Position numbers and translations under genes: made by a program. 64,000 nucleotides of DNA from the NCBI GenBank assembly GCA_020444545.1, contig JAHLKT010000001.1:1-64000 (forward strand). The letters are read 5' to 3'. Positions within the stretch are counted from its first letter, which is position 1; each line of letters starts with the position of its first letter. Below, one piece after another: positions 1 through 64,000 of this stretch. The stretch comes from Desulfarculaceae bacterium (lineage in GTDB: Bacteria; Desulfobacterota; Desulfarculia; Desulfarculales; Desulfarculaceae). Below the pieces are notes generated by a model. The model did no database searches. It saw only the letters and a list, made by a program, of their open reading frames with translations, and was not told the origin of the DNA.

Positions 1-1
1 C

Positions 2-268
2 AGCGCCTTGAGCGGCATCCGCGACAAGCTGGGGGTCAACCAGACCATCGGGGCCAGCAACGTGTCCTTCGGCCTGCCCGACCGCCGCTCCATCAACGCC
101 GCCTTCCTGGCCATGGCGGTGATGGCCGGGCTCACCTGCCCCATCACCGACCCCACGGTGTGGGAGGTTAAGCGGACCCTGCTCCTTACCGACCTGATGA
201 CCGGCAAGGACGAGTTCGCCATGAACTTCATCACCGCTTATCGCGAGCAATTCCCCGAGGACGACTAG
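2..268 (+). CDS. Methyltetrahydrofolate:corrinoid methyltransferase, C-terminal part (5' truncated)
   Basis: The reading frame is open at the left edge and ends at TAG 266-268, leaving the last 88 codons. The segment GASNVSFGLPDR and the following Ala/Met-rich helix are typical of the dihydropteroate-synthase-fold methyltransferases (AcsE, MtgA, MtrH type) that exchange a methyl group between tetrahydrofolate and a corrinoid protein. The next genes encode a corrinoid protein and a corrinoid reductive activator, which supports the role as the pterin-side methyltransferase (MTII) of a multi-component methyltransferase system; the substrate-side enzyme must lie outside the window, so the methyl donor cannot be named. 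Confidence 0.85.
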   Translation, partial: SALSGIRDKLGVNQTIGASNVSFGLPDRRSINAAFLAMAVMAGLTCPITDPTVWEVKRTLLLTDLMTGKDEFAMNFITAYREQFPEDD

Positions 269-304
269 GTCCTGGGGTCAAATTTAATTGACGAGGAGCT
301 GACC

Positions 305-952
305 GTGGCAGACCTGAACGCTATCAAAGAGGCAGTGGGCAAGGGCAAACGCAAGGAGATCGCCGGGCTGGTGCAGACCGCCCTGGACGACGGCGCCAAT
401 CCCCAGGAGATCATTAACGACTACATGATCGAGGCCATGAAAGAAGTGGGCGCCCGCTTCGAGGCCAAGAAGATCTTCGTGCCCGAGATGATGATCGCCG
501 CCCGCACCATGCAGACCGGCCTGGACGTGATCAAGCCCCTGCTGGACGCCCAGGGCGCCCAGAAGGAGACCGTGGGCACCGTGGTCATCGGCACCGTGTT
601 CGGCGATTTGCACGACATCGGCAAGAACCTGGTGGTTCTTATGCTGGAAAGCTCGGGCTTCGCGGTGCACAATATCGGTGAGAACGTGCCGCCCGAGAGC
701 TTCGTGGAAAAGGCCCGTGAGCTGGGCGCCGACGTGGTGGGGCTCTCCAGCCTGCTCACCACCGGCGACCCGCACGTCAAGGCCACGGTCCAGGCTCTCA
801 AGGAGTCCGACCTGGGCGGCAAGGTCAAGGTGGTCTGCGGCGGCGCGGCGGTGACCGCCAAGTTCGCGGTGGACACCTGCGGGGCCGACGGTCACGCCAC
901 CGACGCGGTGGACGCGGTAAAGACGATCCAGAAGCTAATGGGACTGAGCTAG
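305..952 (+). CDS. Cobalamin-binding corrinoid methyl carrier protein (MtbC/MtvC type)
   Basis: 215 aa, the normal length of methyltransferase-cognate corrinoid proteins. Residues about 1-85 form the helical cap domain and about 90-215 the Rossmann B12-binding domain. The motif GDLHDIGKN contains the D101-x-H103-x-x-G106 signature, where His103 is the expected lower axial cobalt ligand. The GTG start at 305 is preceded by GAGGAG at 292-297. It sits 36 nt after the pterin methyltransferase and before the RACo gene, so it should carry the methyl group as methyl-Co(III) between the substrate and tetrahydrofolate in the cytoplasm. The specific methyl donor (methoxyaromatic, methylamine, betaine) is not determinable here. 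Confidence 0.93.
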   Translation: MADLNAIKEAVGKGKRKEIAGLVQTALDDGANPQEIINDYMIEAMKEVGARFEAKKIFVPEMMIAARTMQTGLDVIKPLLDAQGAQKETVGTVVIGTVFGDLHDIGKNLVVLMLESSGFAVHNIGENVPPESFVEKARELGADVVGLSSLLTTGDPHVKATVQALKESDLGGKVKVVCGGAAVTAKFAVDTCGADGHATDAVDAVKTIQKLMGLS

Positions 953-981
953 AAAACCCCTCCCTTCCCCGGTCCCAAGCA

Positions 982-1028
982 GCGCGCGGGGCGTCCACCC
1001 CACCCCTCCGGCGCCCCGCGCGCATTTT
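982..1028 (+). terminator. Stem-loop with short T-run between the corrinoid protein and RACo genes
   Basis: A 12-bp GC-rich stem (982-993 pairs with 1012-1023) with an 18-nt loop is followed by ATTTTAATT. It has the shape of a Rho-independent terminator and lies only 22 nt before the RACo start codon, so it probably lowers expression of the activator relative to the corrinoid protein, which is needed in larger amounts. This stoichiometry argument is inference. Confidence 0.6.
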
Positions 1029-1049
1029 AATTCTTCGCTGGGAGCGGAC

Positions 1050-2894
1050 ATGCCTCCTGATCTTCAGCCTGAGATAATTTTCGAGCCCGCCAACCAGAGC
1101 GCCCCGGCCCGGCCGGAGCAGAACCTGCTGCAAGCGGCCCAGGCCGCCGGCGTGGGACTGGAAGCGCCCTGCGGCGGCAAGGGGCTCTGCGGCAAGTGCC
1201 GGGTGCGCCCCGAGGGCGAGGCCACCCCGCCCACCCCGGGGGAAAAGGCCCTGTTAGGCCCGCGCCTGGCCGAGGGCCTGCGCCTGGCCTGCCAGTGCGC
1301 CCTGCCCGGCGGGGGCACGGTGTTCGTGCCGCCGGAGAGCCGCCGGGGCGAGGCGGTGATCCTCACCAGCGGCCGCGCCGAGGGCCTGGAGGTGGAGCCC
1401 GCCATCACCAGCCACGAGCTGAGCCTGAGCGCCCCCAGCCTGGAAGCGCCCGAGGCGGCCCGCGAGCGCCTCTTCGCGGCCCTGGCCCAGGCCTGCGGCC
1501 ATGGGCCCGAGGGCGGCTTCGAGCTGCCCATGGGCCTGATGCGCGCCCTGCCCGGCCTGCTGGCCGAGAGCCACGGCCGCCTTAGCGCGTACTTGCGCCA
1601 CGGCCGCGAGGTGGTGGCGCTGCGCCCGGCCGGGGCCCCGCCCGCCCTGGGCCTGGCCGTGGACCTGGGCACCACCACCATGGTGGCCTATCTCTGCGAC
1701 CTGAGCGACGGCCAGCTATTGTCGGTGAGCGCGGCCCTGAACCCGCAAGGCCACTGGGGCGCGGACGTGATCAGCCGCATCTCCGCCTGCCAGGGCGACC
1801 CCCAGGCCCTGGAAGAGATGAGCGCGGCGGCGGTGAAGAGCCTAAATCAGCTGGCCCGCGACGCCTGCGCCCAGGCCGGGGCCGATGTGGGGCGCATCCT
1901 GGAATGCGTCATGGTGGGAAACTCGGCCATGCACCACATCTTCCTGCGCCTGGACCCCGCCGGTCTGGCCCAGGCGCCCTACGCCCCTCTGGCCCGGCGG
2001 CCGGTGGAGCTCAAGGCGCGGGAGCTGGGCCTGAAACTGGCCCCCGAGGCCTGGTTGCACTGGCTGCCGCTCAAGGCCGGTTTCGTGGGCGCGGACATCG
2101 TGGCCGCCGCCCTGGCCGTGGGCGCGGACCGGCTGGAGGAGCCCACCCTCATCCTGGACCTGGGCACCAACGGCGAGATGGTCCTGGCCGCCCACGGCCA
2201 GATGCTGGCCTGCTCCACGGCAGCGGGCCCGGCCCTGGAGGGCGGGCATATCGGCCAGGGCATGCGCGGCGCTCCCGGCGCGGTGGAGCGCGCCCGCCTG
2301 GCGGACACCGGCGGCCTGCCCCTGGAGCTGGCGGTGATCGAAGGCGCGGCGCCTATCGGCTTCTGCGGCTCGGGCCTGGTGTCTGTGCTCAGCTGCCTGC
2401 TGGAGGCCGGGGCCTTGGGAGAGTCGGGCCGCTTCGACCAGGAGCGCACCGGGGAGCACCTGCGCAAGGGCGAACGGGGCCCGGAGTACCTGGCCGCCAA
2501 GGCCGAGAGCACCGGCCACGGCCAAGCCCTGGTGCTCAGCGCGGCGGACGTGGCCGAGCTGCAACTGGCCAAGGCGGCCATCCGGGCCGGGGCCGAGGTG
2601 CTCATGAAGCAGATGGGCGTGGCCAAGCTGGAGCGGGTGTTGTTGGCCGGGGCTTTCGGCAACTATCTGGACCCGGCCGAGGCGCGCCGCCTGGGCATGT
2701 TCCCCGAGGTGCCGGCGGCGGCCATCGAGGGCGTGGGCAACGCCGCCGGAGTGGGCGCGGTGATGGCCCTGCTCAGCACCCGCCAGCGCCGCCGGGCCCT
2801 GGAGCTATCCGAGGCCATGGGCTACGTGGAGCTGTCGGGCCACCCCTTGTTCAACGACCTGTTCGTGGACAACATTCCCTTCCCCCCGGCCTGA
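1050..2894 (+). CDS. Reductive activator of corrinoid protein (RACo), [2Fe-2S] ASKHA ATPase
   Basis: 614 aa. The N-terminus is a ferredoxin-like [2Fe-2S] domain with C41-x5-C47-x2-C50 and C81. The remainder is the DUF4445/ASKHA region with glycine-rich phosphate loops, VDLGTTT near residue 205 and DLGTNGE near 370, and a C-terminal LLAGAFGNYLD motif. In known RACo proteins ATP hydrolysis drives reduction of accidentally oxidised Co(II) back to Co(I). The ATG at 1050 is preceded by GGGAGCGG. It follows the corrinoid protein and so presumably repairs it. The length and domain order match the family; a linker domain between the ferredoxin and ATPase parts is also present. Confidence 0.93.
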   Translation: MPPDLQPEIIFEPANQSAPARPEQNLLQAAQAAGVGLEAPCGGKGLCGKCRVRPEGEATPPTPGEKALLGPRLAEGLRLACQCALPGGGTVFVPPESRRGEAVILTSGRAEGLEVEPAITSHELSLSAPSLEAPEAARERLFAALAQACGHGPEGGFELPMGLMRALPGLLAESHGRLSAYLRHGREVVALRPAGAPPALGLAVDLGTTTMVAYLCDLSDGQLLSVSAALNPQGHWGADVISRISACQGDPQALEEMSAAAVKSLNQLARDACAQAGADVGRILECVMVGNSAMHHIFLRLDPAGLAQAPYAPLARRPVELKARELGLKLAPEAWLHWLPLKAGFVGADIVAAALAVGADRLEEPTLILDLGTNGEMVLAAHGQMLACSTAAGPALEGGHIGQGMRGAPGAVERARLADTGGLPLELAVIEGAAPIGFCGSGLVSVLSCLLEAGALGESGRFDQERTGEHLRKGERGPEYLAAKAESTGHGQALVLSAADVAELQLAKAAIRAGAEVLMKQMGVAKLERVLLAGAFGNYLDPAEARRLGMFPEVPAAAIEGVGNAAGVGAVMALLSTRQRRRALELSEAMGYVELSGHPLFNDLFVDNIPFPPA

Positions 2895-2915
2895 GCGGCA
2901 CTCCCCCAAAACAAC

Positions 2916-2947
2916 AAACCGGAGCGGCCAGGCGGCCGCCCCGGTTT
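2916..2947. terminator. Bidirectional Rho-independent terminator
   Basis: AAACCGG-A-GCGGCC pairs with GGCCGC-C-CCGGTTT around an AGGC loop. It has TTTT on the plus side and reads AAA on the other, so it can end both the RACo transcript (plus) and the GAK operon (minus), which converge here. Confidence 0.8.
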
Positions 2948-2972
2948 TATTGCAGGTGGGCGCTGGACGCGG

Positions 2973-3596
2973 CTACTTGAATTCCTTGTGGCAGGCTTTT
3001 TTCTGGGCGTCCAAGAGGTCGTAGGCCTCCTTGATCGCCGCCGGGTCGCCGCTCTCGCCGGCCACCCGGAGGGCCTGGGCCGCGGCCTCGAACTGGGGAT
3101 ACATGGCCGCGCCTTTGTCCTCGTCCTGGAAGCTGATCATGTGCAGGCAGTTGTCGCAGAACAGCGCGACCTCGGCCGGGCTGACCTGGCCGCCCTCGGC
3201 CAGGGCCTTACCGATCTCCTTGAAGCGCTTGCCCATGAGCTTCTTGAGCTTCTTGTAGGAAGAAGGCTGCTCGCCGGGCTCCAGCACCTCGTCGGCCTGG
3301 TTTTCCTCGGGCGCGGGCTCGCTCACCGACAGCTCGCCGCCTTCCGGGGCCTCGGCGGCCTCGTCCTGGTGGAGAACCTCCTGGGTGGAGACCTTGAACT
3401 GCACCTTCACCGAGGTCTTGCCCTTTTTGGTCTTGAGCTCTTCCTTGACCTTGATCAGGCCCTCGAACTCCATCTCCTCGTTGCTCACCTGGATGGAGCC
3501 GTCCTCCAGCTGGTCGGCCAGACGGCGCAGATACTCCACCGCTTCCTCGCGGCTAAAGGCGTGCTTGGCCTTTTTCTTGTTGGGATCGTTCGGCAT
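2973..3596 (-). CDS. GAK system XXXCH protein
   Basis: 207 aa, cytoplasmic (no signal peptide). The N-terminal third (about 14-75) has the amphipathic layout of the amphi-Trp family; the middle is acidic and Glu-rich; the C-terminal about 90 residues are helical and end in KKACHKEFK. This ending copies the CxxCHxxF/K haem-binding end of cytochrome c' except that the first Cys is replaced, which is the feature behind the family name XXXCH. A second Cys pair and His occur in CDNCLH about 60 residues earlier. It is the promoter-distal gene of the GAK operon, 11 nt after the amphi-Trp gene at 3608-4066. The function is unknown; a haem role is not demonstrated. Confidence 0.8.
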   Translation of the reverse strand: MPNDPNKKKAKHAFSREEAVEYLRRLADQLEDGSIQVSNEEMEFEGLIKVKEELKTKKGKTSVKVQFKVSTQEVLHQDEAAEAPEGGELSVSEPAPEENQADEVLEPGEQPSSYKKLKKLMGKRFKEIGKALAEGGQVSPAEVALFCDNCLHMISFQDEDKGAAMYPQFEAAAQALRVAGESGDPAAIKEAYDLLDAQKKACHKEFK

Positions 3597-3607
3597 GTCT
3601 CATACCC

Positions 3608-4066
3608 TCACTTGGTTTTGGCGCTTGCGGCCTTTTTGCGGGTGCTTTTCTTGGCAGCGGCCCTCTTGGGCGAGGCGGCTCGTTTGGTTTTGGGCGCGGC
3701 GGTCTTTGGGGCCGCGGCGGGCTTGGCGGCCTTGGGAGCCGCAGGCTCCCGGGCCGGCGCGGCGGGCGCGGGAGACGGCTCCGGGGCCGGGGGCTCGCTG
3801 CTGATGACCATGGCGGGCACGGCCCCCTCGCCGCGTTGCAGGTCTTTCCAGCTCAGCTCCAGGGACAGGCGGTTCTTGCCCTTTTTTTGCGAGGCGCTGA
3901 GGCTCAGCTCCAGGGGCGCGCCGGAATCCAAGGTCAGGCTCACGTGCTCCCCGCCCACTTGCAGGCACACCGAGCCGGCCTTGAGCTTCCGCACCAAGTC
4001 CTCCAAATGGCCCAGGGCCTGGGAGGCGCCGAGGCCCGCCTTGTAGGAGATTTCATTCTTGCCCAT
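3608..4066 (-). CDS. Amphi-Trp domain protein with Lys/Ala/Pro histone-H1-like tail
   Basis: 152 aa. Residues about 1-85 resemble the amphi-Trp domain: a helical start, then alternating hydrophobic/basic strands ending in LSLELSWKD. The rest (about 100-152) is almost only Ala, Lys, Pro, Ser and Thr, with AAKP, PKTAAPK and AAKKSTRKK-type segments like bacterial histone H1-like proteins, which suggests contact with nucleic acid or another polyanion. It follows the CofD-like gene after 103 nt and precedes the XXXCH gene. The function is unknown. The tail is clearly visible; the domain name rests on resemblance and on the GAK neighbourhood. Confidence 0.7.
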   Translation of the reverse strand: MGKNEISYKAGLGASQALGHLEDLVRKLKAGSVCLQVGGEHVSLTLDSGAPLELSLSASQKKGKNRLSLELSWKDLQRGEGAVPAMVISSEPPAPEPSPAPAAPAREPAAPKAAKPAAAPKTAAPKTKRAASPKRAAAKKSTRKKAASAKTK

Positions 4067-4169
4067 GCGCTTGTCCTTGCTTGGAGATTGACACCGCTAT
4101 TGCTTCGGCCTGCCTCCCGCGCCCCTAGCCGGTATCGGGCGCGGCGCGGGGCCGCCGGTTATGGCGCGG

Positions 4170-5363
4170 TCACACCAAAGAGGCCAACACTCCGGCCAGG
4201 GCCTCGGGGTCCAGGCGCTCCGGGTCTTGCGGGTTCACCAAGGGGGCGTCCACCAGCCGCACGCCCAGGGCCTCGACCGCCTCGGCATCCACCCCGCCGG
4301 GGTACACGCCTTGGTCCCGGTCCACCAGCACGTAATGCAACAGCTCGCCCGCCGGGATGTCTTGCCCCTGGCGCAGGTAACGCAGCAGCTCGGCGGTCTG
4401 GAAGGCCACGCTGGGCTCAACCACCTCGGGGTCGCGCCCGGTGCTGGGCACATAGACCTTGGGGCAGGCGTTGGCCGAGATGGCCTCGCGCACCCCGGCG
4501 GGCAGCAGGTTGGCCACCAGGCTGGAGTAGAAGCTGCCCATGGGGTAGCAGATCAGCTCGGCCTGCTCGATGAGGCCGCGCACCTTGTCCCGGATCAGGG
4601 GAGCCTCCACCGGGCTGCCGTCGCTGCCGCTCAAGTAAAGCTCGCGGATGGGCGAGGCCAGCGGAGGCACCTCGCGGCCGGTGAGCAGATGCTGGCCCAC
4701 CACCAGGGAGCCGTCGGCCAGGCGAGCGGCCAGTTGCAGATCCTGGCTGACCACCGGGCGCACCGTGCCCCGCACCAGGGCCAGCTTGGAGAACATGTAG
4801 ATCACCGGGTCAAGATGACGGCCCTGATTGAGGTAGCCGCCCACCAGCACCAGATTGCCCAGGCTGGCCCCGCGCAGGTCGAAGTCTTCGGGCAGGGCCT
4901 CGGCCGCGAAACCCAGGTGGCTGCGCACGATCTTGCGCATGGGGTCGGGGATGTCGGCCACCAGGGGGTCGGAGCCCTCCACCAGGGCGGTCAGCTTGCG
5001 GCGCAGCTCCTCCGGCGAGGCGCCCTTGTCCAGGCGGGTGGCGAACAGCCGCCCCACCTCGGGGTTGCCCCACACCGTGCGGTCGGCCAAGGCCATCATG
5101 CGGTTGCGAAGATCGCCCACCGCCGGCATGTTGAAGGCCTTGCGCAGGGTGGCCGAGGAACCGCCCGAGTCAAAGGGCGTGATCAGATGGGTGCTGTTAT
5201 GGGTGTAGCGCACCAGCACCCGGCACAGGGGGCCCAGCGCGCTGCCTCCGCTGAAGAACAGGATGTTGGGCCCCAGCTCCGGGGCGCGCTCCAAACGGGC
5301 CAGCTTGCGAGGGTCGGGCAGGGGCACCCGGCGGGTGACGTGGATGGCCTTGTCGCGGGTCAC
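4170..5363 (-). CDS. GAK system CofD-like protein
   Basis: 397 aa. It has the CofD/YvcK Rossmann-like fold signature: an N-terminal FFSGGSALGPL loop (near 32-45), then HLITPFDSGGSSATLRKAF, GDLRNRM and a later IRELYLSG and CYPMGSFYSSL block. CofD itself is the 2-phospho-L-lactate transferase of F420 synthesis; YvcK relatives bind nucleotide sugars. This member belongs to the separate GAK subfamily, recognised mainly by its neighbours, an HprK-like kinase and an ATP-grasp enzyme, with which it shares a 4-nt ATGA overlap at 5360-5363. No F420 biosynthesis genes are nearby, so a transferase acting on an unknown phosphorylated or nucleotide-activated substrate is the cautious reading. Confidence 0.88.
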   Translation of the reverse strand: MTRDKAIHVTRRVPLPDPRKLARLERAPELGPNILFFSGGSALGPLCRVLVRYTHNSTHLITPFDSGGSSATLRKAFNMPAVGDLRNRMMALADRTVWGNPEVGRLFATRLDKGASPEELRRKLTALVEGSDPLVADIPDPMRKIVRSHLGFAAEALPEDFDLRGASLGNLVLVGGYLNQGRHLDPVIYMFSKLALVRGTVRPVVSQDLQLAARLADGSLVVGQHLLTGREVPPLASPIRELYLSGSDGSPVEAPLIRDKVRGLIEQAELICYPMGSFYSSLVANLLPAGVREAISANACPKVYVPSTGRDPEVVEPSVAFQTAELLRYLRQGQDIPAGELLHYVLVDRDQGVYPGGVDAEAVEALGVRLVDAPLVNPQDPERLDPEALAGVLASLV

Positions 5364-6439
5364 GCCGTCTCACCCAGGGCGTCGTAGAGCCGCGAGGCCG
5401 CGCCCAGGAAGTCCACCCCGCCGCCGAGCTCGTAGACTCTCACTCCGCTCAGGGCCTCCAGATAGGCCCGGTCCGAGTGGTCTGGCTCGTTGCCATTGCT
5501 CAGGAAGAACAGGCCCCAGTCTTTTTTAAAAGCGGCCAGCAGGTCGGGCCGCGCGGCCAGGTCGACCAGGCGCATATCCAGGGGCCCGCCCTCGCGTTGC
5601 CAGTTGAGCAGGGCTAGGGCGTCCAGGGGGCCGCTGAGCTTGAAGCGGTCCGGGCCGAAGCACTCGGCCACATTCACGTCGTACTTGTGCTCCAAATCCC
5701 AGATCTCGCTGCCGGTCAGCTCGGCGAACTGCTCCCGCTCGCTCACCGGGATCACACCGGTCAGGTCGGGGTTGTTCAGGGCGGTGCCCGGATTGATGCG
5801 GGGCAGCTTGGGCACTCCGGTCATCCGCGCCCTGCCCTCCCGGCGGCGCACCAGCAGGCGATCGTTGGAGATGAAGGTGGCGCCTAGGCTCATCAGGTGC
5901 AGGGCCAGGGTGGACTTGCCCATGCCCGAGAAACCGGCCAGCCCCAGGCCGCCGCCCCCCGGGCGGCACACCCCGGCGGCGTGGGCCAACAGGGCGCCCT
6001 GGTCCAGCTCCAGCTGGATCATGCGGCTGTTGATGAAGTTGACCACCTGGTTGCTGTTGGCCAGGCAGGGCCCCACCGCCAGATGCACCTCCTTGCCAAA
6101 GGCGAAGATCATGCCGGTGAGGCGTTTCCTGACCACCCGGCCGTCGGCCAGATCGGCCCATTCTTCCTTGATCTTCTTCTTGCCCGGGTCGGGCTGCTTT
6201 TGCTGCAAGGCCAGGCCGGTGTCTAGGGGCGCGGTCTCCAGGGCGGTGATGCACAAGGCTCCCTGCGCCACCGGGGCCACGAAGGGGCCGAAATAGTCCT
6301 TGAGCTCCTCGATCAGGGCGAGGCTGTTGCTTGCCACCCGCATCTCCCAGCCGGCCAGGGACAGGCCCAGGTCATGCTCCGGGGGAAGCTCGTCGCTCAG
6401 GCGGGTGGCCATCTCGGCCACGCTGCGAAAGAGGCTCAT
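5360..6439 (-). CDS. HprK-related kinase B (GAK system)
   Basis: 359 aa. A Walker A loop GFSGMGKSTLALHL lies near residue 170, followed by ATFISNDRLLVRR, the equivalent of the HPr-kinase metal/phosphate-binding region; the N-terminal about 150 residues are family-specific. HprK phosphorylates a Ser of HPr, but no HPr gene is present here, and PEP-carboxykinase-fold relatives act on other small molecules and proteins. Overlaps of 4 nt with both the CofD-like gene and the ATP-grasp gene indicate translational coupling and equal dosage. The substrate is unknown; a GAK-encoded protein such as an amphi-Trp or XXXCH product is possible but unproven. Confidence 0.88.
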   Translation of the reverse strand: MSLFRSVAEMATRLSDELPPEHDLGLSLAGWEMRVASNSLALIEELKDYFGPFVAPVAQGALCITALETAPLDTGLALQQKQPDPGKKKIKEEWADLADGRVVRKRLTGMIFAFGKEVHLAVGPCLANSNQVVNFINSRMIQLELDQGALLAHAAGVCRPGGGGLGLAGFSGMGKSTLALHLMSLGATFISNDRLLVRRREGRARMTGVPKLPRINPGTALNNPDLTGVIPVSEREQFAELTGSEIWDLEHKYDVNVAECFGPDRFKLSGPLDALALLNWQREGGPLDMRLVDLAARPDLLAAFKKDWGLFFLSNGNEPDHSDRAYLEALSGVRVYELGGGVDFLGAASRLYDALGETA

Positions 6440-7338
6440 GCGCCCAGCTCCTTGCCGATGTGATCGGCGTAGGCCGCAGCCGCGTCGATGCCGCAGCCCT
6501 CCAAGAGGCCCCGGAAGCCGCCGAAGGCCGATACCTCAAAGACCACCGGGCCATCGGCGGTTTCGGCCACGTCCACGCTGGTGAAATCCAGGCCGAAGAT
6601 TGCCTGGGCCTTGCTCGCCATCTCGATCACCGCCGGTTCGGGCTGGTAGGCGGCGTAGCGGCCTCCGGCGCGGTGGGTGGTGTTCCAGGAGTCGCGGCTG
6701 CCCACCCGGGCGTAGGTGGCCAGATACTCGCCGCCCAGGAAGACCAGGCCCAGGTCCTGGCCCGGCAGCTCCAGGCGCTTCTGGGCGTAGATGATCTGGT
6801 TGCCCGAGGCCTTGAAGTTGGCCAGGTCCTCGCGCACCCCGTTGGCCGGGTCGATGAGCGCCATGCCCCGCGCCTTGGAGGTGTAGAGCGGCTTGAGCAC
6901 GCTGGGGCCGAAGCCCTCGATGGCCCGGGCCGCCTGCTCCACGTCCTCGGTGACCACGGTGGGCGGCAGGGGGATGCCCGCCGCGGCCAGGCTGACCGTG
7001 CAGGTGAGGCGGTTGAGCACCGCGATGATCTTGGAGGGCCGGGAGAAGATGCGCACCCCCTGGGCCTCGATGAAGCGCAGCAGCTCCAGGCGGTCCAGAA
7101 GCTCCGGGCTGTAGGCCGGGCCCACCTTTTTGACCGCCAGGCCGTCCAGGGCGGTGAGCTCCACGTCCTGGCACCAGGCCTTGCCGGTGCTCAGGTCGCA
7201 GGAGACCTGGCCCAAATCCACCAGCAGGCGAAAGCCGGTGCGCTCGGCCAGGGCGTCGGCCAGACGTTCGCTGGACCAGCCTCCGGGCAACCCCACCACC
7301 GCGATTTTCAACTGTGCCGTCACTGCCGTCATCCTCAT
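6436..7338 (-). CDS. GAK system ATP-grasp enzyme
   Basis: 300 aa. The C-terminal two thirds show the ATP-grasp arrangement: a VLKPLYTSKARGM loop (near 150-162), GQDLGLVFLGGEYLATYAR strand region, and an FDFTSVDVAETADGPVVFEVSAFGGF metal site region where D and E residues would hold the two magnesium ions. It is closest in style to RimK-like glutamate ligases. Such enzymes couple ATP to an acyl-phosphate and then an amide or ester. It overlaps the HprK-like gene by 4 nt and starts 14 nt after the PhoU-phosphotransferase fusion. The substrate is unknown. Confidence 0.88.
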   Translation of the reverse strand: MRMTAVTAQLKIAVVGLPGGWSSERLADALAERTGFRLLVDLGQVSCDLSTGKAWCQDVELTALDGLAVKKVGPAYSPELLDRLELLRFIEAQGVRIFSRPSKIIAVLNRLTCTVSLAAAGIPLPPTVVTEDVEQAARAIEGFGPSVLKPLYTSKARGMALIDPANGVREDLANFKASGNQIIYAQKRLELPGQDLGLVFLGGEYLATYARVGSRDSWNTTHRAGGRYAAYQPEPAVIEMASKAQAIFGLDFTSVDVAETADGPVVFEVSAFGGFRGLLEGCGIDAAAAYADHIGKELGA

Positions 7339-7352
7339 GGCTTGAGGTTAGC

Positions 7353-8993
7353 TTAGTAGATCAGGGCCTTTTCCGGGTAGCGGAACTCGGCCCAGGGTTG
7401 CCCTTGGTGCTGCAAGAGCTTTTCCATCAAGTATACCGAGCGCAGGAACATGTCCCGCGCGAAACGGCGGTTCATCTCGAAGCGGGTGGAGCTGAACAGG
7501 CTGCGGGCCAGGCCCAGGGTCAGGCGGGCCTGGAAGGTCTCGTCGCCGGTGAGCTGGGCGAACTTGCGGGCGAAGCGCAAGAAGGCTTCGATGGCGGCCT
7601 CCACCCGGGCGCGCATTTCGCGCTGGAAAACCGGCAGCCGGAAATTGGAGACCAAAAACACCGACACGTCTTGCGCGTAGTCGGTCTCCCGGGAGCGGTG
7701 CAGGTCGATGAAGTGAATGCGCTCCTGGTCGCCGCTGTAGATGATGTTGTTCAAATTCAAATCGCCGTGAATGAGCACCGAAAAGGGCGCGATCAGGCCT
7801 TCGGTGGCCTCTTCCAACATGCCCAGCCGGCTGCCGAAGGAGTGCAGGGGCAAATCCCCGATGCCCAGCTGCCCGGTGTCTAGCTCCGGGTGCATGCGAA
7901 ACACCGCGTCCTGGCGGCGTCTCAGTTGGCCCACGAAGTCGGCGGACACCGGCTCCGGCTTGCGGGTCACGCTCCAGGCGTGACCCAGGGTCTCCTCCAA
8001 AAGGAACAGAGCGTTGCCCAGGTCTTCCTCCTGGGCGTTGAGCACCATGTCCTGCAAGGTGCAGCCGGTGAGGTACTCCATGAGCACCGAGGCGTTGCCC
8101 TCGCCGTCGGGCTGGAACTCCCATATCTTGGGGGGCAGGCCGGGGATGATCTTGTCCCAGCGCTCGGTGTTCTCCTTCTCGCTGGATAGCTTGGCCAGGT
8201 TGCCGTGCTTGAACAGCACCGGCCGGGCCGCTTCCTCGCTGGGCTTGCGGGTCACGCCGATGCGGCAGCCAGAGCGGGTGCCCCAGATGGACTCGAACTC
8301 CACCTGGGAGATGGGCGGCTTTTCCCCGCTGGCCCCCAGGCCGTCGGTGAGGGCGCGGTACTGATGAATCTTCATCTTCTCGCCCATCACCGAGAACAGG
8401 ATGGCCTCGCCGATGTTCAACAGGCTGTCGCCCATGCGCTCCAGGTAGTTGGAGATGAACAGGGCGGTGACCAGGTCGCCGGGCTCGCCGCCGTCGCGCA
8501 GCTCGCTCAGCACCCTGGCGAAGCGCTCCTGGTGCAAGTTGTCCAGGTTGAACTCGCACTGGCAGATGCGGAAGGCCAGGCTGGCGTCGTGGCGCTCCAC
8601 CGCGCGCACGATGTGGCTCAGGCCCGAGAGCACCTCCTGGAACATCTCCTCGAAACCGAAGCCCCCCACAAAGGACGCCACCGAGAGGTGGTTCATCTGG
8701 CGGGGGATGTTCACCGCGAAGTCGGCCATGCGCTCCAGGTTGCTGGTGATGGTGTTCATGGAGCGAAGTAGGGCCACCTGCTGCTTGCTCATGCCCTGGG
8801 GGGTCATGAGCAGGGTGAAGGTCTTTTCCTCGATAAGGCTCTTGAGGGTGTCGATGTAGTCGTCGCCCGAGGCGATCTTGTCCATGCCCCGGTGGGAGGG
8901 GGCTTGCAGGAACTTCAGGGTCTGCTCCACCTGGGAGGTGACCGCGCTGACCATGAAGCGGAAGTTTTCCCTGAGCTCGTCCAGTGTGCTCAT
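7353..8993 (-). CDS. PhoU-domain / aminoglycoside-phosphotransferase-like fusion protein
   Basis: 546 aa. Residues about 1-215 are two helical PhoU repeats (SLIEEKTFTLLMTPQG, LRSMNTITSNLERMADFAVNI; later SNYLERMGDSLLNIGE), the pattern that binds metal-phosphate in PhoU. After a linker, residues about 250-520 form a choline-kinase/APH-type fold with the Brenner motif HGDLNLNN near residue 400 and the downstream IHFIDLHRSRETD metal site, preceded by a CTLQDMVL hinge. A PhoU sensor joined to a small-molecule kinase is unusual. It lies within the GAK operon, 14 nt upstream of the ATP-grasp gene. The kinase substrate is unknown, and phosphate sensing is inferred from the family. Confidence 0.82.
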   Translation of the reverse strand: MSTLDELRENFRFMVSAVTSQVEQTLKFLQAPSHRGMDKIASGDDYIDTLKSLIEEKTFTLLMTPQGMSKQQVALLRSMNTITSNLERMADFAVNIPRQMNHLSVASFVGGFGFEEMFQEVLSGLSHIVRAVERHDASLAFRICQCEFNLDNLHQERFARVLSELRDGGEPGDLVTALFISNYLERMGDSLLNIGEAILFSVMGEKMKIHQYRALTDGLGASGEKPPISQVEFESIWGTRSGCRIGVTRKPSEEAARPVLFKHGNLAKLSSEKENTERWDKIIPGLPPKIWEFQPDGEGNASVLMEYLTGCTLQDMVLNAQEEDLGNALFLLEETLGHAWSVTRKPEPVSADFVGQLRRRQDAVFRMHPELDTGQLGIGDLPLHSFGSRLGMLEEATEGLIAPFSVLIHGDLNLNNIIYSGDQERIHFIDLHRSRETDYAQDVSVFLVSNFRLPVFQREMRARVEAAIEAFLRFARKFAQLTGDETFQARLTLGLARSLFSSTRFEMNRRFARDMFLRSVYLMEKLLQHQGQPWAEFRYPEKALIY

Positions 8994-9023
8994 CAGGCCG
9001 GATTTCCGCGGCCGCCTCGGCGG

Positions 9024-9311
9024 CTACTTGCTTTGATAGGTTTCAATGAGCAGAGGCTGCCCGCCCTCTTCGGTGGCGGGCTCCTCCTCGTTCCAGCGGA
9101 ATTTGAGGGTCAGCTTGATGCCCTCGCCCTTGCGCTTGGCCTCCACCTCCAGGTTCACCAGGCCCTGGGGCTTGAGCACCAGGCGCTTGCCGTTGGTGGA
9201 AAAGACCAGGGCCCCGCTTTGGAAGCCGTCTTTCAGCGCGGCGAGGTAGCGGACGATGGACTGCGGGTCCTGCATGGACTGGTGCTTGAATCGCCCCATC
9301 TGCTCGGACAT
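9024..9311 (-). CDS. Amphi-Trp domain-containing protein
   Basis: 95 aa, the usual length of a stand-alone amphi-Trp protein. A helical N-terminus (SMQDPQSIVRYLAALKDGFQSG) is followed by beta strands with VNLEVEAKRKGEGIKLTLKFRWNEEE, the amphipathic strand with terminal Trp for which the family is named. It is the second gene of the GAK operon, 30 nt upstream of the PhoU fusion. The function of amphi-Trp proteins is unknown; they recur with GAK ATP-grasp and kinase genes. Confidence 0.8.
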   Translation of the reverse strand: MSEQMGRFKHQSMQDPQSIVRYLAALKDGFQSGALVFSTNGKRLVLKPQGLVNLEVEAKRKGEGIKLTLKFRWNEEEPATEEGGQPLLIETYQSK

Positions 9312-9344
9312 GACGAATGCCTTCTCCCGTGCGCCGCCCGGCGG

Positions 9345-10526
9345 CTATGCCAGGCGCTCGCGGTATTGTTCGATTACTTGCTCGCGGCTGGCCCCGGCCA
9401 GGCTGAGGCTCTTGCTGATGGCCAGCTCGTCCCAGGCGGGTTGCAGGCCCACCTCGCGTTCCAGCTTGGCGCGCTCCACCCGCGCCGGTTCCTTGATCTT
9501 CACCGACAGGTGGGTGTCGTCGCCCATGAAGATGAGCAGCTCGCGGCCATTCAAACAGCCTTCGCGGTTCTTGCGGGTCAGGGCGCCGATGAGAAACTCG
9601 GTGTACTCGCGGGACTGGGGGTTCCACACCTCGTAGCCGTCCACGTCGTAGTCGGCCAACAGGATGGGCCAGAACTGCTCGGGATGGGGGATGACCACCC
9701 CGCCGCCCAGGGAGCGGGTTTCCTCGATCACCTCCGAGGCCCGGTAGAAGTAGTCCAGGGAGAACTTGCTCTTCACGATCTTCTTGACCGCGCTGAGCAG
9801 CAGCAACGCCCGGCGCGGGTTGATGGCCGGGTGCTGGAGACTCATGGCCTCGACATACTCGCTAAGGAGCTTGTTCTTGATCATGGCCGGCGGGGTGCGG
9901 TCCTCGTAAAGCTCCATGAGCTTGCCCAGGCGTGCGGTGCAAAAGCGCACGAAGGCCACCACCTCGGGCCCGGCCCCGGTCTCCACCACCGCCTCTTCCA
10001 GGTCTCCCTCGTAGGCAGGGTCGACGATGGTGTCCATGAACTGGAACAGCTGGCTGGAGCGGTATTTGAAGGTGTGGGCCAGCATGGAGGAAAGCACCCC
10101 GGCGTCCTTCAGCTTGGCGGCGCTCAAATGCAGCAGAAGCTGCACCTTGCGCTGGAAGCCCGAGGAGTAGCAGTCGATCTCCGCCCCGGCGAACCCGCCC
10201 CAGGTGAGCAGCTGGTTGTGCTGGGTGGGGATGATCAGGCTGGTCTCAGCATTGGGGAACATGGCCTCCACCCGCCCGGCGATGAGCTCCATGGGTATCC
10301 ACTCGGGATGCCAGTGGATGGCCAGGAGCTCCTTCTGGCGGGGATACACCGCGCTGGGCGTGAGCACCATTTCGCGCTGCTCGGGGCTCAGCTCGATGTC
10401 CACGATGGACAGGTAGGTCCGCTCGTCCTCTTCGCTGATATCCCGGGTGGCTTTGTCCAGGTCCCAAGCTGTCAAATCGGGCGGAGCCGGGGCGCAGGAG
10501 GTCAGGATGGGCTTGTTGTCGGACAT
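9345..10526 (-). CDS. PHP-superfamily-like metal-dependent protein, first gene of the GAK operon
   Basis: 393 aa. Several pieces recall PHP (polymerase and histidinol phosphatase) hydrolases in the right order: LLAIHWHPEW (near 68), VVIPHPEQFWP (near 285), DVDGYEVWNPQS (near 302) and FMGDDTHLSVK (near 340), corresponding to the His, His, Glu/Asn and Asp-x-His metal ligands. This assignment is by eye and needs a profile search. The start ATG lies at 10526 with no other credible start nearby. As the promoter-proximal gene of the cluster it may belong to the same function: a phosphoesterase acting on the product of the HprK-like or APH-like kinase would fit, but this is inference. Confidence 0.55.
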   Translation of the reverse strand: MSDNKPILTSCAPAPPDLTAWDLDKATRDISEEDERTYLSIVDIELSPEQREMVLTPSAVYPRQKELLAIHWHPEWIPMELIAGRVEAMFPNAETSLIIPTQHNQLLTWGGFAGAEIDCYSSGFQRKVQLLLHLSAAKLKDAGVLSSMLAHTFKYRSSQLFQFMDTIVDPAYEGDLEEAVVETGAGPEVVAFVRFCTARLGKLMELYEDRTPPAMIKNKLLSEYVEAMSLQHPAINPRRALLLLSAVKKIVKSKFSLDYFYRASEVIEETRSLGGGVVIPHPEQFWPILLADYDVDGYEVWNPQSREYTEFLIGALTRKNREGCLNGRELLIFMGDDTHLSVKIKEPARVERAKLEREVGLQPAWDELAISKSLSLAGASREQVIEQYRERLA

Positions 10527-10849
10527 AGGTCGTTACTCACCTTCGCGCCCCGCGGGGCTTCCGCCTCCGGGATGCCTGGTTCGGCCAGGGCCTAAGCCCC
10601 CGGCCGCAAACTGACAATTAATCTATCCCCAGTATGAGGGCCGAATTGTTACGAAAGGGTGAAGGTTTGGTGAACTTGGCCCGGCAAGGGACCAAAGGCC
10701 CAGGCTGCCTGGGCTTGGGAGGGTCCAGGGCGCACGGGGCGCATGGGGACGGGGCAAAACAACGGGGCGGCTTGGCTGGGCCGCCCCGTTGCGGGGAGGG
10801 GGCGGGGTCCGGCGGGGTGGCCGAACGCGCCCTTATCAGGAGGCTGGTT
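10527..10849. other. Intergenic region: GAK operon promoter zone and methylase-operon terminator
   Basis: The left part (10527-10680) must hold the minus-strand promoter of the GAK operon. No canonical -35/-10 pair stands out; an AT-rich stretch with GATAGATTAAT lies at about 10611-10630 and two ACCTTCACC-like segments near 10655-10670. The right part holds the terminator described separately. Nothing else was recognised. Confidence 0.5.
10756..10791 (-). terminator. Rho-independent terminator of the TonB/ABC operon
   Basis: A perfect 12-bp stem CAACGGGGCGGC / GCCGCCCCGTTG (10760-10771 and 10780-10791) with an 8-nt loop is followed on the minus strand by TTTTGCC. It lies 59 nt downstream of the tetrapyrrole methylase stop codon and separates this operon from the GAK operon. 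Confidence 0.85.
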
Positions 10850-11758
10850 TTATTCGCCCACGGCGCCGGGCTCTCTCATAACCGGGGCGTTCTCGTGGGC
10901 CGCGCTGAAGGGCTTGCCCTCCAAGAAGCGCCCCAGGAGCAACAACCCCATGAAGCGCTCCGGGTCCTCGGCCAACAGGGCGGGCATCTCGGCCAGGCTG
11001 CCGCGCAGCACCCGCTGGCGCTCCAGGTCTCCGGCCCAATAGACCACCGCGCAGGGCAGGTCCGGAGCCAGGTAGTCCGAAAGCACCTCGAACAAGTGGG
11101 GCGCGTCGGCCAGGGCCATATAGAAAATGGCGCTGTGCTCCTGCCCGGCCAGGAGTTTCAGCAGCTCCCGGGCCGCCTGGTCAGGCTCGGCCAGGCTCAT
11201 GTCCGGGGCCAGGCCGTGGCCGGTGAGCACAAAGGGCGCGGCCTGGATGAGAAAGCGGGCGTCGTGGGCGGGCAGGATGCTGGCCTTGAGCGCGGCCAGG
11301 GCCGCGGCGTCGGCCCCCAGGCCGGGGATGACGATCACCTCCTGGGGTTTGCACTTCTCGGCGTAGGAGTGGCCCGGCCCGAAGAGGCAGGGATTGCCGA
11401 ATTCCAAGAGGCCCACATCCAGGCCCCGGTCCAGCATTTCCTGCACCTGTTCAACATGGGCCGTGAACTTGGCCTGGCGGTTGGCCCGGAACAGGGGCAG
11501 ATCCTCCGGGCTCAGGGTGGCGAAGTGCTTGCCCTCGTAATCCCAGAAGCCTTCCCAGGGGTCGAAAGCGATTGTGGTGTCGCCGATGTAGTCCGCGAAC
11601 AGACGGGCCTGGCGGGCCGGAGCCAGTATCACGTCCATGCGCTCCATGACCTCCAGGGCCTGCAAGGTGGCAGTGGCCGGTCCGCCGGGACCGCAGCCGA
11701 TCAGATAGAAAAAGCCGTGATGAAAATTGGGCGTGGCGTTTCCGGCCTGGCCGGGCAT
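10850..11758 (-). CDS. Tetrapyrrole (corrin/porphyrin) methylase family protein
   Basis: 302 aa. It starts with the family signature YLIGCGPGGP (18-27), the SAM-site loop of CysG/CobA-type methylases, and continues with LLEFGNPCLFGPGHSY and VIVIPGLGADAAALAAL, equivalents of the GDP-x-x-G and PG-x-S-S loops. Known members methylate precorrins, uroporphyrinogen, or (in RsmI) rRNA. It is the last gene of an uptake operon with TonB receptor, ABC transporter and FmdE gene. The substrate may be the imported molecule or a tetrapyrrole made from it; no other corrin biosynthesis gene is in the window, so I do not assign a CobX step. Confidence 0.82.
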   Translation of the reverse strand: MPGQAGNATPNFHHGFFYLIGCGPGGPATATLQALEVMERMDVILAPARQARLFADYIGDTTIAFDPWEGFWDYEGKHFATLSPEDLPLFRANRQAKFTAHVEQVQEMLDRGLDVGLLEFGNPCLFGPGHSYAEKCKPQEVIVIPGLGADAAALAALKASILPAHDARFLIQAAPFVLTGHGLAPDMSLAEPDQAARELLKLLAGQEHSAIFYMALADAPHLFEVLSDYLAPDLPCAVVYWAGDLERQRVLRGSLAEMPALLAEDPERFMGLLLLGRFLEGKPFSAAHENAPVMREPGAVGE

Positions 11759-11830
11759 GAGGCTGCTCCCTCCCCGCCGGGGCGGGGCGCAAAGATGATC
11801 GATCCGGGGGCGAAGCCGCGCGAAAGGGGC

Positions 11831-12436
11831 CTAGCCCTTGCCCTCGTAGCAGGGGATGCACAGGGTGCGCCCCTCCAGGCGGCGGGTGCGCGACTCCATC
11901 ACCGCCTCGCCGCACTCCTCGCACTTGAGGCTGGCCAGCAGGCGGGCCTGATGGGGCATGGGCACCATGGGCTCCTTGACCTCGAACAGCTCGCCCAGCG
12001 GCGCGTCCATGATGTCGCTGCTGCGCTCCTCTCGCAGGGCCATGAGGCGCTTCTTGTCCTCCGGGCTGATTACGCCCTGGGCCAGTTGCTGGTTGAGCTT
12101 GGTGAACTCCGACTCCGGGCCGCCCAGGCGGCCGGCGTCGAAGACCAGGCGCACCCCGGAACCGTCGCTGCGGCGGTAGAAGGTGAAGGCCAGCTTGCCG
12201 TTGTCGATGAACTTGAGGTTGCCCTTGCCGAAGGTGCAGCCGGTGAGCGCCTGGATGGCGTCCACCGCGCACATGTCGGTCTCCACCAGGGCCACGATCT
12301 CCTCGTCCTCGGCGCGGCCCATCTCGTTGACCACGTACTCGCCGGCCCTAAGGCCGATGGCCAGGCCCGGGCACCAGTGGCCGTGGAAGTCGATGGCGCG
12401 TTCTACCTGCGCGGGGGTCAGTTGGCATTCAGCCAT
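11831..12436 (-). CDS. FmdE family protein with C-terminal zinc ribbon
   Basis: 201 aa. The FmdE fold is shown by H18-G-H20-W-C22-PG and VETDMCAVDAIQALTGCTFGKGNL, with His and Cys residues placed to bind metal. The last about 40 residues are a DksA/TraR-type zinc ribbon (KCEECGEA...LCIPCYEG). FmdE is named after the formylmethanofuran dehydrogenase operon, but it is not part of that enzyme's core and is widespread in anaerobes next to iron or molybdate transport genes. Here it lies in the TonB/ABC operon between a methyltransferase and a tetrapyrrole methylase, suggesting handling of the imported metal or cofactor. The exact reaction is unknown. Confidence 0.87.
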   Translation of the reverse strand: MAECQLTPAQVERAIDFHGHWCPGLAIGLRAGEYVVNEMGRAEDEEIVALVETDMCAVDAIQALTGCTFGKGNLKFIDNGKLAFTFYRRSDGSGVRLVFDAGRLGGPESEFTKLNQQLAQGVISPEDKKRLMALREERSSDIMDAPLGELFEVKEPMVPMPHQARLLASLKCEECGEAVMESRTRRLEGRTLCIPCYEGKG

Positions 12437-12472
12437 GGGATCATCTCCGATGGTTGGTATTGGATTGCATGT

Positions 12473-13099
12473 TTATGAGGCCGTTTGGGGGGCGGGCCGA
12501 CGAGCCTTGACCAGGTAGCCCAACTCGTCGTCCAAGAGGGTCTCCACCACCAGGCCGGCCGCGCTCATCATGGCGCGCATCTCGTCGTCCGGGGGCAGCA
12601 TGTCCCGCTCCACCACGGTGCCCGCCTTGCGGTGGGTGTCGTTGATAAAGGCCTTGGGCATGAAGTGCACCACCAGGAGCACCCCGCCCGGCTTGAGCAG
12701 CCAGGCCAGGCGCTCCAGGGCGGCGGGTTGGTCGTCGAAGTGGGGGAAGACCTGGTGGCAGATCACGCGGTGGTAGCTCTGAGGCTCGGCGGGCAGCTCC
12801 TCCACCGCGGCCCGCTCCACCCGCACCCAGGACATGCCCGCAACCCGCCGGCGGCAGACATCCACCATGCCCTGGCTGATGTCCAGAGCCAGCAGGCGGC
12901 CGCCCGGCCCCACCACCGAGGCCAGCTCGGCGGTGAGGCGTCCGGTGCCGCAGCCCGGCTCCAGCACCGCCTGGCCCGGACCCAGTTCCCCGGACGCCAG
13001 CAAACGGGCCAGCTTGGGGCGCTCAGTCTCGCCGTATTCGATGGCGGCCCAGTCGGCCTCCACCTGGGCGTCGAAGAACTCGGCCTTATCCTGGTTCAT
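12473..13099 (-). CDS. Class I SAM-dependent methyltransferase (UbiE/Methyltransf_11 type)
   Basis: 208 aa. The SAM-binding motif I is VLEPGCGTGRLTAEL (near 45-59), motif post I is LLALDISQGMVDVC, and a VICHQVFPHFDDQPAALERLAWLLKPGG segment gives the usual acidic and Pro-Gly loops. It starts 2 nt after the stop of the substrate-binding protein gene and is followed by the FmdE gene, so it is co-transcribed with the uptake system. Methyltransferases of this kind often accompany siderophore or cofactor uptake genes in anaerobes, but the substrate cannot be deduced. Confidence 0.85.
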   Translation of the reverse strand: MNQDKAEFFDAQVEADWAAIEYGETERPKLARLLASGELGPGQAVLEPGCGTGRLTAELASVVGPGGRLLALDISQGMVDVCRRRVAGMSWVRVERAAVEELPAEPQSYHRVICHQVFPHFDDQPAALERLAWLLKPGGVLLVVHFMPKAFINDTHRKAGTVVERDMLPPDDEMRAMMSAAGLVVETLLDDELGYLVKARRPAPQTAS

Positions 13100-13101
13100 G
13101 A

Positions 13102-14199
13102 CTACTTCTTTTCCATGAAGGACGGTTTGGCCCCCAAGGGACCGTAACGCTTGGCCATGGCCGCGTACACCGGCTTGCCGTTCAGGAAGGCATAGAGCTC
13201 GTCTGCCTTGGAGGCCAGGTCCACGTCCGCGAAGGCCTTCGGCTTGAGCACCTTGCCGATGGCGTAGGCATCGGCAAAGGCGGTGCCCAGGTTGGTGGTG
13301 TACCAGTTGAAGGGGAAGAGCACGTACACCTGGCCGTCCTGGAAGGCGCGCAGGGTCTGGTAATAGCCGGGCTTCTTGGCGTAATCCGCCGCCACCAGGG
13401 TGAGGCCGCCGCCGTCCACGAAGATCACCGGCGGGTTGAGCTTCAAGAGCCTTTCCTTGTCCACCATCAGGTGGCCGCCCTTGGCCAACCCTGCGGCCAG
13501 GTTCTTGGCCCCCAACCAGCGGAAGGGCAGATAGTTGGGGTCCGTGCTCTCCAGGCCGTGCACCCCCTTGAAGCCAATGCCGCCCACGTAGGCCGCCGGG
13601 GCGGGCCCGCCCTGGGCGCCGCGTTGGGCCAGGTCCTTTTGCAGGGCCAGCAGATAGTCCACCACCGCTTGGGCCCGCTGCTGTTTATTTAGCACCTCGC
13701 CGGCCAGCTTCATGGAGTCCAGCACCACCTTGCTGAAAGAGGCGAAGGGGCCGTAGGAGAGCACCACCACCGGAATGTTCAGCAGGCCTTGCAGACGATC
13801 GGCCTTGGCCCTTTCCAGGTAGGTGATGAACACCACCTGGGGCTTGGCCCCCAGCACCCCCTCCAGGTCGGGCAGGTTGTTGATGGCCGCGACCCCGCCC
13901 GGGGTGATGGTGGGCAGCTTGGCCAGCTGCGGTTGGGCGTAGAAATAGGGCCGCCCGCCGGGGAAGCGCTTCTCGAAGCCCTCGATGCCCACCACCTTGT
14001 CCGTGGCTTGCAGATACACGATCAGGCGCAGACAGCCCGGCCCCAGGCACACGATGCGCTCCACCGAGGCGGGCACCGTCACCTTGCGGCCGGTCATGTC
14101 GGTTATGGTCTTGCCCTTGGCCAGGGCGGGCGCGGCGATGAGCAGCAGGCAGGCGGCCAGGGCGGCGGCCAGCAGGCGGTAGGATTTCAAGCGAGTCAT
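13102..14199 (-). CDS. ABC transporter substrate-binding protein (iron chelate/cobalamin class, PF01497)
   Basis: 365 aa from the ATG at 14199; the longer open frame upstream is out-of-gene and belongs to the ATPase region. A Sec signal peptide (positively charged MTRLKSYR, hydrophobic core, AAPALA-K cleavage near 28) leads into ITDMTGRKVTVPASVERIVCLGP, the typical opening of FecB/BtuF-like binding proteins. No lipobox Cys is seen at the signal peptide end, so it is a soluble periplasmic protein. It delivers the ligand to the permease encoded two genes upstream. The Fur-like box upstream of the operon favours an iron complex; cobalamin remains possible. Confidence 0.9.
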   Translation of the reverse strand: MTRLKSYRLLAAALAACLLLIAAPALAKGKTITDMTGRKVTVPASVERIVCLGPGCLRLIVYLQATDKVVGIEGFEKRFPGGRPYFYAQPQLAKLPTITPGGVAAINNLPDLEGVLGAKPQVVFITYLERAKADRLQGLLNIPVVVLSYGPFASFSKVVLDSMKLAGEVLNKQQRAQAVVDYLLALQKDLAQRGAQGGPAPAAYVGGIGFKGVHGLESTDPNYLPFRWLGAKNLAAGLAKGGHLMVDKERLLKLNPPVIFVDGGGLTLVAADYAKKPGYYQTLRAFQDGQVYVLFPFNWYTTNLGTAFADAYAIGKVLKPKAFADVDLASKADELYAFLNGKPVYAAMAKRYGPLGAKPSFMEKK

Positions 14200-14210
14200 C
14201 TTGTTTGCTC

Positions 14211-15026
14211 CTAAGCGTGTCGATGATGGGCCGGGCCCTCGGGCGCCGGGGCGGCGGGGGCGCGGCGGGCCGCGGCTTGGGGTATCACCACCCGCTGGCC
14301 CTGCACCTCGGCCAACACCGCCTCGATGCCGTAGACCTCGCGGATGTGCTTGCCGGTGAGCTCCGGCGGGGTGAGCAGGGCGTGCACCTTGCCTTGCACC
14401 ATGAGCACCAGGCGGTCCATGTAGCGCAGGGCCAGGTTGATGTCGTGCAGGCACACCGCCGCGCCCAGGCCTTGGCGGCGCACCGCGTGCACCAAGAGCT
14501 CCATGACCTCCAACTGGTTGCGCAGGTCCAGGTTGCTGGTGGGCTCGTCCAGGAGCAGCAGGTGCGGCTCCTGGGCCAGGGCCCGGGCGATGACCACCTT
14601 CTGGGCCTCGCCGCCGCTCAGGCTGGCCACGGGCCGGAGCGCCAGATCCTCCAGGCCCATCTGGGTGATCACACCGCTGACCACCTCCAGGTCGTGGGCC
14701 GTGGCGTTCCATTGGATATGGGGCTTGCGGCCCAGGAGCACCGCGTCGAACACGCTGAGCGGTTCGCGCTCCTGACTCTGGGCCACATAGCCGATGAGCC
14801 GGGCAATGGCCTGGCCGCCCAGCTTGGCCAGGTTTTGATCCTCCACCATGACCACCCCTTGGCTGGGGCGCAGGATGCGGTCCAGGCACTTGAGCAGGGT
14901 GGACTTGCCCGCGCCGTTGATGCCCAGGATGCCCACCGTCTCGCCGTGCAGGAGCGAAAGACTAAGGCCCCGGAGCACCTCGCGGCCGTTGTAGCCGAAG
15001 TGCAGGTCTCTGGCTTCCAGGGTCAT
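14211..15026 (-). CDS. ABC transporter ATP-binding protein (FecE/BtuD/FepC type)
   Basis: 271 aa from the ATG at 15026, which overlaps the permease stop by 4 nt. Walker A GINGAGKST (near 36-44), Q-loop VAQSQE, signature LSGGEAQKV, Walker B LLLLDEPTSNLD and H-loop CLHDIN are all present and intact. The C-terminal 40 residues form an Ala/Pro-rich tail ending in HHRH, longer than usual. It energises uptake through the FecCD-type permease. The order permease, ATPase, binding protein is common in iron-complex importers of Desulfobacterota. Confidence 0.95.
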   Translation of the reverse strand: MTLEARDLHFGYNGREVLRGLSLSLLHGETVGILGINGAGKSTLLKCLDRILRPSQGVVMVEDQNLAKLGGQAIARLIGYVAQSQEREPLSVFDAVLLGRKPHIQWNATAHDLEVVSGVITQMGLEDLALRPVASLSGGEAQKVVIARALAQEPHLLLLDEPTSNLDLRNQLEVMELLVHAVRRQGLGAAVCLHDINLALRYMDRLVLMVQGKVHALLTPPELTGKHIREVYGIEAVLAEVQGQRVVIPQAAARRAPAAPAPEGPAHHRHA

Positions 15027-16129
15027 CGCCGGTCCCCTTTCAGCAAGAGATAGAGGAATAGGGGCGCGCCCATGAAGGAGGTGAGCACCCCCACCGGCAG
15101 GCTGCCCGAGCCCACCAGCAAGCGCCCGATGGTGTCGGCCGCGATGAGCAGCAGGGCCCCCACCAGGCCCGAGCAGGGCACCAGAAGGCGGTGGTCCCCG
15201 CCCACCAGGCGGCGGCTGATGTGCGGGGCCAACAGGCCCAAAAAGGCGATGATGCCGTGGAAGGCGGTGGCCAGGGCCACCAGTAGCGAGGCCAGGAGCA
15301 TGCCCACCAGCCTTAGGCTGGTGACGTTCACCCCCAGGCCCGAGGCGGTCTCCTCCCCGGCCAACAGGGCGTTCAGGTCCCAGCGGCGGCGCAGGAAATA
15401 GGCGCTGACCAGCAGGGTGGCCACCCCCAGCAGGCCGATCTCCTGCCAGTTGGAGCGGGCCACGTCGCCGAAGGTCCAGAACACCACCGTGGCGATCTCG
15501 GTCTCGGTGGCGAAGTATTGCACCAGGATGGTGCCGGACATGAACAGCGAGGACATGGCCACCCCGGCCAGGATGACCGACGAGGCGCTCATCTGGCGCA
15601 TACGGGCCAGGAGCAGGATGACCCCGGTGGCCAGCATGGCCCCGGCAAAGGCCATGAGGGTGACCGCGTAGAGGCTGGAGAACATGAACATGCCGGTGTC
15701 CGCGGTGTAGAGCCCGGCGGTGGTCACCTCGCCCGCGCCCATGAACACGATGGCGAATGCCGCGCCGAACATGGCCCCGTGGCTCATGCCCAGGGTGAAG
15801 GGCGAGGCCAATGGGTTGCGCAGCAGGCTCTGGGTCATCAGGCCCGAGAGCCCCAGGCCCCAGCCGGTGACCAGGGCGGCGGTGATGCGCGGCAGGCGGA
15901 TGTTCCACACCACCACGTCGGAAGCGCCCTCCCCCCGGCCCAGGAGGATCATCAGCACCTTGAAGGGCGAGAGATCGTAGGAGCCCACGGCCACCGCTTG
16001 CAGGCCCAACAGCAGCGTGACCGCGGCTAGGGCCGCCAGGAGCAGGTAGCGCCGCCGAAGGCCCGCGCCGTAGCGCTGGGTGAGGCCCGCGGCGGCGGTG
16101 GGGGGCAGGCTGGCGGGGTGGCTCTTCAT
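15023..16129 (-). CDS. FecCD family ABC transporter permease
   Basis: 368 aa with about ten hydrophobic segments, the length and pattern of BtuC/FecCD permeases. Typical conserved pieces are IRLPRITAALVTGWGLGLSGLMTQSLLRNPLASPFTLGMSHGA and the cytoplasmic coupling segment LLAPHISRRLVGGDHRLLVP. It transports the chelate from the periplasmic binding protein into the cytoplasm. It follows the TonB receptor after 66 nt and overlaps the ATPase start by 4 nt. Confidence 0.94.
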   Translation of the reverse strand: MKSHPASLPPTAAAGLTQRYGAGLRRRYLLLAALAAVTLLLGLQAVAVGSYDLSPFKVLMILLGRGEGASDVVVWNIRLPRITAALVTGWGLGLSGLMTQSLLRNPLASPFTLGMSHGAMFGAAFAIVFMGAGEVTTAGLYTADTGMFMFSSLYAVTLMAFAGAMLATGVILLLARMRQMSASSVILAGVAMSSLFMSGTILVQYFATETEIATVVFWTFGDVARSNWQEIGLLGVATLLVSAYFLRRRWDLNALLAGEETASGLGVNVTSLRLVGMLLASLLVALATAFHGIIAFLGLLAPHISRRLVGGDHRLLVPCSGLVGALLLIAADTIGRLLVGSGSLPVGVLTSFMGAPLFLYLLLKGDRR

Positions 16130-16195
16130 GCTAGATGTTCTCTCTCCGCTTTTTGGCGCGGGCGAGGCGCCCGAGGGACGCCCCGCCCGTGGTCC

Positions 16196-18115
16196 TTAGA
16201 AGCTGAACTCCACGCCCAGCATCCCGTTGATGCCCGGCATGGGGTAGCCGGGCTTGTACTCGTAGTCCTGGTTGGTCAGGTTTTCGCCCGCAGCAAAGAC
16301 CTTCATGTCCAGGCCCCACAGGGGGAACTCGTAGCTCAGCTTGGCGTTGAAGATCAGGTAGCCGTCCACCTGGTTGCGCGCCCCGGCGTAGCGGGTGTCG
16401 CTCACGTAGTAGTTGTCCACGTACATGGCGTCCACGCTGATCAGGAAGCCGGGGAAGAAGTTCCAGTTGGCCCCGGCCGAGCCGCTCCACTGCGGCGCGT
16501 AAGGGGTGTCCTCCGGGCTGCGGTCCATGTAGGTGCCGCCGATGAACAGCGACAGGTCGCGCATGGGGTCGAAGGTGAGGGTGGCCTCCACGCCCTGGTT
16601 GTCGAAGTCGCCGATGTTTTCCCAGTGGGGCGGGCCATAGACCAGCACCAGGCGGTCGCTGCCCTGGTCGCGGAAGTAGGTGAGGTCCGCCTTGATCCAG
16701 GAGGCGAAGCGGTGGGCCACGCCGATCTCGAAGTGGTTGAGCTCCTCGGGCTTGAGGTCCTCCCACAGGGTGTTGTGCCAGAACAGGTTAGACTGCTGCA
16801 CCACGTAGACCCCGGGGTAGTTATAGGTGTGGGCGAAGTTGGCGTGCAGCTCGCTCTGCTTGTAGCGCAGAATGGCCCCGGCCTGGTAGCCGACCTCGTC
16901 GCTGAACTCGCTGTGGTTGAAGTAGCGCAGGCCGCCGGAGGGGATGAAGGTGAACTCGCCCAGCTTGAACTCCTGGCTTATGGCCGCGTAGGGCTGGGTG
17001 AGGCGGAAGGTCTCCTTTTGGCCGCCGTTCTGCTTGCCTGTGGCCCTGACGATGAGCACCTTGCCCGAGATGTAGTCCAAATCCAGGCCCAGGGTGAGGG
17101 CCCCGCCCTCCCACATGGTCAGGGTCTGGCGGGCCCGGGCCCCGTAGTTGCTGTAATCGGTGCGGGTGTCGCTGCCGTCGCTCTGGTCCTGCCAGTCCAG
17201 ATGGCCGTCGTCCCAATAGCCCTTGATATAGCCGTAACCCCAGTCGTACTTGTTGTCCAGCTTGGCGATGGTCACGGTGTCGCGGGTCTTGAAGGTGCCG
17301 TCGCTCAGCTCGGGATGGCCTTCGGGGCCGGGGTCGTCGGACCAGTTGCTGGTGTGGTTTACCAGCAGGCTGAAGCGCAGATGGTCGTCAAAGCTGTAGC
17401 CGATGTTGCCGTAGTAGTTTTGCAGCGAGCCGCCGGAGTGGTCGCGCTGGCCGTCGCTGTAGCGGTAACTCTGCACCAGGTAGTAGTCGAAGCCCTCCAC
17501 CTTGCCGCCGGTCTTGGCCACCTCCACCAGGGTGTTGAAGGAGCCGCCCGAAAGCTTGAACTTGCCGTCGAAGCCGTCGTCCTTCTGGTACTTGGGCACC
17601 AGGTTGATCACCGCGAAGGAGTTGTTGCCGAACAACACCGGCTGGGCGCCCTTGTACACCTCGATGGCCTGCACGTTGTCGATGGAGAGCATGTCCATCA
17701 CCGAGTGGTTCCACACCCCCACCACCATGGGGATGCCGTCGATGGTGGTGACGATATCCTGGCCCGGCCGCCCGGTGCCCATGCCGCGCACGAACACCGC
17801 GCCGCCCGCGCCGCCGCCAAAGGAGCCCACCGGGTTGTGGCGGCTGATCACCACGCCCGGGGTGCGCCGCAGCGCCGAAGGCACGTCGCCCGCGTTCATG
17901 TCGTCGATCTGCTGCTCGCTGACCACCGTGATCTCGCTGCCCAGTTTGTTGACCTGGTTGCCCTCGATGATGGGTGAGGAGACCACCACCATCTCGCTCT
18001 TATGGGTCTTTTTCTCGTCCTTGTCTTTGTCCTGGGCCCAAGCCGGGCCGCTAGGGACCGCGATCAATATACAGAGCACCGTCAGGGCGCTCAGCCTCGC
18101 CATGAAGCCGGCCAT
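16196..18115 (-). CDS. TonB-dependent outer-membrane receptor
   Basis: 639 aa. A signal peptide ends at GPAWAQ (near 28). The plug domain is shown by LGSEITVVSEQQIDDM, DVPSALRRTPGVVI and VFVRGMGTGR...ITTIDGIPM...IEVYKGAQPVLFG (about 55-200), followed by an alternating aromatic/polar beta-barrel ending in the C-terminal Phe of EFSF. A short TonB-box-like stretch MVVVSSPI follows the signal peptide. Its length is at the small end, like BtuB-type receptors. It opens the uptake operon, under the Fur-like box and leader terminator at 18182-18319, so iron-repressed uptake of a metal chelate is the best inference. Confidence 0.94.
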   Translation of the reverse strand: MAGFMARLSALTVLCILIAVPSGPAWAQDKDKDEKKTHKSEMVVVSSPIIEGNQVNKLGSEITVVSEQQIDDMNAGDVPSALRRTPGVVISRHNPVGSFGGGAGGAVFVRGMGTGRPGQDIVTTIDGIPMVVGVWNHSVMDMLSIDNVQAIEVYKGAQPVLFGNNSFAVINLVPKYQKDDGFDGKFKLSGGSFNTLVEVAKTGGKVEGFDYYLVQSYRYSDGQRDHSGGSLQNYYGNIGYSFDDHLRFSLLVNHTSNWSDDPGPEGHPELSDGTFKTRDTVTIAKLDNKYDWGYGYIKGYWDDGHLDWQDQSDGSDTRTDYSNYGARARQTLTMWEGGALTLGLDLDYISGKVLIVRATGKQNGGQKETFRLTQPYAAISQEFKLGEFTFIPSGGLRYFNHSEFSDEVGYQAGAILRYKQSELHANFAHTYNYPGVYVVQQSNLFWHNTLWEDLKPEELNHFEIGVAHRFASWIKADLTYFRDQGSDRLVLVYGPPHWENIGDFDNQGVEATLTFDPMRDLSLFIGGTYMDRSPEDTPYAPQWSGSAGANWNFFPGFLISVDAMYVDNYYVSDTRYAGARNQVDGYLIFNAKLSYEFPLWGLDMKVFAAGENLTNQDYEYKPGYPMPGINGMLGVEFSF

Positions 18116-18181
18116 TATCCTCTCCCCTCTCTTGGCTTATCCAGCGCGCCGTCTTCATGGTCAGCCTTGATCGCCGGGTAC

Positions 18182-18231
18182 AAAAAAAGCCAGAAGGCGT
18201 TTTGGGAACTTGGTCTCCCCTGCCTTCTGGC
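18182..18231 (-). terminator. Leader terminator/attenuator ahead of the TonB receptor gene
   Basis: On the minus strand GCCAGAAGGC (18231-18222) and GCCTTCTGGC (18198-18189) form a perfect 10-bp stem, with an inner GGGA/TCCC pairing, directly followed by seven T residues (18188-18182). The likely transcription start is near 18285 and the coding start is at 18115, so this terminator lies in the 5' leader and must be read through for receptor expression. Confidence 0.7.
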
Positions 18232-18284
18232 CGGTGCTTCGCTAGGTTTTTCGGTCTGAAACGCCGCGCTTTCTAGCGCGAATT

Positions 18285-18319
18285 GAATAATCAGTATCAC
18301 TGGCCGGGATATGTGTCAA
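18285..18319 (-). promoter_or_regulatory. Sigma-70-like promoter with Fur-like box
   Basis: The minus strand has TTGACA at 18319-18314 and, 15 nt on, GATACT (18298-18293), which overlaps TGATACT-G-ATTATTC (18299-18285). The latter agrees with the Fur 7-1-7 pattern TGATAAT-n-ATTATCA at 11 of 14 positions. Position and sequence fit iron repression of the TonB/ABC operon. No Fur gene is in the window. Confidence 0.6.
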
Positions 18320-18385
18320 GCAAGACCAGAAGGCACGGAGGGCCGATAATGGGCCGAGGCAAGAATCGCCTTCTACAATATGGTA

Positions 18386-18398
18386 TTTCAAAATGAAA
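18386..18398. promoter_or_regulatory. Palindromic operator upstream of the orpR-like gene
   Basis: TTTCA-AAA-TGAAA is a perfect 13-bp palindrome 60 nt before the start codon. On the minus strand it reads CTTTCATTTTGAAAT, nearly the same as CTTTCATTTTGCAAT at 19838-19852 upstream of the ORP operon, so it is probably an autoregulatory site of the activator. Confidence 0.6.
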
Positions 18399-18457
18399 GG
18401 GGTACAATTCAAGGGCGCGGGAGCTTTTACCCGCCCACCCGCAACGAGGATTTGGCC

Positions 18458-19804
18458 ATGACCACGCCCGCCCAGACCGCGCCCAGCCAGGGGATCACCG
18501 AGCTGATCCTGGACTCCATCACCGAGGGGGTCTTCACGGTTGACCCCGATATGCGCATCCTGAGCTTCAACCAGGCGGCCCAGAACATCACCGGCATCAG
18601 CGCCGATCAGGCCGTGGGCAAGAAGTGCCGCGAGATCTTGCGCGCGGGCATCTGCGGCACCGGCTGCCCTCTCAGGCAGTCCATGGCCACCGGCGAGCCG
18701 GGCCTGGAGGTGGACGTGGAGGTGACCGGGGCCGATGGCCGGCTGATCCCGGTGCGCATCCGCACGGCGGTTATGCGCGACGGCTCGGGCCGGGTCATGG
18801 GCGGGGTGGAGACCTTCCGCGACCTGAGCCAGGTGCATCATCTGCTCAAGCGCATCACCGAGGGCTACACCTTCTGCGACTTGAAGGGCAAGTCCGAGCC
18901 CATGCGCGCCCTGTTCCGGGTGTTGCCCGAGGCGGCCCGCTCCGGGGCCACGGTGCTCATCCGGGGCGAGAGCGGCACGGGCAAGGAGCTGGTGGCCCGC
19001 GCCCTGCACGATCTCTCCCCCCGCCACGAGGGGCCTTTCGTTGCCGTGAACTGCGCGGCCATCCCCGAGGCGCTCATGGAGAGCGAGCTCTTCGGCCACG
19101 TGCGGGGGGCCTTCACCGGGGCGGACCGCGAGCGCCAGGGCCGCCTGGCCGCCGCCCAGGGGGGCACCCTGTTCCTGGACGAGGTGGGCGATTTGCCCCT
19201 GGGCTTGCAGGTGAAGCTTCTCAGGGCCCTGGACAGCGGGGAGTATTCGCCCCTGGGCAGCAACCAGGCCCGCAAGGCCGACGCGCGGGTGGTGGCCGCC
19301 ACCCACCGCGACCTGGAGGGCGAGATGGCCCGGGGGGCCTTTCGCCAGGACCTCTACTACCGCCTCAACGTGGTGGAGCTGAAGCTGCCGCCCCTGCGCG
19401 AGCGGCGCGAGGACATCCCCCTGTTGGCCGATCACTTTCTGGAGCGCCTGGCCGCCGAGCGGGGCGAGCCGGTGCGGCGCATCAGCCCCCAGGCCATGGC
19501 CCGGCTGATGGAGTATCCCTGGCCGGGCAACGTGCGCGAGCTGCAAAACGCCCTGGAGCACGCCCTGGTGCTGGCCCAGGGCCGGGCCCTGGAGGTGCGC
19601 CACCTCCCGGCGGGCCTGCAAAGCGCGGCCTCCGGGGGGGCGGGCGCGGCCGCGCCCCAGCTGAACCTGGAGCAGCGGGAGCGGGCGGCCATGGAGCAGG
19701 CCCTGGCCCTGAACAGCGGGCACCGGGGGCGCACCGCCGCGGCCCTGGGCATCTCGCCCACCACCCTGTGGCGCAAGATGAAGCGCTATGGCCTGTTGCC
19801 CTGA
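18458..19804 (+). CDS. Sigma-54-dependent activator with Cys-rich PAS domain (OrpR-like)
   Basis: 448 aa from ATG 18458, chosen because GAGGA lies 8 nt upstream; an in-frame extension to 18380 would run through the operator. Domains: PAS at about 12-130 with C57, C66 and C70 (C-x8-C-x3-CP), AAA+ at about 150-390 with Walker A GESGTGKE, the sigma-54 contact loop GAFTGA and Walker B GTLFLDEVGD, and a Fis-type helix-turn-helix at the C-terminus (RTAAALGISPTTLWRKMKRYGL). There is no receiver domain, so PAS is the likely input. It precedes the ORP operon and, by analogy with the Desulfovibrio vulgaris DVU2106 regulator of the orange-protein operons, should activate it through the sigma-54 promoter at 19932. 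Confidence 0.88.
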   Translation: MTTPAQTAPSQGITELILDSITEGVFTVDPDMRILSFNQAAQNITGISADQAVGKKCREILRAGICGTGCPLRQSMATGEPGLEVDVEVTGADGRLIPVRIRTAVMRDGSGRVMGGVETFRDLSQVHHLLKRITEGYTFCDLKGKSEPMRALFRVLPEAARSGATVLIRGESGTGKELVARALHDLSPRHEGPFVAVNCAAIPEALMESELFGHVRGAFTGADRERQGRLAAAQGGTLFLDEVGDLPLGLQVKLLRALDSGEYSPLGSNQARKADARVVAATHRDLEGEMARGAFRQDLYYRLNVVELKLPPLRERREDIPLLADHFLERLAAERGEPVRRISPQAMARLMEYPWPGNVRELQNALEHALVLAQGRALEVRHLPAGLQSAASGGAGAAAPQLNLEQRERAAMEQALALNSGHRGRTAAALGISPTTLWRKMKRYGLLP

Positions 19805-19812
19805 GGGTTGCC

Positions 19813-19858
19813 TTTTCATTTCAGATTGCAATTAACCCTTTCATTTTGCAATTAACCC
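19813..19858 (+). promoter_or_regulatory. Tandem activator-binding sites (UAS) of the ORP operon
   Basis: TTGCAATTAACCC occurs exactly twice (19826-19838 and 19846-19858), 20 nt apart, each preceded by TTTCATT (19814-19820 and 19839-19845). Two tandem copies about two helical turns apart, 75-120 nt upstream of a sigma-54 promoter, is the classical enhancer layout. The second copy shares CTTTCATTTTG with the palindrome upstream of the activator gene. Confidence 0.7.
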
Positions 19859-19931
19859 ACGCAAACCCCTTCCCTAGACTCTATTTGCCATAACTCCCTG
19901 ATCCCGGACGCTTAGCCCACGAGCCCCGCTT

Positions 19932-19947
19932 TGGTACGGGACTTGTA
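19932..19947 (+). promoter_or_regulatory. Sigma-54 (-24/-12) promoter of the ORP operon
   Basis: TGGTACG-GGAC-TTGTA matches the consensus TGGyACG-N4-TTGyA with the invariant GG and correct spacing. Transcription should start near 19958, leaving a leader of about 155 nt before the Mrp start codon. The activator sites lie 74-118 nt upstream. Confidence 0.8.
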
Positions 19948-20113
19948 TATTAGGCGGCTGTCCGGGGTTTCGCGGTTTGGCCCCGGCCAAAAGCCTCCGT
20001 AGTAAACCGGTGGAGAGAACCCTTGACCGAAACCTTTTGATTCGCCTGTGCGAGCCCCGGGTCCCGGCGGAATCGGCCGCCGGGACCCAGCCGGGGCCTT
20101 TGGAGAGAGCAGC

Positions 20114-20971
20114 ATGAACCAGGACATCCCCATGGCGCCGGGCCCCGGCGCACCCCAAGCCGACCCCCTGGACGAGCGCCTAAGCCATTCCCTGGCGGGC
20201 ATCAAACACAAGCTCATCGTCATGAGCGGCAAGGGCGGGGTGGGCAAGTCCACCGTGGCCGCCCAGCTGGCCGTGGGCTTGGCCTCGCGGGGCAAGGCGG
20301 TGGGCCTGTTGGACGTGGACCTGCACGGGCCTTCCATCCCCCGCATGTTGGGGGTCATGGGCCACGCCAGCGTTAACGAGGCCGAGCAGCTCATCGCTCC
20401 GGTGGTGGTGGAGGACGGGCTCAAGGTGATGAGCGTGGAGTTGCTCATCCCCAACAAGGAGACCTCCATCATCTGGCGCGGCCCCATGAAGATCGGGGTG
20501 ATCAAGCAGCTCATGGGCGACGTGAGCTGGGGCGGGTTGGACTATCTGATCATCGACGCCCCTCCGGGCACCGGCGACGAGCCGCTCACCGTGGCCCAGG
20601 AAGTGAAGGACGCCCGCGCGGTGATGGTGACCACGCCCCAGGAGATCGCCCTGGCCGACCTGCGCAAGTCCCTGGACTTCTGTGTGCAGGTGGAGATGCC
20701 CATGCTGGGCCTGGTGGAGAACATGGCCGGGCTCACCTGCCCCCACTGCGGCGGGGAGATCGACCTCCTGGGCCACGGCGGCGGCCAGGCCACGGCGGAG
20801 CGCTTCGGCATCAAGCTCCTGGCCAGTATGCCCTGGGATCCGGGGCTCCGGGCGGCGGCGGACGGTGGACGATTGATTCAGTACATGGCCCGCGAGGCCG
20901 GGGCGGACAACGCCTGGAACGGTCTGGTGGAGCGCGTGTTGGACGAGTTTGGCGAAAGGAGCCAAGGCTGA
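20114..20971 (+). CDS. Mrp/NBP35-family Fe-S cluster carrier ATPase (ORP operon)
   Basis: 285 aa from ATG 20114, preceded by GGAGAGAGC; the upstream in-frame extension is Gly/Pro/Arg-rich leader. The deviant Walker A is SGKGGVGKST (near 37-46), followed by DVDLHGPSIP and DAPPGTGDEPLT switch motifs. LTCPHCGGEI supplies the CxxC that bridges a [4Fe-4S] cluster between monomers in ApbC/Mrp proteins. In Desulfovibrio the equivalent protein is a subunit of the orange protein complex and is fused to an ORP-like domain; here that domain is a separate gene which overlaps the stop codon by 1 nt. Confidence 0.92.
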   Translation: MNQDIPMAPGPGAPQADPLDERLSHSLAGIKHKLIVMSGKGGVGKSTVAAQLAVGLASRGKAVGLLDVDLHGPSIPRMLGVMGHASVNEAEQLIAPVVVEDGLKVMSVELLIPNKETSIIWRGPMKIGVIKQLMGDVSWGGLDYLIIDAPPGTGDEPLTVAQEVKDARAVMVTTPQEIALADLRKSLDFCVQVEMPMLGLVENMAGLTCPHCGGEIDLLGHGGGQATAERFGIKLLASMPWDPGLRAAADGGRLIQYMAREAGADNAWNGLVERVLDEFGERSQG

Positions 20972-21330
20972 TGGCCAAGATAGCGATTAGTAGTCAGGGC
21001 AAGAATCTGGAAAGCCAAGTGGACCCCCGTTTCGGGCGGGCCGCCTACTTCCTGGTGGTGGACGACAACGACGACGCCTTCGTGGTGCTGGACAACAGCA
21101 CCTCGCGCGACATGTCCAGCGGGGCGGGCATCCAGGCCGCCGAGGCGGTGGCCCGCTCCGGGGCCAAGGTGGTGGTCAGCGGGCTGGTGGGCCCCAAGGC
21201 CATGCAAGCCTTGCAGGCGGTGGGCATCACCGTGGTGCAGGGCGCCGAGGGTAGCGTGGAGGAGGCCCTGTTGGCCTATCGCCAGGGCACCCTCAAGCCC
21301 GACGACCGGCCCATGGGCGGCGGGCGATGA
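20971..21330 (+). CDS. NifB/NifX-family (dinitrogenase iron-molybdenum cofactor domain) protein
   Basis: 119 aa. It has the NifX/NafY-like fold seen in ORP proteins: AISSQGKNLESQVDPRFGRAAYFLVVDD at the start, GAGIQAAEAVARSGAKVVVSGLVGPKAMQAL, and GITVVQGAEGSVEEALLAYRQGTL at the end. Such domains bind Mo-Fe-S or Mo-Cu-S clusters. Its start shares one base with the Mrp stop codon (TGATG), and it overlaps the next ATPase by 4 nt, so the three are tightly coupled. Confidence 0.88.
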   Translation: MAKIAISSQGKNLESQVDPRFGRAAYFLVVDDNDDAFVVLDNSTSRDMSSGAGIQAAEAVARSGAKVVVSGLVGPKAMQALQAVGITVVQGAEGSVEEALLAYRQGTLKPDDRPMGGGR

Positions 21331-22208
21331 TCGTAGCCGTGGCCAGCGGCAAGGGGGGCACCGGCAAGACCACGGTCTCGGCCTCCCTGTGCTCGGTGTG
21401 GGACACGCCGGTGACCGCGGTGGACCTGGACGTGGAGGAGCCCAACCTGCACCTGTTTCTGTGCCCGGAGATTTCCGGTTCGGCCAAGGCGACCCTGGAG
21501 GTGCCGCGCCTGGACGAGGGACTCTGCGACGCCTGCGGCAAGTGCTCGGACGTGTGCCAGTTCAAGGCCATCAGCCTTTTCGGCGATGTGCTCCTGGCCT
21601 TTCCCGAGATGTGCCACGGTTGCGGGGCCTGTCTTGAGGTGTGCCCCCAGGGCGCCTTGAGTCCGGACCATCGCGAGCTGGGCGAGGTGCTTTGGGGCTC
21701 CTCCGGGGATATGGGCTTTGTCATGGGCCGCCTGCGGGTGGGGGAAGCCATGAGCCCTCCCCTGATGCGCGCGGTGAAAAAGCGCCTGGCCGAGCTGAAC
21801 TCCCAGCGCCCCGGCGACGTGATCATCGACTGCCCGCCGGGAGTGAGCTGCCCGGCGGTGAACGCGGTGATGGACTCCGACGTGATCCTGTTGGTCAGCG
21901 AGCCCACCCCCTTCGGGCTCTACGACTTCACCCTGGCCTGGGAGGCCTTCGGGCCCCTGAACAAGCCCATGGGCGCGGTGATCAACCGGGCCGGGCTGGG
22001 CGACGGCAAACTGGCCGCCTTCTGCCGGGAAAAGGGCATCCCCATCCTGGCCGAGCTGCCTTTCAGCCGGGAGGTGGCCGAGAGTTATTCCCAAGGGCAG
22101 ATCGTGGCCCAGGCCACCCCCGAGCTCAACCAGGCCTTCCGGGAGCTGGCCGCCAACACCCGTGAGCTGTATCTGGCCTCGCAAAGCAAGGAGGCGGCCC
22201 ATGCCTGA
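21327..22208 (+). CDS. MinD/ParA-family ATPase with inserted ferredoxin domain (DVU2103/DVU2104-like)
   Basis: 293 aa. The N-terminal P-loop ASGKGGTGKTT (near 6-16) begins a MinD-like ATPase, interrupted at about 60-110 by two [4Fe-4S] motifs, CDACGKCSDVC and CHGCGACLEVC. DCPPGVSCPAVNA is the switch region. Two such ATPases in tandem are a hallmark of the ORP operons, where they bind nucleotides and Fe-S clusters. It overlaps the preceding gene by 4 nt and the next by 8 nt. Confidence 0.9.
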   Translation: MIVAVASGKGGTGKTTVSASLCSVWDTPVTAVDLDVEEPNLHLFLCPEISGSAKATLEVPRLDEGLCDACGKCSDVCQFKAISLFGDVLLAFPEMCHGCGACLEVCPQGALSPDHRELGEVLWGSSGDMGFVMGRLRVGEAMSPPLMRAVKKRLAELNSQRPGDVIIDCPPGVSCPAVNAVMDSDVILLVSEPTPFGLYDFTLAWEAFGPLNKPMGAVINRAGLGDGKLAAFCREKGIPILAELPFSREVAESYSQGQIVAQATPELNQAFRELAANTRELYLASQSKEAAHA

Positions 22209-23079
22209 GGTGCTGGTGATCAGCGGCAAGGGCGGCACGGGCAAGACCTCGCTGACCGGGGCCTTTGCCCAGCTGGCGACAAGCAAGGTGATCTGCGACC
22301 TGGACGTGGACGCCCCGGACCTGCATCTGCTGCTCCACCCCGAGGCCCTGGAGGAGCACGAGTTCCGCTCCGGCAACCAGGCAGAGATCGACCCCGAGCG
22401 CTGCGTGGCCTGCGGGCTCTGCGCGGAAAAATGCCGCTTCGACGCCATCCGCGAAGTGGACGGGGCTTTCGCGGTGGACCCGTTCAAGTGCGAAGGCTGC
22501 AAGCTCTGCGTGGTGCTCTGCCCCGAGCAGGCGGTGGATTTTCCCCAGCGCTACTGCGGTGACTGGCAGATATCGGGCACCCGGCTGGGGCCCATGGTGC
22601 ACGCCCAGCTCTTTCCCGGCGAGGAGAACTCGGGCCGCCTGGTGGCCCTTCTCCGGGGCCGGGCCCGGGAGCTGGCCGATGAGCAGGGCCTGGAGCTGAT
22701 CCTAAGCGACGGCCCTCCGGGCATCGGCTGCCCGGTGATCAGCTCCCTGTCGGGCACCGACCTGGCGGTGATCGTGACCGAGCCCACCCCCAGCGGCCGC
22801 CACGACCTGGAGCGGGTGGTGGAGCTGTGCACCCACTTCAAGGTGCCCGCCGGGGTGATCGTGAACAAGCATGACCTCAACGCCGAGCAGACCCGGGCCA
22901 TAAGCGACTATTGTGCGCAGCAGGGCCTGGAGGTGCTGGCCCTTTTGCCCTACGACCCGGCCATGACCGAGGCCATGGTCAAGGGGCTGGTGATAACCGA
23001 GTACAGCGACAACGGCCTGGCCTCCGCCCTCAAGGAGGCCTGGCAACGCATTGCGGACAAGGCCGGCCTGGGCGCCTAA
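22201..23079 (+). CDS. MinD/ParA-family ATPase with inserted ferredoxin domain, second copy
   Basis: 292 aa from ATG 22201, giving MPEVLVISGKGGTGKTS as the N-terminus; a start at 22162 would lie far inside the previous gene. The layout is the same as the paralogue upstream: P-loop, then CVACGLCAEKC and CEGCKLCVVLC [4Fe-4S] motifs (about 60-120), then the DGPPGIGCPVI switch. The 8-nt overlap suggests the two paralogues are made in equal amounts and may form a heterodimer, as proposed for the Desulfovibrio pair. Confidence 0.9.
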   Translation: MPEVLVISGKGGTGKTSLTGAFAQLATSKVICDLDVDAPDLHLLLHPEALEEHEFRSGNQAEIDPERCVACGLCAEKCRFDAIREVDGAFAVDPFKCEGCKLCVVLCPEQAVDFPQRYCGDWQISGTRLGPMVHAQLFPGEENSGRLVALLRGRARELADEQGLELILSDGPPGIGCPVISSLSGTDLAVIVTEPTPSGRHDLERVVELCTHFKVPAGVIVNKHDLNAEQTRAISDYCAQQGLEVLALLPYDPAMTEAMVKGLVITEYSDNGLASALKEAWQRIADKAGLGA

Positions 23080-23128
23080 GCGCCCCACCGGCCGCGAGAA
23101 AGAACCAAACCATATGGAGACGACCACA

Positions 23129-23506
23129 ATGAACGCTCTAATTGCCTTCCCCTCCAACGCCCCCGGCGGCATGGAGTCCTTCCTGGGCGCCCACTTCGGC
23201 CATTGCGACCTTTACACCCTGGTGGAGGTGAAGGACGGCGAGGTGGCGGGCCACAAGATCGTGCCCAACGTGCCCCACCAGCAGGGCGGCTGCATGGCCC
23301 CGGTGCACTATCTGGCCTCTCAGGGTGTGAAAGTCCTGGTGGCCGGCGGCATGGGCATGCGCCCCCTGATGGGCTTCAACCAGGTGGGCATCGAGGTCTA
23401 CCAGGGCGGCCAGGGCACGGTGGGCGACGCGGTGCAGGCCCTGTTGCAGGGCAAGCTGCCCCGCTTCACCCAGGAGCAGACCTGCGGTGGAGGCGGCGGT
23501 CACTAA
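23129..23506 (+). CDS. Orange-protein (ORP)-like NifX-family protein
   Basis: 125 aa from ATG 23129, which has GGAG 9 nt upstream; ATG 23114 is an alternative. The fold signature is AFPSNAPGGMESFLGAHFGHCDLYTLV with GGCMAPVHYLASQGVKVLVAGGMGMRPL, and the end is a flexible QTCGGGGGH tail with a possible metal-binding Cys and His. In Desulfovibrio the orange protein binds a Cu-Mo sulfide cluster noncovalently. Position in the operon and fold support the ORP assignment. Confidence 0.85.
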   Translation: MNALIAFPSNAPGGMESFLGAHFGHCDLYTLVEVKDGEVAGHKIVPNVPHQQGGCMAPVHYLASQGVKVLVAGGMGMRPLMGFNQVGIEVYQGGQGTVGDAVQALLQGKLPRFTQEQTCGGGGGH

Positions 23507-23934
23507 TGAGCCAGGCCCGTAGCCACCTACCGTCCGGGCCTCTGGACATGCGCTTCTTGCGCCATGCCGAGGCTCCGGGCAACCAGGCCCGCCCCGCCGG
23601 GGCCACCGGCGAGGCCACGGAGACCGGCCAGTGCGGCGACTCGGTGGACGTGGTGCTAAGGGTGGAGGACGAGCGCATCGCCGAGATCGGGGTGGTGCCT
23701 CACGGCTGCCTCTACACCGTGGTCTGCGCCAGCGCCCTGGGCAAACTGGCCCAGGGCCTGGAGATCGACCAGGCCCTGAACCTGGGGCCCGAGGACGTGG
23801 AAAAGGAGTTGGGCGGTCTGCCCGAAGACCATCTGCACTGCGCCCGCCTGGTGGTAAACACCCTGGGTGAGGCTATTGCCGACCATTACCGCCGGGCCGG
23901 CACGGGCGCCCCGGCGGCCGCCCCCGGGAGTTGA
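23506..23934 (+). CDS. NifU-N-like iron-sulfur cluster scaffold protein
   Basis: 142 aa; its ATG shares one base with the preceding stop (TAATG). The centre reads GQCGDSVDVVLRVEDERI, HGCLYTVVCASAL and HLHCARLVVNTLGEAI, giving the three Cys positions (C-G-D, G-C, H-C) of the IscU/NifU N-terminal scaffold. A long Gly/Ala-rich linker precedes the domain. It probably supplies Fe-S clusters to the ferredoxin-type ATPases of the same operon. Confidence 0.85.
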   Translation: MSQARSHLPSGPLDMRFLRHAEAPGNQARPAGATGEATETGQCGDSVDVVLRVEDERIAEIGVVPHGCLYTVVCASALGKLAQGLEIDQALNLGPEDVEKELGGLPEDHLHCARLVVNTLGEAIADHYRRAGTGAPAAAPGS

Positions 23935-23935
23935 G

Positions 23936-24184
23936 ATGCCTTTATACGATGTAAGCTGCGCGGACTGCGGATTCAGCGGCGAAACCCTGGTGATGGACAC
24001 CAGCCAACCCCTGAGTTGCCCCTCCTGCGGGAGCTCCCGGGTGGACAAGCTGATGTCCGCCCCCAGCTCCTTGTCCGGCGGGCGCGCCGAGCACCTGCCC
24101 GGCCAAGGCGACACCGCCTGCTGCGGCTCCACCCCGGGCCACGCCGGCTGCGCTGGCCCGGGGTCTTGCTGCGGCAAGGCATGA
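23936..24184 (+). CDS. FmdB-family zinc-ribbon protein
   Basis: 82 aa. The N-terminus MPLYDVSCADCGF and LSCPSCGS give the two CxxC pairs of the FmdB/regulatory zinc ribbon. The C-terminal half is low-complexity but Cys-rich (ACCGSTPGHAGCAGPGSCCG), which could bind extra metal. It follows the NifU-like gene after 1 nt. FmdB-type proteins are usually considered small regulators or assembly factors; the role here is unknown. Confidence 0.82.
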   Translation: MPLYDVSCADCGFSGETLVMDTSQPLSCPSCGSSRVDKLMSAPSSLSGGRAEHLPGQGDTACCGSTPGHAGCAGPGSCCGKA

Positions 24185-24212
24185 TCCGGGGACGCTACCA
24201 AGGAGAGAAGCC

Positions 24213-24590
24213 ATGCTGCGCATATTGTTGGTAACCCCCACTCCGGGCTCTTTGGCCACCCTATCGGCCGCCCTGTTGGCCGAGCCCGAGGTGACCGTGA
24301 GCTGGGAAACCACCGGCGAGGCCGCCCTGGAAAACGCCGCGGCCAAGGACTACGACCTGGTGGTGCTGGACGAGCAGGTCCGCGACATGAGCCCCTGGAG
24401 CTTCCTCAACCGGCTGGTGCTGGTCAACGCCTTCGTGAACACGGCGGTGGTGAGCCAGCGGGCCGAGGAGGATTTCCATGAGGTCTACGAAGGCCTGGGG
24501 GTATTGGCCCAGATGCCGCCCCAGCCCGGCCGGGCCGAGGCGGAAAAACTGATTAGCAAGCTGAAAGAAGTATCCGCCGCCGCCGGGTAG
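24213..24590 (+). CDS. Degenerate response-regulator receiver-like protein
   Basis: 125 aa. It folds like a CheY receiver: LRILLVTPTPGSL at the start lacks the acidic pair of true receivers (Thr/Pro instead), YDLVVLDEQV gives an Asp at the phosphorylation position, and QMPPQP replaces the conserved Lys-Pro. AGGAGAG precedes the ATG at 24213. It is the last gene of the ORP operon. Loss of the acidic pocket and Lys suggests a phosphorylation-independent interaction module. Confidence 0.75.
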   Translation: MLRILLVTPTPGSLATLSAALLAEPEVTVSWETTGEAALENAAAKDYDLVVLDEQVRDMSPWSFLNRLVLVNAFVNTAVVSQRAEEDFHEVYEGLGVLAQMPPQPGRAEAEKLISKLKEVSAAAG

Positions 24591-24615
24591 CCCGGCAGTT
24601 CCACCAGCGCCGGGC

Positions 24616-24739
24616 GTCCGGCAGCGCCAGCCACCGGCATACTGTGTTACTGGCTACGCTCGGGCCTTGACGTAGCTTCGGCTACGCCTGCGGTCCTCGC
24701 TTGCCAGACGCCTTGTCTGCCGGCGGCTGGCTGTGCCGG
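24616..24739. repeat. 124-bp structured repeat, copy 1
   Basis: About nine tenths identical by eye to 57087-57210, with a last stretch of 29 identical bases. The ends form an inverted repeat: 24626-24639 pairs with 24718-24731 (13 of 14), extended by CCGGCA/TGCCGG further out. Two inner hairpins are CGTAG-CTTCGG-CTACG (24671-24686) and CAGAC-GCCTT-GTCTG (24705-24719). It looks like a REPIN or small MITE, and it lies between convergent operons. Confidence 0.75.
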
Positions 24740-24844
24740 CAGTGACGCCTAAGCGAATTCTGCCGGTACAAGCGCCTTCATTAGACGCAGTGCCAGTATT
24801 CAAAATTTGCTGATTGCCACCCGCCCCCCGTGAAACTGTCGGGC

Positions 24845-26284
24845 TTAGGCGGCGGGCAGGCTCACCCGGAAAAGGCAGCCCTGGCCCGGAGCGCTCTCCA
24901 GGGTCAGGCTGCCGCCGTGGTTCTCCGCCACGCGCTTGACGATGGCCAGCCCCAGGCCGGTGCCGGTGATGTGGCGGTTGTCCGCGTTGCGCACCCTATA
25001 GAAGCGCTGGAACACCGCCTCCTGTTCCTCGGGCGCGATTCCCGGGCCGTTGTCGGCCACCTCCAAGACGATCTGGCCGCCCTCTCCGGTCAGGCTCAGC
25101 GATATCTCGCCGCCCTCCTGGGTGTACTTCACCGCGTTGCCCGCCAGGTTGAGCACCAGATCCAGTAGCTCCTCGGCCACGCCCATCACCGGGGGCAGGC
25201 CCTCGGCCAGCTCCACCTTGAGGCTCTGGTCCTTGGCCTCGGCCGGGCCGGCCACCACCTTGAGCGCATCTTCCACCACCCTGGCCAGGTCCACCCGGGT
25301 GCGCTCGCCCATGGCCCCGGCCTCGATCTTGGAAAGGTCCAACAGGTCGCGGCACAGGTCGGCCACGCCTTGCAAACGGGTGCGGGTGCGCTCCACTAGG
25401 GTGACCTGCTCCTGGTTCAGGGGCCCCAGCAGCTCCTGGCCCAGGTTCTGCAGCTGGCCCTGTACCGCGCCCAAGGGGCTCACGATGTCGTGGGCCACGG
25501 TGGTCACGAACTGGCTCTTGTACTGGTCCAGGCGGTGCCAGGCGGTCACGTCGTCGAACACCGCCACCGCGCCCATCACCGTGCCCCGGGCGTCGTGGAA
25601 GCAGGCGCAGCTCACCTGGAAATGCAGGGCGTCCTCGCCCTCTCCCAGGCCGACCACGCAGCTGGCCGGTTCGTGGCCCTGCTCGCCGCCTTCCAGCATA
25701 GTCCCCAGGCACCCGGCCACCATGGGCCAGGGCAGCACCTCGTTTAGGGTCCGGCCCAGCACCTGGTCCTCTTCAAGCCCCAGCAGGGCCAGCATGGCCG
25801 GGTTGGCCAAGGCCGCCTCGCCGCCGGAGTTGGCCACCAGCACCCCGTTGGTCATGGCGTGGATCAGGGCCCGGGTGCGGCTTTTCTCTATGGACATGTC
25901 CTGCAGGGTGACCGCCCGCTTGAGGGCGCGCTCCACCACCAGCTTGAGCTCGCGGGGCTTGAAGGGCTTGGCCAAGAAATCGTCGGCCCCGTGCTTCATG
26001 GCGTCCACGGCCCTGTCCAGGGTGGCGAAGCCGGTGATGACCACCGAGGTGAGGCCGGGATAGCGGCGGCGGGCCTGGTCCAGGAACTCCATGCCGTCCA
26101 TCACCGGCATCATCAGGTCCACCAGCACCAGGTCCGGGGTGTGCTTGGCCACCATGTCCAGGCCCTGGCGGCCGTCCTCGGCCTCCAGCACCTCGTAGCC
26201 CGATTCGCCCAGCACCCGCTGGATGGCCTGGCGCACCCGCTGCTCGTCGTCCACCACCAATATGCGTCTGGCCGGCTGGCTCAT
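24845..26284 (-). CDS. Hybrid: response-regulator receiver, PAS, histidine kinase
   Basis: 479 aa from ATG 26284, which overlaps the upstream kinase stop by 4 nt. An N-terminal receiver (about 5-120: ILVVDDEQ, phospho-acceptor in LVLVDLMMP, Lys in LAKPFKP) is followed by a PAS domain (about 140-255) and a kinase with H-box VAHDIVSPLGAV, N-box LNLAGNAVKYT and G-boxes DNGPGIAPEE and GTGLGLAI. An output-less N-terminal receiver on a kinase indicates a phosphorelay or feedback from the neighbouring kinase. It is the last gene of a five-gene signalling operon. Confidence 0.9.
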   Translation of the reverse strand: MSQPARRILVVDDEQRVRQAIQRVLGESGYEVLEAEDGRQGLDMVAKHTPDLVLVDLMMPVMDGMEFLDQARRRYPGLTSVVITGFATLDRAVDAMKHGADDFLAKPFKPRELKLVVERALKRAVTLQDMSIEKSRTRALIHAMTNGVLVANSGGEAALANPAMLALLGLEEDQVLGRTLNEVLPWPMVAGCLGTMLEGGEQGHEPASCVVGLGEGEDALHFQVSCACFHDARGTVMGAVAVFDDVTAWHRLDQYKSQFVTTVAHDIVSPLGAVQGQLQNLGQELLGPLNQEQVTLVERTRTRLQGVADLCRDLLDLSKIEAGAMGERTRVDLARVVEDALKVVAGPAEAKDQSLKVELAEGLPPVMGVAEELLDLVLNLAGNAVKYTQEGGEISLSLTGEGGQIVLEVADNGPGIAPEEQEAVFQRFYRVRNADNRHITGTGLGLAIVKRVAENHGGSLTLESAPGQGCLFRVSLPAA

Positions 26285-27834
26285 CCTATCGTCTCTTCTT
26301 CCTCGCCCCATTGGATCTTGTTGGCGAAATCTTGCAGGGTCTTGGGGGCGGAGGCGGGCAGCTTGACCAGGAAGGTGGTTCCCTGGGGGCCGCTTTCCTT
26401 GACCGAGATATGCCCCTCATGGCGGGAGATGACCCCGAACACCACGCTGAGCCCCAGGCCAGTGCCCTTGCCGGGCTCCTTGGTGGTGAAGAAGGGATCG
26501 AAAACCTTGGCCAGGTGATCGGGGGGGATGCCGGGGCCGGTGTCGCTGATCTCGGCGCAGCGCATACCGTCTCCGTCCTCGTAGGTCCTCATAGTGATTT
26601 GTCCGCTGCCCTCCATGGCGTCCATGGCGTTGGATAGCAGGTTGATGAATACCTGGCGCAGCAGCTTGCGGTCGCCCTGGATGATCAGGGGCTCCGGCGC
26701 GAAATCGGTCTTCATCTCCACGTGCAGGCGCATGGAATCGGTGCGAATGAGGGAGAAAGCCTCCTCCACCACCTGGCTCAGGTCCAGGGTCTCCAGCTCG
26801 ATGCTGCCCTGGCGGCTGTAGTCCAAAAGGTCGCGCACGATGTCGCGGCAACGGTCCACGTCCTCGGCGATGTAGGCCAGGTCCTGCTGGGAGGGATGGT
26901 CTTGGGGCAGGGCCTCGCGCACCAGATCGGTGTAGACGGTGATGCCGGTGAGCGGGTTGTTGAGCTCATGGGCCACGCCGGCGGCCATGCGCCCCAGAAG
27001 GGCCAGCTTGTCCGACTGCACCACCTGCATCCGGGCCGAGTTGAGGTGGCGCTCGATCTTCACCATTTCCCTGAGGTCGCTGATGATGCCTAGGGTGCCG
27101 ATGGGCGTGCCGTGGCGGTGGATGAAGTTGAGGTTCACCTTAACCGGGATGATCTCGCCGTCCCTCTTGGTGACCTGGGTGCGCACCCCGCGCACCGGGC
27201 CGTTGCTGGCGTCCAGGATGGAGCGCAGGCGCTTGAGCTCCTCATGGGGGCTAAGCTCCCACAGGGTCTTGTCCAAGAGCTCCTCGGGCTCGTAGCCCAG
27301 CACCGGCTTGGCGTTGTGGTTCACGAACAGGATGCGGCCTTGCAGGTCGGCGGCTATCACCACCCCCAACATGCTGTTGAGCAGGCAGCTGAACAGCTCG
27401 TTGGTCTCGCTGAGGCTGTTCTCCAGGCGCTTGGCCTCGGAGATGTCGCGCACCGACTCGATGACCCCCATGAGGCGGCCGTTCTCGTCGGTGCAGGCGC
27501 TCAGGTGCACCTCCTCCACCACCAGCTTGCCCAGGCGGTCTTGGTACTGGTGGATGTTGAACAGGCCCTGGCGGCCCTCCAGCACCTGGGGAAAGCAGCA
27601 CACCGAGGCCGGGCAGGGCTCGTCGCCCCGGTGGAAGACCTCGTAGCAGGGCCGGTCCAGCACCGCGTCGTCGGTGAGGCCGTAGCGCTCCAAAAAGCTG
27701 CGGCTGGCGGCCAGGACCTGCTTCTCCGGGCTCAGGAACAGGGTGGGGATGGGTAAAAAGTGGAACAACCGGCGAAAGGCCTCGTCCGGCAGATTGCTGG
27801 GCACCAGGACCGCGCTGGGCAACATCTCAGGCAT
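26281..27834 (-). CDS. PAS-PAS sensor histidine kinase
   Basis: 517 aa, no membrane segments, so cytoplasmic. The first PAS (about 20-135) has the Cys set C63, C74, C79, C80; the second PAS spans about 145-265. The kinase has H-box GVAHELNNPLTGI, N-box LLSNAMDAM and G-boxes DTGPGIPPD and GTGLGLSV. It overlaps the ACT-like gene upstream by 8 nt and the hybrid kinase downstream by 4 nt. The Cys-rich PAS may sense redox state or hold a cofactor; this is inference. Confidence 0.9.
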   Translation of the reverse strand: MPEMLPSAVLVPSNLPDEAFRRLFHFLPIPTLFLSPEKQVLAASRSFLERYGLTDDAVLDRPCYEVFHRGDEPCPASVCCFPQVLEGRQGLFNIHQYQDRLGKLVVEEVHLSACTDENGRLMGVIESVRDISEAKRLENSLSETNELFSCLLNSMLGVVIAADLQGRILFVNHNAKPVLGYEPEELLDKTLWELSPHEELKRLRSILDASNGPVRGVRTQVTKRDGEIIPVKVNLNFIHRHGTPIGTLGIISDLREMVKIERHLNSARMQVVQSDKLALLGRMAAGVAHELNNPLTGITVYTDLVREALPQDHPSQQDLAYIAEDVDRCRDIVRDLLDYSRQGSIELETLDLSQVVEEAFSLIRTDSMRLHVEMKTDFAPEPLIIQGDRKLLRQVFINLLSNAMDAMEGSGQITMRTYEDGDGMRCAEISDTGPGIPPDHLAKVFDPFFTTKEPGKGTGLGLSVVFGVISRHEGHISVKESGPQGTTFLVKLPASAPKTLQDFANKIQWGEEEETIG

Positions 27835-28318
27835 TGCCGGCCTCCGGCGAGCTGAAATGGCGGCCCAGGCCGGCCAGGGCCCGCTCCGCCTCGGAGGCGG
27901 GCACCACCAGTTGCAGGGTGTGGGTGACCCCCAAGAGCAGGCAGGGCTCCACCCCGGCTTCTTCCAGGGCAGTGAGCGCCTGGCTGGCGATTCCCCAGCG
28001 GTCGCCGAAGTGGGGGCCTTGCAGGGCGATGAGGCTGACCTCTTGGGCCGGGCCGCAACGCCCGCCGGCCCTTTGGGTCAGCTCGGCCAGGGCCGGGGCC
28101 TGCTCCAGGGGCAGGCACACCCGCCAAGCCGCGCCCGGTTCGCCGCCCGGCGCGGCGCAGAGCTCCACGCCCAGAGAAGCGGGCGCCTCGGCCAGCTCGG
28201 CGGCCAAGGCCTCCAGGGAGGCGGCGGGGCAGTCCAGGCCCACCAGGGCCAGACCGCCGCGCGGACGCACCCCATAGGTCCTGATGGGGTGCTCCCGGTA
28301 TACCGCCACGATTTCCAA
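27827..28318 (-). CDS. ACT-like domain protein in a two-component operon
   Basis: 163 aa, no close family recognised. The C-terminal half (about 90-160) reads like an ACT domain of the aspartokinase type: VSLIALQGPHFGDRWGIASQAL, then VEPCLLLGVTHTLQLVVPASEAERAL. The N-terminal half has a similar beta-alpha rhythm (GLALVGLDCPAASLEALAAEL) and may be a second ACT unit. ACT domains bind amino acids and often work as dimers. The gene lies between another ACT-like gene and a sensor kinase it overlaps by 8 nt, so a ligand-sensing role in that pathway is suggested. Confidence 0.55.
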   Translation of the reverse strand: MEIVAVYREHPIRTYGVRPRGGLALVGLDCPAASLEALAAELAEAPASLGVELCAAPGGEPGAAWRVCLPLEQAPALAELTQRAGGRCGPAQEVSLIALQGPHFGDRWGIASQALTALEEAGVEPCLLLGVTHTLQLVVPASEAERALAGLGRHFSSPEAGNA

Positions 28319-28321
28319 GGT

Positions 28322-28837
28322 TCAGGACTCCCGCCGCGCGGCGCTTTGCACCACGGCGACTTGTTCCAGGGGGGGCGGGCCGCTCAGGCCCCAGGCCGGG
28401 CCCAGGGCCTCGATGGCCGGGGCCAGGTCCGCTGTGAGAAAGGCCAGGCTCAGCGCCGCCGGCGAGGTGCCCAGGGCCAGGGGGGTGATGCCCCGACCGG
28501 CCAAAACGGCCAGGGCCAGGGCGGGCAGGTGCAGGCCGCCTCCCAGGGGATAGGCCGTCAGGACGGCGGCGTCGGGACAGAGCGAGGGCTCGGGCAGGCG
28601 AAGCTCACGGCCCACCAGCTCGGCCACGCCGGCCGCCTGGGGGCAAACCTCGCGCTCCAGGGCCAGGGCGCCACGCACAACGCCCCCGGCCTCCGCAAGG
28701 AGCGCCATGGCCAGGTTCAGGCGCGATTCGCTTATGGTCTGGGCCAGGGCGGCGGCGCCGCCCCAGGTCCAGCCATCGATCGTCACCAGGCCCAGGCCGC
28801 GGCGCTGCCTCCAGCCGGAGACGCGGGGGCGGCTCAT
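28322..28837 (-). CDS. ACT-like domain protein, paralogue-like partner
   Basis: 171 aa. LVTIDGWTWGGAAALAQTI opens one ACT-like unit, and ALAVLAGRGITPLALGTSPAALSLAFLTADLAPAIEAL looks like the second half of an aspartokinase-type ACT pair; no kinase domain is present. It ends 3 nt before the start of the next ACT-like gene, which strongly suggests that the two products act together. The function is unknown; it could bind an amino acid and signal to the kinases in the operon. Confidence 0.5.
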   Translation of the reverse strand: MSRPRVSGWRQRRGLGLVTIDGWTWGGAAALAQTISESRLNLAMALLAEAGGVVRGALALEREVCPQAAGVAELVGRELRLPEPSLCPDAAVLTAYPLGGGLHLPALALAVLAGRGITPLALGTSPAALSLAFLTADLAPAIEALGPAWGLSGPPPLEQVAVVQSAARRES

Positions 28838-28868
28838 GCCATTTTTTCCATAAGGCCGAGGAGCGGCC

Positions 28869-29249
28869 TCAGAGGAGCTCCGCCACCAGCTCGGCCACCC
28901 GGTCCAGGTCCACCGGCTTGGCCACGTACTCGTCCGCTTCGTTGGTCATGCCGTCGCGGTGAGTGTAGGAGGTGGTGCTGACCGCCGAGCCCACCGCGGT
29001 GAGCAGGATCACCGGGATGTCTTTGTAGTCGGCGCTCTTCTTGAGCTCGTCACAGACCTGATAGCCGTCCTTCTTAGGCATCATCACGTCCAGCACCACC
29101 AAGTCGGGGCGGCGCTCCTTGACGCTGGCCAGGCCTTCTTCCCCATCGTAGGCCTTGCCCACCTCGTAGCCTTTGGCGCCGAGGTTGGTGGCGATGGCCT
29201 CCACCAGATCCAGGTCGTCATCGACCACCAGAACGTACTTACCGGCCAT
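28869..29249 (-). CDS. Single-domain response regulator (CheY-like)
   Basis: 126 aa. VLVVDDDLDLV contains the acidic pair, LVVLDVMMPKKDGY the phospho-acceptor Asp, and EYVAKPVDLDRV the conserved Lys. An insertion of about 12 residues (SAVSTTSYTHRDGMTNEA) sits between beta-4 and beta-5, a common variant in deltaproteobacterial stand-alone receivers. It is the first gene of the signalling operon with two ACT-like proteins and two kinases, so it is probably their phosphotransfer partner. Confidence 0.9.
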   Translation of the reverse strand: MAGKYVLVVDDDLDLVEAIATNLGAKGYEVGKAYDGEEGLASVKERRPDLVVLDVMMPKKDGYQVCDELKKSADYKDIPVILLTAVGSAVSTTSYTHRDGMTNEADEYVAKPVDLDRVAELVAELL

Positions 29250-29305
29250 GTTGGCCTCCTCTTCTTTGCGGGCGCGGCTCTACGCGGGGCAGGCGCGCCG
29301 TCCGG

Positions 29306-30229
29306 TTATACTTGTGGCCTGGGCAGCAGACCGGCCCGCTCCACTATCTCGGGCACGCGATGCTCCCACTCAATGGCCATAAGGTGTATCCCTGCCACGC
29401 CGGGCATTTCCTTCAGCTGCTCGATCTGCTCGCAAAGCAGCTTGATGCCTTCCTCGGCCTGCTTTTCCTTGGGCTGGCCGGCGATGCGGTCCACCACCGC
29501 CTTGGGCACGTCCATGCCCGGCACCCGGTTGGCCATGTACTTGGCCATGCCCGCGCTCTTGAGCGGGGTGACCCCGGCCAACAGCTTGGTGTTTTCGGTC
29601 AGACCCATGTCGTGTGCCTGTCGCATGTACTCGGCGAAGCGCTCCATATTGTAAATGCACTGAGTCTGAATGAAATCGGCGCCGGCTGCAACCTTTTTAC
29701 CCAAGCGGAGCACTCGGAGTTCAAAGGGATCGCCAAAGGGGTTGGCCGCCGCGCCCACGAACATCTTGGGCGGGGTGTCGATGTCGTCGCCGCCCAGGAA
29801 CTTGCCCTCGTCGCGCATACGCTTGATCATGGCCAGCTGCTGGATGGAATCGATGTCGTGCACGTTGGCCGCTTGGGGATGGTCGCCGAAGGAAGGATGG
29901 TCGCCCGAGAGGCAGAGCATGGTGTTGATGCCCAGGGCGGCGGCGCCCAGGATGTCGGACTGCATGGCCAGGCGGTTGCGGTCGCGGCACACCATCTGAT
30001 AGTTGGGCTCCAGGCCCATCTCCTTGATGGTGAGGCTCACGGCCCAGGAGGCCATGCGCACCACGGCGGTCTGGTTGTCGGTCACGTTGACCGCGTCGAC
30101 CATGCCCACCAGGTGGGCGGCCTTTTCCTTGACCGCTTCCAGGTTGGCGCCCCGGGGCGGGCCCAGCTCTCCGGTTACCGCGAAGTGACCAGCGGCCAGG
30201 ACCTTTTCCAGATTGCTGTCGCTTTTCAT
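29306..30229 (-). CDS. metF: Methylenetetrahydrofolate reductase
   Basis: 307 aa, the length of bacterial MetF. The TIM-barrel pieces are FAVTGELGPPRGANLEAV with the catalytic Glu, QMVCRDRNRLAMQSDILGA (flavin/folate binding), CLSGDHPSFGDHP and ADFIQTQCIYNMERF. It converts methylene-THF to methyl-THF in the methyl branch of the Wood-Ljungdahl pathway. It overlaps metV by 4 nt, and the upstream MvhD- and HdrA-like genes suggest that the enzyme receives or bifurcates electrons through an Hdr-type complex, as known for MetVF complexes of acetogens. Confidence 0.93.
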   Translation of the reverse strand: MKSDSNLEKVLAAGHFAVTGELGPPRGANLEAVKEKAAHLVGMVDAVNVTDNQTAVVRMASWAVSLTIKEMGLEPNYQMVCRDRNRLAMQSDILGAAALGINTMLCLSGDHPSFGDHPQAANVHDIDSIQQLAMIKRMRDEGKFLGGDDIDTPPKMFVGAAANPFGDPFELRVLRLGKKVAAGADFIQTQCIYNMERFAEYMRQAHDMGLTENTKLLAGVTPLKSAGMAKYMANRVPGMDVPKAVVDRIAGQPKEKQAEEGIKLLCEQIEQLKEMPGVAGIHLMAIEWEHRVPEIVERAGLLPRPQV

Positions 30230-30894
30230 AGCGCCATATCCTCCCTGACGATCCGGCGCGGGCCGCCGTCGCGGGCGGTGCTCCAGTCCTTGGGCTCCAT
30301 GAGCTTGCTATATAGCTCGGTCTGGCCCAGCTCCTTGAGCCGGTCCCAGATCAGCTGCCAGGCGCAGTCCACGTCCTTGCTGATCTCGCACTTGCCCTTG
30401 GTGGAGCCGCCGCAGGGTCCGTTGAAGATGCGCTTGGAGCAACGGGCCACCGGGCAAATGCCCCCAGTGTAACCCAACACGCAGTCTCCGCAACCGGCGC
30501 AACGCTCGGCCCACACGCCGTTGGCCTCGCTGGCGCCCATGAACTCGGTGTTGACCATGGGCATCACCGGCAGGGCGGGATAGCGCTCGGCAATGGTCTG
30601 CACTCCACAGCCGCAGGCCATGGAACAGACCGCATCGTACTGGTCCACGGTGCGGGCCAGCTCTTCCACGTATTCGGGGTCGCACTGGCGCTCCAGAGTG
30701 AGCTCCTCCACCTCGAGGGGCTGGCCCTTTTGCAGGCGGCCCAGGCGAAGGGCCGCGCCGAGCAAGGCCACTTCTTTGCGGCCTCCGGCGTGACACACGG
30801 TCACGCACTCGTTGCAACCAAGCAAGAGTATCTTTCTGAAGGGCTCCACGGATTTGAGGATCTCCTCCATGGGCTTGCGTGTGGCGGTGATCAT
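30226..30894 (-). CDS. metV: Methylenetetrahydrofolate reductase partner protein MetV
   Basis: 222 aa from ATG 30894; the longer open frame reaches into the MvhD gene in another frame. Cys motifs LLGCNECVTVCHAGG (near 25-38), CSMACGCGVQT and CAGCGDCVLGYTGGICPVARCSK fit the MetV/MTHFR_C family, which binds zinc and [4Fe-4S] clusters. MetV is required for MetF activity with ferredoxin-linked electron donors. Order HdrA, MvhD, MetV, MetF on one transcript. Confidence 0.92.
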   Translation of the reverse strand: MITATRKPMEEILKSVEPFRKILLLGCNECVTVCHAGGRKEVALLGAALRLGRLQKGQPLEVEELTLERQCDPEYVEELARTVDQYDAVCSMACGCGVQTIAERYPALPVMPMVNTEFMGASEANGVWAERCAGCGDCVLGYTGGICPVARCSKRIFNGPCGGSTKGKCEISKDVDCAWQLIWDRLKELGQTELYSKLMEPKDWSTARDGGPRRIVREDMAL

Positions 30895-30905
30895 AGCTTT
30901 TCCCT

Positions 30906-31331
30906 TCAGGCCGCCTGGGCGGCGGGTTTGATGGGGTTGGGGCCCATCTCGCGGATGGTCTCGGCAAAGTCGCGGGCGGTCTCGGCGAACACGGCGCCTT
31001 GGCCGGCGCTCATGCGAACCATCTCCACCCGGCCCGCGCCGATATTGATGTCGTCCAGCAGCCGCTTGAGGGCCTTGACCCTGGCCGCGGCGCGCAGGTT
31101 TCCGTTCTTGAAGTGGCAGTCGCCTTCCAGGCAACCCGCCACCATCACGCCGTCGGCGCCCTTTTCCAGGGCGCGCAACACGTGCAGCGAGTCCACCTTG
31201 CCCGTGCAGGGCACGCGCACGATGCGCACCCCGGCGGGGTATTCCAGGTTCATGCGCCCGGCCACGTCGGCCGCGGTGTAGGCGCAGTAGTCACAGGCGA
31301 AGACCACTACCACCGGCTCGAAGTCGCTCAT
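30906..31331 (-). CDS. MvhD-family hydrogenase iron-sulfur subunit
   Basis: 141 aa, the standard MvhD length. VFACDYCAYTAADVAGR, VPCTGKVDSLHVLRAL, GVMVAGCLEGDCHFKNGN are the hallmark segments with five Cys for a [2Fe-2S] cluster. MvhD is the adaptor that passes electrons to HdrA. Its start shares bases with the HdrA-like stop (TAATG at 31333-31329), implying coupling. No hydrogenase subunit is encoded nearby, so the electron donor may be formate dehydrogenase, NADH or another flavoprotein; not determined. Confidence 0.92.
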   Translation of the reverse strand: MSDFEPVVVVFACDYCAYTAADVAGRMNLEYPAGVRIVRVPCTGKVDSLHVLRALEKGADGVMVAGCLEGDCHFKNGNLRAAARVKALKRLLDDINIGAGRVEMVRMSAGQGAVFAETARDFAETIREMGPNPIKPAAQAA

Positions 31332-34300
31332 TACAGAATTCCTTCCAGCAGGGCGTCGGTGCGGCTGAGCATACGATCATCCTCGTAGCCCTGCAGTTGG
31401 ATTGCCTGGGCCGGGCACTCGGCGGCGCAAACCCCGCAGCCCAGACACTGGGCGGGGTCGATCTCCGAGTAACCGTCGGCGTTGATGAATGGGATGGAGT
31501 AGGGGCAAGTGCGCACGCAGATGAGGCACGCGGCGCAGCGCTCGGGCATCACCTTGGCCACCGGGTTGTCCAGGACCAGGCTGAGCTGGCTGGCCAGGGT
31601 GAGCGCGCGGCCCGCCGCGGCCAGGCCCTGGGTGCGCGCCTCGGCCAGGGAGGCCGGGGCCAACACCGAACCGGCCGCGAACACGCCGGGGGCCGGGGTG
31701 TCCACCGGCTTGACCTTGGGATGCTCCTCCAGGAGGAAGCCGCCGGGGCCCTGTTGCAGGCGGAAGATGTCGCAAAGCTCCTCGGTGTTTTCGTCCGCGG
31801 CCAGCTGGGGTGTGCTGAGCACCAGGGCGCTGGGCTCCACCGCCAGGGGCTGGCCCAGGATGGGATCGGTGAACACCACCTCCAGGTTGCCGCCTTCCTG
31901 GCTGACCTGGGGCGGGTTGGCCGGATCGTAGCGCACGAAGAGCACGCCGGCCTCGCGGGCCTGGCGATAGGACAGCTCGGCCATGAAGGGCATGCGCATG
32001 TCGCGGTAGAGCACGAACACCTGGGCGTCGGGCTTTTGCTCCTTGATCCACAGGGCGTTCTTGATGGCGCTGCGGCAGCAGATGCGCCCGCAGGTCGGGT
32101 TCTGCTCGTTGCGGCTGCCCACGCACTGGATCATCACCACGGTGTCCAGCAGGTCGTCGCCGGCCTCGCCCTTGCCCAGGCGCTGCTCCATCTCCAGCTG
32201 GGTCATCACCCGGGAGTCGGTGCCGTAGAGGAACTCGCTGGGCTCGTAGCGCTTGGCGCCGGTGGCCAGAATGGTCACGCCGTGGGCGATCTGGCGGTAG
32301 TACATGCCCGGGCCGCTCTGCACGCCGGTCATGAAGTTGCCCACCTGGCCCTGATGGTCCACCACCAGGGTGTCGGTGAGAACCTCGATGTTCTCGGCGG
32401 CCTCGACCTGGGCCATCATCTCCTTGAGCTCGTCGGCCACGGGGCGGCCTTCCAGGGTGCGGAAGAGCTCCTTGGCCAGGCCGCCCAGCTGACGGCCCCG
32501 CTCCACCAGGTAGACCTTGATGCCCTGGGCGGCCAGGCTGAGCGCGGCGCTCATGCCGGCCACGCCGCCGCCCACCACCAGGGCGTCGGGGTTGAAGGGC
32601 AGCTTCACCGCGTGCATGGGCTGGGCCCGGCGCACGCCGGCCACGGCCATGCGCACCAGGGCGACGGCCTTGTCGGTGGCTGTGGTGCGGTCGTGGCGGT
32701 GGACCAGGGCGTCCTGGTCGCGGATGTTGGCCATCTCCAGCATGGCGCGGTTGAGCCCCGCGCGGCGCACCGCCTCGGCGAAGAGGTTGCCGTGGGTGCG
32801 GGGGCTATAGCCCGCCACCACCACGCGGTTGAGGTCGTGCTCGGCAATGGCCTCCACCAGCTTGTCCAGGCCGCGGGCGCCGTGGGCCAGCTCCAACTGG
32901 GTGCCGTAGACCACGCCGTCCCACTTGGAGGTGGCGGCCAGGACGGCATCCATGTCCACCGATTCCTTGACCACGTTGCCCCAGTCGGTGAGGAACACGC
33001 CGATGCGCGGCTCCTGGCCGGTGACCTTTTTCTCCAGGGGCAGGTCCTCGCTGGAGACCAGGCCGCGGGGCGGGGCCAGCACGGAGCTGGCCAGGCCGGT
33101 GGCGGCCGAGGCCGAGACCAGGGAGCTGGGGATGTCCTGCGGGCCCAGGGCCATGCCGCAGGCGTACACGCCGGGGCGCGAGGTGCTCACCGGCGCGAAG
33201 TCCGGGGCGGCCACGAATTTTTCGGGGGTCAGCTCGATGCCCAAGACCGCCGCCTGCTCGGCCGCGTCGTTGGGCGCGCAGAAGCCGGTGGCCAACACGA
33301 TGATGTCCAGGTGGGCCTCTTGCAGGTTGCCCGCGTCGTCCAGGTGGCTCAGCACCAGGTCGCCGCTTTGCTCGTTGCGCTCCACGGTGTGGGGCATACA
33401 GCGGGTGAACTTGACTCCCAGCTCGTTCTTGGCGCGCTGGTAGTAGAGCTCGTAGTCCTTGCCCATGGGCCGCATGTCCATGAAGAACACGTTGGCCTCG
33501 ATGTCGCGGTCAAAGTGCTCCAGGGCCCAGATGGCCTCCTTCATGGAGATCATGCAGCAGATGGAGGAGCAGTAGGCGTTGCCGCCGGGCTTGGTGGTGC
33601 GGCTGCCCGCGCACTGGATCCAGCCGATGCGGGTGGGCCGCCGGCCGTCGCTGGGGCGCTGGAAGGCGCCGCCGGTGGGCCCGGCCGCGCTCATGAGCTG
33701 CTCGAACTCCAGGCTGGTGATCACGTCCGGGAAGCGGTGGTAGCCGTACCACTCTTCCATGGGCGTGGGGTCCCAGACCTTGGCCCCGCTGGCCAGGATC
33801 ACCGAGCCCACCTCCAGCTGCTGGGAGCTGCCCTGCATCTCCAGGTCGATGGCGTCGGGATGGCAGACCTTGAGGCACTCGCCGCACTTGGTGCACTTGT
33901 CCATGTCGATGGAGAAGGCTTGCGGCGTGGCTTGGGGGTAGCGCAGGCAAGTGGGGCTGTTGGTGTCCAGCCCGGGAGTGAACACCACCGCGCCCTCCGG
34001 GCAGGCGGCCAGGCAGGCGCCGCAGGCGTTGCAGCGGTCGGTGTCGATGAAGCGGGGCTTGGTCTCGATGGTGGCCGTGAACTCGCCGGCCGAGCCCTGG
34101 AGCTCGCTCAGGCGGCTCATGGGCAGGGTGCTCACCCGCTGCAAGCCTCCGTTGCCGCCCCCTTCGGGCATCAGGTAACAGATGTTGCAGTCGTTGGTGG
34201 GGAACTGGCGGTCCAAAAGCGGCAAGAAGCCGCCCGGGGCCGGCTTCTCTTCGACGATGTACACCTGGCGTCCGGCCTCGGCCAGATCCAGCGAGGCTTT

Positions 34301-34369
34301 TATTCCGGCGATACCGCCGCCAAGCACTAGTACAGCGTTGCTGGTGCGAGGGGAGTCGTTTTTAAGCAT
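31331..34369 (-). CDS. HdrA-like FAD/iron-sulfur electron-transfer protein (tandem HdrA fusion)
   Basis: 1012 aa, about 1.5 times a normal HdrA. The first unit (about 1-450) has an FAD loop VLGGGIAGIKASLDLAEAG, two ferredoxin clusters RCNACGACLAACP and KCTKCGECLKVCHP, and CSSICCMISMKEA. The second unit (about 455-1012) has the complete HdrA order: an N-terminal domain starting IGVFLTDWG, LNRVVVAGYSPRTHGNLF, a second FAD loop VVGGGVAGMSAALSLAAQG, CGRICCRSAIKNAL, and C-terminal [4Fe-4S] motifs RCAACLICVRTCP and QCLGCGVCAAECP. Cys residues usual in the HdrA N-terminal cluster (CHCG, CS) are missing in the second unit. It feeds MvhD/MetVF. HdrB and HdrC are not present. Confidence 0.9.
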   Translation of the reverse strand: MLKNDSPRTSNAVLVLGGGIAGIKASLDLAEAGRQVYIVEEKPAPGGFLPLLDRQFPTNDCNICYLMPEGGGNGGLQRVSTLPMSRLSELQGSAGEFTATIETKPRFIDTDRCNACGACLAACPEGAVVFTPGLDTNSPTCLRYPQATPQAFSIDMDKCTKCGECLKVCHPDAIDLEMQGSSQQLEVGSVILASGAKVWDPTPMEEWYGYHRFPDVITSLEFEQLMSAAGPTGGAFQRPSDGRRPTRIGWIQCAGSRTTKPGGNAYCSSICCMISMKEAIWALEHFDRDIEANVFFMDMRPMGKDYELYYQRAKNELGVKFTRCMPHTVERNEQSGDLVLSHLDDAGNLQEAHLDIIVLATGFCAPNDAAEQAAVLGIELTPEKFVAAPDFAPVSTSRPGVYACGMALGPQDIPSSLVSASAATGLASSVLAPPRGLVSSEDLPLEKKVTGQEPRIGVFLTDWGNVVKESVDMDAVLAATSKWDGVVYGTQLELAHGARGLDKLVEAIAEHDLNRVVVAGYSPRTHGNLFAEAVRRAGLNRAMLEMANIRDQDALVHRHDRTTATDKAVALVRMAVAGVRRAQPMHAVKLPFNPDALVVGGGVAGMSAALSLAAQGIKVYLVERGRQLGGLAKELFRTLEGRPVADELKEMMAQVEAAENIEVLTDTLVVDHQGQVGNFMTGVQSGPGMYYRQIAHGVTILATGAKRYEPSEFLYGTDSRVMTQLEMEQRLGKGEAGDDLLDTVVMIQCVGSRNEQNPTCGRICCRSAIKNALWIKEQKPDAQVFVLYRDMRMPFMAELSYRQAREAGVLFVRYDPANPPQVSQEGGNLEVVFTDPILGQPLAVEPSALVLSTPQLAADENTEELCDIFRLQQGPGGFLLEEHPKVKPVDTPAPGVFAAGSVLAPASLAEARTQGLAAAGRALTLASQLSLVLDNPVAKVMPERCAACLICVRTCPYSIPFINADGYSEIDPAQCLGCGVCAAECPAQAIQLQGYEDDRMLSRTDALLEGIL

Positions 34370-34419
34370 TGTATCAGGGCCTTTCCGGCAAGGATGGGCG
34401 TTGGCGGGTAGCCCGCGCC

Positions 34420-35292
34420 TTACCGAGTTGCCAAATCAAGGATGTCAGGGAGGCGGTCTTCCCACCCGGCGGTGACGATGAGGGCTCCCTGGCAGTGCTC
34501 CTTGAGCCCCTGGATCGTCTCGGCCGCGATCTTCACGGCCTCGGCGGGCCGGTCGCTGGCCCCCCGAATGCGCCGGATGGTTTCTTCGCCCACTTTAACG
34601 CCGGGCATGTTCTCGTTGAGGTAACGAGCCATGCCCACGGATTTCAGAAGCAGCACGCTGGCCATGACCACCGCGCCGGAGTCGCCCAGCTCGCCCATGA
34701 AGACCGCGAAGTCCTCCAGGGAGAACACGGGGGGCGCGATGAGGAAGCTGGCCCCCATCTCCACCGCTTGGCGCGCCTCGGCGGCGCGGGCCGCGGCCGA
34801 GGCCTGGTCGGTCCAGGGGCCGATGGCCGCGCCCAACACGAAGCTGGGCGTGCCTTGCAGCTCGCGGCCGCCCATGTCGCGTCCCTGGCCGAGGCCGCCT
34901 GCGGCCTCCAGGAACTGGGCCGGGGTAAGATCCTGCACCGCCTTGGCGCCGGGCTGGTCGCCCAGCTCCAGGGCCTCGCCCTCGGTGGCCATCACGTTGG
35001 GCATTCCCAACACGTGGGCGGCCAGAAGGTCGCCCTGCAGGGCCAGGCGGTTGCGGTCGCGGCAGGAGAAGGAGAGGATGGTCTCCAAGCCGAGGTCCTT
35101 GAGGATGAGCGCGCCGGCCAATGCGGACAGACGCATGACGGCATGACTCAGGTCCGGCACCAGAACGGCATCCACTCTGCCCTTCAGGCGATCGGCATTG
35201 TTAACGAAAGCGGAGAGGTCCACCCCCTTGGGGGTCTCCATCTCAGCTAAGTAACAGAAGTCTTTGCTCTTCAGCTTCTTCGCAAAGGCCAT
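34420..35292 (-). CDS. MetF-like methylenetetrahydrofolate reductase paralogue
   Basis: 290 aa from ATG 35292, preceded by AGGAAGGAA; a longer start at 35343 has no ribosome site. It follows the MetF fold (YLAEMETPKGVDLSAF with the catalytic Glu region, FSCRDRNRLALQGDLLAAHVLG) but departs in the later part: NVMATEGEALELGD replaces the usual SGDHP loop and substrate residues vary. It lies 50 nt upstream of the HdrA-like gene on the same strand and so belongs to the same operon as the true metF. It may be a MetF with another pterin or partner, or an inactive regulatory copy. Confidence 0.8.
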   Translation of the reverse strand: MAFAKKLKSKDFCYLAEMETPKGVDLSAFVNNADRLKGRVDAVLVPDLSHAVMRLSALAGALILKDLGLETILSFSCRDRNRLALQGDLLAAHVLGMPNVMATEGEALELGDQPGAKAVQDLTPAQFLEAAGGLGQGRDMGGRELQGTPSFVLGAAIGPWTDQASAAARAAEARQAVEMGASFLIAPPVFSLEDFAVFMGELGDSGAVVMASVLLLKSVGMARYLNENMPGVKVGEETIRRIRGASDRPAEAVKIAAETIQGLKEHCQGALIVTAGWEDRLPDILDLATR

Positions 35293-35496
35293 ATGCTTTC
35301 CTTCCTGTTGGGCCGGCGGGCAGGCCGACCTGTAGCCTTCCACTAAACCACATTTAAAACAGTATTTTAATAACCTTTTAACCAGTCGAAATTATATATT
35401 ATTCATTACGTAGGCATTAAATTACCTACATAAGGTTTACCTAACTTTAATCCTTGGCTTTCCATATACCCAAACCCGACCCGGCGCAAGCACAAT

Positions 35497-35514
35497 TTGT
35501 GATTTTTCTTACAA
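35497..35514. promoter_or_regulatory. Rex-like palindromic site
   Basis: TTGTGA-TTTTTC-TTACAA is an 18-bp palindrome with one mismatch from the Rex pattern TTGTGA-N6-TCACAA. Rex is the NADH/NAD-sensing repressor of many sulfate reducers' energy genes. It lies about 205 nt upstream of the MetF-like/HdrA operon, further than a normal operator, so a transcription start between must be assumed. Confidence 0.35.
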
Positions 35515-35858
35515 ACACAAACCGTTTTCCTATGAATTAATGTTCAGACAATCGCCCGCTTCGGCCCGGGCAAAACGCAACGAAACTTAATCTCAAAAAT
35601 CAGAAAACCAAAAGGCCTCCAACTGAGGCGAATTGCACTGCACCGTCTTCATGGGGCCCGGATGCGGTTGTTTGCCCCGGAGCGCGCCAAAACGCCACAT
35701 GCCCAGGCAAGCCACCGAATACACACGCCAATTAGGACCGTGCCCTGCGTGGGGCCTTTGCCAACGCTGTCTTTTGCTCATAATCGCACAGTAAGCACGA
35801 AGGCGCCAGAATTAATTTAGCATGTATAATTAATGCGTTACGCCATAAAAAATTACCT

Positions 35859-35874
35859 TGGCACGCCTCCTGCT
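35859..35874 (+). promoter_or_regulatory. Sigma-54 promoter of the GcvH-like gene
   Basis: TGGCACG-CCTC-CTGCT: the -24 half is perfect and the -12 half differs from TTGCT by one base, with the exact spacing. It is 54 nt before the ATG at 35928. The NtrC-type regulator encoded at 37528-38880 is the obvious candidate activator. Confidence 0.8.
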
Positions 35875-35927
35875 CTATACAGCGGCAAGATTGAACCAAA
35901 TGCGCCGGGACGGCGGGGAGGCGGAAA

Positions 35928-36860
35928 ATGGCCAAGGTAGTGAACATCAAGAAGTCCAAGCTGCCCATGGTGTTCAACATGAGCGACCAGGAGTGCCTGT
36001 GGTCCAAGGCCGGGGTGACCGCGCCCCGTATGTGCCACAACGCCTTTGACTGCATGAGCTGCTCGTTCGACAAGTCCATGCAGCGCAAGAAGAGCATGGG
36101 CAGGGTGGCCGCAGGGCTGGACGAGCTGCCCGGCGAGGAGCACTGGACCCGCGAGAACTGGGTGCACACCCCGCCCGAGGAGCGCTACTGCCGCCACATG
36201 CTCACCGGCCGGGTTTCCAGCAAGCTGTGCATCAACGCCTACAACTGCGCCAGCTGCCACTATGACCAGATGCTCGACGAGCAGCTCTTGTCCGAGGCGG
36301 CGGACAAGCCCCGCCTGGCCGAGGCGGCCGGCTTCGAGCTGCCCCCCAGCTACTACTTCCACGACGGCCACACCTGGGCCCGGGTGGAGTACGGCGGCCG
36401 CATCCGGGTGGGGGTGGACGACCTGACCGCCCGCCTGTTCGGCCCGGCCGACGAGTACCGCCTGCCCGAGCTGGGCATGGCCGCCCGGGGCGGGGGCCTG
36501 GAGCTGGGCTTCTCGCGCTCGGGCCACGCGGCCCGCGCCGCCTGCCCGGTGGAGGGCGTGGTGGTGGCGCGCAACCCCGAGGTGCTCAAGCACCCCGAGG
36601 CGGTCAACCGCTACCCCTACGAGGAGGGCTGGCTGCTCCTGCTGGAGCCCACCCGCATGCAGCGGGACCTCAAGGGCCTGCACACCGGCGAGGAAAGCGT
36701 GCACTGGATGGAGGCCGAGGCTCAGCGCCTCTCGGACGTGATCACCGCCGAGACCGGCCAACGCCTGGCCGCCACCGGCGGCCGGGTGGTGGAGGACGTA
36801 TTCGGCGCGGTGAGCCACCTGGACTGGGACGCGCTGGTGGACGGGTTCCTCAAGAAGTAA
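35928..36860 (+). CDS. GcvH-like domain protein with duplicated Cys motif
   Basis: 310 aa. The N-terminal part carries two copies of C-x12-C-x5-C-x2-C (C23, C36, C42, C45 and C88, C101, C107, C110), each inside CxNAxxCxSC. Residues about 145-265 resemble glycine-cleavage H protein (YYFHDGHTWARVEYGGRIRVGVDD, PVEGVVVARNPEVLKHPEAVNRYPYEEGW), but the lipoylated Lys of GcvH is not present: the loop reads SGHAARAACPVEG. It therefore cannot be a normal lipoyl carrier. GGGAGGCGG precedes the start and a sigma-54 promoter lies 54 nt upstream. The Cys clusters suggest Fe-S or zinc binding. The function is unknown. Confidence 0.82.
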   Translation: MAKVVNIKKSKLPMVFNMSDQECLWSKAGVTAPRMCHNAFDCMSCSFDKSMQRKKSMGRVAAGLDELPGEEHWTRENWVHTPPEERYCRHMLTGRVSSKLCINAYNCASCHYDQMLDEQLLSEAADKPRLAEAAGFELPPSYYFHDGHTWARVEYGGRIRVGVDDLTARLFGPADEYRLPELGMAARGGGLELGFSRSGHAARAACPVEGVVVARNPEVLKHPEAVNRYPYEEGWLLLLEPTRMQRDLKGLHTGEESVHWMEAEAQRLSDVITAETGQRLAATGGRVVEDVFGAVSHLDWDALVDGFLKK

Positions 36861-36894
36861 TAGATGCGGGCGCCCCTGGCGGGCGCCTGCCCAA

Positions 36895-37479
36895 CTAGCC
36901 GATGAGGGCCAGGCGCTTGCGGGCGGCCTGGCCCCGGCACGTGGGGCACAGGGAAAGCTCCAGGCGGTCCAGCTTGTCCAGACCGGCCGAGAAGTTCATC
37001 AGACAGCGGGGCGCGCGGCAGTGGGTGAGGCCCAGGAGGTGGGCGGACTCGTGCAGGGCCACCTTGGCCGCCCGCTCCAGGAGCAGGGCGCGGGGCACGG
37101 GCTGGCTCCCCTCCCCTTGCCCCAGGCGGTGCAGGGAGACCACCGCGGCCCGGCCCTCCAGCTGGGCCTCGCCGAAAACGTGGCTGAGAAAGGGCAAGCA
37201 GAGGTCATGGCGGGTGAGCCCCAGGCACAGGGGGGGCGGCGTGGGCCGCTGGGCCAGCTCTTGCAGGATCAGGCTTGCGTCGTACTGCCCCCGGGCCGGG
37301 ACCAGGGCGTGCTCCGGCTCGGGCGCGGGGGGGGCCAGGTCGGCGTCGAGCCCCAGGATGGCCTGGAGGTTGGCCGCCACCACCGCCGCCGCGGTCTGGT
37401 TGACCGCGCCCAGGGGCACCACCTCCACCAAAGCGCCGGGCGGGGCGGGGGGGACCATGCCGTGATCAGCATCCATCAT
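36895..37479 (-). CDS. Archaemetzincin-family zinc metalloprotease
   Basis: 194 aa. The metzincin motif is H143-ESA-H147-LLG-LT-H153, immediately followed by C154-x4-C159-LM161, and a later CPTC (C178, C181), the second zinc site of archaemetzincins. The Met-turn equivalent is LMNFS. It lacks a signal peptide and is presumably cytoplasmic. Family members are aminopeptidases of small proteins or peptides with little-known biology. It lies convergent to the GcvH-like gene (34 nt) and downstream of the NtrC-type regulator. Confidence 0.88.
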   Translation of the reverse strand: MMDADHGMVPPAPPGALVEVVPLGAVNQTAAAVVAANLQAILGLDADLAPPAPEPEHALVPARGQYDASLILQELAQRPTPPPLCLGLTRHDLCLPFLSHVFGEAQLEGRAAVVSLHRLGQGEGSQPVPRALLLERAAKVALHESAHLLGLTHCRAPRCLMNFSAGLDKLDRLELSLCPTCRGQAARKRLALIG

Positions 37480-37527
37480 CTATAGGTGCCACCGCCAAGC
37501 CGGTTTGGCAAGGGCCGGAGCGCGGCC

Positions 37528-38876
<1,349 letters not shown>

Positions 38877-38880
<4 letters not shown>

Positions 38881-40424
38881 GGCTTGCCTCCTTTGGCTTG
38901 CTCGCGCGCCTCCAGGGCGGGCAGGCGCACCCGGAACAGGGCCCCCTGCCCCGGGCTGCTCTCCACCTCCACCTCGCCGCCGTGCTCGCGCACGATGCCG
39001 TAGACCATGCTCAGGCCCAGGCCCACCCCGTGGCCCCGGGTCTTGGTGGAGAAGAAGGGCTCGAAAATCTGGGACAGGTTTTCCTGGGAGATGCCCTCCC
39101 CGCTGTCGGCGAACTCCAAGAGCACCTGGCCCTCGTCATTTCCCTTGCCCCCCCAGATGCCCAACTCGCCACCCTCGGGCATGGCCTCGATGGCGTTGAA
39201 CACCAGGTTGGTGAGCACCTGCTGGAGCTGCGACGAGTCGCCCCAGACCAGCAGGGGCTCGTCCTGTAATTGCAGGGAAAGCTCCACCCCGCCCAGTTCC
39301 ATGCGGTGGTTGGTCAGGGTGATGGTGGTCCTGAGCAGTTCGCCCAGGTCCACGATGCGCGGGGTGAGCTGGTTCTGGCGGGCGAAGGAGAGCAGGTTGC
39401 CCACGATGCGGCTGCAACGCTCCGCCTCCTGGGAGCACAGGCCCAGGTACTCGCGGTACTGACGTATGTCCGCCGCCGAAGGCTTGCCCTGCCCCAACCC
39501 CTTGTGGATCAGCTTGGTGAAGTTGAGGATCGAGGCGATGGGGTTGTTGATCTCGTGGGCCACCGAGGCCACCAGCTTGCCCAGGGCGATGAGCTTGTCT
39601 TCCTGCACCAGGGCGGCCAGGTCGGCCTTGATGGCTTTGGCGCGCCGTTCCACCCGCCGCGAGAGGTCGTCGGTGATGTCGCGGAACAGCTCCAGCACCT
39701 GCACCACCTCGCCCTGGCGGTTGACCAGGGGGAAGGTGGACACGTCGCAGTAGTGGGTGCTGCCGTCGGGCTGCACGTGCTCGTGGATGGCGTGGGCGCT
39801 CTTGCCCGTGGCCAGGGTTTGCTTCATGGGGCAGGGGGTGTCCGGGCTGTCGCAGGGGGTGAGCGACTGGTGGCTGACCTGGAAGCAGTAGCGTCCCAGG
39901 GCCTCCTCGCGGCCGATGCCCGCCGCGTCCAGGGCCGCCTGGTTGGCCCGGGCGATGCGGTAGTCCGGGTCCAGCACCATCACCCCCTCGCTGGTGCCCT
40001 CGATGAGAGCCTGGGCAAAGGAGTGGGCCACGCTTACCTCGTCCTCGCGCTCCTCCAGCTCCTGGTAGATGGCCACGATGTCGTGGAACAGGCGCGAGGC
40101 GGTGTGGCCGATCACCTTGGCCGAGTCGGGGTTGTTGTCGGCCAGGTTGTTCAAGAGCTCCTGGTCGTCGGTCAGCTCGATGATGAGGTCAAGGTCTTCC
40201 AAGGTGCACAGCTCCGAGCATTCGGTGGTGGTGAACAGGCCCCGGTCGCGGGCTTGCCGAATGCCCACCGCCTGGGGGTTAAGGTCGGCCACCCCCACCA
40301 CCTGGACCTGCAAGCGCTTCAGGCGCTGCGAGTCCAACATGTTGAGCACCGACTGGCAGCGTTGGCCGCCGCCGATGATGGCCAGGCGCATGGGCCGCCT
40401 CTCCTCTGGTGTCCCTATGGTCAT
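38877..40424 (-). CDS. Sensor histidine kinase with N-terminal Rossmann domain and Cys-rich PAS
   Basis: 515 aa from ATG 40424, preceded by GGAGGGG. Residues about 12-120 form a Rossmann-like unit (MRLAIIGGGQRCQSVLNML, VGVADLNPQAVGI) as in dinucleotide-binding oxidoreductases. PAS at about 125-255 has C180, C191 and C198. The kinase has H290 in SVAHEINNPI, an N-box LVFNAIEAMPEGG and G-boxes DSGEGISQEN and GVGLGLSM. A Rossmann sensor on a kinase suggests that NAD(P) or a metabolite derived from it is the signal; this is inference. The regulator gene follows with a 4-nt overlap, and a sigma-54 promoter lies at 40488-40503. Confidence 0.9.
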
Positions 40425-40868
40425 CGCCCCCTCCATGGCTCCGAAAAACCGAACCTACCCCTCCGGAGCTTTGTCTCTATAAATAGATACAAGGCCCGTG
40501 CCAAGCGGGCGTCGGCTAATTTGGCCTGTATTACCAGCATGTTGCTAATATGCCTCCGCAAGAGGGCTGGCGGGGGCATTGCAAGATGAAAGATGCGCGG
40601 GGCGGATTTTGGCGCATCGCGGCTGGGCGGCGGGGGATCCAAGGCATATATCCGCAGGGAATGGCAAAGCAAAACAGGCTGTTAGGCGCGAAAAGCCACG
40701 CGGGAGGCCGCGCAAAAGTAGGTGCGGCAAATTGCCTGGGCAGATTGCAGCGGCGGGAAATGGTTTCATTCTGCAAGACCGGGTCACGCTTGCAGGGGCA
40801 CGCAAAAGGCACAAGCACACAACATGAAGTAACTTGACCGGCCCCAGCCCCCCAGATATAGTGGTTTC
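40425..40868. other. Divergent intergenic region between kinase and recJ
   Basis: 444 nt without a plausible gene; overlapping short frames on both strands lack ribosome sites. The left part contains the sigma-54 promoter of the kinase operon. Further upstream (40530-40620) several TTGC/GCAA half-sites and a GCATGTTGCTAATATGC near-palindrome (40538-40554) could be activator sites. No promoter for recJ was recognised with confidence. Confidence 0.5.
40488..40503 (-). promoter_or_regulatory. Sigma-54 promoter of the kinase/NtrC operon
   Basis: On the minus strand TGGCACG (40503-40497), a 4-nt spacer GGCC and TTGTA (40492-40488) match the -24/-12 consensus. It lies about 64 nt before the kinase start codon, implying that the two-component operon is itself sigma-54 dependent. 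Confidence 0.8.
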
Positions 40869-42587
40869 ATGGTGCCATCTCCCCCACCCCTGACCTGGCG
40901 GGTCAAGGAGCCCACGCCCACCGCGGCCGCGGCCCTGTCGCGCGCCCTGGGTCTGCCGCCCCTGGCCGCCCAGCTATTGTGCCACCGGGGCTACAGCGAC
41001 CCGGACGAGGCGCGGCGCTTTTTGGCGCCCGGCCTGGAGCAGCTGCCCTCGCCCGAGGAGATGGCCGGGCTGCCCGAGGCGGTGGAGGTGCTTTTGCCGG
41101 CCATCCGGGCCGGGGCCTGCATCGGGGTGGCCGGGGACTACGACGCCGACGGGGTGACCGCCACCGCCCTGCTCAGGGAGTTTTTCGCGGCCTGCGGCTG
41201 CCCGGTGGTACACGACCTGCCCCACCGCCTGAGCGACGGCTACGGCTTCAAGCCCCCCCGGGCCCGCCGCTTGGCCGAAGCCGGGGCCCAGGTGATCGTC
41301 ACCGCCGACTGCGGCATCTCCGACCACGAGGGCGTGGCCGAGGCCACCCGCCTGGGCCTGCCCGTGGTGGTGAGCGACCACCATCTGCTGCCCCCCGGGC
41401 CCCTGGTGCCCGCCGCGGCGGTGGTGAACCCCAAGCAGGACTCCTGCCGCCTATCGGATCATTTGGCCGGAGTGGGCGTGGCCTTTTATCTGGCTGCCGG
41501 GTTGCGCATCGCCCTGCGCGAGGCGGGCTGGTTCGCCGATCGCCCCGAGCCCAACCTGCGCAACTGCCTGGACCTGGTGGCCCTGGGCACCTGCGCGGAC
41601 GTGGTGCCCTTGGTGGACGTGAACCGGGTGTTGGTGGCCGAGGGGCTCAAGGTTTTGGCCGAGGGCCGCCGCCCCGGCCTGGCCGCCCTGGCCAAGGCCG
41701 CCGGACGCAGAGGGACCCTGGACACCATGGACCTGGGCTTTTATCTGGCCCCGCGCATCAACGCTGCCGGCCGCCTGGACCACCCCGAGCCTGCCTTGCA
41801 GCTCTTGTTGGCCGCCACCCAGGCCGAGGCCACCAGCCTGGCCCAGGATTTGGACCGCCTTAACTCCGAGCGCCGCGAGGTGGAGGCGGCCATATTCGAG
41901 CAAGTGCTGGAACGTGTGGCCGTGGAGGAGAATTTCCAAGGCGCCGGGGCCTTGGTCCTGGGCGGCGAGGGCTGGCACCAGGGGGTTCTGGGCATCGTGG
42001 CCGGGCGGCTCCTGGAGCGGACCGGAAGGCCAAGTATGCTGTTTGCCGTGCAAAACGGCACGGCGGTGGGCTCGGGCCGCTCGCGGGACGGCTTCCACCT
42101 CCAGCGGGCCCTGGCGGCCAACGCGGAGCTTTTGCAACACTACGGAGGCCACGCCCTGGCCGCCGGAGCCACCATGGACAGCGGGCGCATACCCGAGCTG
42201 GCCGCCGCGCTCTCCGAGGCCGCGGCCCGGGAGCTGCCCGCCCAGCAGGCCCAGGAGCTGGTGATCGAAGGCGAGGTTAGCCTGTCCGAGCTGGGCCCGG
42301 GCATGATGAAGCCCCTGAACCGGCTGGCCCCCTATGGCCAGGCCAACCCCGAGCCCCTGTTGGCCGCGCGGGGTGCCAAGGTGGCCTCCACCCGGGTGGT
42401 GGGGGACAAGCATCTGAAAATGGAGCTGATCCAGGACGGGGCCACCATCCCGGCCATTGCCTTCAACTGCGAGGAGCCTTGGATCAAGGCGGGCGCGGGC
42501 CTGGACCTGGCCTTCATCCCCCGCATCTCCACCTTTGGGCGGCCCCACATCGAGCTGGTGGTCAAGGACCTGCGCGCCGCCTCCTGA
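40869..42587 (+). CDS. recJ: Single-stranded-DNA-specific exonuclease RecJ
   Basis: 572 aa, a normal RecJ length. The DHH phosphoesterase motifs are GVAGDYDADGVTATALL (motif I, near 92-108), TADCGISDHE, VSDHHLLPPG (DHH) and GTCADVVPLVD, followed by DHHA1 (GWHQGVLGIVAGRL, SGRSRDGFHL) and the OB-fold. It degrades single-stranded DNA 5' to 3' in recombination and mismatch repair. ATG at 40869; a TTG or upstream start is not required. Confidence 0.95.
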   Translation: MVPSPPPLTWRVKEPTPTAAAALSRALGLPPLAAQLLCHRGYSDPDEARRFLAPGLEQLPSPEEMAGLPEAVEVLLPAIRAGACIGVAGDYDADGVTATALLREFFAACGCPVVHDLPHRLSDGYGFKPPRARRLAEAGAQVIVTADCGISDHEGVAEATRLGLPVVVSDHHLLPPGPLVPAAAVVNPKQDSCRLSDHLAGVGVAFYLAAGLRIALREAGWFADRPEPNLRNCLDLVALGTCADVVPLVDVNRVLVAEGLKVLAEGRRPGLAALAKAAGRRGTLDTMDLGFYLAPRINAAGRLDHPEPALQLLLAATQAEATSLAQDLDRLNSERREVEAAIFEQVLERVAVEENFQGAGALVLGGEGWHQGVLGIVAGRLLERTGRPSMLFAVQNGTAVGSGRSRDGFHLQRALAANAELLQHYGGHALAAGATMDSGRIPELAAALSEAAARELPAQQAQELVIEGEVSLSELGPGMMKPLNRLAPYGQANPEPLLAARGAKVASTRVVGDKHLKMELIQDGATIPAIAFNCEEPWIKAGAGLDLAFIPRISTFGRPHIELVVKDLRAAS

Positions 42588-42691
42588 GCCCCAATCCGCA
42601 CAAATTAAAGTAATTGCTATAAGCAACCTCGGAGACGCAATTGTGCGCCTCTTCCCTGGGCCGGAGCCGCGCCGGCGGCTAGGCTTGCCTC

Positions 42692-43279
42692 GTGTTGGCG
42701 AGACAGGAGACAAAACGCATCGAACTGGGCGGGGCCGCTCTGGAACTGACCCCGCTGGAGCCCGGCGTGTGGGAGCCCCTGGCCGCGCGGGCGGACGGAG
42801 CGGCCTCGCTGTGCCTGGAGCTGCTGGCCCTGGCCGCGCCCGTCTGGAGCGGGGAGCCGGTGCGCGAGGCCTTGGAGCGCCTGCCAGCCGGGGCGGTCCC
42901 GGCCCTGCTGGAGGCCTTGCGCGCCCCCTGGCTGTCTCCCGCCCAAGAGGAGACCCTTGAGCGGTTGCGGCTCTACCTGGAGGCGCGGGCCGACTTTCCG
43001 GGACTGGACTGCGCGGACTGCGCGGCCCAGGAGCGGGCTGGCGAGGGCGCGCCGGATTGCGCGGCCTGCCCCCTGCCCCCCTTGCCGCCCGAGGGCTGGG
43101 AGGCCCTGCGCCTGGCCGGGCTGTTGCGCTCCCTGCCGCCCGAAGCCGGGGCCCTGCTGCCCGGGCTCTTGGCCGGGCGCACTCCGGGGGAGCAGCGCTT
43201 CTTGCTGGCCGCCTGGGGCCTGGTTCACTCCCGCCTGGAGCGGCCGCATGGTCCCGCCCCGGAAGGCATGCTAGAATGA
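42692..43279 (+). CDS. Hypothetical Cys-containing protein
   Basis: 195 aa from GTG 42692. No family is recognised. It is Ala/Leu/Glu-rich and helical, with a central Cys cluster CADCAAQ...CAACPLPP (near 111-128) that could bind zinc or a cluster. Codon use is like the neighbours. It ends 21 nt before the CoA-binding protein gene and so is likely co-transcribed with it. The start codon is uncertain. Confidence 0.6.
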   Translation: MLARQETKRIELGGAALELTPLEPGVWEPLAARADGAASLCLELLALAAPVWSGEPVREALERLPAGAVPALLEALRAPWLSPAQEETLERLRLYLEARADFPGLDCADCAAQERAGEGAPDCAACPLPPLPPEGWEALRLAGLLRSLPPEAGALLPGLLAGRTPGEQRFLLAAWGLVHSRLERPHGPAPEGMLE

Positions 43280-43300
43280 GCCAACCCCTTGGAGGACGCC

Positions 43301-43726
43301 ATGTCGCTCAGCTCCCGCCCGGACAACCCGCCAGACCTTGAGGTGAAAAAGGCCCTGCAAGGGGCCAAGCGCATCGCCGTGGTGGGGCTCTCGGACAAGC
43401 CCCACCGGGCCAGCAACATGGTGGCCCGCTACCTTTTGGATCGCGGCTACGACATCATCCCGGTGAACCCGGCCCTGGACGAGGTGATGGGACTCAAGTC
43501 CTACCCGGACCTCAAGTCCGTGCCCGGCCCGGTGGACGTGGTGGACGTGTTCCGGCGCTCGGAGACGGTGCCCCCCGTGGCCCGGGAGGCGGCGGAGATC
43601 GGGGCCAAGATGCTCTGGTTGCAGCTGGACGTGGTGCACGACCAGGCGGCGGCCGCCGCCCGCGAGGCAGGCCTGATGGTGGTGCAGAACGCCTGCCTCA
43701 AGGTCGAACACGCCCGCCTGCTGTGA
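43301..43726 (+). CDS. CoA-binding (YccU-like) protein
   Basis: 141 aa from ATG 43301 with GGAGG 5 nt upstream; an in-frame TTG at 43289 is less likely. VVGLSDKPHRASNMVARYLLDRGYDIIPVNP is the Rossmann CoA_binding signature found in YccU and in the N-terminus of acyl-CoA synthetases, and LWLQLDVVHDQAAAAAREAGL, VVQNACLKVEH complete the domain. The function of stand-alone members is not settled. Its stop overlaps the start of the next gene by 4 nt. Confidence 0.88.
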   Translation: MSLSSRPDNPPDLEVKKALQGAKRIAVVGLSDKPHRASNMVARYLLDRGYDIIPVNPALDEVMGLKSYPDLKSVPGPVDVVDVFRRSETVPPVAREAAEIGAKMLWLQLDVVHDQAAAAAREAGLMVVQNACLKVEHARLL

Positions 43727-44247
43727 GCGCCGCGCCTTCAGCGGGGCTGGCCCAGGTGGAGGCCGCCCTGGCCGAGTATCACGCGGGGTTGGAGACCTCC
43801 TACAAGGTCACCCCGGCCGGGATGTGGGCCTGCTCTCAAACCGACGAGGTTTACCAGCTCCTGAGCGAGTTGGACCTGACTCCCTACAAGCATTTCGCGG
43901 ACCTGGGCTCCGGCGACGGCCGGGCGGTGCTGGTGGCCTCGCTGTTCATGCCCGCCACGGGCATCGAAGCCGACCCCGAGCTGACCGAAGCGGCTCGGGC
44001 CATGGCCGCCAAGTTGGGCTTTGACCAGGCCGAGTTCATCTGCGCCGATTGCCGCTCGGCCGACCTGAGCGCCTATGACCTCCTGTTCGTATACCCAGAC
44101 AAGCCGCTGAACTGGCTGGAGAAACTCCTGCCGCCCGACTGGGAGGGCTCCTTGCTGGTCTATGGGCCCTACTTCCAGCCCGAGGGCCTGAGCCACCAAA
44201 AGACGCTCTACGCCGGCAAAACCATGTGCACCCTTTGGCGGCGCTGA
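43723..44247 (+). CDS. Class I SAM-dependent methyltransferase
   Basis: 174 aa, GTG start at 43723 within the preceding stop (GTGA). FADLGSGDGRAVLVASL is SAM motif I, TGIEADPELTEAAR the acidic loop and AYDLLFVYPDKPLNWLEKLLP a distinctive motif IV with D/YPDKP, resembling the small FAM173/ATPSCKMT-like lysine methyltransferase group. The target is unknown. It is translationally coupled to the CoA-binding protein gene. Confidence 0.82.
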   Translation: MSAAPSAGLAQVEAALAEYHAGLETSYKVTPAGMWACSQTDEVYQLLSELDLTPYKHFADLGSGDGRAVLVASLFMPATGIEADPELTEAARAMAAKLGFDQAEFICADCRSADLSAYDLLFVYPDKPLNWLEKLLPPDWEGSLLVYGPYFQPEGLSHQKTLYAGKTMCTLWRR

Positions 44248-44286
44248 ACAATGCGGAAATTATTTGCAAAATCACTCAGCAAAACA

Positions 44287-44315
44287 TTGAACCCGCCGCT
44301 CGCCTGGTCTATACT
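44287..44315 (+). promoter_or_regulatory. Sigma-70 promoter for the small membrane protein gene
   Basis: TTGAAC (44287-44292), a 17-nt spacer and TATACT (44310-44315) form a strong housekeeping-type promoter. It lies 62 nt before the ATG at 44377, which supports expression of that short gene. Confidence 0.6.
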
Positions 44316-44376
44316 TTTCCTCTGATGCCCAGTCCGGCGCATTGCAATCTTCTGCAGGGGGTTTTCCGGCTCAAAT

Positions 44377-44628
44377 ATGCGATATTACGGCAAAGAAGGA
44401 CCCCAATGCCAATTGCCGGCCGATAGCGAGTGCCGGGGCATGGAGCGCTGCCGCAAGGCGGCCCGCGCGGTTCTTTTCGGCCGGGTGCCCCGCGGCGTGG
44501 TCATGTGGCTAGGCCTGGGCATCATGGTGGTGGCCCTCACCCTGGGCTTCTGGGGCCTCTCGGAGCTGCACTCGCGCAACAGCAGCTTCGTGCGCGACCA
44601 GGGCAGCGCCCTGTTCATCCGCCGCTAA
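44377..44628 (+). CDS. Small predicted single-span membrane protein
   Basis: 83 aa. A soluble Cys-containing N-terminus (CQLPADSECRGMERC) leads to one hydrophobic segment (about 43-62: MWLGLGIMVVALTLGFWGL) and a short polar tail. The ribosome site at 44377 is weak; a start at 44440 (62 aa) is possible. Support comes from the promoter at 44287-44315 and the terminator that follows. No family is recognised. Confidence 0.45.
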   Translation: MRYYGKEGPQCQLPADSECRGMERCRKAARAVLFGRVPRGVVMWLGLGIMVVALTLGFWGLSELHSRNSSFVRDQGSALFIRR

Positions 44629-44646
44629 AAAACCCCGCCCAAAACT

Positions 44647-44671
44647 AAAAACCGGAGGCAGCGGCCTCCGG
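44647..44671 (-). terminator. Rho-independent terminator of thyX
   Basis: CCGGAGGC (44652-44659) pairs with GCCTCCGG (44664-44671). On the minus strand the stem is followed by TTTTT, 29 nt after the thyX stop. The plus strand has only TTT after it, so it may also weakly end the small membrane gene. Confidence 0.8.
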
Positions 44672-44699
44672 TTTCGGCGTTGAGGGCCCTGCCCCGGCG

Positions 44700-45380
44700 C
44701 TATTGCGGCGCGCCCAGGGGGGCCTTGGCCGCGAAGGCCGCTATGTCATCGGCGTACTTCTCGGCCAGATCGCCGAAAAAGACCGGCAGGCGCTGGGCCA
44801 GGTCGGCCATCAGGGGCAGCATGACCTGGCGTATCTGGGGGTGGGCCGCCTTGGAGGAGCGCAAGCCCAGCACGTGGCGCCATTCGCGCAGGTTGGCGGT
44901 CATCACGATCTCGGTCTTGAGGCTGTTGGGCAACACGGCCCGCGCCTCCTGGGGTTTGGCCCCGGCGGCCAAGAGCTCCAGGTATGCCGCCTCGGCGGCC
45001 AGCACACCCTTTTCCCACAGCTTGTAGGCTTCACTGCCTTCATCCCAGAACATGGGCTCGATCACCGTGATCTCGCTGCCGAAGCGCTCCTGGGCGTAAT
45101 TGGCGTAGCGGGTGGACTCCTGGCTGTAGGCGGCCAAGCGGTGGCGCACCAGCTCGTGGGTCACTCCCCGGTCGCACACGAAGCGCACCGTGAGGTTGCC
45201 GTGCTCGATTACGCTGTGGTGGCCCGAGGCCACGATGCGGCCCACGAAACCGGCGGCCGAATCCTCGCTGATCTTGTGCTCGGACTTGTAGCAGGTGCGG
45301 CCCGCCGCCTCCACCAGCTTGAGCACCTGCTCCGGGTCGGGCAGGAACAGAATCTCGTAGTAGGGCTTGATTACCTTCAA
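44700..45380 (-). CDS. thyX: FAD-dependent thymidylate synthase ThyX
   Basis: 226 aa. The ThyX motif R79-HRLAAYSQESTR (RHR-x5-S-x2-S-x-R) is present, with the flavin and dUMP-binding HHSVIEH segment upstream and NLREWRHVLGLRSSKAAHPQIRQ near the C-terminus. It makes dTMP using methylene-THF and FAD, independent of ThyA. It starts 21 nt after the stop of the lipoprotein gene, so it may share that transcript. Confidence 0.95.
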   Translation of the reverse strand: MKVIKPYYEILFLPDPEQVLKLVEAAGRTCYKSEHKISEDSAAGFVGRIVASGHHSVIEHGNLTVRFVCDRGVTHELVRHRLAAYSQESTRYANYAQERFGSEITVIEPMFWDEGSEAYKLWEKGVLAAEAAYLELLAAGAKPQEARAVLPNSLKTEIVMTANLREWRHVLGLRSSKAAHPQIRQVMLPLMADLAQRLPVFFGDLAEKYADDIAAFAAKAPLGAPQ

Positions 45381-45401
45381 CAGGCGCTCCCCGCCGGCTT
45401 C

Positions 45402-46847
45402 CTAGGAAGCCTCGCGTTGGGTCAGGTAGGTCTTGACCTGAGGCGAGGATATCTGCTGGAGCACCATCTTGGCCGGAGCCCAGGCCACGCCCACCGACTC
45501 GTCGGCCACCACCAGATAGACCGCTTGCAGGCGGATGTGGTTTTGCAGGGCCTTGGCCAGCTCAGCGGCCAGCTGGGCCTGCATCTGCCGGGCCTGGGGC
45601 GAGAACTTCTCGGGCGGGCCAGGCTTGGCCTTGGGGGCCGGGGCGGCCAAGGCGCTGGAGAGAGCGCCGGGGGCCGGGTTGCGCGAGCCGCCCGCGCTGT
45701 CCAGCATGGGCGCGGAGCTGCCCCCGCCCACCAGGGGCTTGGGCGCGGGGGGCGCGCTGAGCGGCTTGGTCAGGCGCGGGGTCATGGCGCTCATGATGAG
45801 CTGCATGATCTCCTGGCTCAGCTCGCCCTGGGCCATGGCGCGGGCCACGGCCGGGTCGTTGAAGAGCTTGGCCGCCTGGGCCGGGGTGACCTTCTGCCCG
45901 GCGGGCAGGTTCTTGCCGAAGTAGCGGGCCCTGAGCTCGTTGGCCACGCCGGCGCGGCCCGAGGCATCCAACACGCCGTCCCTGAGCACCTTGGCTTCGG
46001 CCGGGGTGTAGGCCAGGGGGGTCAGGAGCCCCAACAGGGAGCGAGCCGCCTCCATGCGCTCAACGGGGGTGGCCGCCTTGTCGTTGATCACCTGGCGGGC
46101 CTGGGCGATGCGCACGTAGGTGTTAAGGAACATCCAATGCGGGTCGCGGGAGATGGCCTGCACCAGGCCGTCCAGGGCCTTCTGGCCCTCGGCCTGGCCC
46201 ACCTTGACCCCGTAGCCCTGGGTGTTGGCCAGGCTGGTCCGAAGCTCGCGCTCGCTGATCGAGCCCAGCTCCACCACCACCTGATAGGAGCGCTTGAAGG
46301 CGGGCTCCTTGAGCCCCTTGACGCTCCAGGCCAGGTCCGCGTTGATGCTGGTGCCCATGCGGGTGCTGGGCAGCAGATAGGCCCCGGTGTCCACCTGGCC
46401 CTTGCTGGCGATGAGCACCACCCCGCTGACCGGCTGGATCAGGCCGTCGACGATGTAGGCCCCGGCGGACCAGGGGTTGTTACCCAGCTTCTCCAGGGCG
46501 AACTGGTTGATGGTGATATCCAGCTTGTCGCCGATGAGCCCCGCGCCCGGCGCGTCCGGGGCGGGCAAGGCGGCGAACAGGCCGGTGGAGGTGAGGCCCG
46601 AGCGCAGCTTGGCGGTGATGGCCGGGCCGAAGATATGCACGTTGGGGTCCGGCGCTTCGGGGGTGGGCACCGGCCAGAAACGTTTGTCGTTCACCGGCGG
46701 CATCACCGCCTTGAGGCCCGCCTTGATCTGGGGCCCGGCGGAGGGCACGGGGACCTCGGCCGTGGTGACCATGGCGGAGCACCCGGCCATGAGGGCCAGG
46801 CCGGTTAATAGCGGGACAAAGGCGCGTGCGGCCGTGCGAAGCTTCAA
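45402..46847 (-). CDS. Predicted lipoprotein of unknown function
   Basis: 481 aa. The signal peptide ends in a lipobox LMAGC (Cys23). The mature part starts with a domain (about 30-190) that has FGPAITAKLRSGLTSTGLFAALPAP and a series of beta strands, like the LPS- or transport-type lipoproteins of unknown family; the centre is helical and the end (about 385-440) is Pro/Ala-rich. I recognise no specific family. Downstream thyX lies 21 nt away; the Omp85-like gene is upstream with 112 nt between, in the same direction. Confidence 0.7.
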   Translation of the reverse strand: MKLRTAARAFVPLLTGLALMAGCSAMVTTAEVPVPSAGPQIKAGLKAVMPPVNDKRFWPVPTPEAPDPNVHIFGPAITAKLRSGLTSTGLFAALPAPDAPGAGLIGDKLDITINQFALEKLGNNPWSAGAYIVDGLIQPVSGVVLIASKGQVDTGAYLLPSTRMGTSINADLAWSVKGLKEPAFKRSYQVVVELGSISERELRTSLANTQGYGVKVGQAEGQKALDGLVQAISRDPHWMFLNTYVRIAQARQVINDKAATPVERMEAARSLLGLLTPLAYTPAEAKVLRDGVLDASGRAGVANELRARYFGKNLPAGQKVTPAQAAKLFNDPAVARAMAQGELSQEIMQLIMSAMTPRLTKPLSAPPAPKPLVGGGSSAPMLDSAGGSRNPAPGALSSALAAPAPKAKPGPPEKFSPQARQMQAQLAAELAKALQNHIRLQAVYLVVADESVGVAWAPAKMVLQQISSPQVKTYLTQREAS

Positions 46848-46959
46848 CGTATCCCTCCGTAAAAGGGCCTTTTGTACTGGCCAGAGGCTATCCTTAGGGG
46901 CGGTGGGTTGTCAAGCTTTGCCGCCCTAGCTGGGGCCGCTTTTTGCCCCAAGGCGCCCC

Positions 46960-48279
46960 TTACCAGGGATGGCCCACCATGGCCCAGACCGCCGCGCCTT
47001 CGTCGCTGTAGCCCATGTCCAGGCGAAGCACCACCTTCTGGGCCATGAAACGCAGGCCCACCCCGGCGTCCCACTTCAAATCCGAGACGAAATCATCCAG
47101 GCGGTAGTCGTCGGACACCCGGCCCAGCTCGCCGAATAACACCAGCTGCATCCAGTCCACGTCCGCGAACTTGAGCCAGCTTATCTCGCCCAGGGGGTTG
47201 GCCCGGGCAGTCAGGCGCACCTCGGCGCCGTAGTACATGGCCGCCTTGTCCGAGAAGCGGTTCTGGGGGTAGCCGCGCATACGGTAGAAGCCGCCCAGGG
47301 TGGGCCCGAAGTTGGGCGGGGTGCGGTCGTCCACCACGATGCCGTCCGGGGTCTCGTGGCTCTGCCAGGAGTCGCTGTAGGCGGTCCAGAAGTCCAAGGC
47401 CAACACCCGCTGCTTGAACCAGGAGTCGGTGCCCAGGGAAAAGTACTTCCTCAAATCCAGCTCCACGTTGTTCCAGGAGCCGGTGCTGTCGAACCAACCG
47501 AAGTCGTGGCTGATCAAAAAGCTCTGAAAGGAGCCCTTGCTGGGGTTGCCGGGGTAGTCGCGGTTGTCGTACATGAACATGGCCTCCATCCCGTTGGTGC
47601 GGGAGGAGTAGTCCCCGTCGTCGCCGTCCACGGACATGTGCTGGCCGAACAAACGGAAGCGGATCTGGGACACGCCGGTTACCAGCGGGTTCCAAACGTC
47701 GCCGCCGCTGCCGCCCTCGGCCAAGAGGCCGCCCTTGAGCCAATAGCGCTGGATGGCCTTGTTGCGCCCCGCGCCCAGGGGCAACACGTACTTGCCCACC
47801 AGGTCGTACCAGGAGTACCAGCCCTTGCCCTGGAGGTAGTCCTCCTTGTTGGAGGAGTTGGAGCCCGCCTGCTGAAAGCGGTACTTGGGGTTGCCCTGGG
47901 CGTAGAGGCGCTGGTTGGTGAAGTAGCCGTCCGAGAAGTCCGCGGTGATGAACAGGCGTTTGAAGATGGGCGCCTGCATGTCCACCAAATAAAAGTAGCC
48001 CGCGAAGGAGGCGTTGGTGCTGCCCAGGCCGGCCGCGAAAAAGGCCATCTGCTCCTGGTAGTAGCCTGTGCCGCCGCCGGCCACGCCGCCGGCCACGCTG
48101 TAGGTCTCGCTGTAAAAGGCGTAGGGCAAGGCCAGCCAGCGGGGCTCGGCCTTGGTCTGGCCCTGGTCATAGACCACCCAGGCCGGGGTGATGTTCGAGG
48201 CCAACCCCGCTCCGGGCAGGCAAAACAAAAGGGCGGTGAGGGCCGCCCCGAGACAAAGTGCCAATCCGCGTCTGGACAA
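46960..48279 (-). CDS. Omp85/BamA-type outer-membrane beta-barrel without POTRA domains
   Basis: 439 aa. The signal peptide ends near GAGLAS (about 28). The body is rich in alternating aromatic residues; RMRGYPQNRF near residue 345 is the VRGF/Y loop of the surface-antigen (D15) barrel, and the last strand ends RLDMGYSDEGAAVWAMVGHPW with a terminal aromatic. There is no room for POTRA domains before the barrel. Such short Omp85-like barrels (TamA/patatin-like group) are known in several phyla, with unclear function. The PaaK-like gene is encoded 16 nt upstream of its start. Confidence 0.82.
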   Translation of the reverse strand: MSRRGLALCLGAALTALLFCLPGAGLASNITPAWVVYDQGQTKAEPRWLALPYAFYSETYSVAGGVAGGGTGYYQEQMAFFAAGLGSTNASFAGYFYLVDMQAPIFKRLFITADFSDGYFTNQRLYAQGNPKYRFQQAGSNSSNKEDYLQGKGWYSWYDLVGKYVLPLGAGRNKAIQRYWLKGGLLAEGGSGGDVWNPLVTGVSQIRFRLFGQHMSVDGDDGDYSSRTNGMEAMFMYDNRDYPGNPSKGSFQSFLISHDFGWFDSTGSWNNVELDLRKYFSLGTDSWFKQRVLALDFWTAYSDSWQSHETPDGIVVDDRTPPNFGPTLGGFYRMRGYPQNRFSDKAAMYYGAEVRLTARANPLGEISWLKFADVDWMQLVLFGELGRVSDDYRLDDFVSDLKWDAGVGLRFMAQKVVLRLDMGYSDEGAAVWAMVGHPW

Positions 48280-48295
48280 ATCGCTTCTCCCGCTC

Positions 48296-49600
48296 CTAGG
48301 GCCCCAGACCGATGGTGATGCGCACCTTGCCGCTGGGGGTGGTCTCGATCTCCTCCACCGGCTCCAGGCGCGGGGAAATCCCGGGCAGGGCGGAGCCGAT
48401 CGCGCTCACAATGGCGTTTTCCTGCTCTGGTGTCAAGGGCTTGGCCAGGACCAGGCGCAGGATGAGCTCGTTCAGGGAGGGTTGCACCACCTGGTAGCGC
48501 AGGATGGCGGGGAAGTCCTTTAGCAGATGCGGGAAGAACAGGCCGGTAAGGCGGCCGCCGTCCGGGGTGCGGATGGCGTCCATGACCCGGCCCTCCACCC
48601 CGGCCAAACGGGGCAGCCCCCGGCCGCAGGGGCAGGCGCCGGGCAGCCAGGAGGCCAGGTCGCCCCCCCGGTAGCGGATGAAGGGGTGGGCGTAGTTGTG
48701 CAGGTCCGTGACCAAGAGCTCGCCCACCTGCCCCGGCTCGGCGTCCACCTCCAAGAGCACGTTTTCCGCCGATACGTGCAGGCCCTCATGGGCCGGGCAC
48801 TCGCTGGCCAAGAGCATGAACTCGCGGCTGCCATAGGTCTGGTAGCTCTCGCAGCCCAGGCCCTCGCGCACCAGCTCCCGCTGGTGGGGCAGCAGGCGCT
48901 CGGCCCCGGTGAGCACGCTGGTGAGCGGCTTCTTGGGCCGCCAGCCCACCTCCAGGGCCCGGCGGGCCAGGGCCTCGGCCCCGGAGGGATAGGCCACCAG
49001 GCAATCGGGCTGGAAGCTGTCGATCACGGCCATGGCCTGGTCGATCTCTGCCGGGCCCAACATGCGGTAGTAGTCCACGAAGCGCTGGCGCTGCAAGAGG
49101 CGGTGCAGGCCGCGCTTCAAGTTCATCTTCCAAGGCAGCGGGGCCAGGTCGCCGCTCCAAAGGTGCACCTGCTTGCGGCCGGGCACGCACCCGGCCCAGG
49201 CATAGCCCCGCCGGGTCATGGCGTTGCGCCACTGGTCCGAGAGGGGGCTCACCGCGAAGTGCAGGGGCTGGCCCAGGGTGCCGCCGGTGGATTTAGAGTA
49301 GGTGCCCTCGGGCGGAGCCGCGGCCATGAAGTCCTGGGGCGCGGCCTGGATCATCTCTTTATGGATTATGGGCAGGGGGCTCAGGTCGCGGGCCTTGGCG
49401 ATCTCTTCGGGGGTTATGCCGGTCTCGCCGAACCAGCGGCGGTAGAAGGGCACCTGCACCACGGCCCAGGCCAGGAGCTTGTTCACCTCGCCCCATTGCC
49501 AGACGGCCAGGCGCTCGGCATCCCACCACTGGCTGGCGGCCAAAAACTGCTCCAGCACCGGGGTGGACTTGCCCTTGGCCTTTTCCAGGGCCGGCTGCAA
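48296..49600 (-). CDS. Phenylacetate-CoA ligase (PaaK/CapK) family adenylate-forming protein
   Basis: 434 aa from TTG 49600. The adenylate-forming motif appears as YSKSTGGTLGQPLHF (near 100-114), and YGSREFMLLASECPAHEGLHV gives the later motif, followed by ETTPSGKVRITIGL near the C-terminus. These enzymes activate carboxylates; CapK relatives act in surface polysaccharide or exopolymer synthesis, and this one lies next to an envelope barrel. The coding frame continues upstream to an ATA at 49675 that has GGAGGA 5 nt before it, with a TAG further upstream, so the true N-terminus is probably 25 residues longer with an unusual or mutated start codon. Confidence 0.8.
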   Translation of the reverse strand: MQPALEKAKGKSTPVLEQFLAASQWWDAERLAVWQWGEVNKLLAWAVVQVPFYRRWFGETGITPEEIAKARDLSPLPIIHKEMIQAAPQDFMAAAPPEGTYSKSTGGTLGQPLHFAVSPLSDQWRNAMTRRGYAWAGCVPGRKQVHLWSGDLAPLPWKMNLKRGLHRLLQRQRFVDYYRMLGPAEIDQAMAVIDSFQPDCLVAYPSGAEALARRALEVGWRPKKPLTSVLTGAERLLPHQRELVREGLGCESYQTYGSREFMLLASECPAHEGLHVSAENVLLEVDAEPGQVGELLVTDLHNYAHPFIRYRGGDLASWLPGACPCGRGLPRLAGVEGRVMDAIRTPDGGRLTGLFFPHLLKDFPAILRYQVVQPSLNELILRLVLAKPLTPEQENAIVSAIGSALPGISPRLEPVEEIETTPSGKVRITIGLGP

Positions 49601-49696
49601 GCGGCGGCCATAGAGCCGCGCCCAGAGGGGCAGCCGCTCCAGGCGGGGGTCGGGGCTGAAGCCGGGCTCGCTTATGGCGCTCCTCCGCTAAAGGCG

Positions 49697-49728
49697 AAAA
49701 CGGCGGGAGCCCGCGTGGGCCCCCGCCG
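49697..49728 (-). terminator. Rho-independent terminator of eno
   Basis: CGGCGGGGGCCC and GGGCTCCCGCCG (minus strand, 49728-49717 and 49712-49701) form a long stem followed by TTTT. It lies 16 nt after the enolase stop and just ahead of the PaaK-like coding region. Confidence 0.75.
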
Positions 49729-49743
49729 CGAGTCGGGTCATAA

Positions 49744-51015
<1,272 letters not shown>

Positions 51016-51054
51016 TTATCCCTCCTCACGGGAATTGACGTACTCACTGTCCTT

Positions 51055-51084
51055 AAGGTATCCCCGGGGGGCGCAACCTGTCAA
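51055..51084 (-). promoter_or_regulatory. Sigma-70-like promoter of eno
   Basis: Minus strand TTGACA (51084-51079) followed after 18 nt by TACCTT (51060-51055); the -35 is perfect and the -10 is weak. It is 43 nt before the enolase start codon. Confidence 0.5.
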
Positions 51085-51156
51085 GGAATGGGTGGGAAGG
51101 TATGACCAGCGTTAGACGATTCTATGATATAAATGACAGTAACTCTGGGGGGATGC

Positions 51157-51693
51157 ATGAATGATAATTGGCCAAGGTCCAAGGCGAAGCAGAAATCGTT
51201 TGCCTCCATGAGCCACGCCTTTTTCCTGACCTTTTCCTGCCACGACCGCAGGCGTCTTTTGGACGACGACGCGGCCAAGGGTATCGTGATCAATGTGCTG
51301 TCCGAGCAGTTGGAAAAAAGGAAAGGGAGATGCTTGGGGTTTGTGATCATGCCCGACCACGTGCATACCGTGGTGTGGTTTCCCGCCCCTGATGAGCTAG
51401 CCGAATTTATAAAGCAATGGAAAAGGCTTAGCTCGTATTATATCAGGAAAAATCTTGAGGGAAAGCAGCCCCAATATCATAAAGCGGTGAGAGCTAAGGA
51501 GCCGATATGGCAACGCCGCTACTACTGCTTCAACTTATATTCAGAAACCAAAATCAAGGAAAAACTCGACTACATGCACAACAATCCACTAAAGGCAGGC
51601 TTGGTGGCCAAGCCGGAGCTTTGGCCTTTCAGCTCTGCCAGGTACTATTTACTTGAACAACCGGTCGGGATTGATATCGGGATGCCGGGATAG
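51157..51693 (+). CDS. REP-associated tyrosine transposase (RAYT, Y1 HUH family)
   Basis: 178 aa from ATG 51157 (GGGGGG upstream). The HUH motif is PDHVHTVVW with H68 and H70; the catalytic Tyr is Y139 in LDYMHNNPLKAGLV, the usual RAYT sequence. WPFSSARYY closes the domain. The GC content is visibly below that of the neighbours, suggesting acquisition. It is followed by two REP elements in opposite orientation (51704-51890), the type of sequence RAYTs act on. No IS200 ends or second gene are present. Confidence 0.9.
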   Translation: MNDNWPRSKAKQKSFASMSHAFFLTFSCHDRRRLLDDDAAKGIVINVLSEQLEKRKGRCLGFVIMPDHVHTVVWFPAPDELAEFIKQWKRLSSYYIRKNLEGKQPQYHKAVRAKEPIWQRRYYCFNLYSETKIKEKLDYMHNNPLKAGLVAKPELWPFSSARYYLLEQPVGIDIGMPG

Positions 51694-51703
51694 GCAGAGC
51701 ATT

Positions 51704-51751
51704 GGGTGGCCCAGACAGCTCGCCTGTCTGGGCGCCGCAGGCGCAAGAGGT
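51704..51751 (+). repeat. REP element A (left arm of the REPIN)
   Basis: GGGTGG head, then CCCAGACAG-CTCGC-CTGTCTGGG (9-bp stem), then a second hairpin GCGCC-GCA-GGCGC (51732-51744) and AAGAGGTT (51745-51752). It directly follows the RAYT gene. Confidence 0.85.
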
Positions 51752-51841
51752 TTGGTACTGGACTTCGCCTTGGCAGTCGGCACAAGTAATCAATATATTG
51801 TTAATAAATCGCGCCGTTGGGGTGGTTCGGGAGGCCCTTAT

Positions 51842-51890
51842 GAACCTCTTGTTGCTTCGCAACCCAGACAGCAAGCTGTCTGGGCCACCC
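51842..51890 (-). repeat. REP element B (right arm, inverted)
   Basis: On the minus strand: GGGTGG head, CCCAGACAGC-TT-GCTGTCTGGG, then GTTGC-GAA-GCAAC and AAGAGGTT. It is the inverted partner of REP A; the second hairpin has different bases but keeps its pairing. Confidence 0.85.
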
Positions 51891-51951
51891 TGTCATTTTT
51901 ATTTCCAAACTTTCCCTTGTGACGCCCCTGCTTAAGGCGTTGACCTCTAAA

Positions 51952-51984
51952 ACAAAAGAAGGCCCCGCCGCTCGGCGAGGCCTT
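51952..51984 (-). terminator. Rho-independent terminator of the YcaO-TPR gene
   Basis: AAGGCC (51984-51979, minus) through a CCGAGCGG core to GGCCTT (51964-51959), followed by CTTTTGTTTT. It lies 27 nt after the YcaO-TPR stop. Confidence 0.75.
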
Positions 51985-52010
51985 TCTTATTGCCTGAGCC
52001 CTGCCCTAGC

Positions 52011-53762
52011 TTAAAGCTTTTGCTTTAGCTTTTCCAGGTTGTCGCGGGCGAAATCGATGCCGGGGTCCAGCTCCAGGGCGTGCTCGTACATCTTGCAGGC
52101 CTCCTCGATCTGGCCCAGCTCCCGGAGGTTGGAGCCGATATTGGCGTAGTTGATGGCCTCGCCCGGGGCCAGCTCGATGGCCTTGCCGAACGCCTCGATG
52201 GAATCCTCGTGCTCCTTGAGCATGAAGTGGCAAAAGCCAAGCAAGTTGAACACTTCCGCGTGGGGCTCTTCGAAATCGGCCGCCTTGCCCAGGGCCTCTT
52301 TTGCCTCATGGTAGCGGGCCAGGTCCTTGAGCGCCGCGCCCCGGTGGGTGTGGATGGAGGCCTCGTCCTTGGCCGGGGGGTTCAGGGTCAGGGCTGCGTC
52401 CAGGGCGGCCAAGGCCTCGTCGGGCCGCTCCAGGGCGTTCAGGGCCAGGCCCCTAAAGAATTGCAGATAGTAGCTCTCCCCGGCTACTTCAAGCATTTGC
52501 TCCAAGATGGCCAGCGCGGCCACCGGGTCGTCCAACTGGCTGGCCGCCTTGGCCGCATGGAACACCACGTCGGTGCCCGTGGTGCGCGAGGCAAAGTGCG
52601 CCCCCGGAACGATGGTGTAGACCGCGGGCACCTGGAGCTCCGGGTGGGTGGCGTTGAGGCAATAGGCTGTGAAGCCCCGCTCATCCAGCGCGGCCACGCA
52701 GGCGTCCAGCTCGGCCTTGAATTCCGGGGCGCTCAGGTCGGGCAGCGAGTCCAGGGGCACCGTGCCCGCCGCCTCCATGACATAGGCCGCCTCTTCCAGG
52801 CTTTGGAACTTGGGCAGGGCGCTCACCAGGTAGCTGGTGTGGGTCTGGAAGTCGCCGGCCAGCTGGGCCACCTCGGTCAGGGCGCGGATCAGGGCCATGG
52901 CCGGGCTGCTGGCGGTGCCCGCCGCGTAGACGATCTCGCTGCTCTGGGGAAAGGTGGCCGGGTCGTAGCACAGCGCGGCCACCGAGGGGATGCCCATGCC
53001 GCAGGTGAAGTCCTTGAGGAACACCTCGATGCCCGCCTTCTTGAACTTGGCGATCAGCTCGGCGGCCACCGGATCGCTCACGCTGGCCGGGTCGATGGCC
53101 GGGGTGGGCCGCTTTTCCAGGGTGACCACGGCCGAGATGTGGCGCTCCACCACCTCGCAGAGGCTCTGTAGGGCCGCCTCTTCCAAGCAATTGCCCGCAG
53201 CCGGGCCGTTGTACTCGTTGATGGCGTAGAACCAGCTCAGGGGCAAACGCTCGTCGCGATCCTGGTTCAGGTTGCGGGCCCAGGCCCAGGTCTGGGGCAA
53301 GAGGTCATACACCGCCTGGGCGCGCTCATAGTCGCCCTCGGGGTGGTACACCGCCTTGGCCGCCTGGGCAAAGGACATGGCCGCTTCCCCGGCCTGGGGC
53401 GCGGTGAGCAGCGGGAAATCGGTGGTCTTGATGAAGGAGAAGAAGCTGAAGCGCTCGGCCAGCTCCATCAAGGCGCTGGCCTCGGCCTGGACCGGGCTGG
53501 CCCCCTTGCCCATCTGCTTCTGGGTGCCGGTCAGGCCCTTGGCCCGGTCGCCGCACAGGCTGATGAACACCGGGATGTCCAGGCGTCCGGTGTCGATGCG
53601 CATGACCTTGCGCAGAATCTCGGCCCCCAGGGCCGCGAAGCGACCGCGCACCCAGGTTACGGTGTCCTCGGGGGGGCGCGCCTTGTCCTGCTCACCGGTG
53701 TAGCCCTTGGGGGCGGGCTTTAGCTCAATTCCCGAGGATGAGGGGGCTTCGGCCACGGCCAA
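52011..53762 (-). CDS. YcaO-domain protein with C-terminal TPR repeats
   Basis: 583 aa. The YcaO ATP-binding region is shown by QAEASALMELAERFSFFSF and NCLEEAALQSLCEVVERH (conserved acidic residues for Mg-ATP), then ASSPAMALIRALTEVAQL; it spans about 60-390. The C-terminus (about 420-583) holds four or five TPR units (LGFCHFMLKEHEDSIEAFGKAIEL and YANIGSNLRELGQIEEACKMY). YcaO enzymes activate a peptide backbone amide with ATP for cyclisation or thioamidation. It lies next to dsrC, separated by the dsrC terminator and transcribed the same way. A role in sulfur transfer with DsrC is plausible but not shown here. Confidence 0.85.
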   Translation of the reverse strand: MAVAEAPSSSGIELKPAPKGYTGEQDKARPPEDTVTWVRGRFAALGAEILRKVMRIDTGRLDIPVFISLCGDRAKGLTGTQKQMGKGASPVQAEASALMELAERFSFFSFIKTTDFPLLTAPQAGEAAMSFAQAAKAVYHPEGDYERAQAVYDLLPQTWAWARNLNQDRDERLPLSWFYAINEYNGPAAGNCLEEAALQSLCEVVERHISAVVTLEKRPTPAIDPASVSDPVAAELIAKFKKAGIEVFLKDFTCGMGIPSVAALCYDPATFPQSSEIVYAAGTASSPAMALIRALTEVAQLAGDFQTHTSYLVSALPKFQSLEEAAYVMEAAGTVPLDSLPDLSAPEFKAELDACVAALDERGFTAYCLNATHPELQVPAVYTIVPGAHFASRTTGTDVVFHAAKAASQLDDPVAALAILEQMLEVAGESYYLQFFRGLALNALERPDEALAALDAALTLNPPAKDEASIHTHRGAALKDLARYHEAKEALGKAADFEEPHAEVFNLLGFCHFMLKEHEDSIEAFGKAIELAPGEAINYANIGSNLRELGQIEEACKMYEHALELDPGIDFARDNLEKLKQKL

Positions 53763-53818
53763 TCTCCGCTGTATGCACCTGAGGGTGTCTATCCAAAATA
53801 ATGTATAGAATGCGCCAG

Positions 53819-53856
53819 AAAAGACGGTGCCCGCCGATTGCTCGGCGGGACACCGT
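53819..53856 (-). terminator. Rho-independent terminator of dsrC
   Basis: ACGGTG-T-CCCGCCGA and TCGGCGGG-CACCGT (minus) form a 14-bp stem with one mismatch, followed by CTTTT. It lies 22 nt after the dsrC stop, so the YcaO-TPR gene downstream needs read-through or its own promoter. Confidence 0.8.
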
Positions 53857-53878
53857 ATCTAAACGAAACTCTAGCTGA

Positions 53879-54196
53879 CTACACGCAGCCGGTCGGCTTG
53901 GCCAGGCCAGCCATCTTACAAGCGCCCTTGCCGGGGCCGCTGGGGAACAGCTCGTAGATCTGCTTCAGCTTGTAGCCGGTCACCTTGGTCATAATACGGA
54001 CCATGGGGGCGATGCCGTTCTTCTTGTAGTAGTCCTGGAGGTAATGGATAACCTTCCAGTGCTCGTCGGTCAGCTCGGAGATGCCCTCTTGCTCCTTCAC
54101 GTAGAAAGCGAAGTCGGCGTCCCAGCTCTCCGGATCCTGCAGGAAGCCGTCCTCGTCCACTTCGTAGTCTTTGCCCTTAAAGCTCACGGTCGGCAT
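53879..54196 (-). CDS. dsrC: DsrC, dissimilatory sulfite reductase sulfur carrier
   Basis: 105 aa with the DsrC/TusE fold and the flexible C-terminal arm containing both redox Cys, C93 and C104 (C-x10-C, C104 being the penultimate residue). This arm is the mark of true DsrC of sulfate reducers, where the trisulfide formed with DsrAB is passed to DsrMKJOP. TusE-like proteins of tRNA thiolation have only the last Cys. A strong AAGGAGG site precedes the ATG, and a TTGACA promoter lies 80-108 nt upstream. dsrAB is not in the window, as usual for Desulfobacterota dsrC. Confidence 0.95.
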   Translation of the reverse strand: MPTVSFKGKDYEVDEDGFLQDPESWDADFAFYVKEQEGISELTDEHWKVIHYLQDYYKKNGIAPMVRIMTKVTGYKLKQIYELFPSGPGKGACKMAGLAKPTGCV

Positions 54197-54275
54197 CTTG
54201 GGTTTCCTCCTTTACCAATTATAAATCGGCCCTGAAGGCCACTATTTCTCGTAGGGGGTCGTAAGCACAATGAAC

Positions 54276-54304
54276 TGTCTATCAATTCACCCAAGTACTG
54301 TCAA
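54276..54304 (-). promoter_or_regulatory. Sigma-70-like promoter of dsrC
   Basis: Minus strand TTGACA (54304-54299), a 17-nt spacer and TAGACA (54281-54276). The leader is about 75 nt long. The high expression expected of dsrC fits the perfect -35 and the strong Shine-Dalgarno sequence. Confidence 0.55.
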
Positions 54305-54391
54305 GCACAAACTGGCAAGCGCGGGCCCTGGCCACCCCAAGGGCGGCTGCCGGACCTGACCCGGGGCCGTGCATCTATCCCCTGTCATTCA

Positions 54392-57037
54392 CTAGTCGTT
54401 CACGAAGCTTAGCATACGCTCTCGGCTCTCCCGAAGGCGAGCCATTTTATCCTCGGCTTCCGCCACCTTGGCCTTTTCCTTCTCCACCACCTCGGCCGGG
54501 GCCTTGGCCAGGAAGCCTTCGTTGGACAGCTTTTTCTGGCTGGGCATGATTTCCTTGCCCAGCTTGGCCAGCTCCTTGTCCAGGCGGGCCAGCTCGGCCC
54601 CAAAGTCCACCAGCCCCTCCAGGGGCACGTAGACCGTCACTTCGGGCAAGGCCGCGCTGGCCGATTTGGCCGGGGGCTGGCCCTCGGGGGCCCAGCCGGG
54701 CTCACCGGTCTTGGCCAGGCTGGCGATGCGCCCGGCCTGAGCCTCCAAGATCGCCTTGGCCCCGGCGTCGTGGGCCATGAGCACCACCGGCGCCTGCTTG
54801 CCCGGGCTGATGCCCATCTCGCCGCGGATGTTCCGAACCGCGCCGATCACCCCCATGACCAGCTCCATCTGGCGCTCGGCCTCGGGGTCCTCGCGGTCGC
54901 AGGCGGGCCAGGGCGCTTTCATGATGCTGCCCTCGGTGCCGGGCAGGCGGTGCCACAGCTCCTCGCTCACAAAGGGCATGAAGGGGTGCAGGATGCGCAG
55001 CAGGCGCGAGAACACCTCGGCCAAGACCGCCTTGGAGGCCGCCTGGCGCTGGGGGTCGCTGTCGTCATAGAGCGAGCCCTTGGCCAGCTCCAAATACCAG
55101 TCGCAGAACTCGTGCCACACGAACTGGTAGGCCGCGCCCGCCGCCTCGTTGAAGCGGTAGTCCTCGATGGCCGCGCCCACCTCGCGGGCCACCCGGCTCA
55201 CCCGGGAGAGAATCCAGCTATCCTCCAGGCCCGGGGCCTCGGGCAGCTCACCCTGGGCCTGGTCCTCCAGGTTCATCAGGGTGAAGCGGGCCGCGTTCCA
55301 GATCTTGTTCACGAAGTTGCGGTAGCCCGCGATGCGGTCCTCGCTCATCTTGATGTCGCGGCCCTGGGCGGCGAAGGCGGCCAGGGTGAAGCGGAAGGCG
55401 TCGGTGCCGAACTGGTCCATCACGATCAGGGGGTCGATGACGTTGCCCTTGGACTTGGACATTTTCTGGCCCGAGGCGTCGCGCACCAGGGCGTGGATGT
55501 ACACGTCGGTGAAGGGCACGTCGTCCATGAACTTGAGGCCCATCATCATCATGCGGGCCACCCAGAAGAACAGGATGTCGAAGCCGGTGACCAAACAGGA
55601 GGTGGGGTAGAACTTGGCCAGCTCCGGGGTCTGCTCCGGCCAGCCCATGGTGGAGAAGGGCCACAGCGCGCTACTAAACCAGGTGTCCAAAACGTCGGTC
55701 TCCTGGCGCAGCTCGACGCCGCCGCAGGCCGGGCACTGCTCCGGCGTGGTGCGCGAAACGATCACCTCGCCGCACTCGCAGTACCAGGCCGGGATGCGGT
55801 GGCCCCACCAGATCTGGCGGCTCACGCACCAGTCGCGGATGTTGTTCATCCACTCGTAATAGGTCTTTTCCCACTGGGTGGGCACGATCTTGGTGCGCCC
55901 GTCCTGCACCGCCTTCAGGGCCTGCTCGGCCAGGGGGCCCACCTTGACGAACCACTGCTTGCTCAGGATCGGCTCCACCATGGTCTTGCAGCGGTAGCAG
56001 TGGCCGACCGAGTGCATGTAGTCGTCCTGCTTTTCCAAGAGACCCTGGGCCTCCAGGTCGGCCAGCATCACCTTGCGGGCCTCGAAGCGGTCCAGCCCGG
56101 CGTAGGGGCCGCCCTCCTCGTTGATGGTCCCGTTGTCGTCCATCACCCTGATCGCGGCCAAGCCGTGCTTCTGGCCGATCATGAAGTCGTTGGGGTCGTG
56201 GGCCGGGGTGATCTTGAGCGCGCCGGTGCCGAACTCGGTGGACACGTAGGGGTCGCGGATGATGGGCAGCTCGCGGCCCAACAGGGGCAACAGCACCGTG
56301 TCGTCGGGCAGGTCGGCGTAGCGCGGGTCCTCGGGGTTCACTGCTACCGCCGTGTCGCCCAGGAGCGTCTCTGGCCGGGTGGTGGCCACCACCAGATACC
56401 CGTCCGCGTTCTTGAAGGGGTAGCGGATGTGGTACAGCCCGCCCTTGACCTCCTCGTGCTCGCTCTCCAGGTCGCTCAGCGCGGTGTGGCAGCGGGGGCA
56501 CCAGTTGATGATGTAGTCGCCCTGGTAGATGAGCCCCTCTTCGTACAGGCGCACGAACACCTCGCGCACCGCCGTGGAGAGCCCCTGGTCCATGGTGAAG
56601 CGCTCGCGCTCCCAGTCGCAGGAGGCGCCCAGGCGCTTGAGCTGGTTGATGATCTTGCCGCCGTACTCGGTGCGCCACTCCCACACCCGCTCGATGAAGG
56701 CCTCGCGGCCCAGGTCGTGGCGGGTCTTGCCCTCACTGGCCAGCTGGCGCTCCACCACGTTCTGGGTGGCGATGCCCGCGTGGTCGGTGCCCGGCATCCA
56801 CAGCACCTCATGGCCGGTCATGCGCTTGTAGCGGCACAGGATGTCCTGCATGGTGTTGTTCAGGGCATGGCCCATATGCAGCTGGCCGGTTACGTTGGGC
56901 GGGGGGATGACGATGGAATAAGGGGGCTTGTCCGAGGCCGGATCGGCATGGAACAGGCCCTCGTTCTCCCAGTAGGCGTACCAGCGCTTCTCCACCTCGG
57001 CCGGTTCGTAGGATTTGGCGAGCGGTTCTTGGGCCAT
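54392..57037 (-). CDS. valS: Valyl-tRNA synthetase
   Basis: 881 aa from ATG 57037; GAGGAG lies 7 nt upstream, while ATG 57052 would have that site inside the gene. The class I signatures are PPPNVTGQLHMGHALNNTMQD (HMGH) and KMSKSKGNVIDP (KMSKS). The editing domain and a C-terminal coiled-coil arm (VDFGAELARLDKELAKLGKEI) are present. It attaches Val to tRNA-Val. The leader holds a large inverted-repeat element (57059-57319). Confidence 0.97.
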   Translation of the reverse strand: MAQEPLAKSYEPAEVEKRWYAYWENEGLFHADPASDKPPYSIVIPPPNVTGQLHMGHALNNTMQDILCRYKRMTGHEVLWMPGTDHAGIATQNVVERQLASEGKTRHDLGREAFIERVWEWRTEYGGKIINQLKRLGASCDWERERFTMDQGLSTAVREVFVRLYEEGLIYQGDYIINWCPRCHTALSDLESEHEEVKGGLYHIRYPFKNADGYLVVATTRPETLLGDTAVAVNPEDPRYADLPDDTVLLPLLGRELPIIRDPYVSTEFGTGALKITPAHDPNDFMIGQKHGLAAIRVMDDNGTINEEGGPYAGLDRFEARKVMLADLEAQGLLEKQDDYMHSVGHCYRCKTMVEPILSKQWFVKVGPLAEQALKAVQDGRTKIVPTQWEKTYYEWMNNIRDWCVSRQIWWGHRIPAWYCECGEVIVSRTTPEQCPACGGVELRQETDVLDTWFSSALWPFSTMGWPEQTPELAKFYPTSCLVTGFDILFFWVARMMMMGLKFMDDVPFTDVYIHALVRDASGQKMSKSKGNVIDPLIVMDQFGTDAFRFTLAAFAAQGRDIKMSEDRIAGYRNFVNKIWNAARFTLMNLEDQAQGELPEAPGLEDSWILSRVSRVAREVGAAIEDYRFNEAAGAAYQFVWHEFCDWYLELAKGSLYDDSDPQRQAASKAVLAEVFSRLLRILHPFMPFVSEELWHRLPGTEGSIMKAPWPACDREDPEAERQMELVMGVIGAVRNIRGEMGISPGKQAPVVLMAHDAGAKAILEAQAGRIASLAKTGEPGWAPEGQPPAKSASAALPEVTVYVPLEGLVDFGAELARLDKELAKLGKEIMPSQKKLSNEGFLAKAPAEVVEKEKAKVAEAEDKMARLRESRERMLSFVND

Positions 57038-57058
57038 CAGGGGGCTCCTCATGGGGTT

Positions 57059-57319
57059 TAACCCGCATATTTCATGAAGGCCGTGTGTCCGGCTGCCCCA
57101 GCCACCGGCATACGGTGTTGCTGGCTGCGCTCGGGCCTCGACGTAGACGGCGGCTACGCCTTCGGCCCTCGCTGGCCAGACGCCTTGTCTGCCGGCGGCT
57201 GGCTGTGCCGGGCCGGAATACAACCCGCACCTTGGCGCTACAGGCGTATTTTCATCACGGCCGCATGAATACAGGTTCGTTGTTCTACGCCACCCAACCC
57301 TCATGAAACATGCGGGTTA
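57059..57319. repeat. 261-bp inverted-repeat-bounded element in the valS leader
   Basis: The ends, 57059-57077 and 57301-57319, are a 19-bp inverted repeat with one mismatch (TAACCCGCATATTTCATGA). It encloses the second copy of the 124-bp repeat and an additional hairpin GTATTTTCAT...ATGAATAC (57248-57274). The element ends 22 nt before the valS start codon and so will fold in its transcript, with the ribosome-binding site close to the base of the stem. It may be a MITE or a regulatory leader. Confidence 0.6.
57087..57210. repeat. 124-bp structured repeat, copy 2
   Basis: Second copy of the repeat at 24616-24739, same orientation, with the same terminal inverted repeat and hairpins and one short indel in the CGTAG hairpin region. 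It is nested within the 261-bp inverted-repeat element. Confidence 0.75.
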
Positions 57320-57326
57320 TAGGGGC

Positions 57327-57385
57327 AAAATAAAAAGGCCGGGAGTCTTCTCCCAACCTTCTCACCGGCCGCCCGGGCCGGTGAG
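57327..57385 (-). terminator. Two stem-loops and T-run after the acidic protein gene
   Basis: A perfect 10-bp inverted repeat CTCACCGGCC/GGCCGGTGAG (57376-57385 and 57361-57370) directly follows the stop codon, then AAGG-TT-GGGAG/CTCCC-GG-CCTT (57335-57360) followed by TTTTTATTTT on the minus strand. The second is a good Rho-independent terminator. Confidence 0.75.
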
Positions 57386-58081
57386 CTAGTCTACTACTAC
57401 TTCGTCGTCGGGCTGGGCCGGGTCGGCCTTGCCCATGGCCATCTTGAGCAGCTTTTTCACCTCGGCCCGCACCAGGGGGCCCAGTTGCTTCTCAAGCTCC
57501 TCGGCCACCAGCTGGGCCACCAGCTCGGGACCCTCGTCGGCCAGGATGCGCCGCGCCTCTTGGCGGGCAGCCTCGGCCACCGCCTCGGCCGCCTCGGCGG
57601 CTTCTTTTTCCTCGGCCTCGGCCTGGGCGGCCTGCTCCTCGGGGCTGGGCTGGGGGCGGCCCAACTGGGCCAACAGATCGTCCAGTTCCGGGTCGCCGGT
57701 GCCTTCCGCCGGGGCGCCGGGCTTGGGCGGGGCCTGGGGCGCGCCCAACTCGGCCAGCAGGTTGCGCAGTTCCTCGTCCTCCAGCTCCGCGCCCGGGGCC
57801 TCGGGCTCCTGCGCCGCCGGAGGCTCGGGCTCGGCCGGGGGCTCTTCCAGGGCCTGGGTCTGGTCGCTGGGCACGCTCATTTCAGTCATGAGCTGGTCCA
57901 GCTCGCCGGGATCGGGCTGGGGAGGCGTCTGGGCGCTGAGCTCGGCCAGGATGCGGTCCAGCTCGCCCAATTCATCGGGCACGGCGCTCTGAGGCGGCGC
58001 CTGACCCGGATCCTCGGGCCGCACCACGTCGGTGAGCTCGATGATCTCGGCGTCGGGGGGCGGCGTGCTCTCTTTGCTCAA
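57386..58081 (-). CDS. Acidic protein with repeated ELD-type helical motifs
   Basis: 231 aa, no known family recognised. Pro/Glu/Ala-rich linkers separate four short amphipathic motifs: ELDRILAEL (about 40), ELDQLMTEM (about 60), EELRNLLAEL (about 104) and ELDDLLAQL (about 131). The C-terminal part (about 145-215) is a long helix AEEKEAAEAAEAVAEAARQEARRI, then LVAQLVAEELEKQLGPLV, likely coiled coil. There is no signal peptide. Its design, short linear helices on a flexible chain, suggests a scaffold or partner-binding protein. It lies between nfo and valS with its own terminator. Confidence 0.6.
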   Translation of the reverse strand: MSKESTPPPDAEIIELTDVVRPEDPGQAPPQSAVPDELGELDRILAELSAQTPPQPDPGELDQLMTEMSVPSDQTQALEEPPAEPEPPAAQEPEAPGAELEDEELRNLLAELGAPQAPPKPGAPAEGTGDPELDDLLAQLGRPQPSPEEQAAQAEAEEKEAAEAAEAVAEAARQEARRILADEGPELVAQLVAEELEKQLGPLVRAEVKKLLKMAMGKADPAQPDDEVVVD

Positions 58082-58154
58082 GTCCCACTCCGGGTAATAA
58101 GGCTCGGATAAGCCAGATAATTATCACAATTCCCGGGTATAGGCAACCAGGGGC

Positions 58155-59003
58155 TTAAGGCCCGCCCCTGCGCCGCAAACGGCGCAGCAGGGCCAGGTTG
58201 CGCCGGTCGGCCCAGCGGGTGTCCTTGGGGGTCTCCATGACCCCGCCGACTTCTTTTAGTCTCGGGTCGTTGACCAGCATTGCGAAGCAGTCCTGGCCGA
58301 TAAGCCCCTGGCCGATGTGGGTGTGCCGGTCGCGGTGGCCGCCCAGGGGGAAGTCGCTGTCGTTTAGGTGGAACAGCTTGACGCGCTCCAGGCCCACCAC
58401 CCGGGCCAGGTCGTCCAGAAAAGCCTTGGTCTGGGCCGCGCCGCTCAGGTCGTAGCCCGCCGCAAAGGCGTGGGCCGTGTCAATGGCCCCGCCGCAGGGC
58501 AGGCCCTTGAGGCTGTCCAGCAGGGCGGCCATGTCTTCCAGGCTGCCGCCCAAATGCCCTCCCCCGCCGGCGGTGTTCTCCAGCCACAGCTCGGCCGATC
58601 CCCCGCTGGCCTCGATGGCCCTCCGGGCGCCCTCGGCCACACGCTCGCGGCCCCAGGCCGCCTCGCGCTGGCCCCGGCTGCCCGGGTGCACCACCACGGC
58701 GTCCGCGCCCAGCTTGGCCGCGCGCTTCAATTGAGAAGCAAGCGCCTGATAGGAGCGCCGCCACAGGGCGTGGTCCGGGCTGGCCAGGTTGATCAGATAG
58801 GGGGCGTGCACCACCACGGGCCGCAACCCGGCGGCCTCGGATGCTTGGCAAAAGGCCTGGGCCTCGGCCTTGGTCAGCGGCTTTTGCTTCCAGGTGCGCG
58901 GGGTGCCGGAGAAGATTTGCAGGCACTCCAGGCCCAGACGCGCGGCGGCCTCGGCCGCGCGGGAGGGGCCCCCCGCGGCCGAGAGATGGATGCCCAGGCG
59001 CAA
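58155..59003 (-). CDS. nfo: Endonuclease IV (apurinic/apyrimidinic endonuclease)
   Basis: 282 aa, TTG start at 59003 giving MRLGIHLSAAGG. The AP endonuclease 2 family metal residues lie in VVHAPYLINLASP, WLENTAGGGGHLGG, GGAIDTAHAFAAGYDL, HLNDSDFPLGGHRDRHTHIGQGLIG and VMETP. It cleaves abasic DNA. The start region (26 bp including the first eight codons) is repeated at 59931-59956, right after the crotonase stop codon, suggesting that nfo was once directly downstream of that gene and was moved away by an insertion. The present start lacks a good Shine-Dalgarno sequence. Confidence 0.92.
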   Translation of the reverse strand: MRLGIHLSAAGGPSRAAEAAARLGLECLQIFSGTPRTWKQKPLTKAEAQAFCQASEAAGLRPVVVHAPYLINLASPDHALWRRSYQALASQLKRAAKLGADAVVVHPGSRGQREAAWGRERVAEGARRAIEASGGSAELWLENTAGGGGHLGGSLEDMAALLDSLKGLPCGGAIDTAHAFAAGYDLSGAAQTKAFLDDLARVVGLERVKLFHLNDSDFPLGGHRDRHTHIGQGLIGQDCFAMLVNDPRLKEVGGVMETPKDTRWADRRNLALLRRLRRRGGP

Positions 59004-59004
59004 G
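58979..59004. repeat. 26-bp direct repeat, nfo copy
   Basis: CCGAGAGATGGATGCCCAGG plus six more bases, identical to 59931-59956. It covers the nfo start codon and first residues. Confidence 0.9.
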
Positions 59005-59110
59005 GGGCTAATCCAGACTGGCGGTCATGGGGAGAGACATGTTGATTTCACCTTCGAGGGCGCAAGTTGCTCAGCGAGCCAAATGTGAAGCAAGACCTTG
59101 CCGGCAACGC

Positions 59111-59815
59111 CTAGGCTTCCCGAGGCGGTTTGCTTGCCAACAAGAACACCCCCACCGCGATCATCCACAGGAGCGAAAGCTTGGTGGCCCCCCGGTTGAT
59201 ATCAAAGGCCAGAGGGAAGCCGAACACCTCGGTGTTTCCGTAGAGCACGCCGAGCCCGATCAGTATGCCCAACCAGCCCAAAATAGCGGGCCATAAGGAG
59301 CCTTCCGCGCTCAGAATCATGGCGATGCCGAAAAAGAACAGCATCAGGCTCAGGAAGAGAAAGCCCATGTGCTCGCCGATGGTGGTGCCCATATAGGTGT
59401 CGAAAGCGCGAAACATGAAGGCACCGGTTTGGGCCAGGGCGCTGTCCGGGGCGGCCTGGGCGTGGCTTTGGGCAATGAAGGGAACCAGGAACACCCAGCG
59501 CATGAAACCGAATATAAAGCAAAGGCCCGCGCAGACGCCGCTGTACTTGCCCAGCTCCAGCCAGACCCCGTTTTGGGGCCCCCGGAAAACCCGGTGGAAA
59601 AGCACCGCTTCCATTATCACCAGCACGGCCGAGACCATGAGGCCGTAGTAAAGCGCACGGGCCAGATCCGCCTTGGCCATGAACTTGGCCAGGGCCACCC
59701 CGGTTTCCTCGCGCAGGATCTCGGGATAGCCCAGCTTGACCCCCAGCAGCACGAAGCAGGTGAGCATGAGCAGAGAAGAGCAGGCAAATACAACACCGGA
59801 AGCTTTCCTGAGCAT
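59111..59815 (-). CDS. DUF4386-family multi-pass membrane protein
   Basis: 234 aa with six hydrophobic segments (about 5-28, 52-72, 88-112, 145-168, 172-195, 212-230). The pattern and segments such as GLCFIFGFMRWVFLVPFIA resemble the DUF4386 family, whose function is unknown. Its GC content is visibly lower than that of nfo and the crotonase on either side, and a 26-bp direct repeat brackets the gene, so it appears to be an insertion between them. A strong palindrome (59858-59890) lies just upstream. Confidence 0.75.
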   Translation of the reverse strand: MLRKASGVVFACSSLLMLTCFVLLGVKLGYPEILREETGVALAKFMAKADLARALYYGLMVSAVLVIMEAVLFHRVFRGPQNGVWLELGKYSGVCAGLCFIFGFMRWVFLVPFIAQSHAQAAPDSALAQTGAFMFRAFDTYMGTTIGEHMGFLFLSLMLFFFGIAMILSAEGSLWPAILGWLGILIGLGVLYGNTEVFGFPLAFDINRGATKLSLLWMIAVGVFLLASKPPREA

Positions 59816-59857
59816 GGCGACAGGCCCCCCTGTACGATGACAAAATCGAACGCGCCC

Positions 59858-59890
59858 GAATATAGGCGGGATGGCGTCCCGCCCATATTC
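59858..59890. promoter_or_regulatory. 33-bp palindrome upstream of the DUF4386 gene
   Basis: GAATATAGGCGGGA-tggcg-TCCCGCCCATATTC: a 14-bp inverted repeat with one mismatch, 43 nt before the start codon. No T-run follows on either strand, so it is either an operator or an mRNA hairpin. Confidence 0.5.
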
Positions 59891-59930
59891 ACGGCTTTAA
59901 TCTCACCCCCGGTTACGCGGCACCGGGCAT

Positions 59931-59956
59931 CCGAGAGATGGATGCCCAGGCGCAAG
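59931..59956. repeat. 26-bp direct repeat, crotonase-side copy
   Basis: Identical to 58979-59004 (start of nfo). It lies 1 nt from the crotonase stop codon, 952 bp from the first copy. Confidence 0.9.
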
Positions 59957-59957
59957 C

Positions 59958-60740
59958 CTAGCCCTTTTTGCGGGCCGCGATGGACTCCATCATGGCCTTG
60001 ACCGCGGCCTTGTGCTCCGGGCTGGTCATGGCCGAACGGAAGCAGCGGATCTCGTAGTCCAGAACCTGCTCCATGGCGGCCCCGGCCCCGGTGCGCATGA
60101 GGGTCTTGGCCATGCTCACCGCGGTGGCGGGATAGGCCGCGATCTGCCCGGCCAGCTCCAGGGCGGCCTCCATGAGCTGGCCCTCGGGGGCCACCCGGTT
60201 CACCAGGCCCATGGCCAGGGCCTCCTCGGCGGGCACCTTGCGGGCGGTGAGGGTCATGTCCAGGGCGCGGCCCAGGCCCACGATGGCCGGCAGCAGGAAG
60301 GAGGAGCCGAACTCCGGGGTGACCCCGATGCGCACGAAACCGGCCGAGAAGTAGGACTCGGCGGCGGCCACCCGAAGGTCGCACATCAGGCTTACGGTGA
60401 GGCCCCAGCCCACGGCCGGGCCGTTGACCGCCGCGATGAGCGGCTTGGGGAAGTTGGCCATGGCCCGGGGGAAGCCCAGGCCGGTGAAGCTCTCGCGGGC
60501 GGCGCTGTCCTGCTGGGCGGCCATGGCCGCGAAACGGCCCAGGTCCGCCCCGGCGCTGAAGGCCCGGCCCGCCCCGGTGAGCACCACCGCGCGCACCTTG
60601 GGGTCGTTTTCCGCCTCGGCCAGGGCGTCCATGAGCTCTTGGCCCAACTCGTGGTTAAGCGCGTTCAGCTGCTCGGGGCGGTTGAGGGTGAGCACCCGGA
60701 CGGGGCCCTGGTCCTGAATCAAGACGGTCTTGTCGCTCAT
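59958..60740 (-). CDS. Enoyl-CoA hydratase/isomerase (crotonase) family protein
   Basis: 260 aa. The CoA-binding and oxyanion-hole segments are GRAFSAGADLGRF and AAVNGPAVGWGLTVSLMCDL. At the catalytic region SAGFVRIGVTPEFGSSFLLP the first catalytic Glu position of crotonase (Glu144) is not acidic, and an acidic residue appears in TPEFG, an arrangement seen in PaaG-like and other isomerase-type members. It is transcribed away from the aromatic-degradation genes with which it shares a 231-nt promoter region. The reaction is probably acyl-CoA hydration or isomerisation; the substrate is not known. Confidence 0.85.
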   Translation of the reverse strand: MSDKTVLIQDQGPVRVLTLNRPEQLNALNHELGQELMDALAEAENDPKVRAVVLTGAGRAFSAGADLGRFAAMAAQQDSAARESFTGLGFPRAMANFPKPLIAAVNGPAVGWGLTVSLMCDLRVAAAESYFSAGFVRIGVTPEFGSSFLLPAIVGLGRALDMTLTARKVPAEEALAMGLVNRVAPEGQLMEAALELAGQIAAYPATAVSMAKTLMRTGAGAAMEQVLDYEIRCFRSAMTSPEHKAAVKAMMESIAARKKG

Positions 60741-60833
60741 GGCTCTCTCCTCGCTGCGGGCGAAGATCCCAGGCTAGCCCAGCCGGAGGCCCCTGTCAAA
60801 GCGCCTATTCCGCCCATGCTGTCTCGTTTTTTC

Positions 60834-60890
60834 TTGACACCTTGCCCGGGTTTTGCCAATAGTTACGATGTAGCTATATTACGGTTACAT
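60834..60890 (+). promoter_or_regulatory. Promoter and operator-like dyad before the SDR-had-oah genes
   Basis: TTGACA (60834-60839), then after 18 nt AATAGT (60858-60863). Directly downstream ATGTAGC (60868-60874) and GTTACAT (60884-60890) form a dyad with one mismatch, and GGTT-ACATTAC-AACC overlaps it. A repressor site at the transcription start is likely; the regulator is not in the window. Confidence 0.5.
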
Positions 60891-60971
60891 TACAACCCTA
60901 ACAAGCCCTTGGGCCCGAGGGACAGAGACCCTCGCGCCCATTCCCAGGGCGCTCATCTGGAGGGAGAGCGC

Positions 60972-61724
60972 ATGCGTCTAGCCGGAAAAAAAGCCATCGT
61001 AACCGGGTCTTCCCGGGGCGTGGGCGCCGCCGTGGCTCTGGCCTACGGCCGCCAAGGCGCCGACGTGGTGGTCAACTACACCTCCTCCGAGGGTCCTGCC
61101 AAAGACATCGTCAAACAGATCGAGGAAATGGGCCAAAAGGCCGTGGCCGTTAAGGCCGACGCGGCCTCGGAGGCCGACTGCCAGAAGCTGGTGGACGCGG
61201 CCAAGAACGACCTGGGCGGCCTGGACATCGTGGTCAACAACGCGGGCTTCACCCGCCCGGCCATGCTCCACAAGATGACCGAGGAGCAGTGGGACCAGGT
61301 GCTGGGCATCCATCTTAAAGCGGCCTGGCTCATGTCCAAGGCGGCCCACCCCATCTTCAAGGAGCAGTCCTCGGGCAAGATCATCAACGTGACCAGCGTG
61401 GCCGGCGTGGTGGGCACGGTGGGCCAGATCAACTACTCCGCCGCCAAGGGCGGGGTGATCAGCCTCACCAAGTCCGTGGCCCGCGAGATGGCCCGCTCCA
61501 ACGTCTGCTGCAACGTCATTTCCCTGGGCATCGTGGCCACGGACATGACCGAGAAGATCCGCTCCGACGAGAAGCTCAAAGACATCTACATGAACCGCAT
61601 CCTGCTCAAGCGCTTTGCCGAGGCCGACGACATCACCCCGGCCTTCGTGTTTTTGGCCAGCAACGAGGCCGACTACATCACCGGCCAACTCCTGTGCGTG
61701 GACGGCGGATACGGCATGATCTAG
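60972..61724 (+). CDS. Short-chain dehydrogenase/reductase (FabG-like), aromatic pathway operon
   Basis: 250 aa from ATG 60972 with GGAGGGAG upstream; the much longer open frame before it is an antisense shadow of the crotonase gene. The NAD(P) motif is TGSSRGVGAAVAL, catalytic residues are in NVTSVAGVVG (Ser) and NYSAAKGG (Tyr and Lys), and LCVDGGYGM closes the fold. It lies in front of had and oah, so it may be a 3-hydroxyacyl-CoA dehydrogenase of ring-fission products such as 3-hydroxypimeloyl-CoA; this is inferred from context. Confidence 0.88.
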   Translation: MRLAGKKAIVTGSSRGVGAAVALAYGRQGADVVVNYTSSEGPAKDIVKQIEEMGQKAVAVKADAASEADCQKLVDAAKNDLGGLDIVVNNAGFTRPAMLHKMTEEQWDQVLGIHLKAAWLMSKAAHPIFKEQSSGKIINVTSVAGVVGTVGQINYSAAKGGVISLTKSVAREMARSNVCCNVISLGIVATDMTEKIRSDEKLKDIYMNRILLKRFAEADDITPAFVFLASNEADYITGQLLCVDGGYGMI

Positions 61725-61791
61725 CTGATTCCCCCGGGGGGATCGATGAAACGTGAATTTTAAAAAGAGCCATAGGCTTTAGGAGAGGGAC

Positions 61792-62910
61792 ATGGCGGCC
61801 ATACCCGACAAAATCGACACTTGGCAGATGGTGAGCCCCACCACCTACAAGAAGGATGAAAACGGCAAGTTCGTGATGGACGCGCCGGGCAAACTGGAGC
61901 GCACCACCATCCCCATGCCCGAGCTGGGCGAGGGCGATGCCCTGGTAGAGGTGGCCGGCTGCGGCGTGTGCCACACCGACCTTAGCTACTTCTACGATGG
62001 CGTGCCCACGGTGAGCAAGCCGCCCCTGACCCTGGGCCACGAGATCGCGGGCACCGTGCTGGCCGGCCCCGACGCCCTTATCGGCAAGAACGTGATCGTG
62101 CCGGCGGTCATGCCCTGCGGCAACTGCCCCATCTGCGACCAGGGCCGCGGCAACCGCTGCCTGGCCCAGAAGATGCCGGGCAACTCCCTGGGCATCTACG
62201 GCGGCTTCTCCAGCCACATCCCGGTCCCGGCCGGCGACCTGTGCGTGGTGGACGATCCCAAGTTCCCGCTGAGCCACTATGCGGTGGTGGCCGACGCGGG
62301 CACCACGCCCTACCAGGCGGCCATGCGCGCCGACCTGAAGGACGGCGACCTGGTGATCATCACCGGCATCACCGGCGGCGTGGGCGTGTACATGGGCCAG
62401 ATCGCCAAGGCCCTGGGGGCCAAGGTGGTGGTGGGCATGGCCCGCAACCAGGCCAAGCTGGACCGCGCCCTGAACTTCGGAGTCGACTACGTGATCAACT
62501 CCAAGGGCAAGGACGTCAAGGAGGTCAAGGGCGAGTTCGGGGCCATCTGCAAGGAGGCCGGGGTTCCCAAGAACGTGGGCTGGAAGATCTTCGAGTGCAC
62601 CGGCACCGCCGGGGGCCAGGAACTGGCTCTGGCCTTCCTGTCCTTCCTGGGCAAGATGGTGGTGGTGGGCTTCGGCATGCAGAGCAACAAGTACATGCTC
62701 TCTAAGCTCATGGCCTTCGACGCCGAGATCATCGGCACCTGGGGCTGCCTGCCCGAGTACTATCCCAAGGTCTTGGAGATGGTCCAGGACGGCCGGGTTC
62801 AGATCGAGCCCTTCCTGGAGACCAAGCCCATGAGCACCATCCAGGAGGTCTTCGAACAGCAGCACAACGGCCTGTTCGACAAGCGCCAGGTCCTGGAGCC
62901 TGACTTTTAG
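61792..62910 (+). CDS. had: 6-hydroxycyclohex-1-ene-1-carbonyl-CoA dehydrogenase
   Basis: 372 aa zinc-dependent alcohol dehydrogenase type. The catalytic zinc region is GCGVCHTDLSYFYDGV and GHEIAGTVLAGP, and the structural zinc Cys lie in CGNCPICDQGRGNRC; the Rossmann motif is GITGGVGVYMGQIAKALGA. The sequence style and the position before Oah fit Had/BamQ of the benzoyl-CoA pathway, which oxidises 6-hydroxycyclohex-1-ene-1-carbonyl-CoA to the 6-oxo compound with NAD. A general alcohol dehydrogenase is unlikely in this context. Confidence 0.88.
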   Translation: MAAIPDKIDTWQMVSPTTYKKDENGKFVMDAPGKLERTTIPMPELGEGDALVEVAGCGVCHTDLSYFYDGVPTVSKPPLTLGHEIAGTVLAGPDALIGKNVIVPAVMPCGNCPICDQGRGNRCLAQKMPGNSLGIYGGFSSHIPVPAGDLCVVDDPKFPLSHYAVVADAGTTPYQAAMRADLKDGDLVIITGITGGVGVYMGQIAKALGAKVVVGMARNQAKLDRALNFGVDYVINSKGKDVKEVKGEFGAICKEAGVPKNVGWKIFECTGTAGGQELALAFLSFLGKMVVVGFGMQSNKYMLSKLMAFDAEIIGTWGCLPEYYPKVLEMVQDGRVQIEPFLETKPMSTIQEVFEQQHNGLFDKRQVLEPDF

Positions 62911-62987
62911 GCCGCTGGACAGCTTTTAACCAGACAGTTTTTAATTCGGTCTTTTATAGCAAGACTATCAAATCCTAGGAGGAAAAT

Positions 62988-64000
62988 ATGTCTCTTGACT
63001 GGATGCCGAGAGAAAGCGAACTGAAAAACCACCTTCTGTTCGAGGAGGACATGGTTCGCGGCCGCTACTGGGGCAACGACGAGGACGCGCCCTGCGTGGT
63101 CTACACCAAAAAGCCCCTGGTCAACCCCAAGACCGGCGAAGAGGTTCCGGAACTGTACGTGGCCGAGGTTCGCCTGAACAACCCGCGCCAGTACAACTCC
63201 TATACCACCACCATGGTCAAGGGCGTGATCGCGGGCTTCCGCGCCGCCTCCGGCGACCGCTCGGTGGTGGCCACGGTGTTCACCGGCACCGGCTTCGACG
63301 CCTTCTGCACCGGCGGCAACACCAAGGAGTACAGCGAGTACTACTCCAAGCGGCCCAATGAGTACGGCGAGTACATGGACCTGTTCAACGAGATGGTGGA
63401 CAGCATCCTGATGTGCAAGAAGCCCACCATCTGCCGCGTGAACGGCATGCGCGTGGCCGGCGGCCAGGAGATCGGCATGGCCTGCGACCTGGCCGTGACC
63501 AGCGACTTGGCCATCTTCGGCCAGGCCGGCGCCCGCCACGGCTCGGCTCCGGACGGCGGCTCCACCGACTTCCTCCCCTGGATGCTCAACATGGAAGACG
63601 CCATGTGGAACTGCGTCTCCTGCGAGATGTGGAGCGCCTATAAGATGCGGGCCAAGAACCTGGTCTCCAAGGTCGTGCCCGTGCTCAAGGACGGCGACAA
63701 GTTCATCCGCAACCCCATGATCATCACCGACCGCTACGTGGACGGCGGCGAGATCGTCTACGGCGAGTTCCTCAAGGACCGCGAGGCCCTGGGCGAGGCC
63801 AAGGCCAAGATGAAAGAGCTGCCCCGCGACGCGGCCATGCTCGACGGCGAAGTCAACAAGATCATCTGGACCTTCGCCAACCTGTTCCCCGGCTGCGTGA
63901 TGAAGTCCATCGACGGCATCCGCGCCAAGAAGAAGTACTTCTGGGACCAGGCCAAGCTGCCCAACCGCCATTGGCTGATGGCCAACATGAACTACGAGGC
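62988..64000 (+). CDS. oah: 6-oxocyclohex-1-ene-1-carbonyl-CoA hydrolase (3' truncated)
   Basis: 337 codons in the window, the frame is open at the right edge. AGGAGG lies 6 nt before ATG 62988. The crotonase core is recognisable (GTGFDAFCTGGNTKEYSEYY, CRVNGMRVAGGQEIGMACDLAV) and QAGARHGSAPDGGSTDFLPW is the signature of Oah/BamA, the ring-opening hydrolase used as a marker of anaerobic aromatic degradation. It converts the Had product to 3-hydroxypimeloyl-CoA by two water additions. It follows had after 77 nt. (This BamA is unrelated to the outer-membrane BamA.). Confidence 0.95.
   Translation, partial: MSLDWMPRESELKNHLLFEEDMVRGRYWGNDEDAPCVVYTKKPLVNPKTGEEVPELYVAEVRLNNPRQYNSYTTTMVKGVIAGFRAASGDRSVVATVFTGTGFDAFCTGGNTKEYSEYYSKRPNEYGEYMDLFNEMVDSILMCKKPTICRVNGMRVAGGQEIGMACDLAVTSDLAIFGQAGARHGSAPDGGSTDFLPWMLNMEDAMWNCVSCEMWSAYKMRAKNLVSKVVPVLKDGDKFIRNPMIITDRYVDGGEIVYGEFLKDREALGEAKAKMKELPRDAAMLDGEVNKIIWTFANLFPGCVMKSIDGIRAKKKYFWDQAKLPNRHWLMANMNYE

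Follow-up and report, generated by a model that had tools for sequence, protein, structure and literature searches.

The GAK gene cluster as a candidate phosphate-linked module: constant members, Pho regulon linkage and polyphosphate kinase exclusion

The GAK families (NCBIfam TIGR04354 to TIGR04358) are defined by their co-occurrence, and a published function for GAK, amphi-Trp, XXXCH or the HprK-related kinase was not found in the literature searched. All five families occur in one operon, together with a PHP-like gene and a PhoU-APH fusion gene, in a 64,000-nt stretch of DNA of a Desulfarculaceae bacterium (contig JAHLKT010000001.1, positions 1 to 64,000; hereafter the window). This raises the question of which genes constitute the system and which process it serves.

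In the window, eight densely packed open reading frames run on the minus strand from position 10526 to 2973, as described in the initial annotation, with intergenic distances in gene order of 33, 30, 14, -4, -4, 103, and 11 nt. The 4-nt overlaps previously said to couple the central trio are real and join the ATP-grasp to the HprK-like gene and the latter to the CofD-like gene. An intrinsic-terminator-like hairpin (2916-2947, minus strand; 14-bp stem, T-rich tail) directly follows the XXXCH gene, and a sigma-70 promoter was not found for the operon. In profile searches, all five GAK families exceeded the curated NCBI cut-offs (300 bits for TIGR04356, 200 for TIGR04355, 340 for TIGR04357, 40 for TIGR04358, and 31 for TIGR04354). 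The adjacent core genes encode the GAK ATP-grasp enzyme (6436-7338; TIGR04356, 431 bits), the HprK-related kinase B (5360-6439; TIGR04355, 474 bits) and the GAK CofD-like protein (4170-5363; TIGR04357, 514 bits). They are accompanied by amphi-Trp protein 1 (9024-9311; TIGR04354, 70 bits), amphi-Trp protein 2 (3608-4066; TIGR04354, 45 bits) and the XXXCH protein (2973-3596; TIGR04358, 56 bits), whose N-terminus is a further amphi-Trp domain (TIGR04354, 35 bits) missed by the first reading. Thus, the family calls made earlier are borne out, by profiles for seven genes and by fold and motifs for the PHP-like one. Two genes upstream of the operon, for a tetrapyrrole methylase and an FmdE protein, were rejected as system members, since the first survey showed them at none of the other loci.

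Membership was surveyed at 78 GAK ATP-grasp loci with sufficient flanking sequence. Adjoining genes encoded PhoU-APH in 75, amphi-Trp in 75, HprK in 74, PHP in 70, the YvcK-like protein in 68 and XXXCH in 55 of these loci, and the pattern for PHP and PhoU-APH spans several phyla. Moreover, the PHP gene was found in 16 of 16 GAK genomes checked, including two in which it is unlinked from GAK and encoded elsewhere. That PHP and PhoU-APH are merely chance neighbours of the trio might be suggested by a few genomes in which the halves of the system are separated (L119, L122, and L124 with L125); this explanation is refuted by the adjacency across phyla and by the PHP genomes, and its remaining probability is negligible. 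Both genes occur with the same constancy as the named GAK members and are to be regarded as core parts, and the earlier proposal of an extended system survives the comparison of neighbourhoods in relatives by which it was to be judged. Accordingly, the operon contains the complete NCBIfam GAK set and differs from it by two constant additional members, by the fusion of amphi-Trp and XXXCH, and by a linkage to the phosphate (Pho) regulon.

The first of these members, the PHP-like protein (9345-10526, minus strand), has no match in Pfam, NCBIfam or PDB sequences. Nevertheless, its AF2 model (pLDDT 91) matched RNase AM (9etk; E 4e-4) and the PHP phosphoesterases 3e0f/3o0f in Foldseek, each with a probability of 1.0, with E-values from 4e-4 to 2e-3 and modest TM-scores of 0.36-0.55. 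The motifs HxH (HWHPE), TQHN, PHPE (PHPEQFWP), ExWN, and GDDxH are invariant or nearly so among 42 homologues, and the PHP metal-ligand pattern HxH...H...HP...D.H can be recognized in the sequence. Predicted fold and motifs support the earlier call, i.e., a divergent metal-dependent phosphoesterase of the PHP superfamily with predicted activity, which differs from RNase AM and the PHP phosphoesterases by an extra helical insert, a C-terminal part and the lack of sequence-profile similarity. The second member, PhoU-APH (7353-8993, minus strand), combines a PhoU domain (PF01895, 78 bits; PDB PhoU 1xwm, E 4e-13) with an APH domain (PF01636, 32 bits), as had been recognized before. Both PhoU motifs, NLERxxD and YLERxGD (LERxxD/LERxGD), are conserved in its homologues, and in the APH half HGDLNLNN (HGDxNxxN) and IDL are invariant at key positions in 42 homologues, which agrees with the kinase pattern HxDxxxxN plus a downstream Asp. 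With 96 bits, the protein stays below the cut-off of 130 for the PhoU equivalog TIGR02135, which marks it as a paralogue of PhoU in fused form rather than as PhoU proper. The domain evidence points to a phosphate-signalling PhoU fold fused to an aminoglycoside-phosphotransferase-like kinase.

Within the core trio, the ATP-grasp enzyme is LysX/RimK-like (LysX, E 2e-17), and its nearest relatives join amino acids. It lacks the conserved DIR and EVN of RimK-type glutamate ligases; DLG and EVS stand in their place and are invariant at key positions in 44 homologues. The HprK-like kinase features an intact P-loop and the signatures SNDR and KxPRxNPGT, with invariant residues in 36 homologues, while its gene is absent from about ten alkaliphile-type GAK loci. 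The third protein had been called a CofD-like transferase, of which the family assignment stands. However, its PDB sequence matches are restricted to the YvcK family (2ppv, E 2e-21) and do not have CofD/FbiA, the 2-phospho-L-lactate transferase, as nearest kin, so that it seems closer to YvcK/GlmR (UPF0052). GlmR is a uridyltransferase with the key residues D40, D41, and N198 (PMC10128056), and YvcK binds UDP-glucose (PMC5482804). In the GAK protein, D40 corresponds to the invariant D65 and N198 to the mostly kept N284, whereas D41 is replaced by an invariant Ser66, and the protein belongs to an NCBIfam family of its own. A cofactor pathway of the F420 or tetrahydromethanopterin type, with a CofD-like transferase and an MptN/CofF-like glutamate ligase, would fit the Pfam CofD domain (122 bits) and the observation that, among NCBIfam models with a named function, MptN scores highest on the ATP-grasp protein (128 bits). 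It is very improbable in view of the YvcK matches and of GAK loci without other F420 genes; furthermore, in two genomes (G208, G252), true MptN-like genes lie in an apparently separate operon of H4MPT type, as read by eye, and the weak ATP-grasp matches there were rejected as GAK.

The amphi-Trp domain of the XXXCH protein raises the number of amphi-Trp proteins in the operon to three, which are the only ones in this genome. In protein 1, F8, S12, D15, and W73 are invariant in an alignment of 32 sequences, and many copies end with a conserved hxI[SG]S tail. Weak matches of the amphi-Trp profile to fatty-acid-binding proteins in the PDB (E 0.008) were taken as chance, and a tblastn search of plasmids gave no haloarchaea-style amphi-Trp consensus. 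The XXXCH assignment holds at family level and has to be corrected with regard to its nature: behind the third amphi-Trp domain, the XXXCH part is predicted to be a cytochrome c'-like four-helix bundle (PF01322, 3.7e-6; PDB profile, 4e-4; Foldseek 2j9b, 6.6e-4, probability 1.0) with putative heme binding. With the helical bundle of cytochrome c' and cytochrome b562, it shares the fold, the C-terminal His and the Met in helix 1. Among homologues, His203 is invariant and Met121 and Cys202 are nearly so; unlike cytochrome c', the protein lacks the first Cys of CxxCH, and inspection by eye revealed no export signal.

These small proteins might themselves be the substrates, with the HprK-like kinase and/or PhoU-APH phosphorylating them, the RimK/LysX-like ATP-grasp enzyme adding residues and the PHP enzyme reversing the phosphorylation. 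The action of HprK on HPr/Crh offers an analogue, relatives of the ATP-grasp enzyme are protein or amino-acid ligases, and the small proteins match the enzymes in constancy. The invariant Ser12 of amphi-Trp protein 1, the hxI[SG]S tail of many amphi-Trp copies and the conserved C-terminal CHxxYK of XXXCH would fit as well. Nevertheless, this modification is considered unlikely, since CHxxYK also resembles helix 4 of cytochrome c', the tails of amphi-Trp protein 2 are highly variable across homologues, the ATP-grasp enzyme has other residues where the ligases carry DIR and EVN, and the exclusion of ppk described below would be left unexplained.

The initial annotation had guessed at phosphate chemistry, correctly as far as the genomic evidence reaches, and missed the physical link of GAK to pst, phoU, phoBR, PiT, and mgtE as well as the mutual exclusion of GAK and ppk. 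In one locus, the order is pstSCAB-phoU-XXXCH-PHP-amphiTrp-PhoUAPH-GRASP-HprK-CofD-mgtE (L055), in Desulfovibrio gigas it is phoB-phoR-pstB-phoU-GAK (L165, L168, L182, L186), and phoB-pstB-phoU-GAK (L036) and pstSCAB-phoU-CofD-mgtE (L130) were also found. PiT adjoins GAK at four loci (L166, L171, L177, L188), and gut Desulfovibrio carry a solo CofD gene near DUF47-PiT. The family identity of the phosphate-linked neighbours was checked. In total, phosphate-uptake genes accompany 14 of 93 GAK loci as opposed to none of 40 control windows, with the remaining 79 loci, including that of the window, having no such gene within reach; in the window, no E. coli-type Pho box scored above chance. GAK is thus linked to the Pho regulon: several lineages have its genes in one operon with pstB-phoU and phoBR, and PhoU-APH contains a PhoU domain. 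It differs from the classical Pst-PhoU/PhoBR regulon by the fusion of PhoU to a kinase and by further genes without a counterpart there. On this genomic basis, a function in phosphate homeostasis is probable. The same domain, operons and PiT neighbours would also be compatible with pure signalling, in which PhoU-APH and partners tune Pst/PiT uptake or PhoR by phosphorylation and no reserve compound is formed. This appears doubtful, as it renders the ATP-grasp, PHP and sugar-nucleotide enzymes superfluous, although they keep invariant catalytic-type residues, and as a plain phoU already stands beside GAK in the same operons.

Further evidence came from the distribution of polyphosphate kinases. 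Among 199 genomes of Desulfovibrionaceae, 98 carry GAK, 38 carry ppk1 and none carries both (Fisher 1e-13 without regard to ancestry and 0.014 at genus level), and even within one genus (g218) some genomes have GAK and others ppk, with no overlap. Phylum-wide, the joint absence (20 with GAK, 31 with ppk, none with both, among 297 genomes) was not significant (p 0.24). Many ppk carriers appear host-associated, so that the exclusion may follow lifestyle. No PPK2 was detected in 16 GAK genomes, including that of D. gigas, which possesses GAK and lacks ppk1. Granules of this species reportedly yielded alpha-glucose pentakis(diphosphate) (Hensgens et al. 1996). Its chromosome comprises 3,693,899 bp (PMC4287179), and localized intracellular "polyphosphate" was reported for it by Jones and Chambers (1975; cited in PMC9239181). 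For D. alaskensis G20, phosphorus-rich granules and mutant fitness data are available (PMC5193443). Taken together, the phosphate-related enzymes, the Pst operon linkage and the ppk exclusion suggest that GAK is probably an alternative route of phosphate storage or handling, comparable to PPK1/PPK2 in its proposed role and distinct from it in that the operon encodes no PPK domain and none of the 199 Desulfovibrionaceae genomes combines GAK with ppk1.

Accordingly, we propose, with a probability of roughly 0.5, that GAK is a phosphate-linked module which forms and breaks down a phosphorylated compound, probably based on a sugar, as a reserve of phosphate or a signal; the chemistry is inferred. 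Through its PhoU part, PhoU-APH would sense the phosphate status, like PhoU at the Pst transporter. With plentiful phosphate, the two kinases (APH and HprK-like) would act together with the ATP-grasp enzyme and the sugar-nucleotide enzyme of YvcK type to synthesize a small molecule rich in phosphate, probably sugar-borne, from which the PHP enzyme would remove phosphate when needed. Against this proposal count the 79 loci with no phosphate-uptake gene nearby, the possible influence of lifestyle on the ppk exclusion, the kinship of the ATP-grasp enzyme with amino-acid ligases, the alkaliphile-type loci lacking HprK and the lack of a Pho box signal in the window. The amphi-Trp proteins, including the XXXCH-fused one, may serve as scaffold or granule coat, with the latter perhaps supplying heme or redox input. 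The narrower proposal of a ppk-independent storage in sulfate reducers, in which a sugar polyphosphate such as alpha-glucose pentakis(diphosphate) is made and amphi-Trp/XXXCH proteins coat the granules, is a tentative one of low probability. If GAK makes a phosphate reserve, this would account for the granules of D. gigas despite missing ppk1 and PPK2 and mean that cells in anoxic sediments store phosphorus by a hitherto unrecognized route. New here are the linkage of GAK to the Pho regulon, the ppk exclusion in the large family Desulfovibrionaceae and the constant membership of PHP and PhoU-APH, which together result in a specific and testable claim on GAK. The Lys/Ala-rich, H1-like tail of amphi-Trp protein 2, pointed out in the initial annotation, does exist, and among the homologues examined it is present in those of the window and of the nearest relative (L035) and in no others; it is a local, lineage-specific oddity rather than a feature of the system.

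The grasp-and-kinase (GAK) system extends beyond the families named for it (TIGR04354-TIGR04358), with the PHP-like and PhoU-APH proteins as core members. The initial annotation took absence of these two enzymes beside GAK genes in related genomes as the mark of chance neighbours; in a survey of 80 named loci and 56 regions from other genomes, they adjoin most GAK loci and are therefore counted as core. Per 78 loci of the GAK ATP-grasp gene with sufficient flank, including a few genomes entered twice, PhoU-APH occurred in 75, amphi-Trp in 75, HprK in 74, PHP in 70, CofD in 68 and XXXCH in 55, most commonly in the order XXXCH-PHP-amphiTrp-PhoUAPH-GRASP-HprK-CofD-amphiTrp (GRASP, the ATP-grasp gene). 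The PHP/PhoU-APH core is found in Desulfobacterota and on contigs labelled Nitrospirae, Zixiibacteriota, Lambdaproteobacteria and Geothermincola. PHP is encoded away from GRASP in two genomes, one of which we take to be D. magneticus and the other a relative. HprK is missing from about ten Desulfonatrono-type loci, and the ATP-grasp/HprK-like/CofD-like trio is absent beside PHP and PhoU-APH in a few genomes (loci L119, L122). Two further loci carry a divergent PHP gene without the trio; it is adjoined by a metallo-beta-lactamase family gene in L120 and probably in L121, the latter also with a bactofilin. In L124, L126 and L127, PhoU-APH has beside it an HprK-B type of lower score (about 350 bits), in the first two with neither ATP-grasp nor CofD at that locus.

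In the window, the eight minus-strand genes (10526 to 2973) lie exactly where previously placed and at most 103 nt apart; two of the junctions overlap by 4 nt, and the last gene is followed by a strong terminator-like hairpin. The family calls were likewise confirmed by NCBIfam, all above cut-offs (amphi-Trp 70 and 45 bits, ATP-grasp 431, HprK-B 474, CofD-like 514, XXXCH 56), and Pfam finds PhoU and APH within a single protein, as proposed. In the homologue alignment of PhoU-APH, the two motifs of PhoU are kept, as is HGDxNxxN of the kinase part.

The first protein of the operon matched nothing in the sequence libraries searched (NCBIfam, Pfam, PDB sequences). For its confident model (pLDDT 91), Foldseek gave convincing matches only to RNase AM (4e-4) and to a putative PHP phosphoesterase represented by two entries; each match has probability 1.0, with modest TM-scores. 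HWHPE, TQHN, PHPEQFWP, EVWNPQS and GDDxH are fully or nearly invariant across 42 homologues and agree with the PHP metal motifs; because of these motifs and the fold matches, the protein is taken as a divergent PHP enzyme. The PHP matches in G046:C113 and G130:C131 (genome:contig) carry in-frame TGA or TAG codons, as does the CofD match in the former.

The label "CofD-like" holds at the level of the GAK family, whereas profile and PDB sequence matches place the protein closer to YvcK/GlmR than to CofD. A pathway of the F420/H4MPT cofactor type is unlikely because of this YvcK-like character. YvcK binds UDP-glucose and UDP-GlcNAc (PMC5482804), and the substitutions D40A, D41A and N198A impair the uridyltransferase GlmR (PMC10128056); D40 and N198 correspond to D65 and N284 here, whereas D41 is replaced by Ser66. 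The ATP-grasp enzyme is most closely related to LysX/RimK, but throughout its own family DLG replaces DIR and EVS replaces EVN, and its acceptor is therefore probably not the usual one.

The genome's only amphi-Trp proteins (three) and XXXCH domain (one) are those of this operon, the XXXCH protein having an N-terminal amphi-Trp domain as well. Its XXXCH domain matches a cytochrome c'-like bundle (Pfam 3.7e-6, profile 4e-4, fold 6.6e-4). The C-terminal His is invariant and a Met in helix 1 nearly so, an arrangement that recalls cytochrome b562. The H1-like tail noticed on the second amphi-Trp protein proved to be confined, among the homologues examined, to the window and its closest relative (L035), tails elsewhere being mostly acidic or absent; in L080 (11192-12139), a long His-rich, metal-binding-like tail replaces the Lys-rich one. 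That the GAK enzymes modify these small proteins seems rather improbable, and the idea stays alive because the hxI[SG]S and CHxxYK ends are conserved.

Phosphate-uptake genes occur in 14/93 deduplicated GAK loci (L130 counted) versus 0/40 control windows, which were picked arbitrarily from at least 16 genomes of the same kind and are longer on average. L055 reads pstS-pstC-pstA-pstB-phoU-XXXCH-PHP-amphiTrp-PhoUAPH-GRASP-HprK-CofD-mgtE. The Desulfovibrio gigas locus (L165), with about 900 bases masked, reads phoB-phoR-pstB-phoU-XXXCH-PHP-amphiTrp-PhoUAPH-GRASP-HprK-CofD; its phoB and phoR fall short of the curated PhoB/PhoR cut-offs, yet these families rank among their best matches. The same gene set is present in L168, L182 and L186 and nearly so in L036, a PiT transporter adjoins GAK in L166, L171, L177 and L188, and L130 has pstSCAB-phoU-CofD-mgtE without the remaining GAK genes. 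In gut Desulfovibrio (L102-L114, L134), a solo GAK CofD-like gene is flanked by a 3'-5' exonuclease gene and an RluA-like one and precedes the DUF47-PiT phosphate transport genes, one gene away; all six g71 (one genus) genomes found with solo CofD carry ppk. Pure signalling at Pst/PhoR is a doubtful account of GAK.

Among 199 Desulfovibrionaceae genomes, 98 carry the GAK ATP-grasp gene, 38 ppk1 and none both (p 1e-13 when ancestry is ignored, 0.014 by genus), and one genus (g218) has members with GAK, members with ppk and none with both. Phylum-wide, GAK (20 of 297 genomes) and ppk (31 of the 297) likewise never overlap, which is not significant (p 0.24), and PPK2 was found in none of 16 GAK genomes searched. 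This exclusion may be confounded by lifestyle. Owing to the Pho linkage, the enzyme set and the occurrence where ppk is absent, the best reading of this comparative genomics and prediction, at a probability of about 0.5, is that GAK builds and uses up a phosphorylated reserve or signal, its chemistry being deduced. The enzyme set comprises two kinases, one of them fused to PhoU, together with an ATP-grasp enzyme, a phosphoesterase and what is probably a sugar-nucleotide enzyme. Localized intracellular "polyphosphate" has been reported in D. gigas, according to the title of Jones and Chambers (1975) as cited in PMC9239181. In this species, GAK lies within the Pho cluster, and a genome search found neither ppk1 nor PPK2. 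The granules were reportedly later described as glucose pentakis(diphosphate); the connection is an attractive lead rather than proof, because for many other GAK-bearing Desulfovibrionaceae we know of no such granule reports.

Upstream of the operon, also on the minus strand (10850-16129), lie tetrapyrrole methylase-like, FmdE (with zinc finger) and methyltransferase-like genes and an iron/metal-type ABC transporter set, the tetrapyrrole methylase and FmdE being absent from every other locus covered by the first survey. Two plus-strand genes (305-2894) point towards the terminator of the operon: one is B12-binding corrinoid-protein-like, and the other is a large ferredoxin-like activator gene that looks RamA-like by eye.
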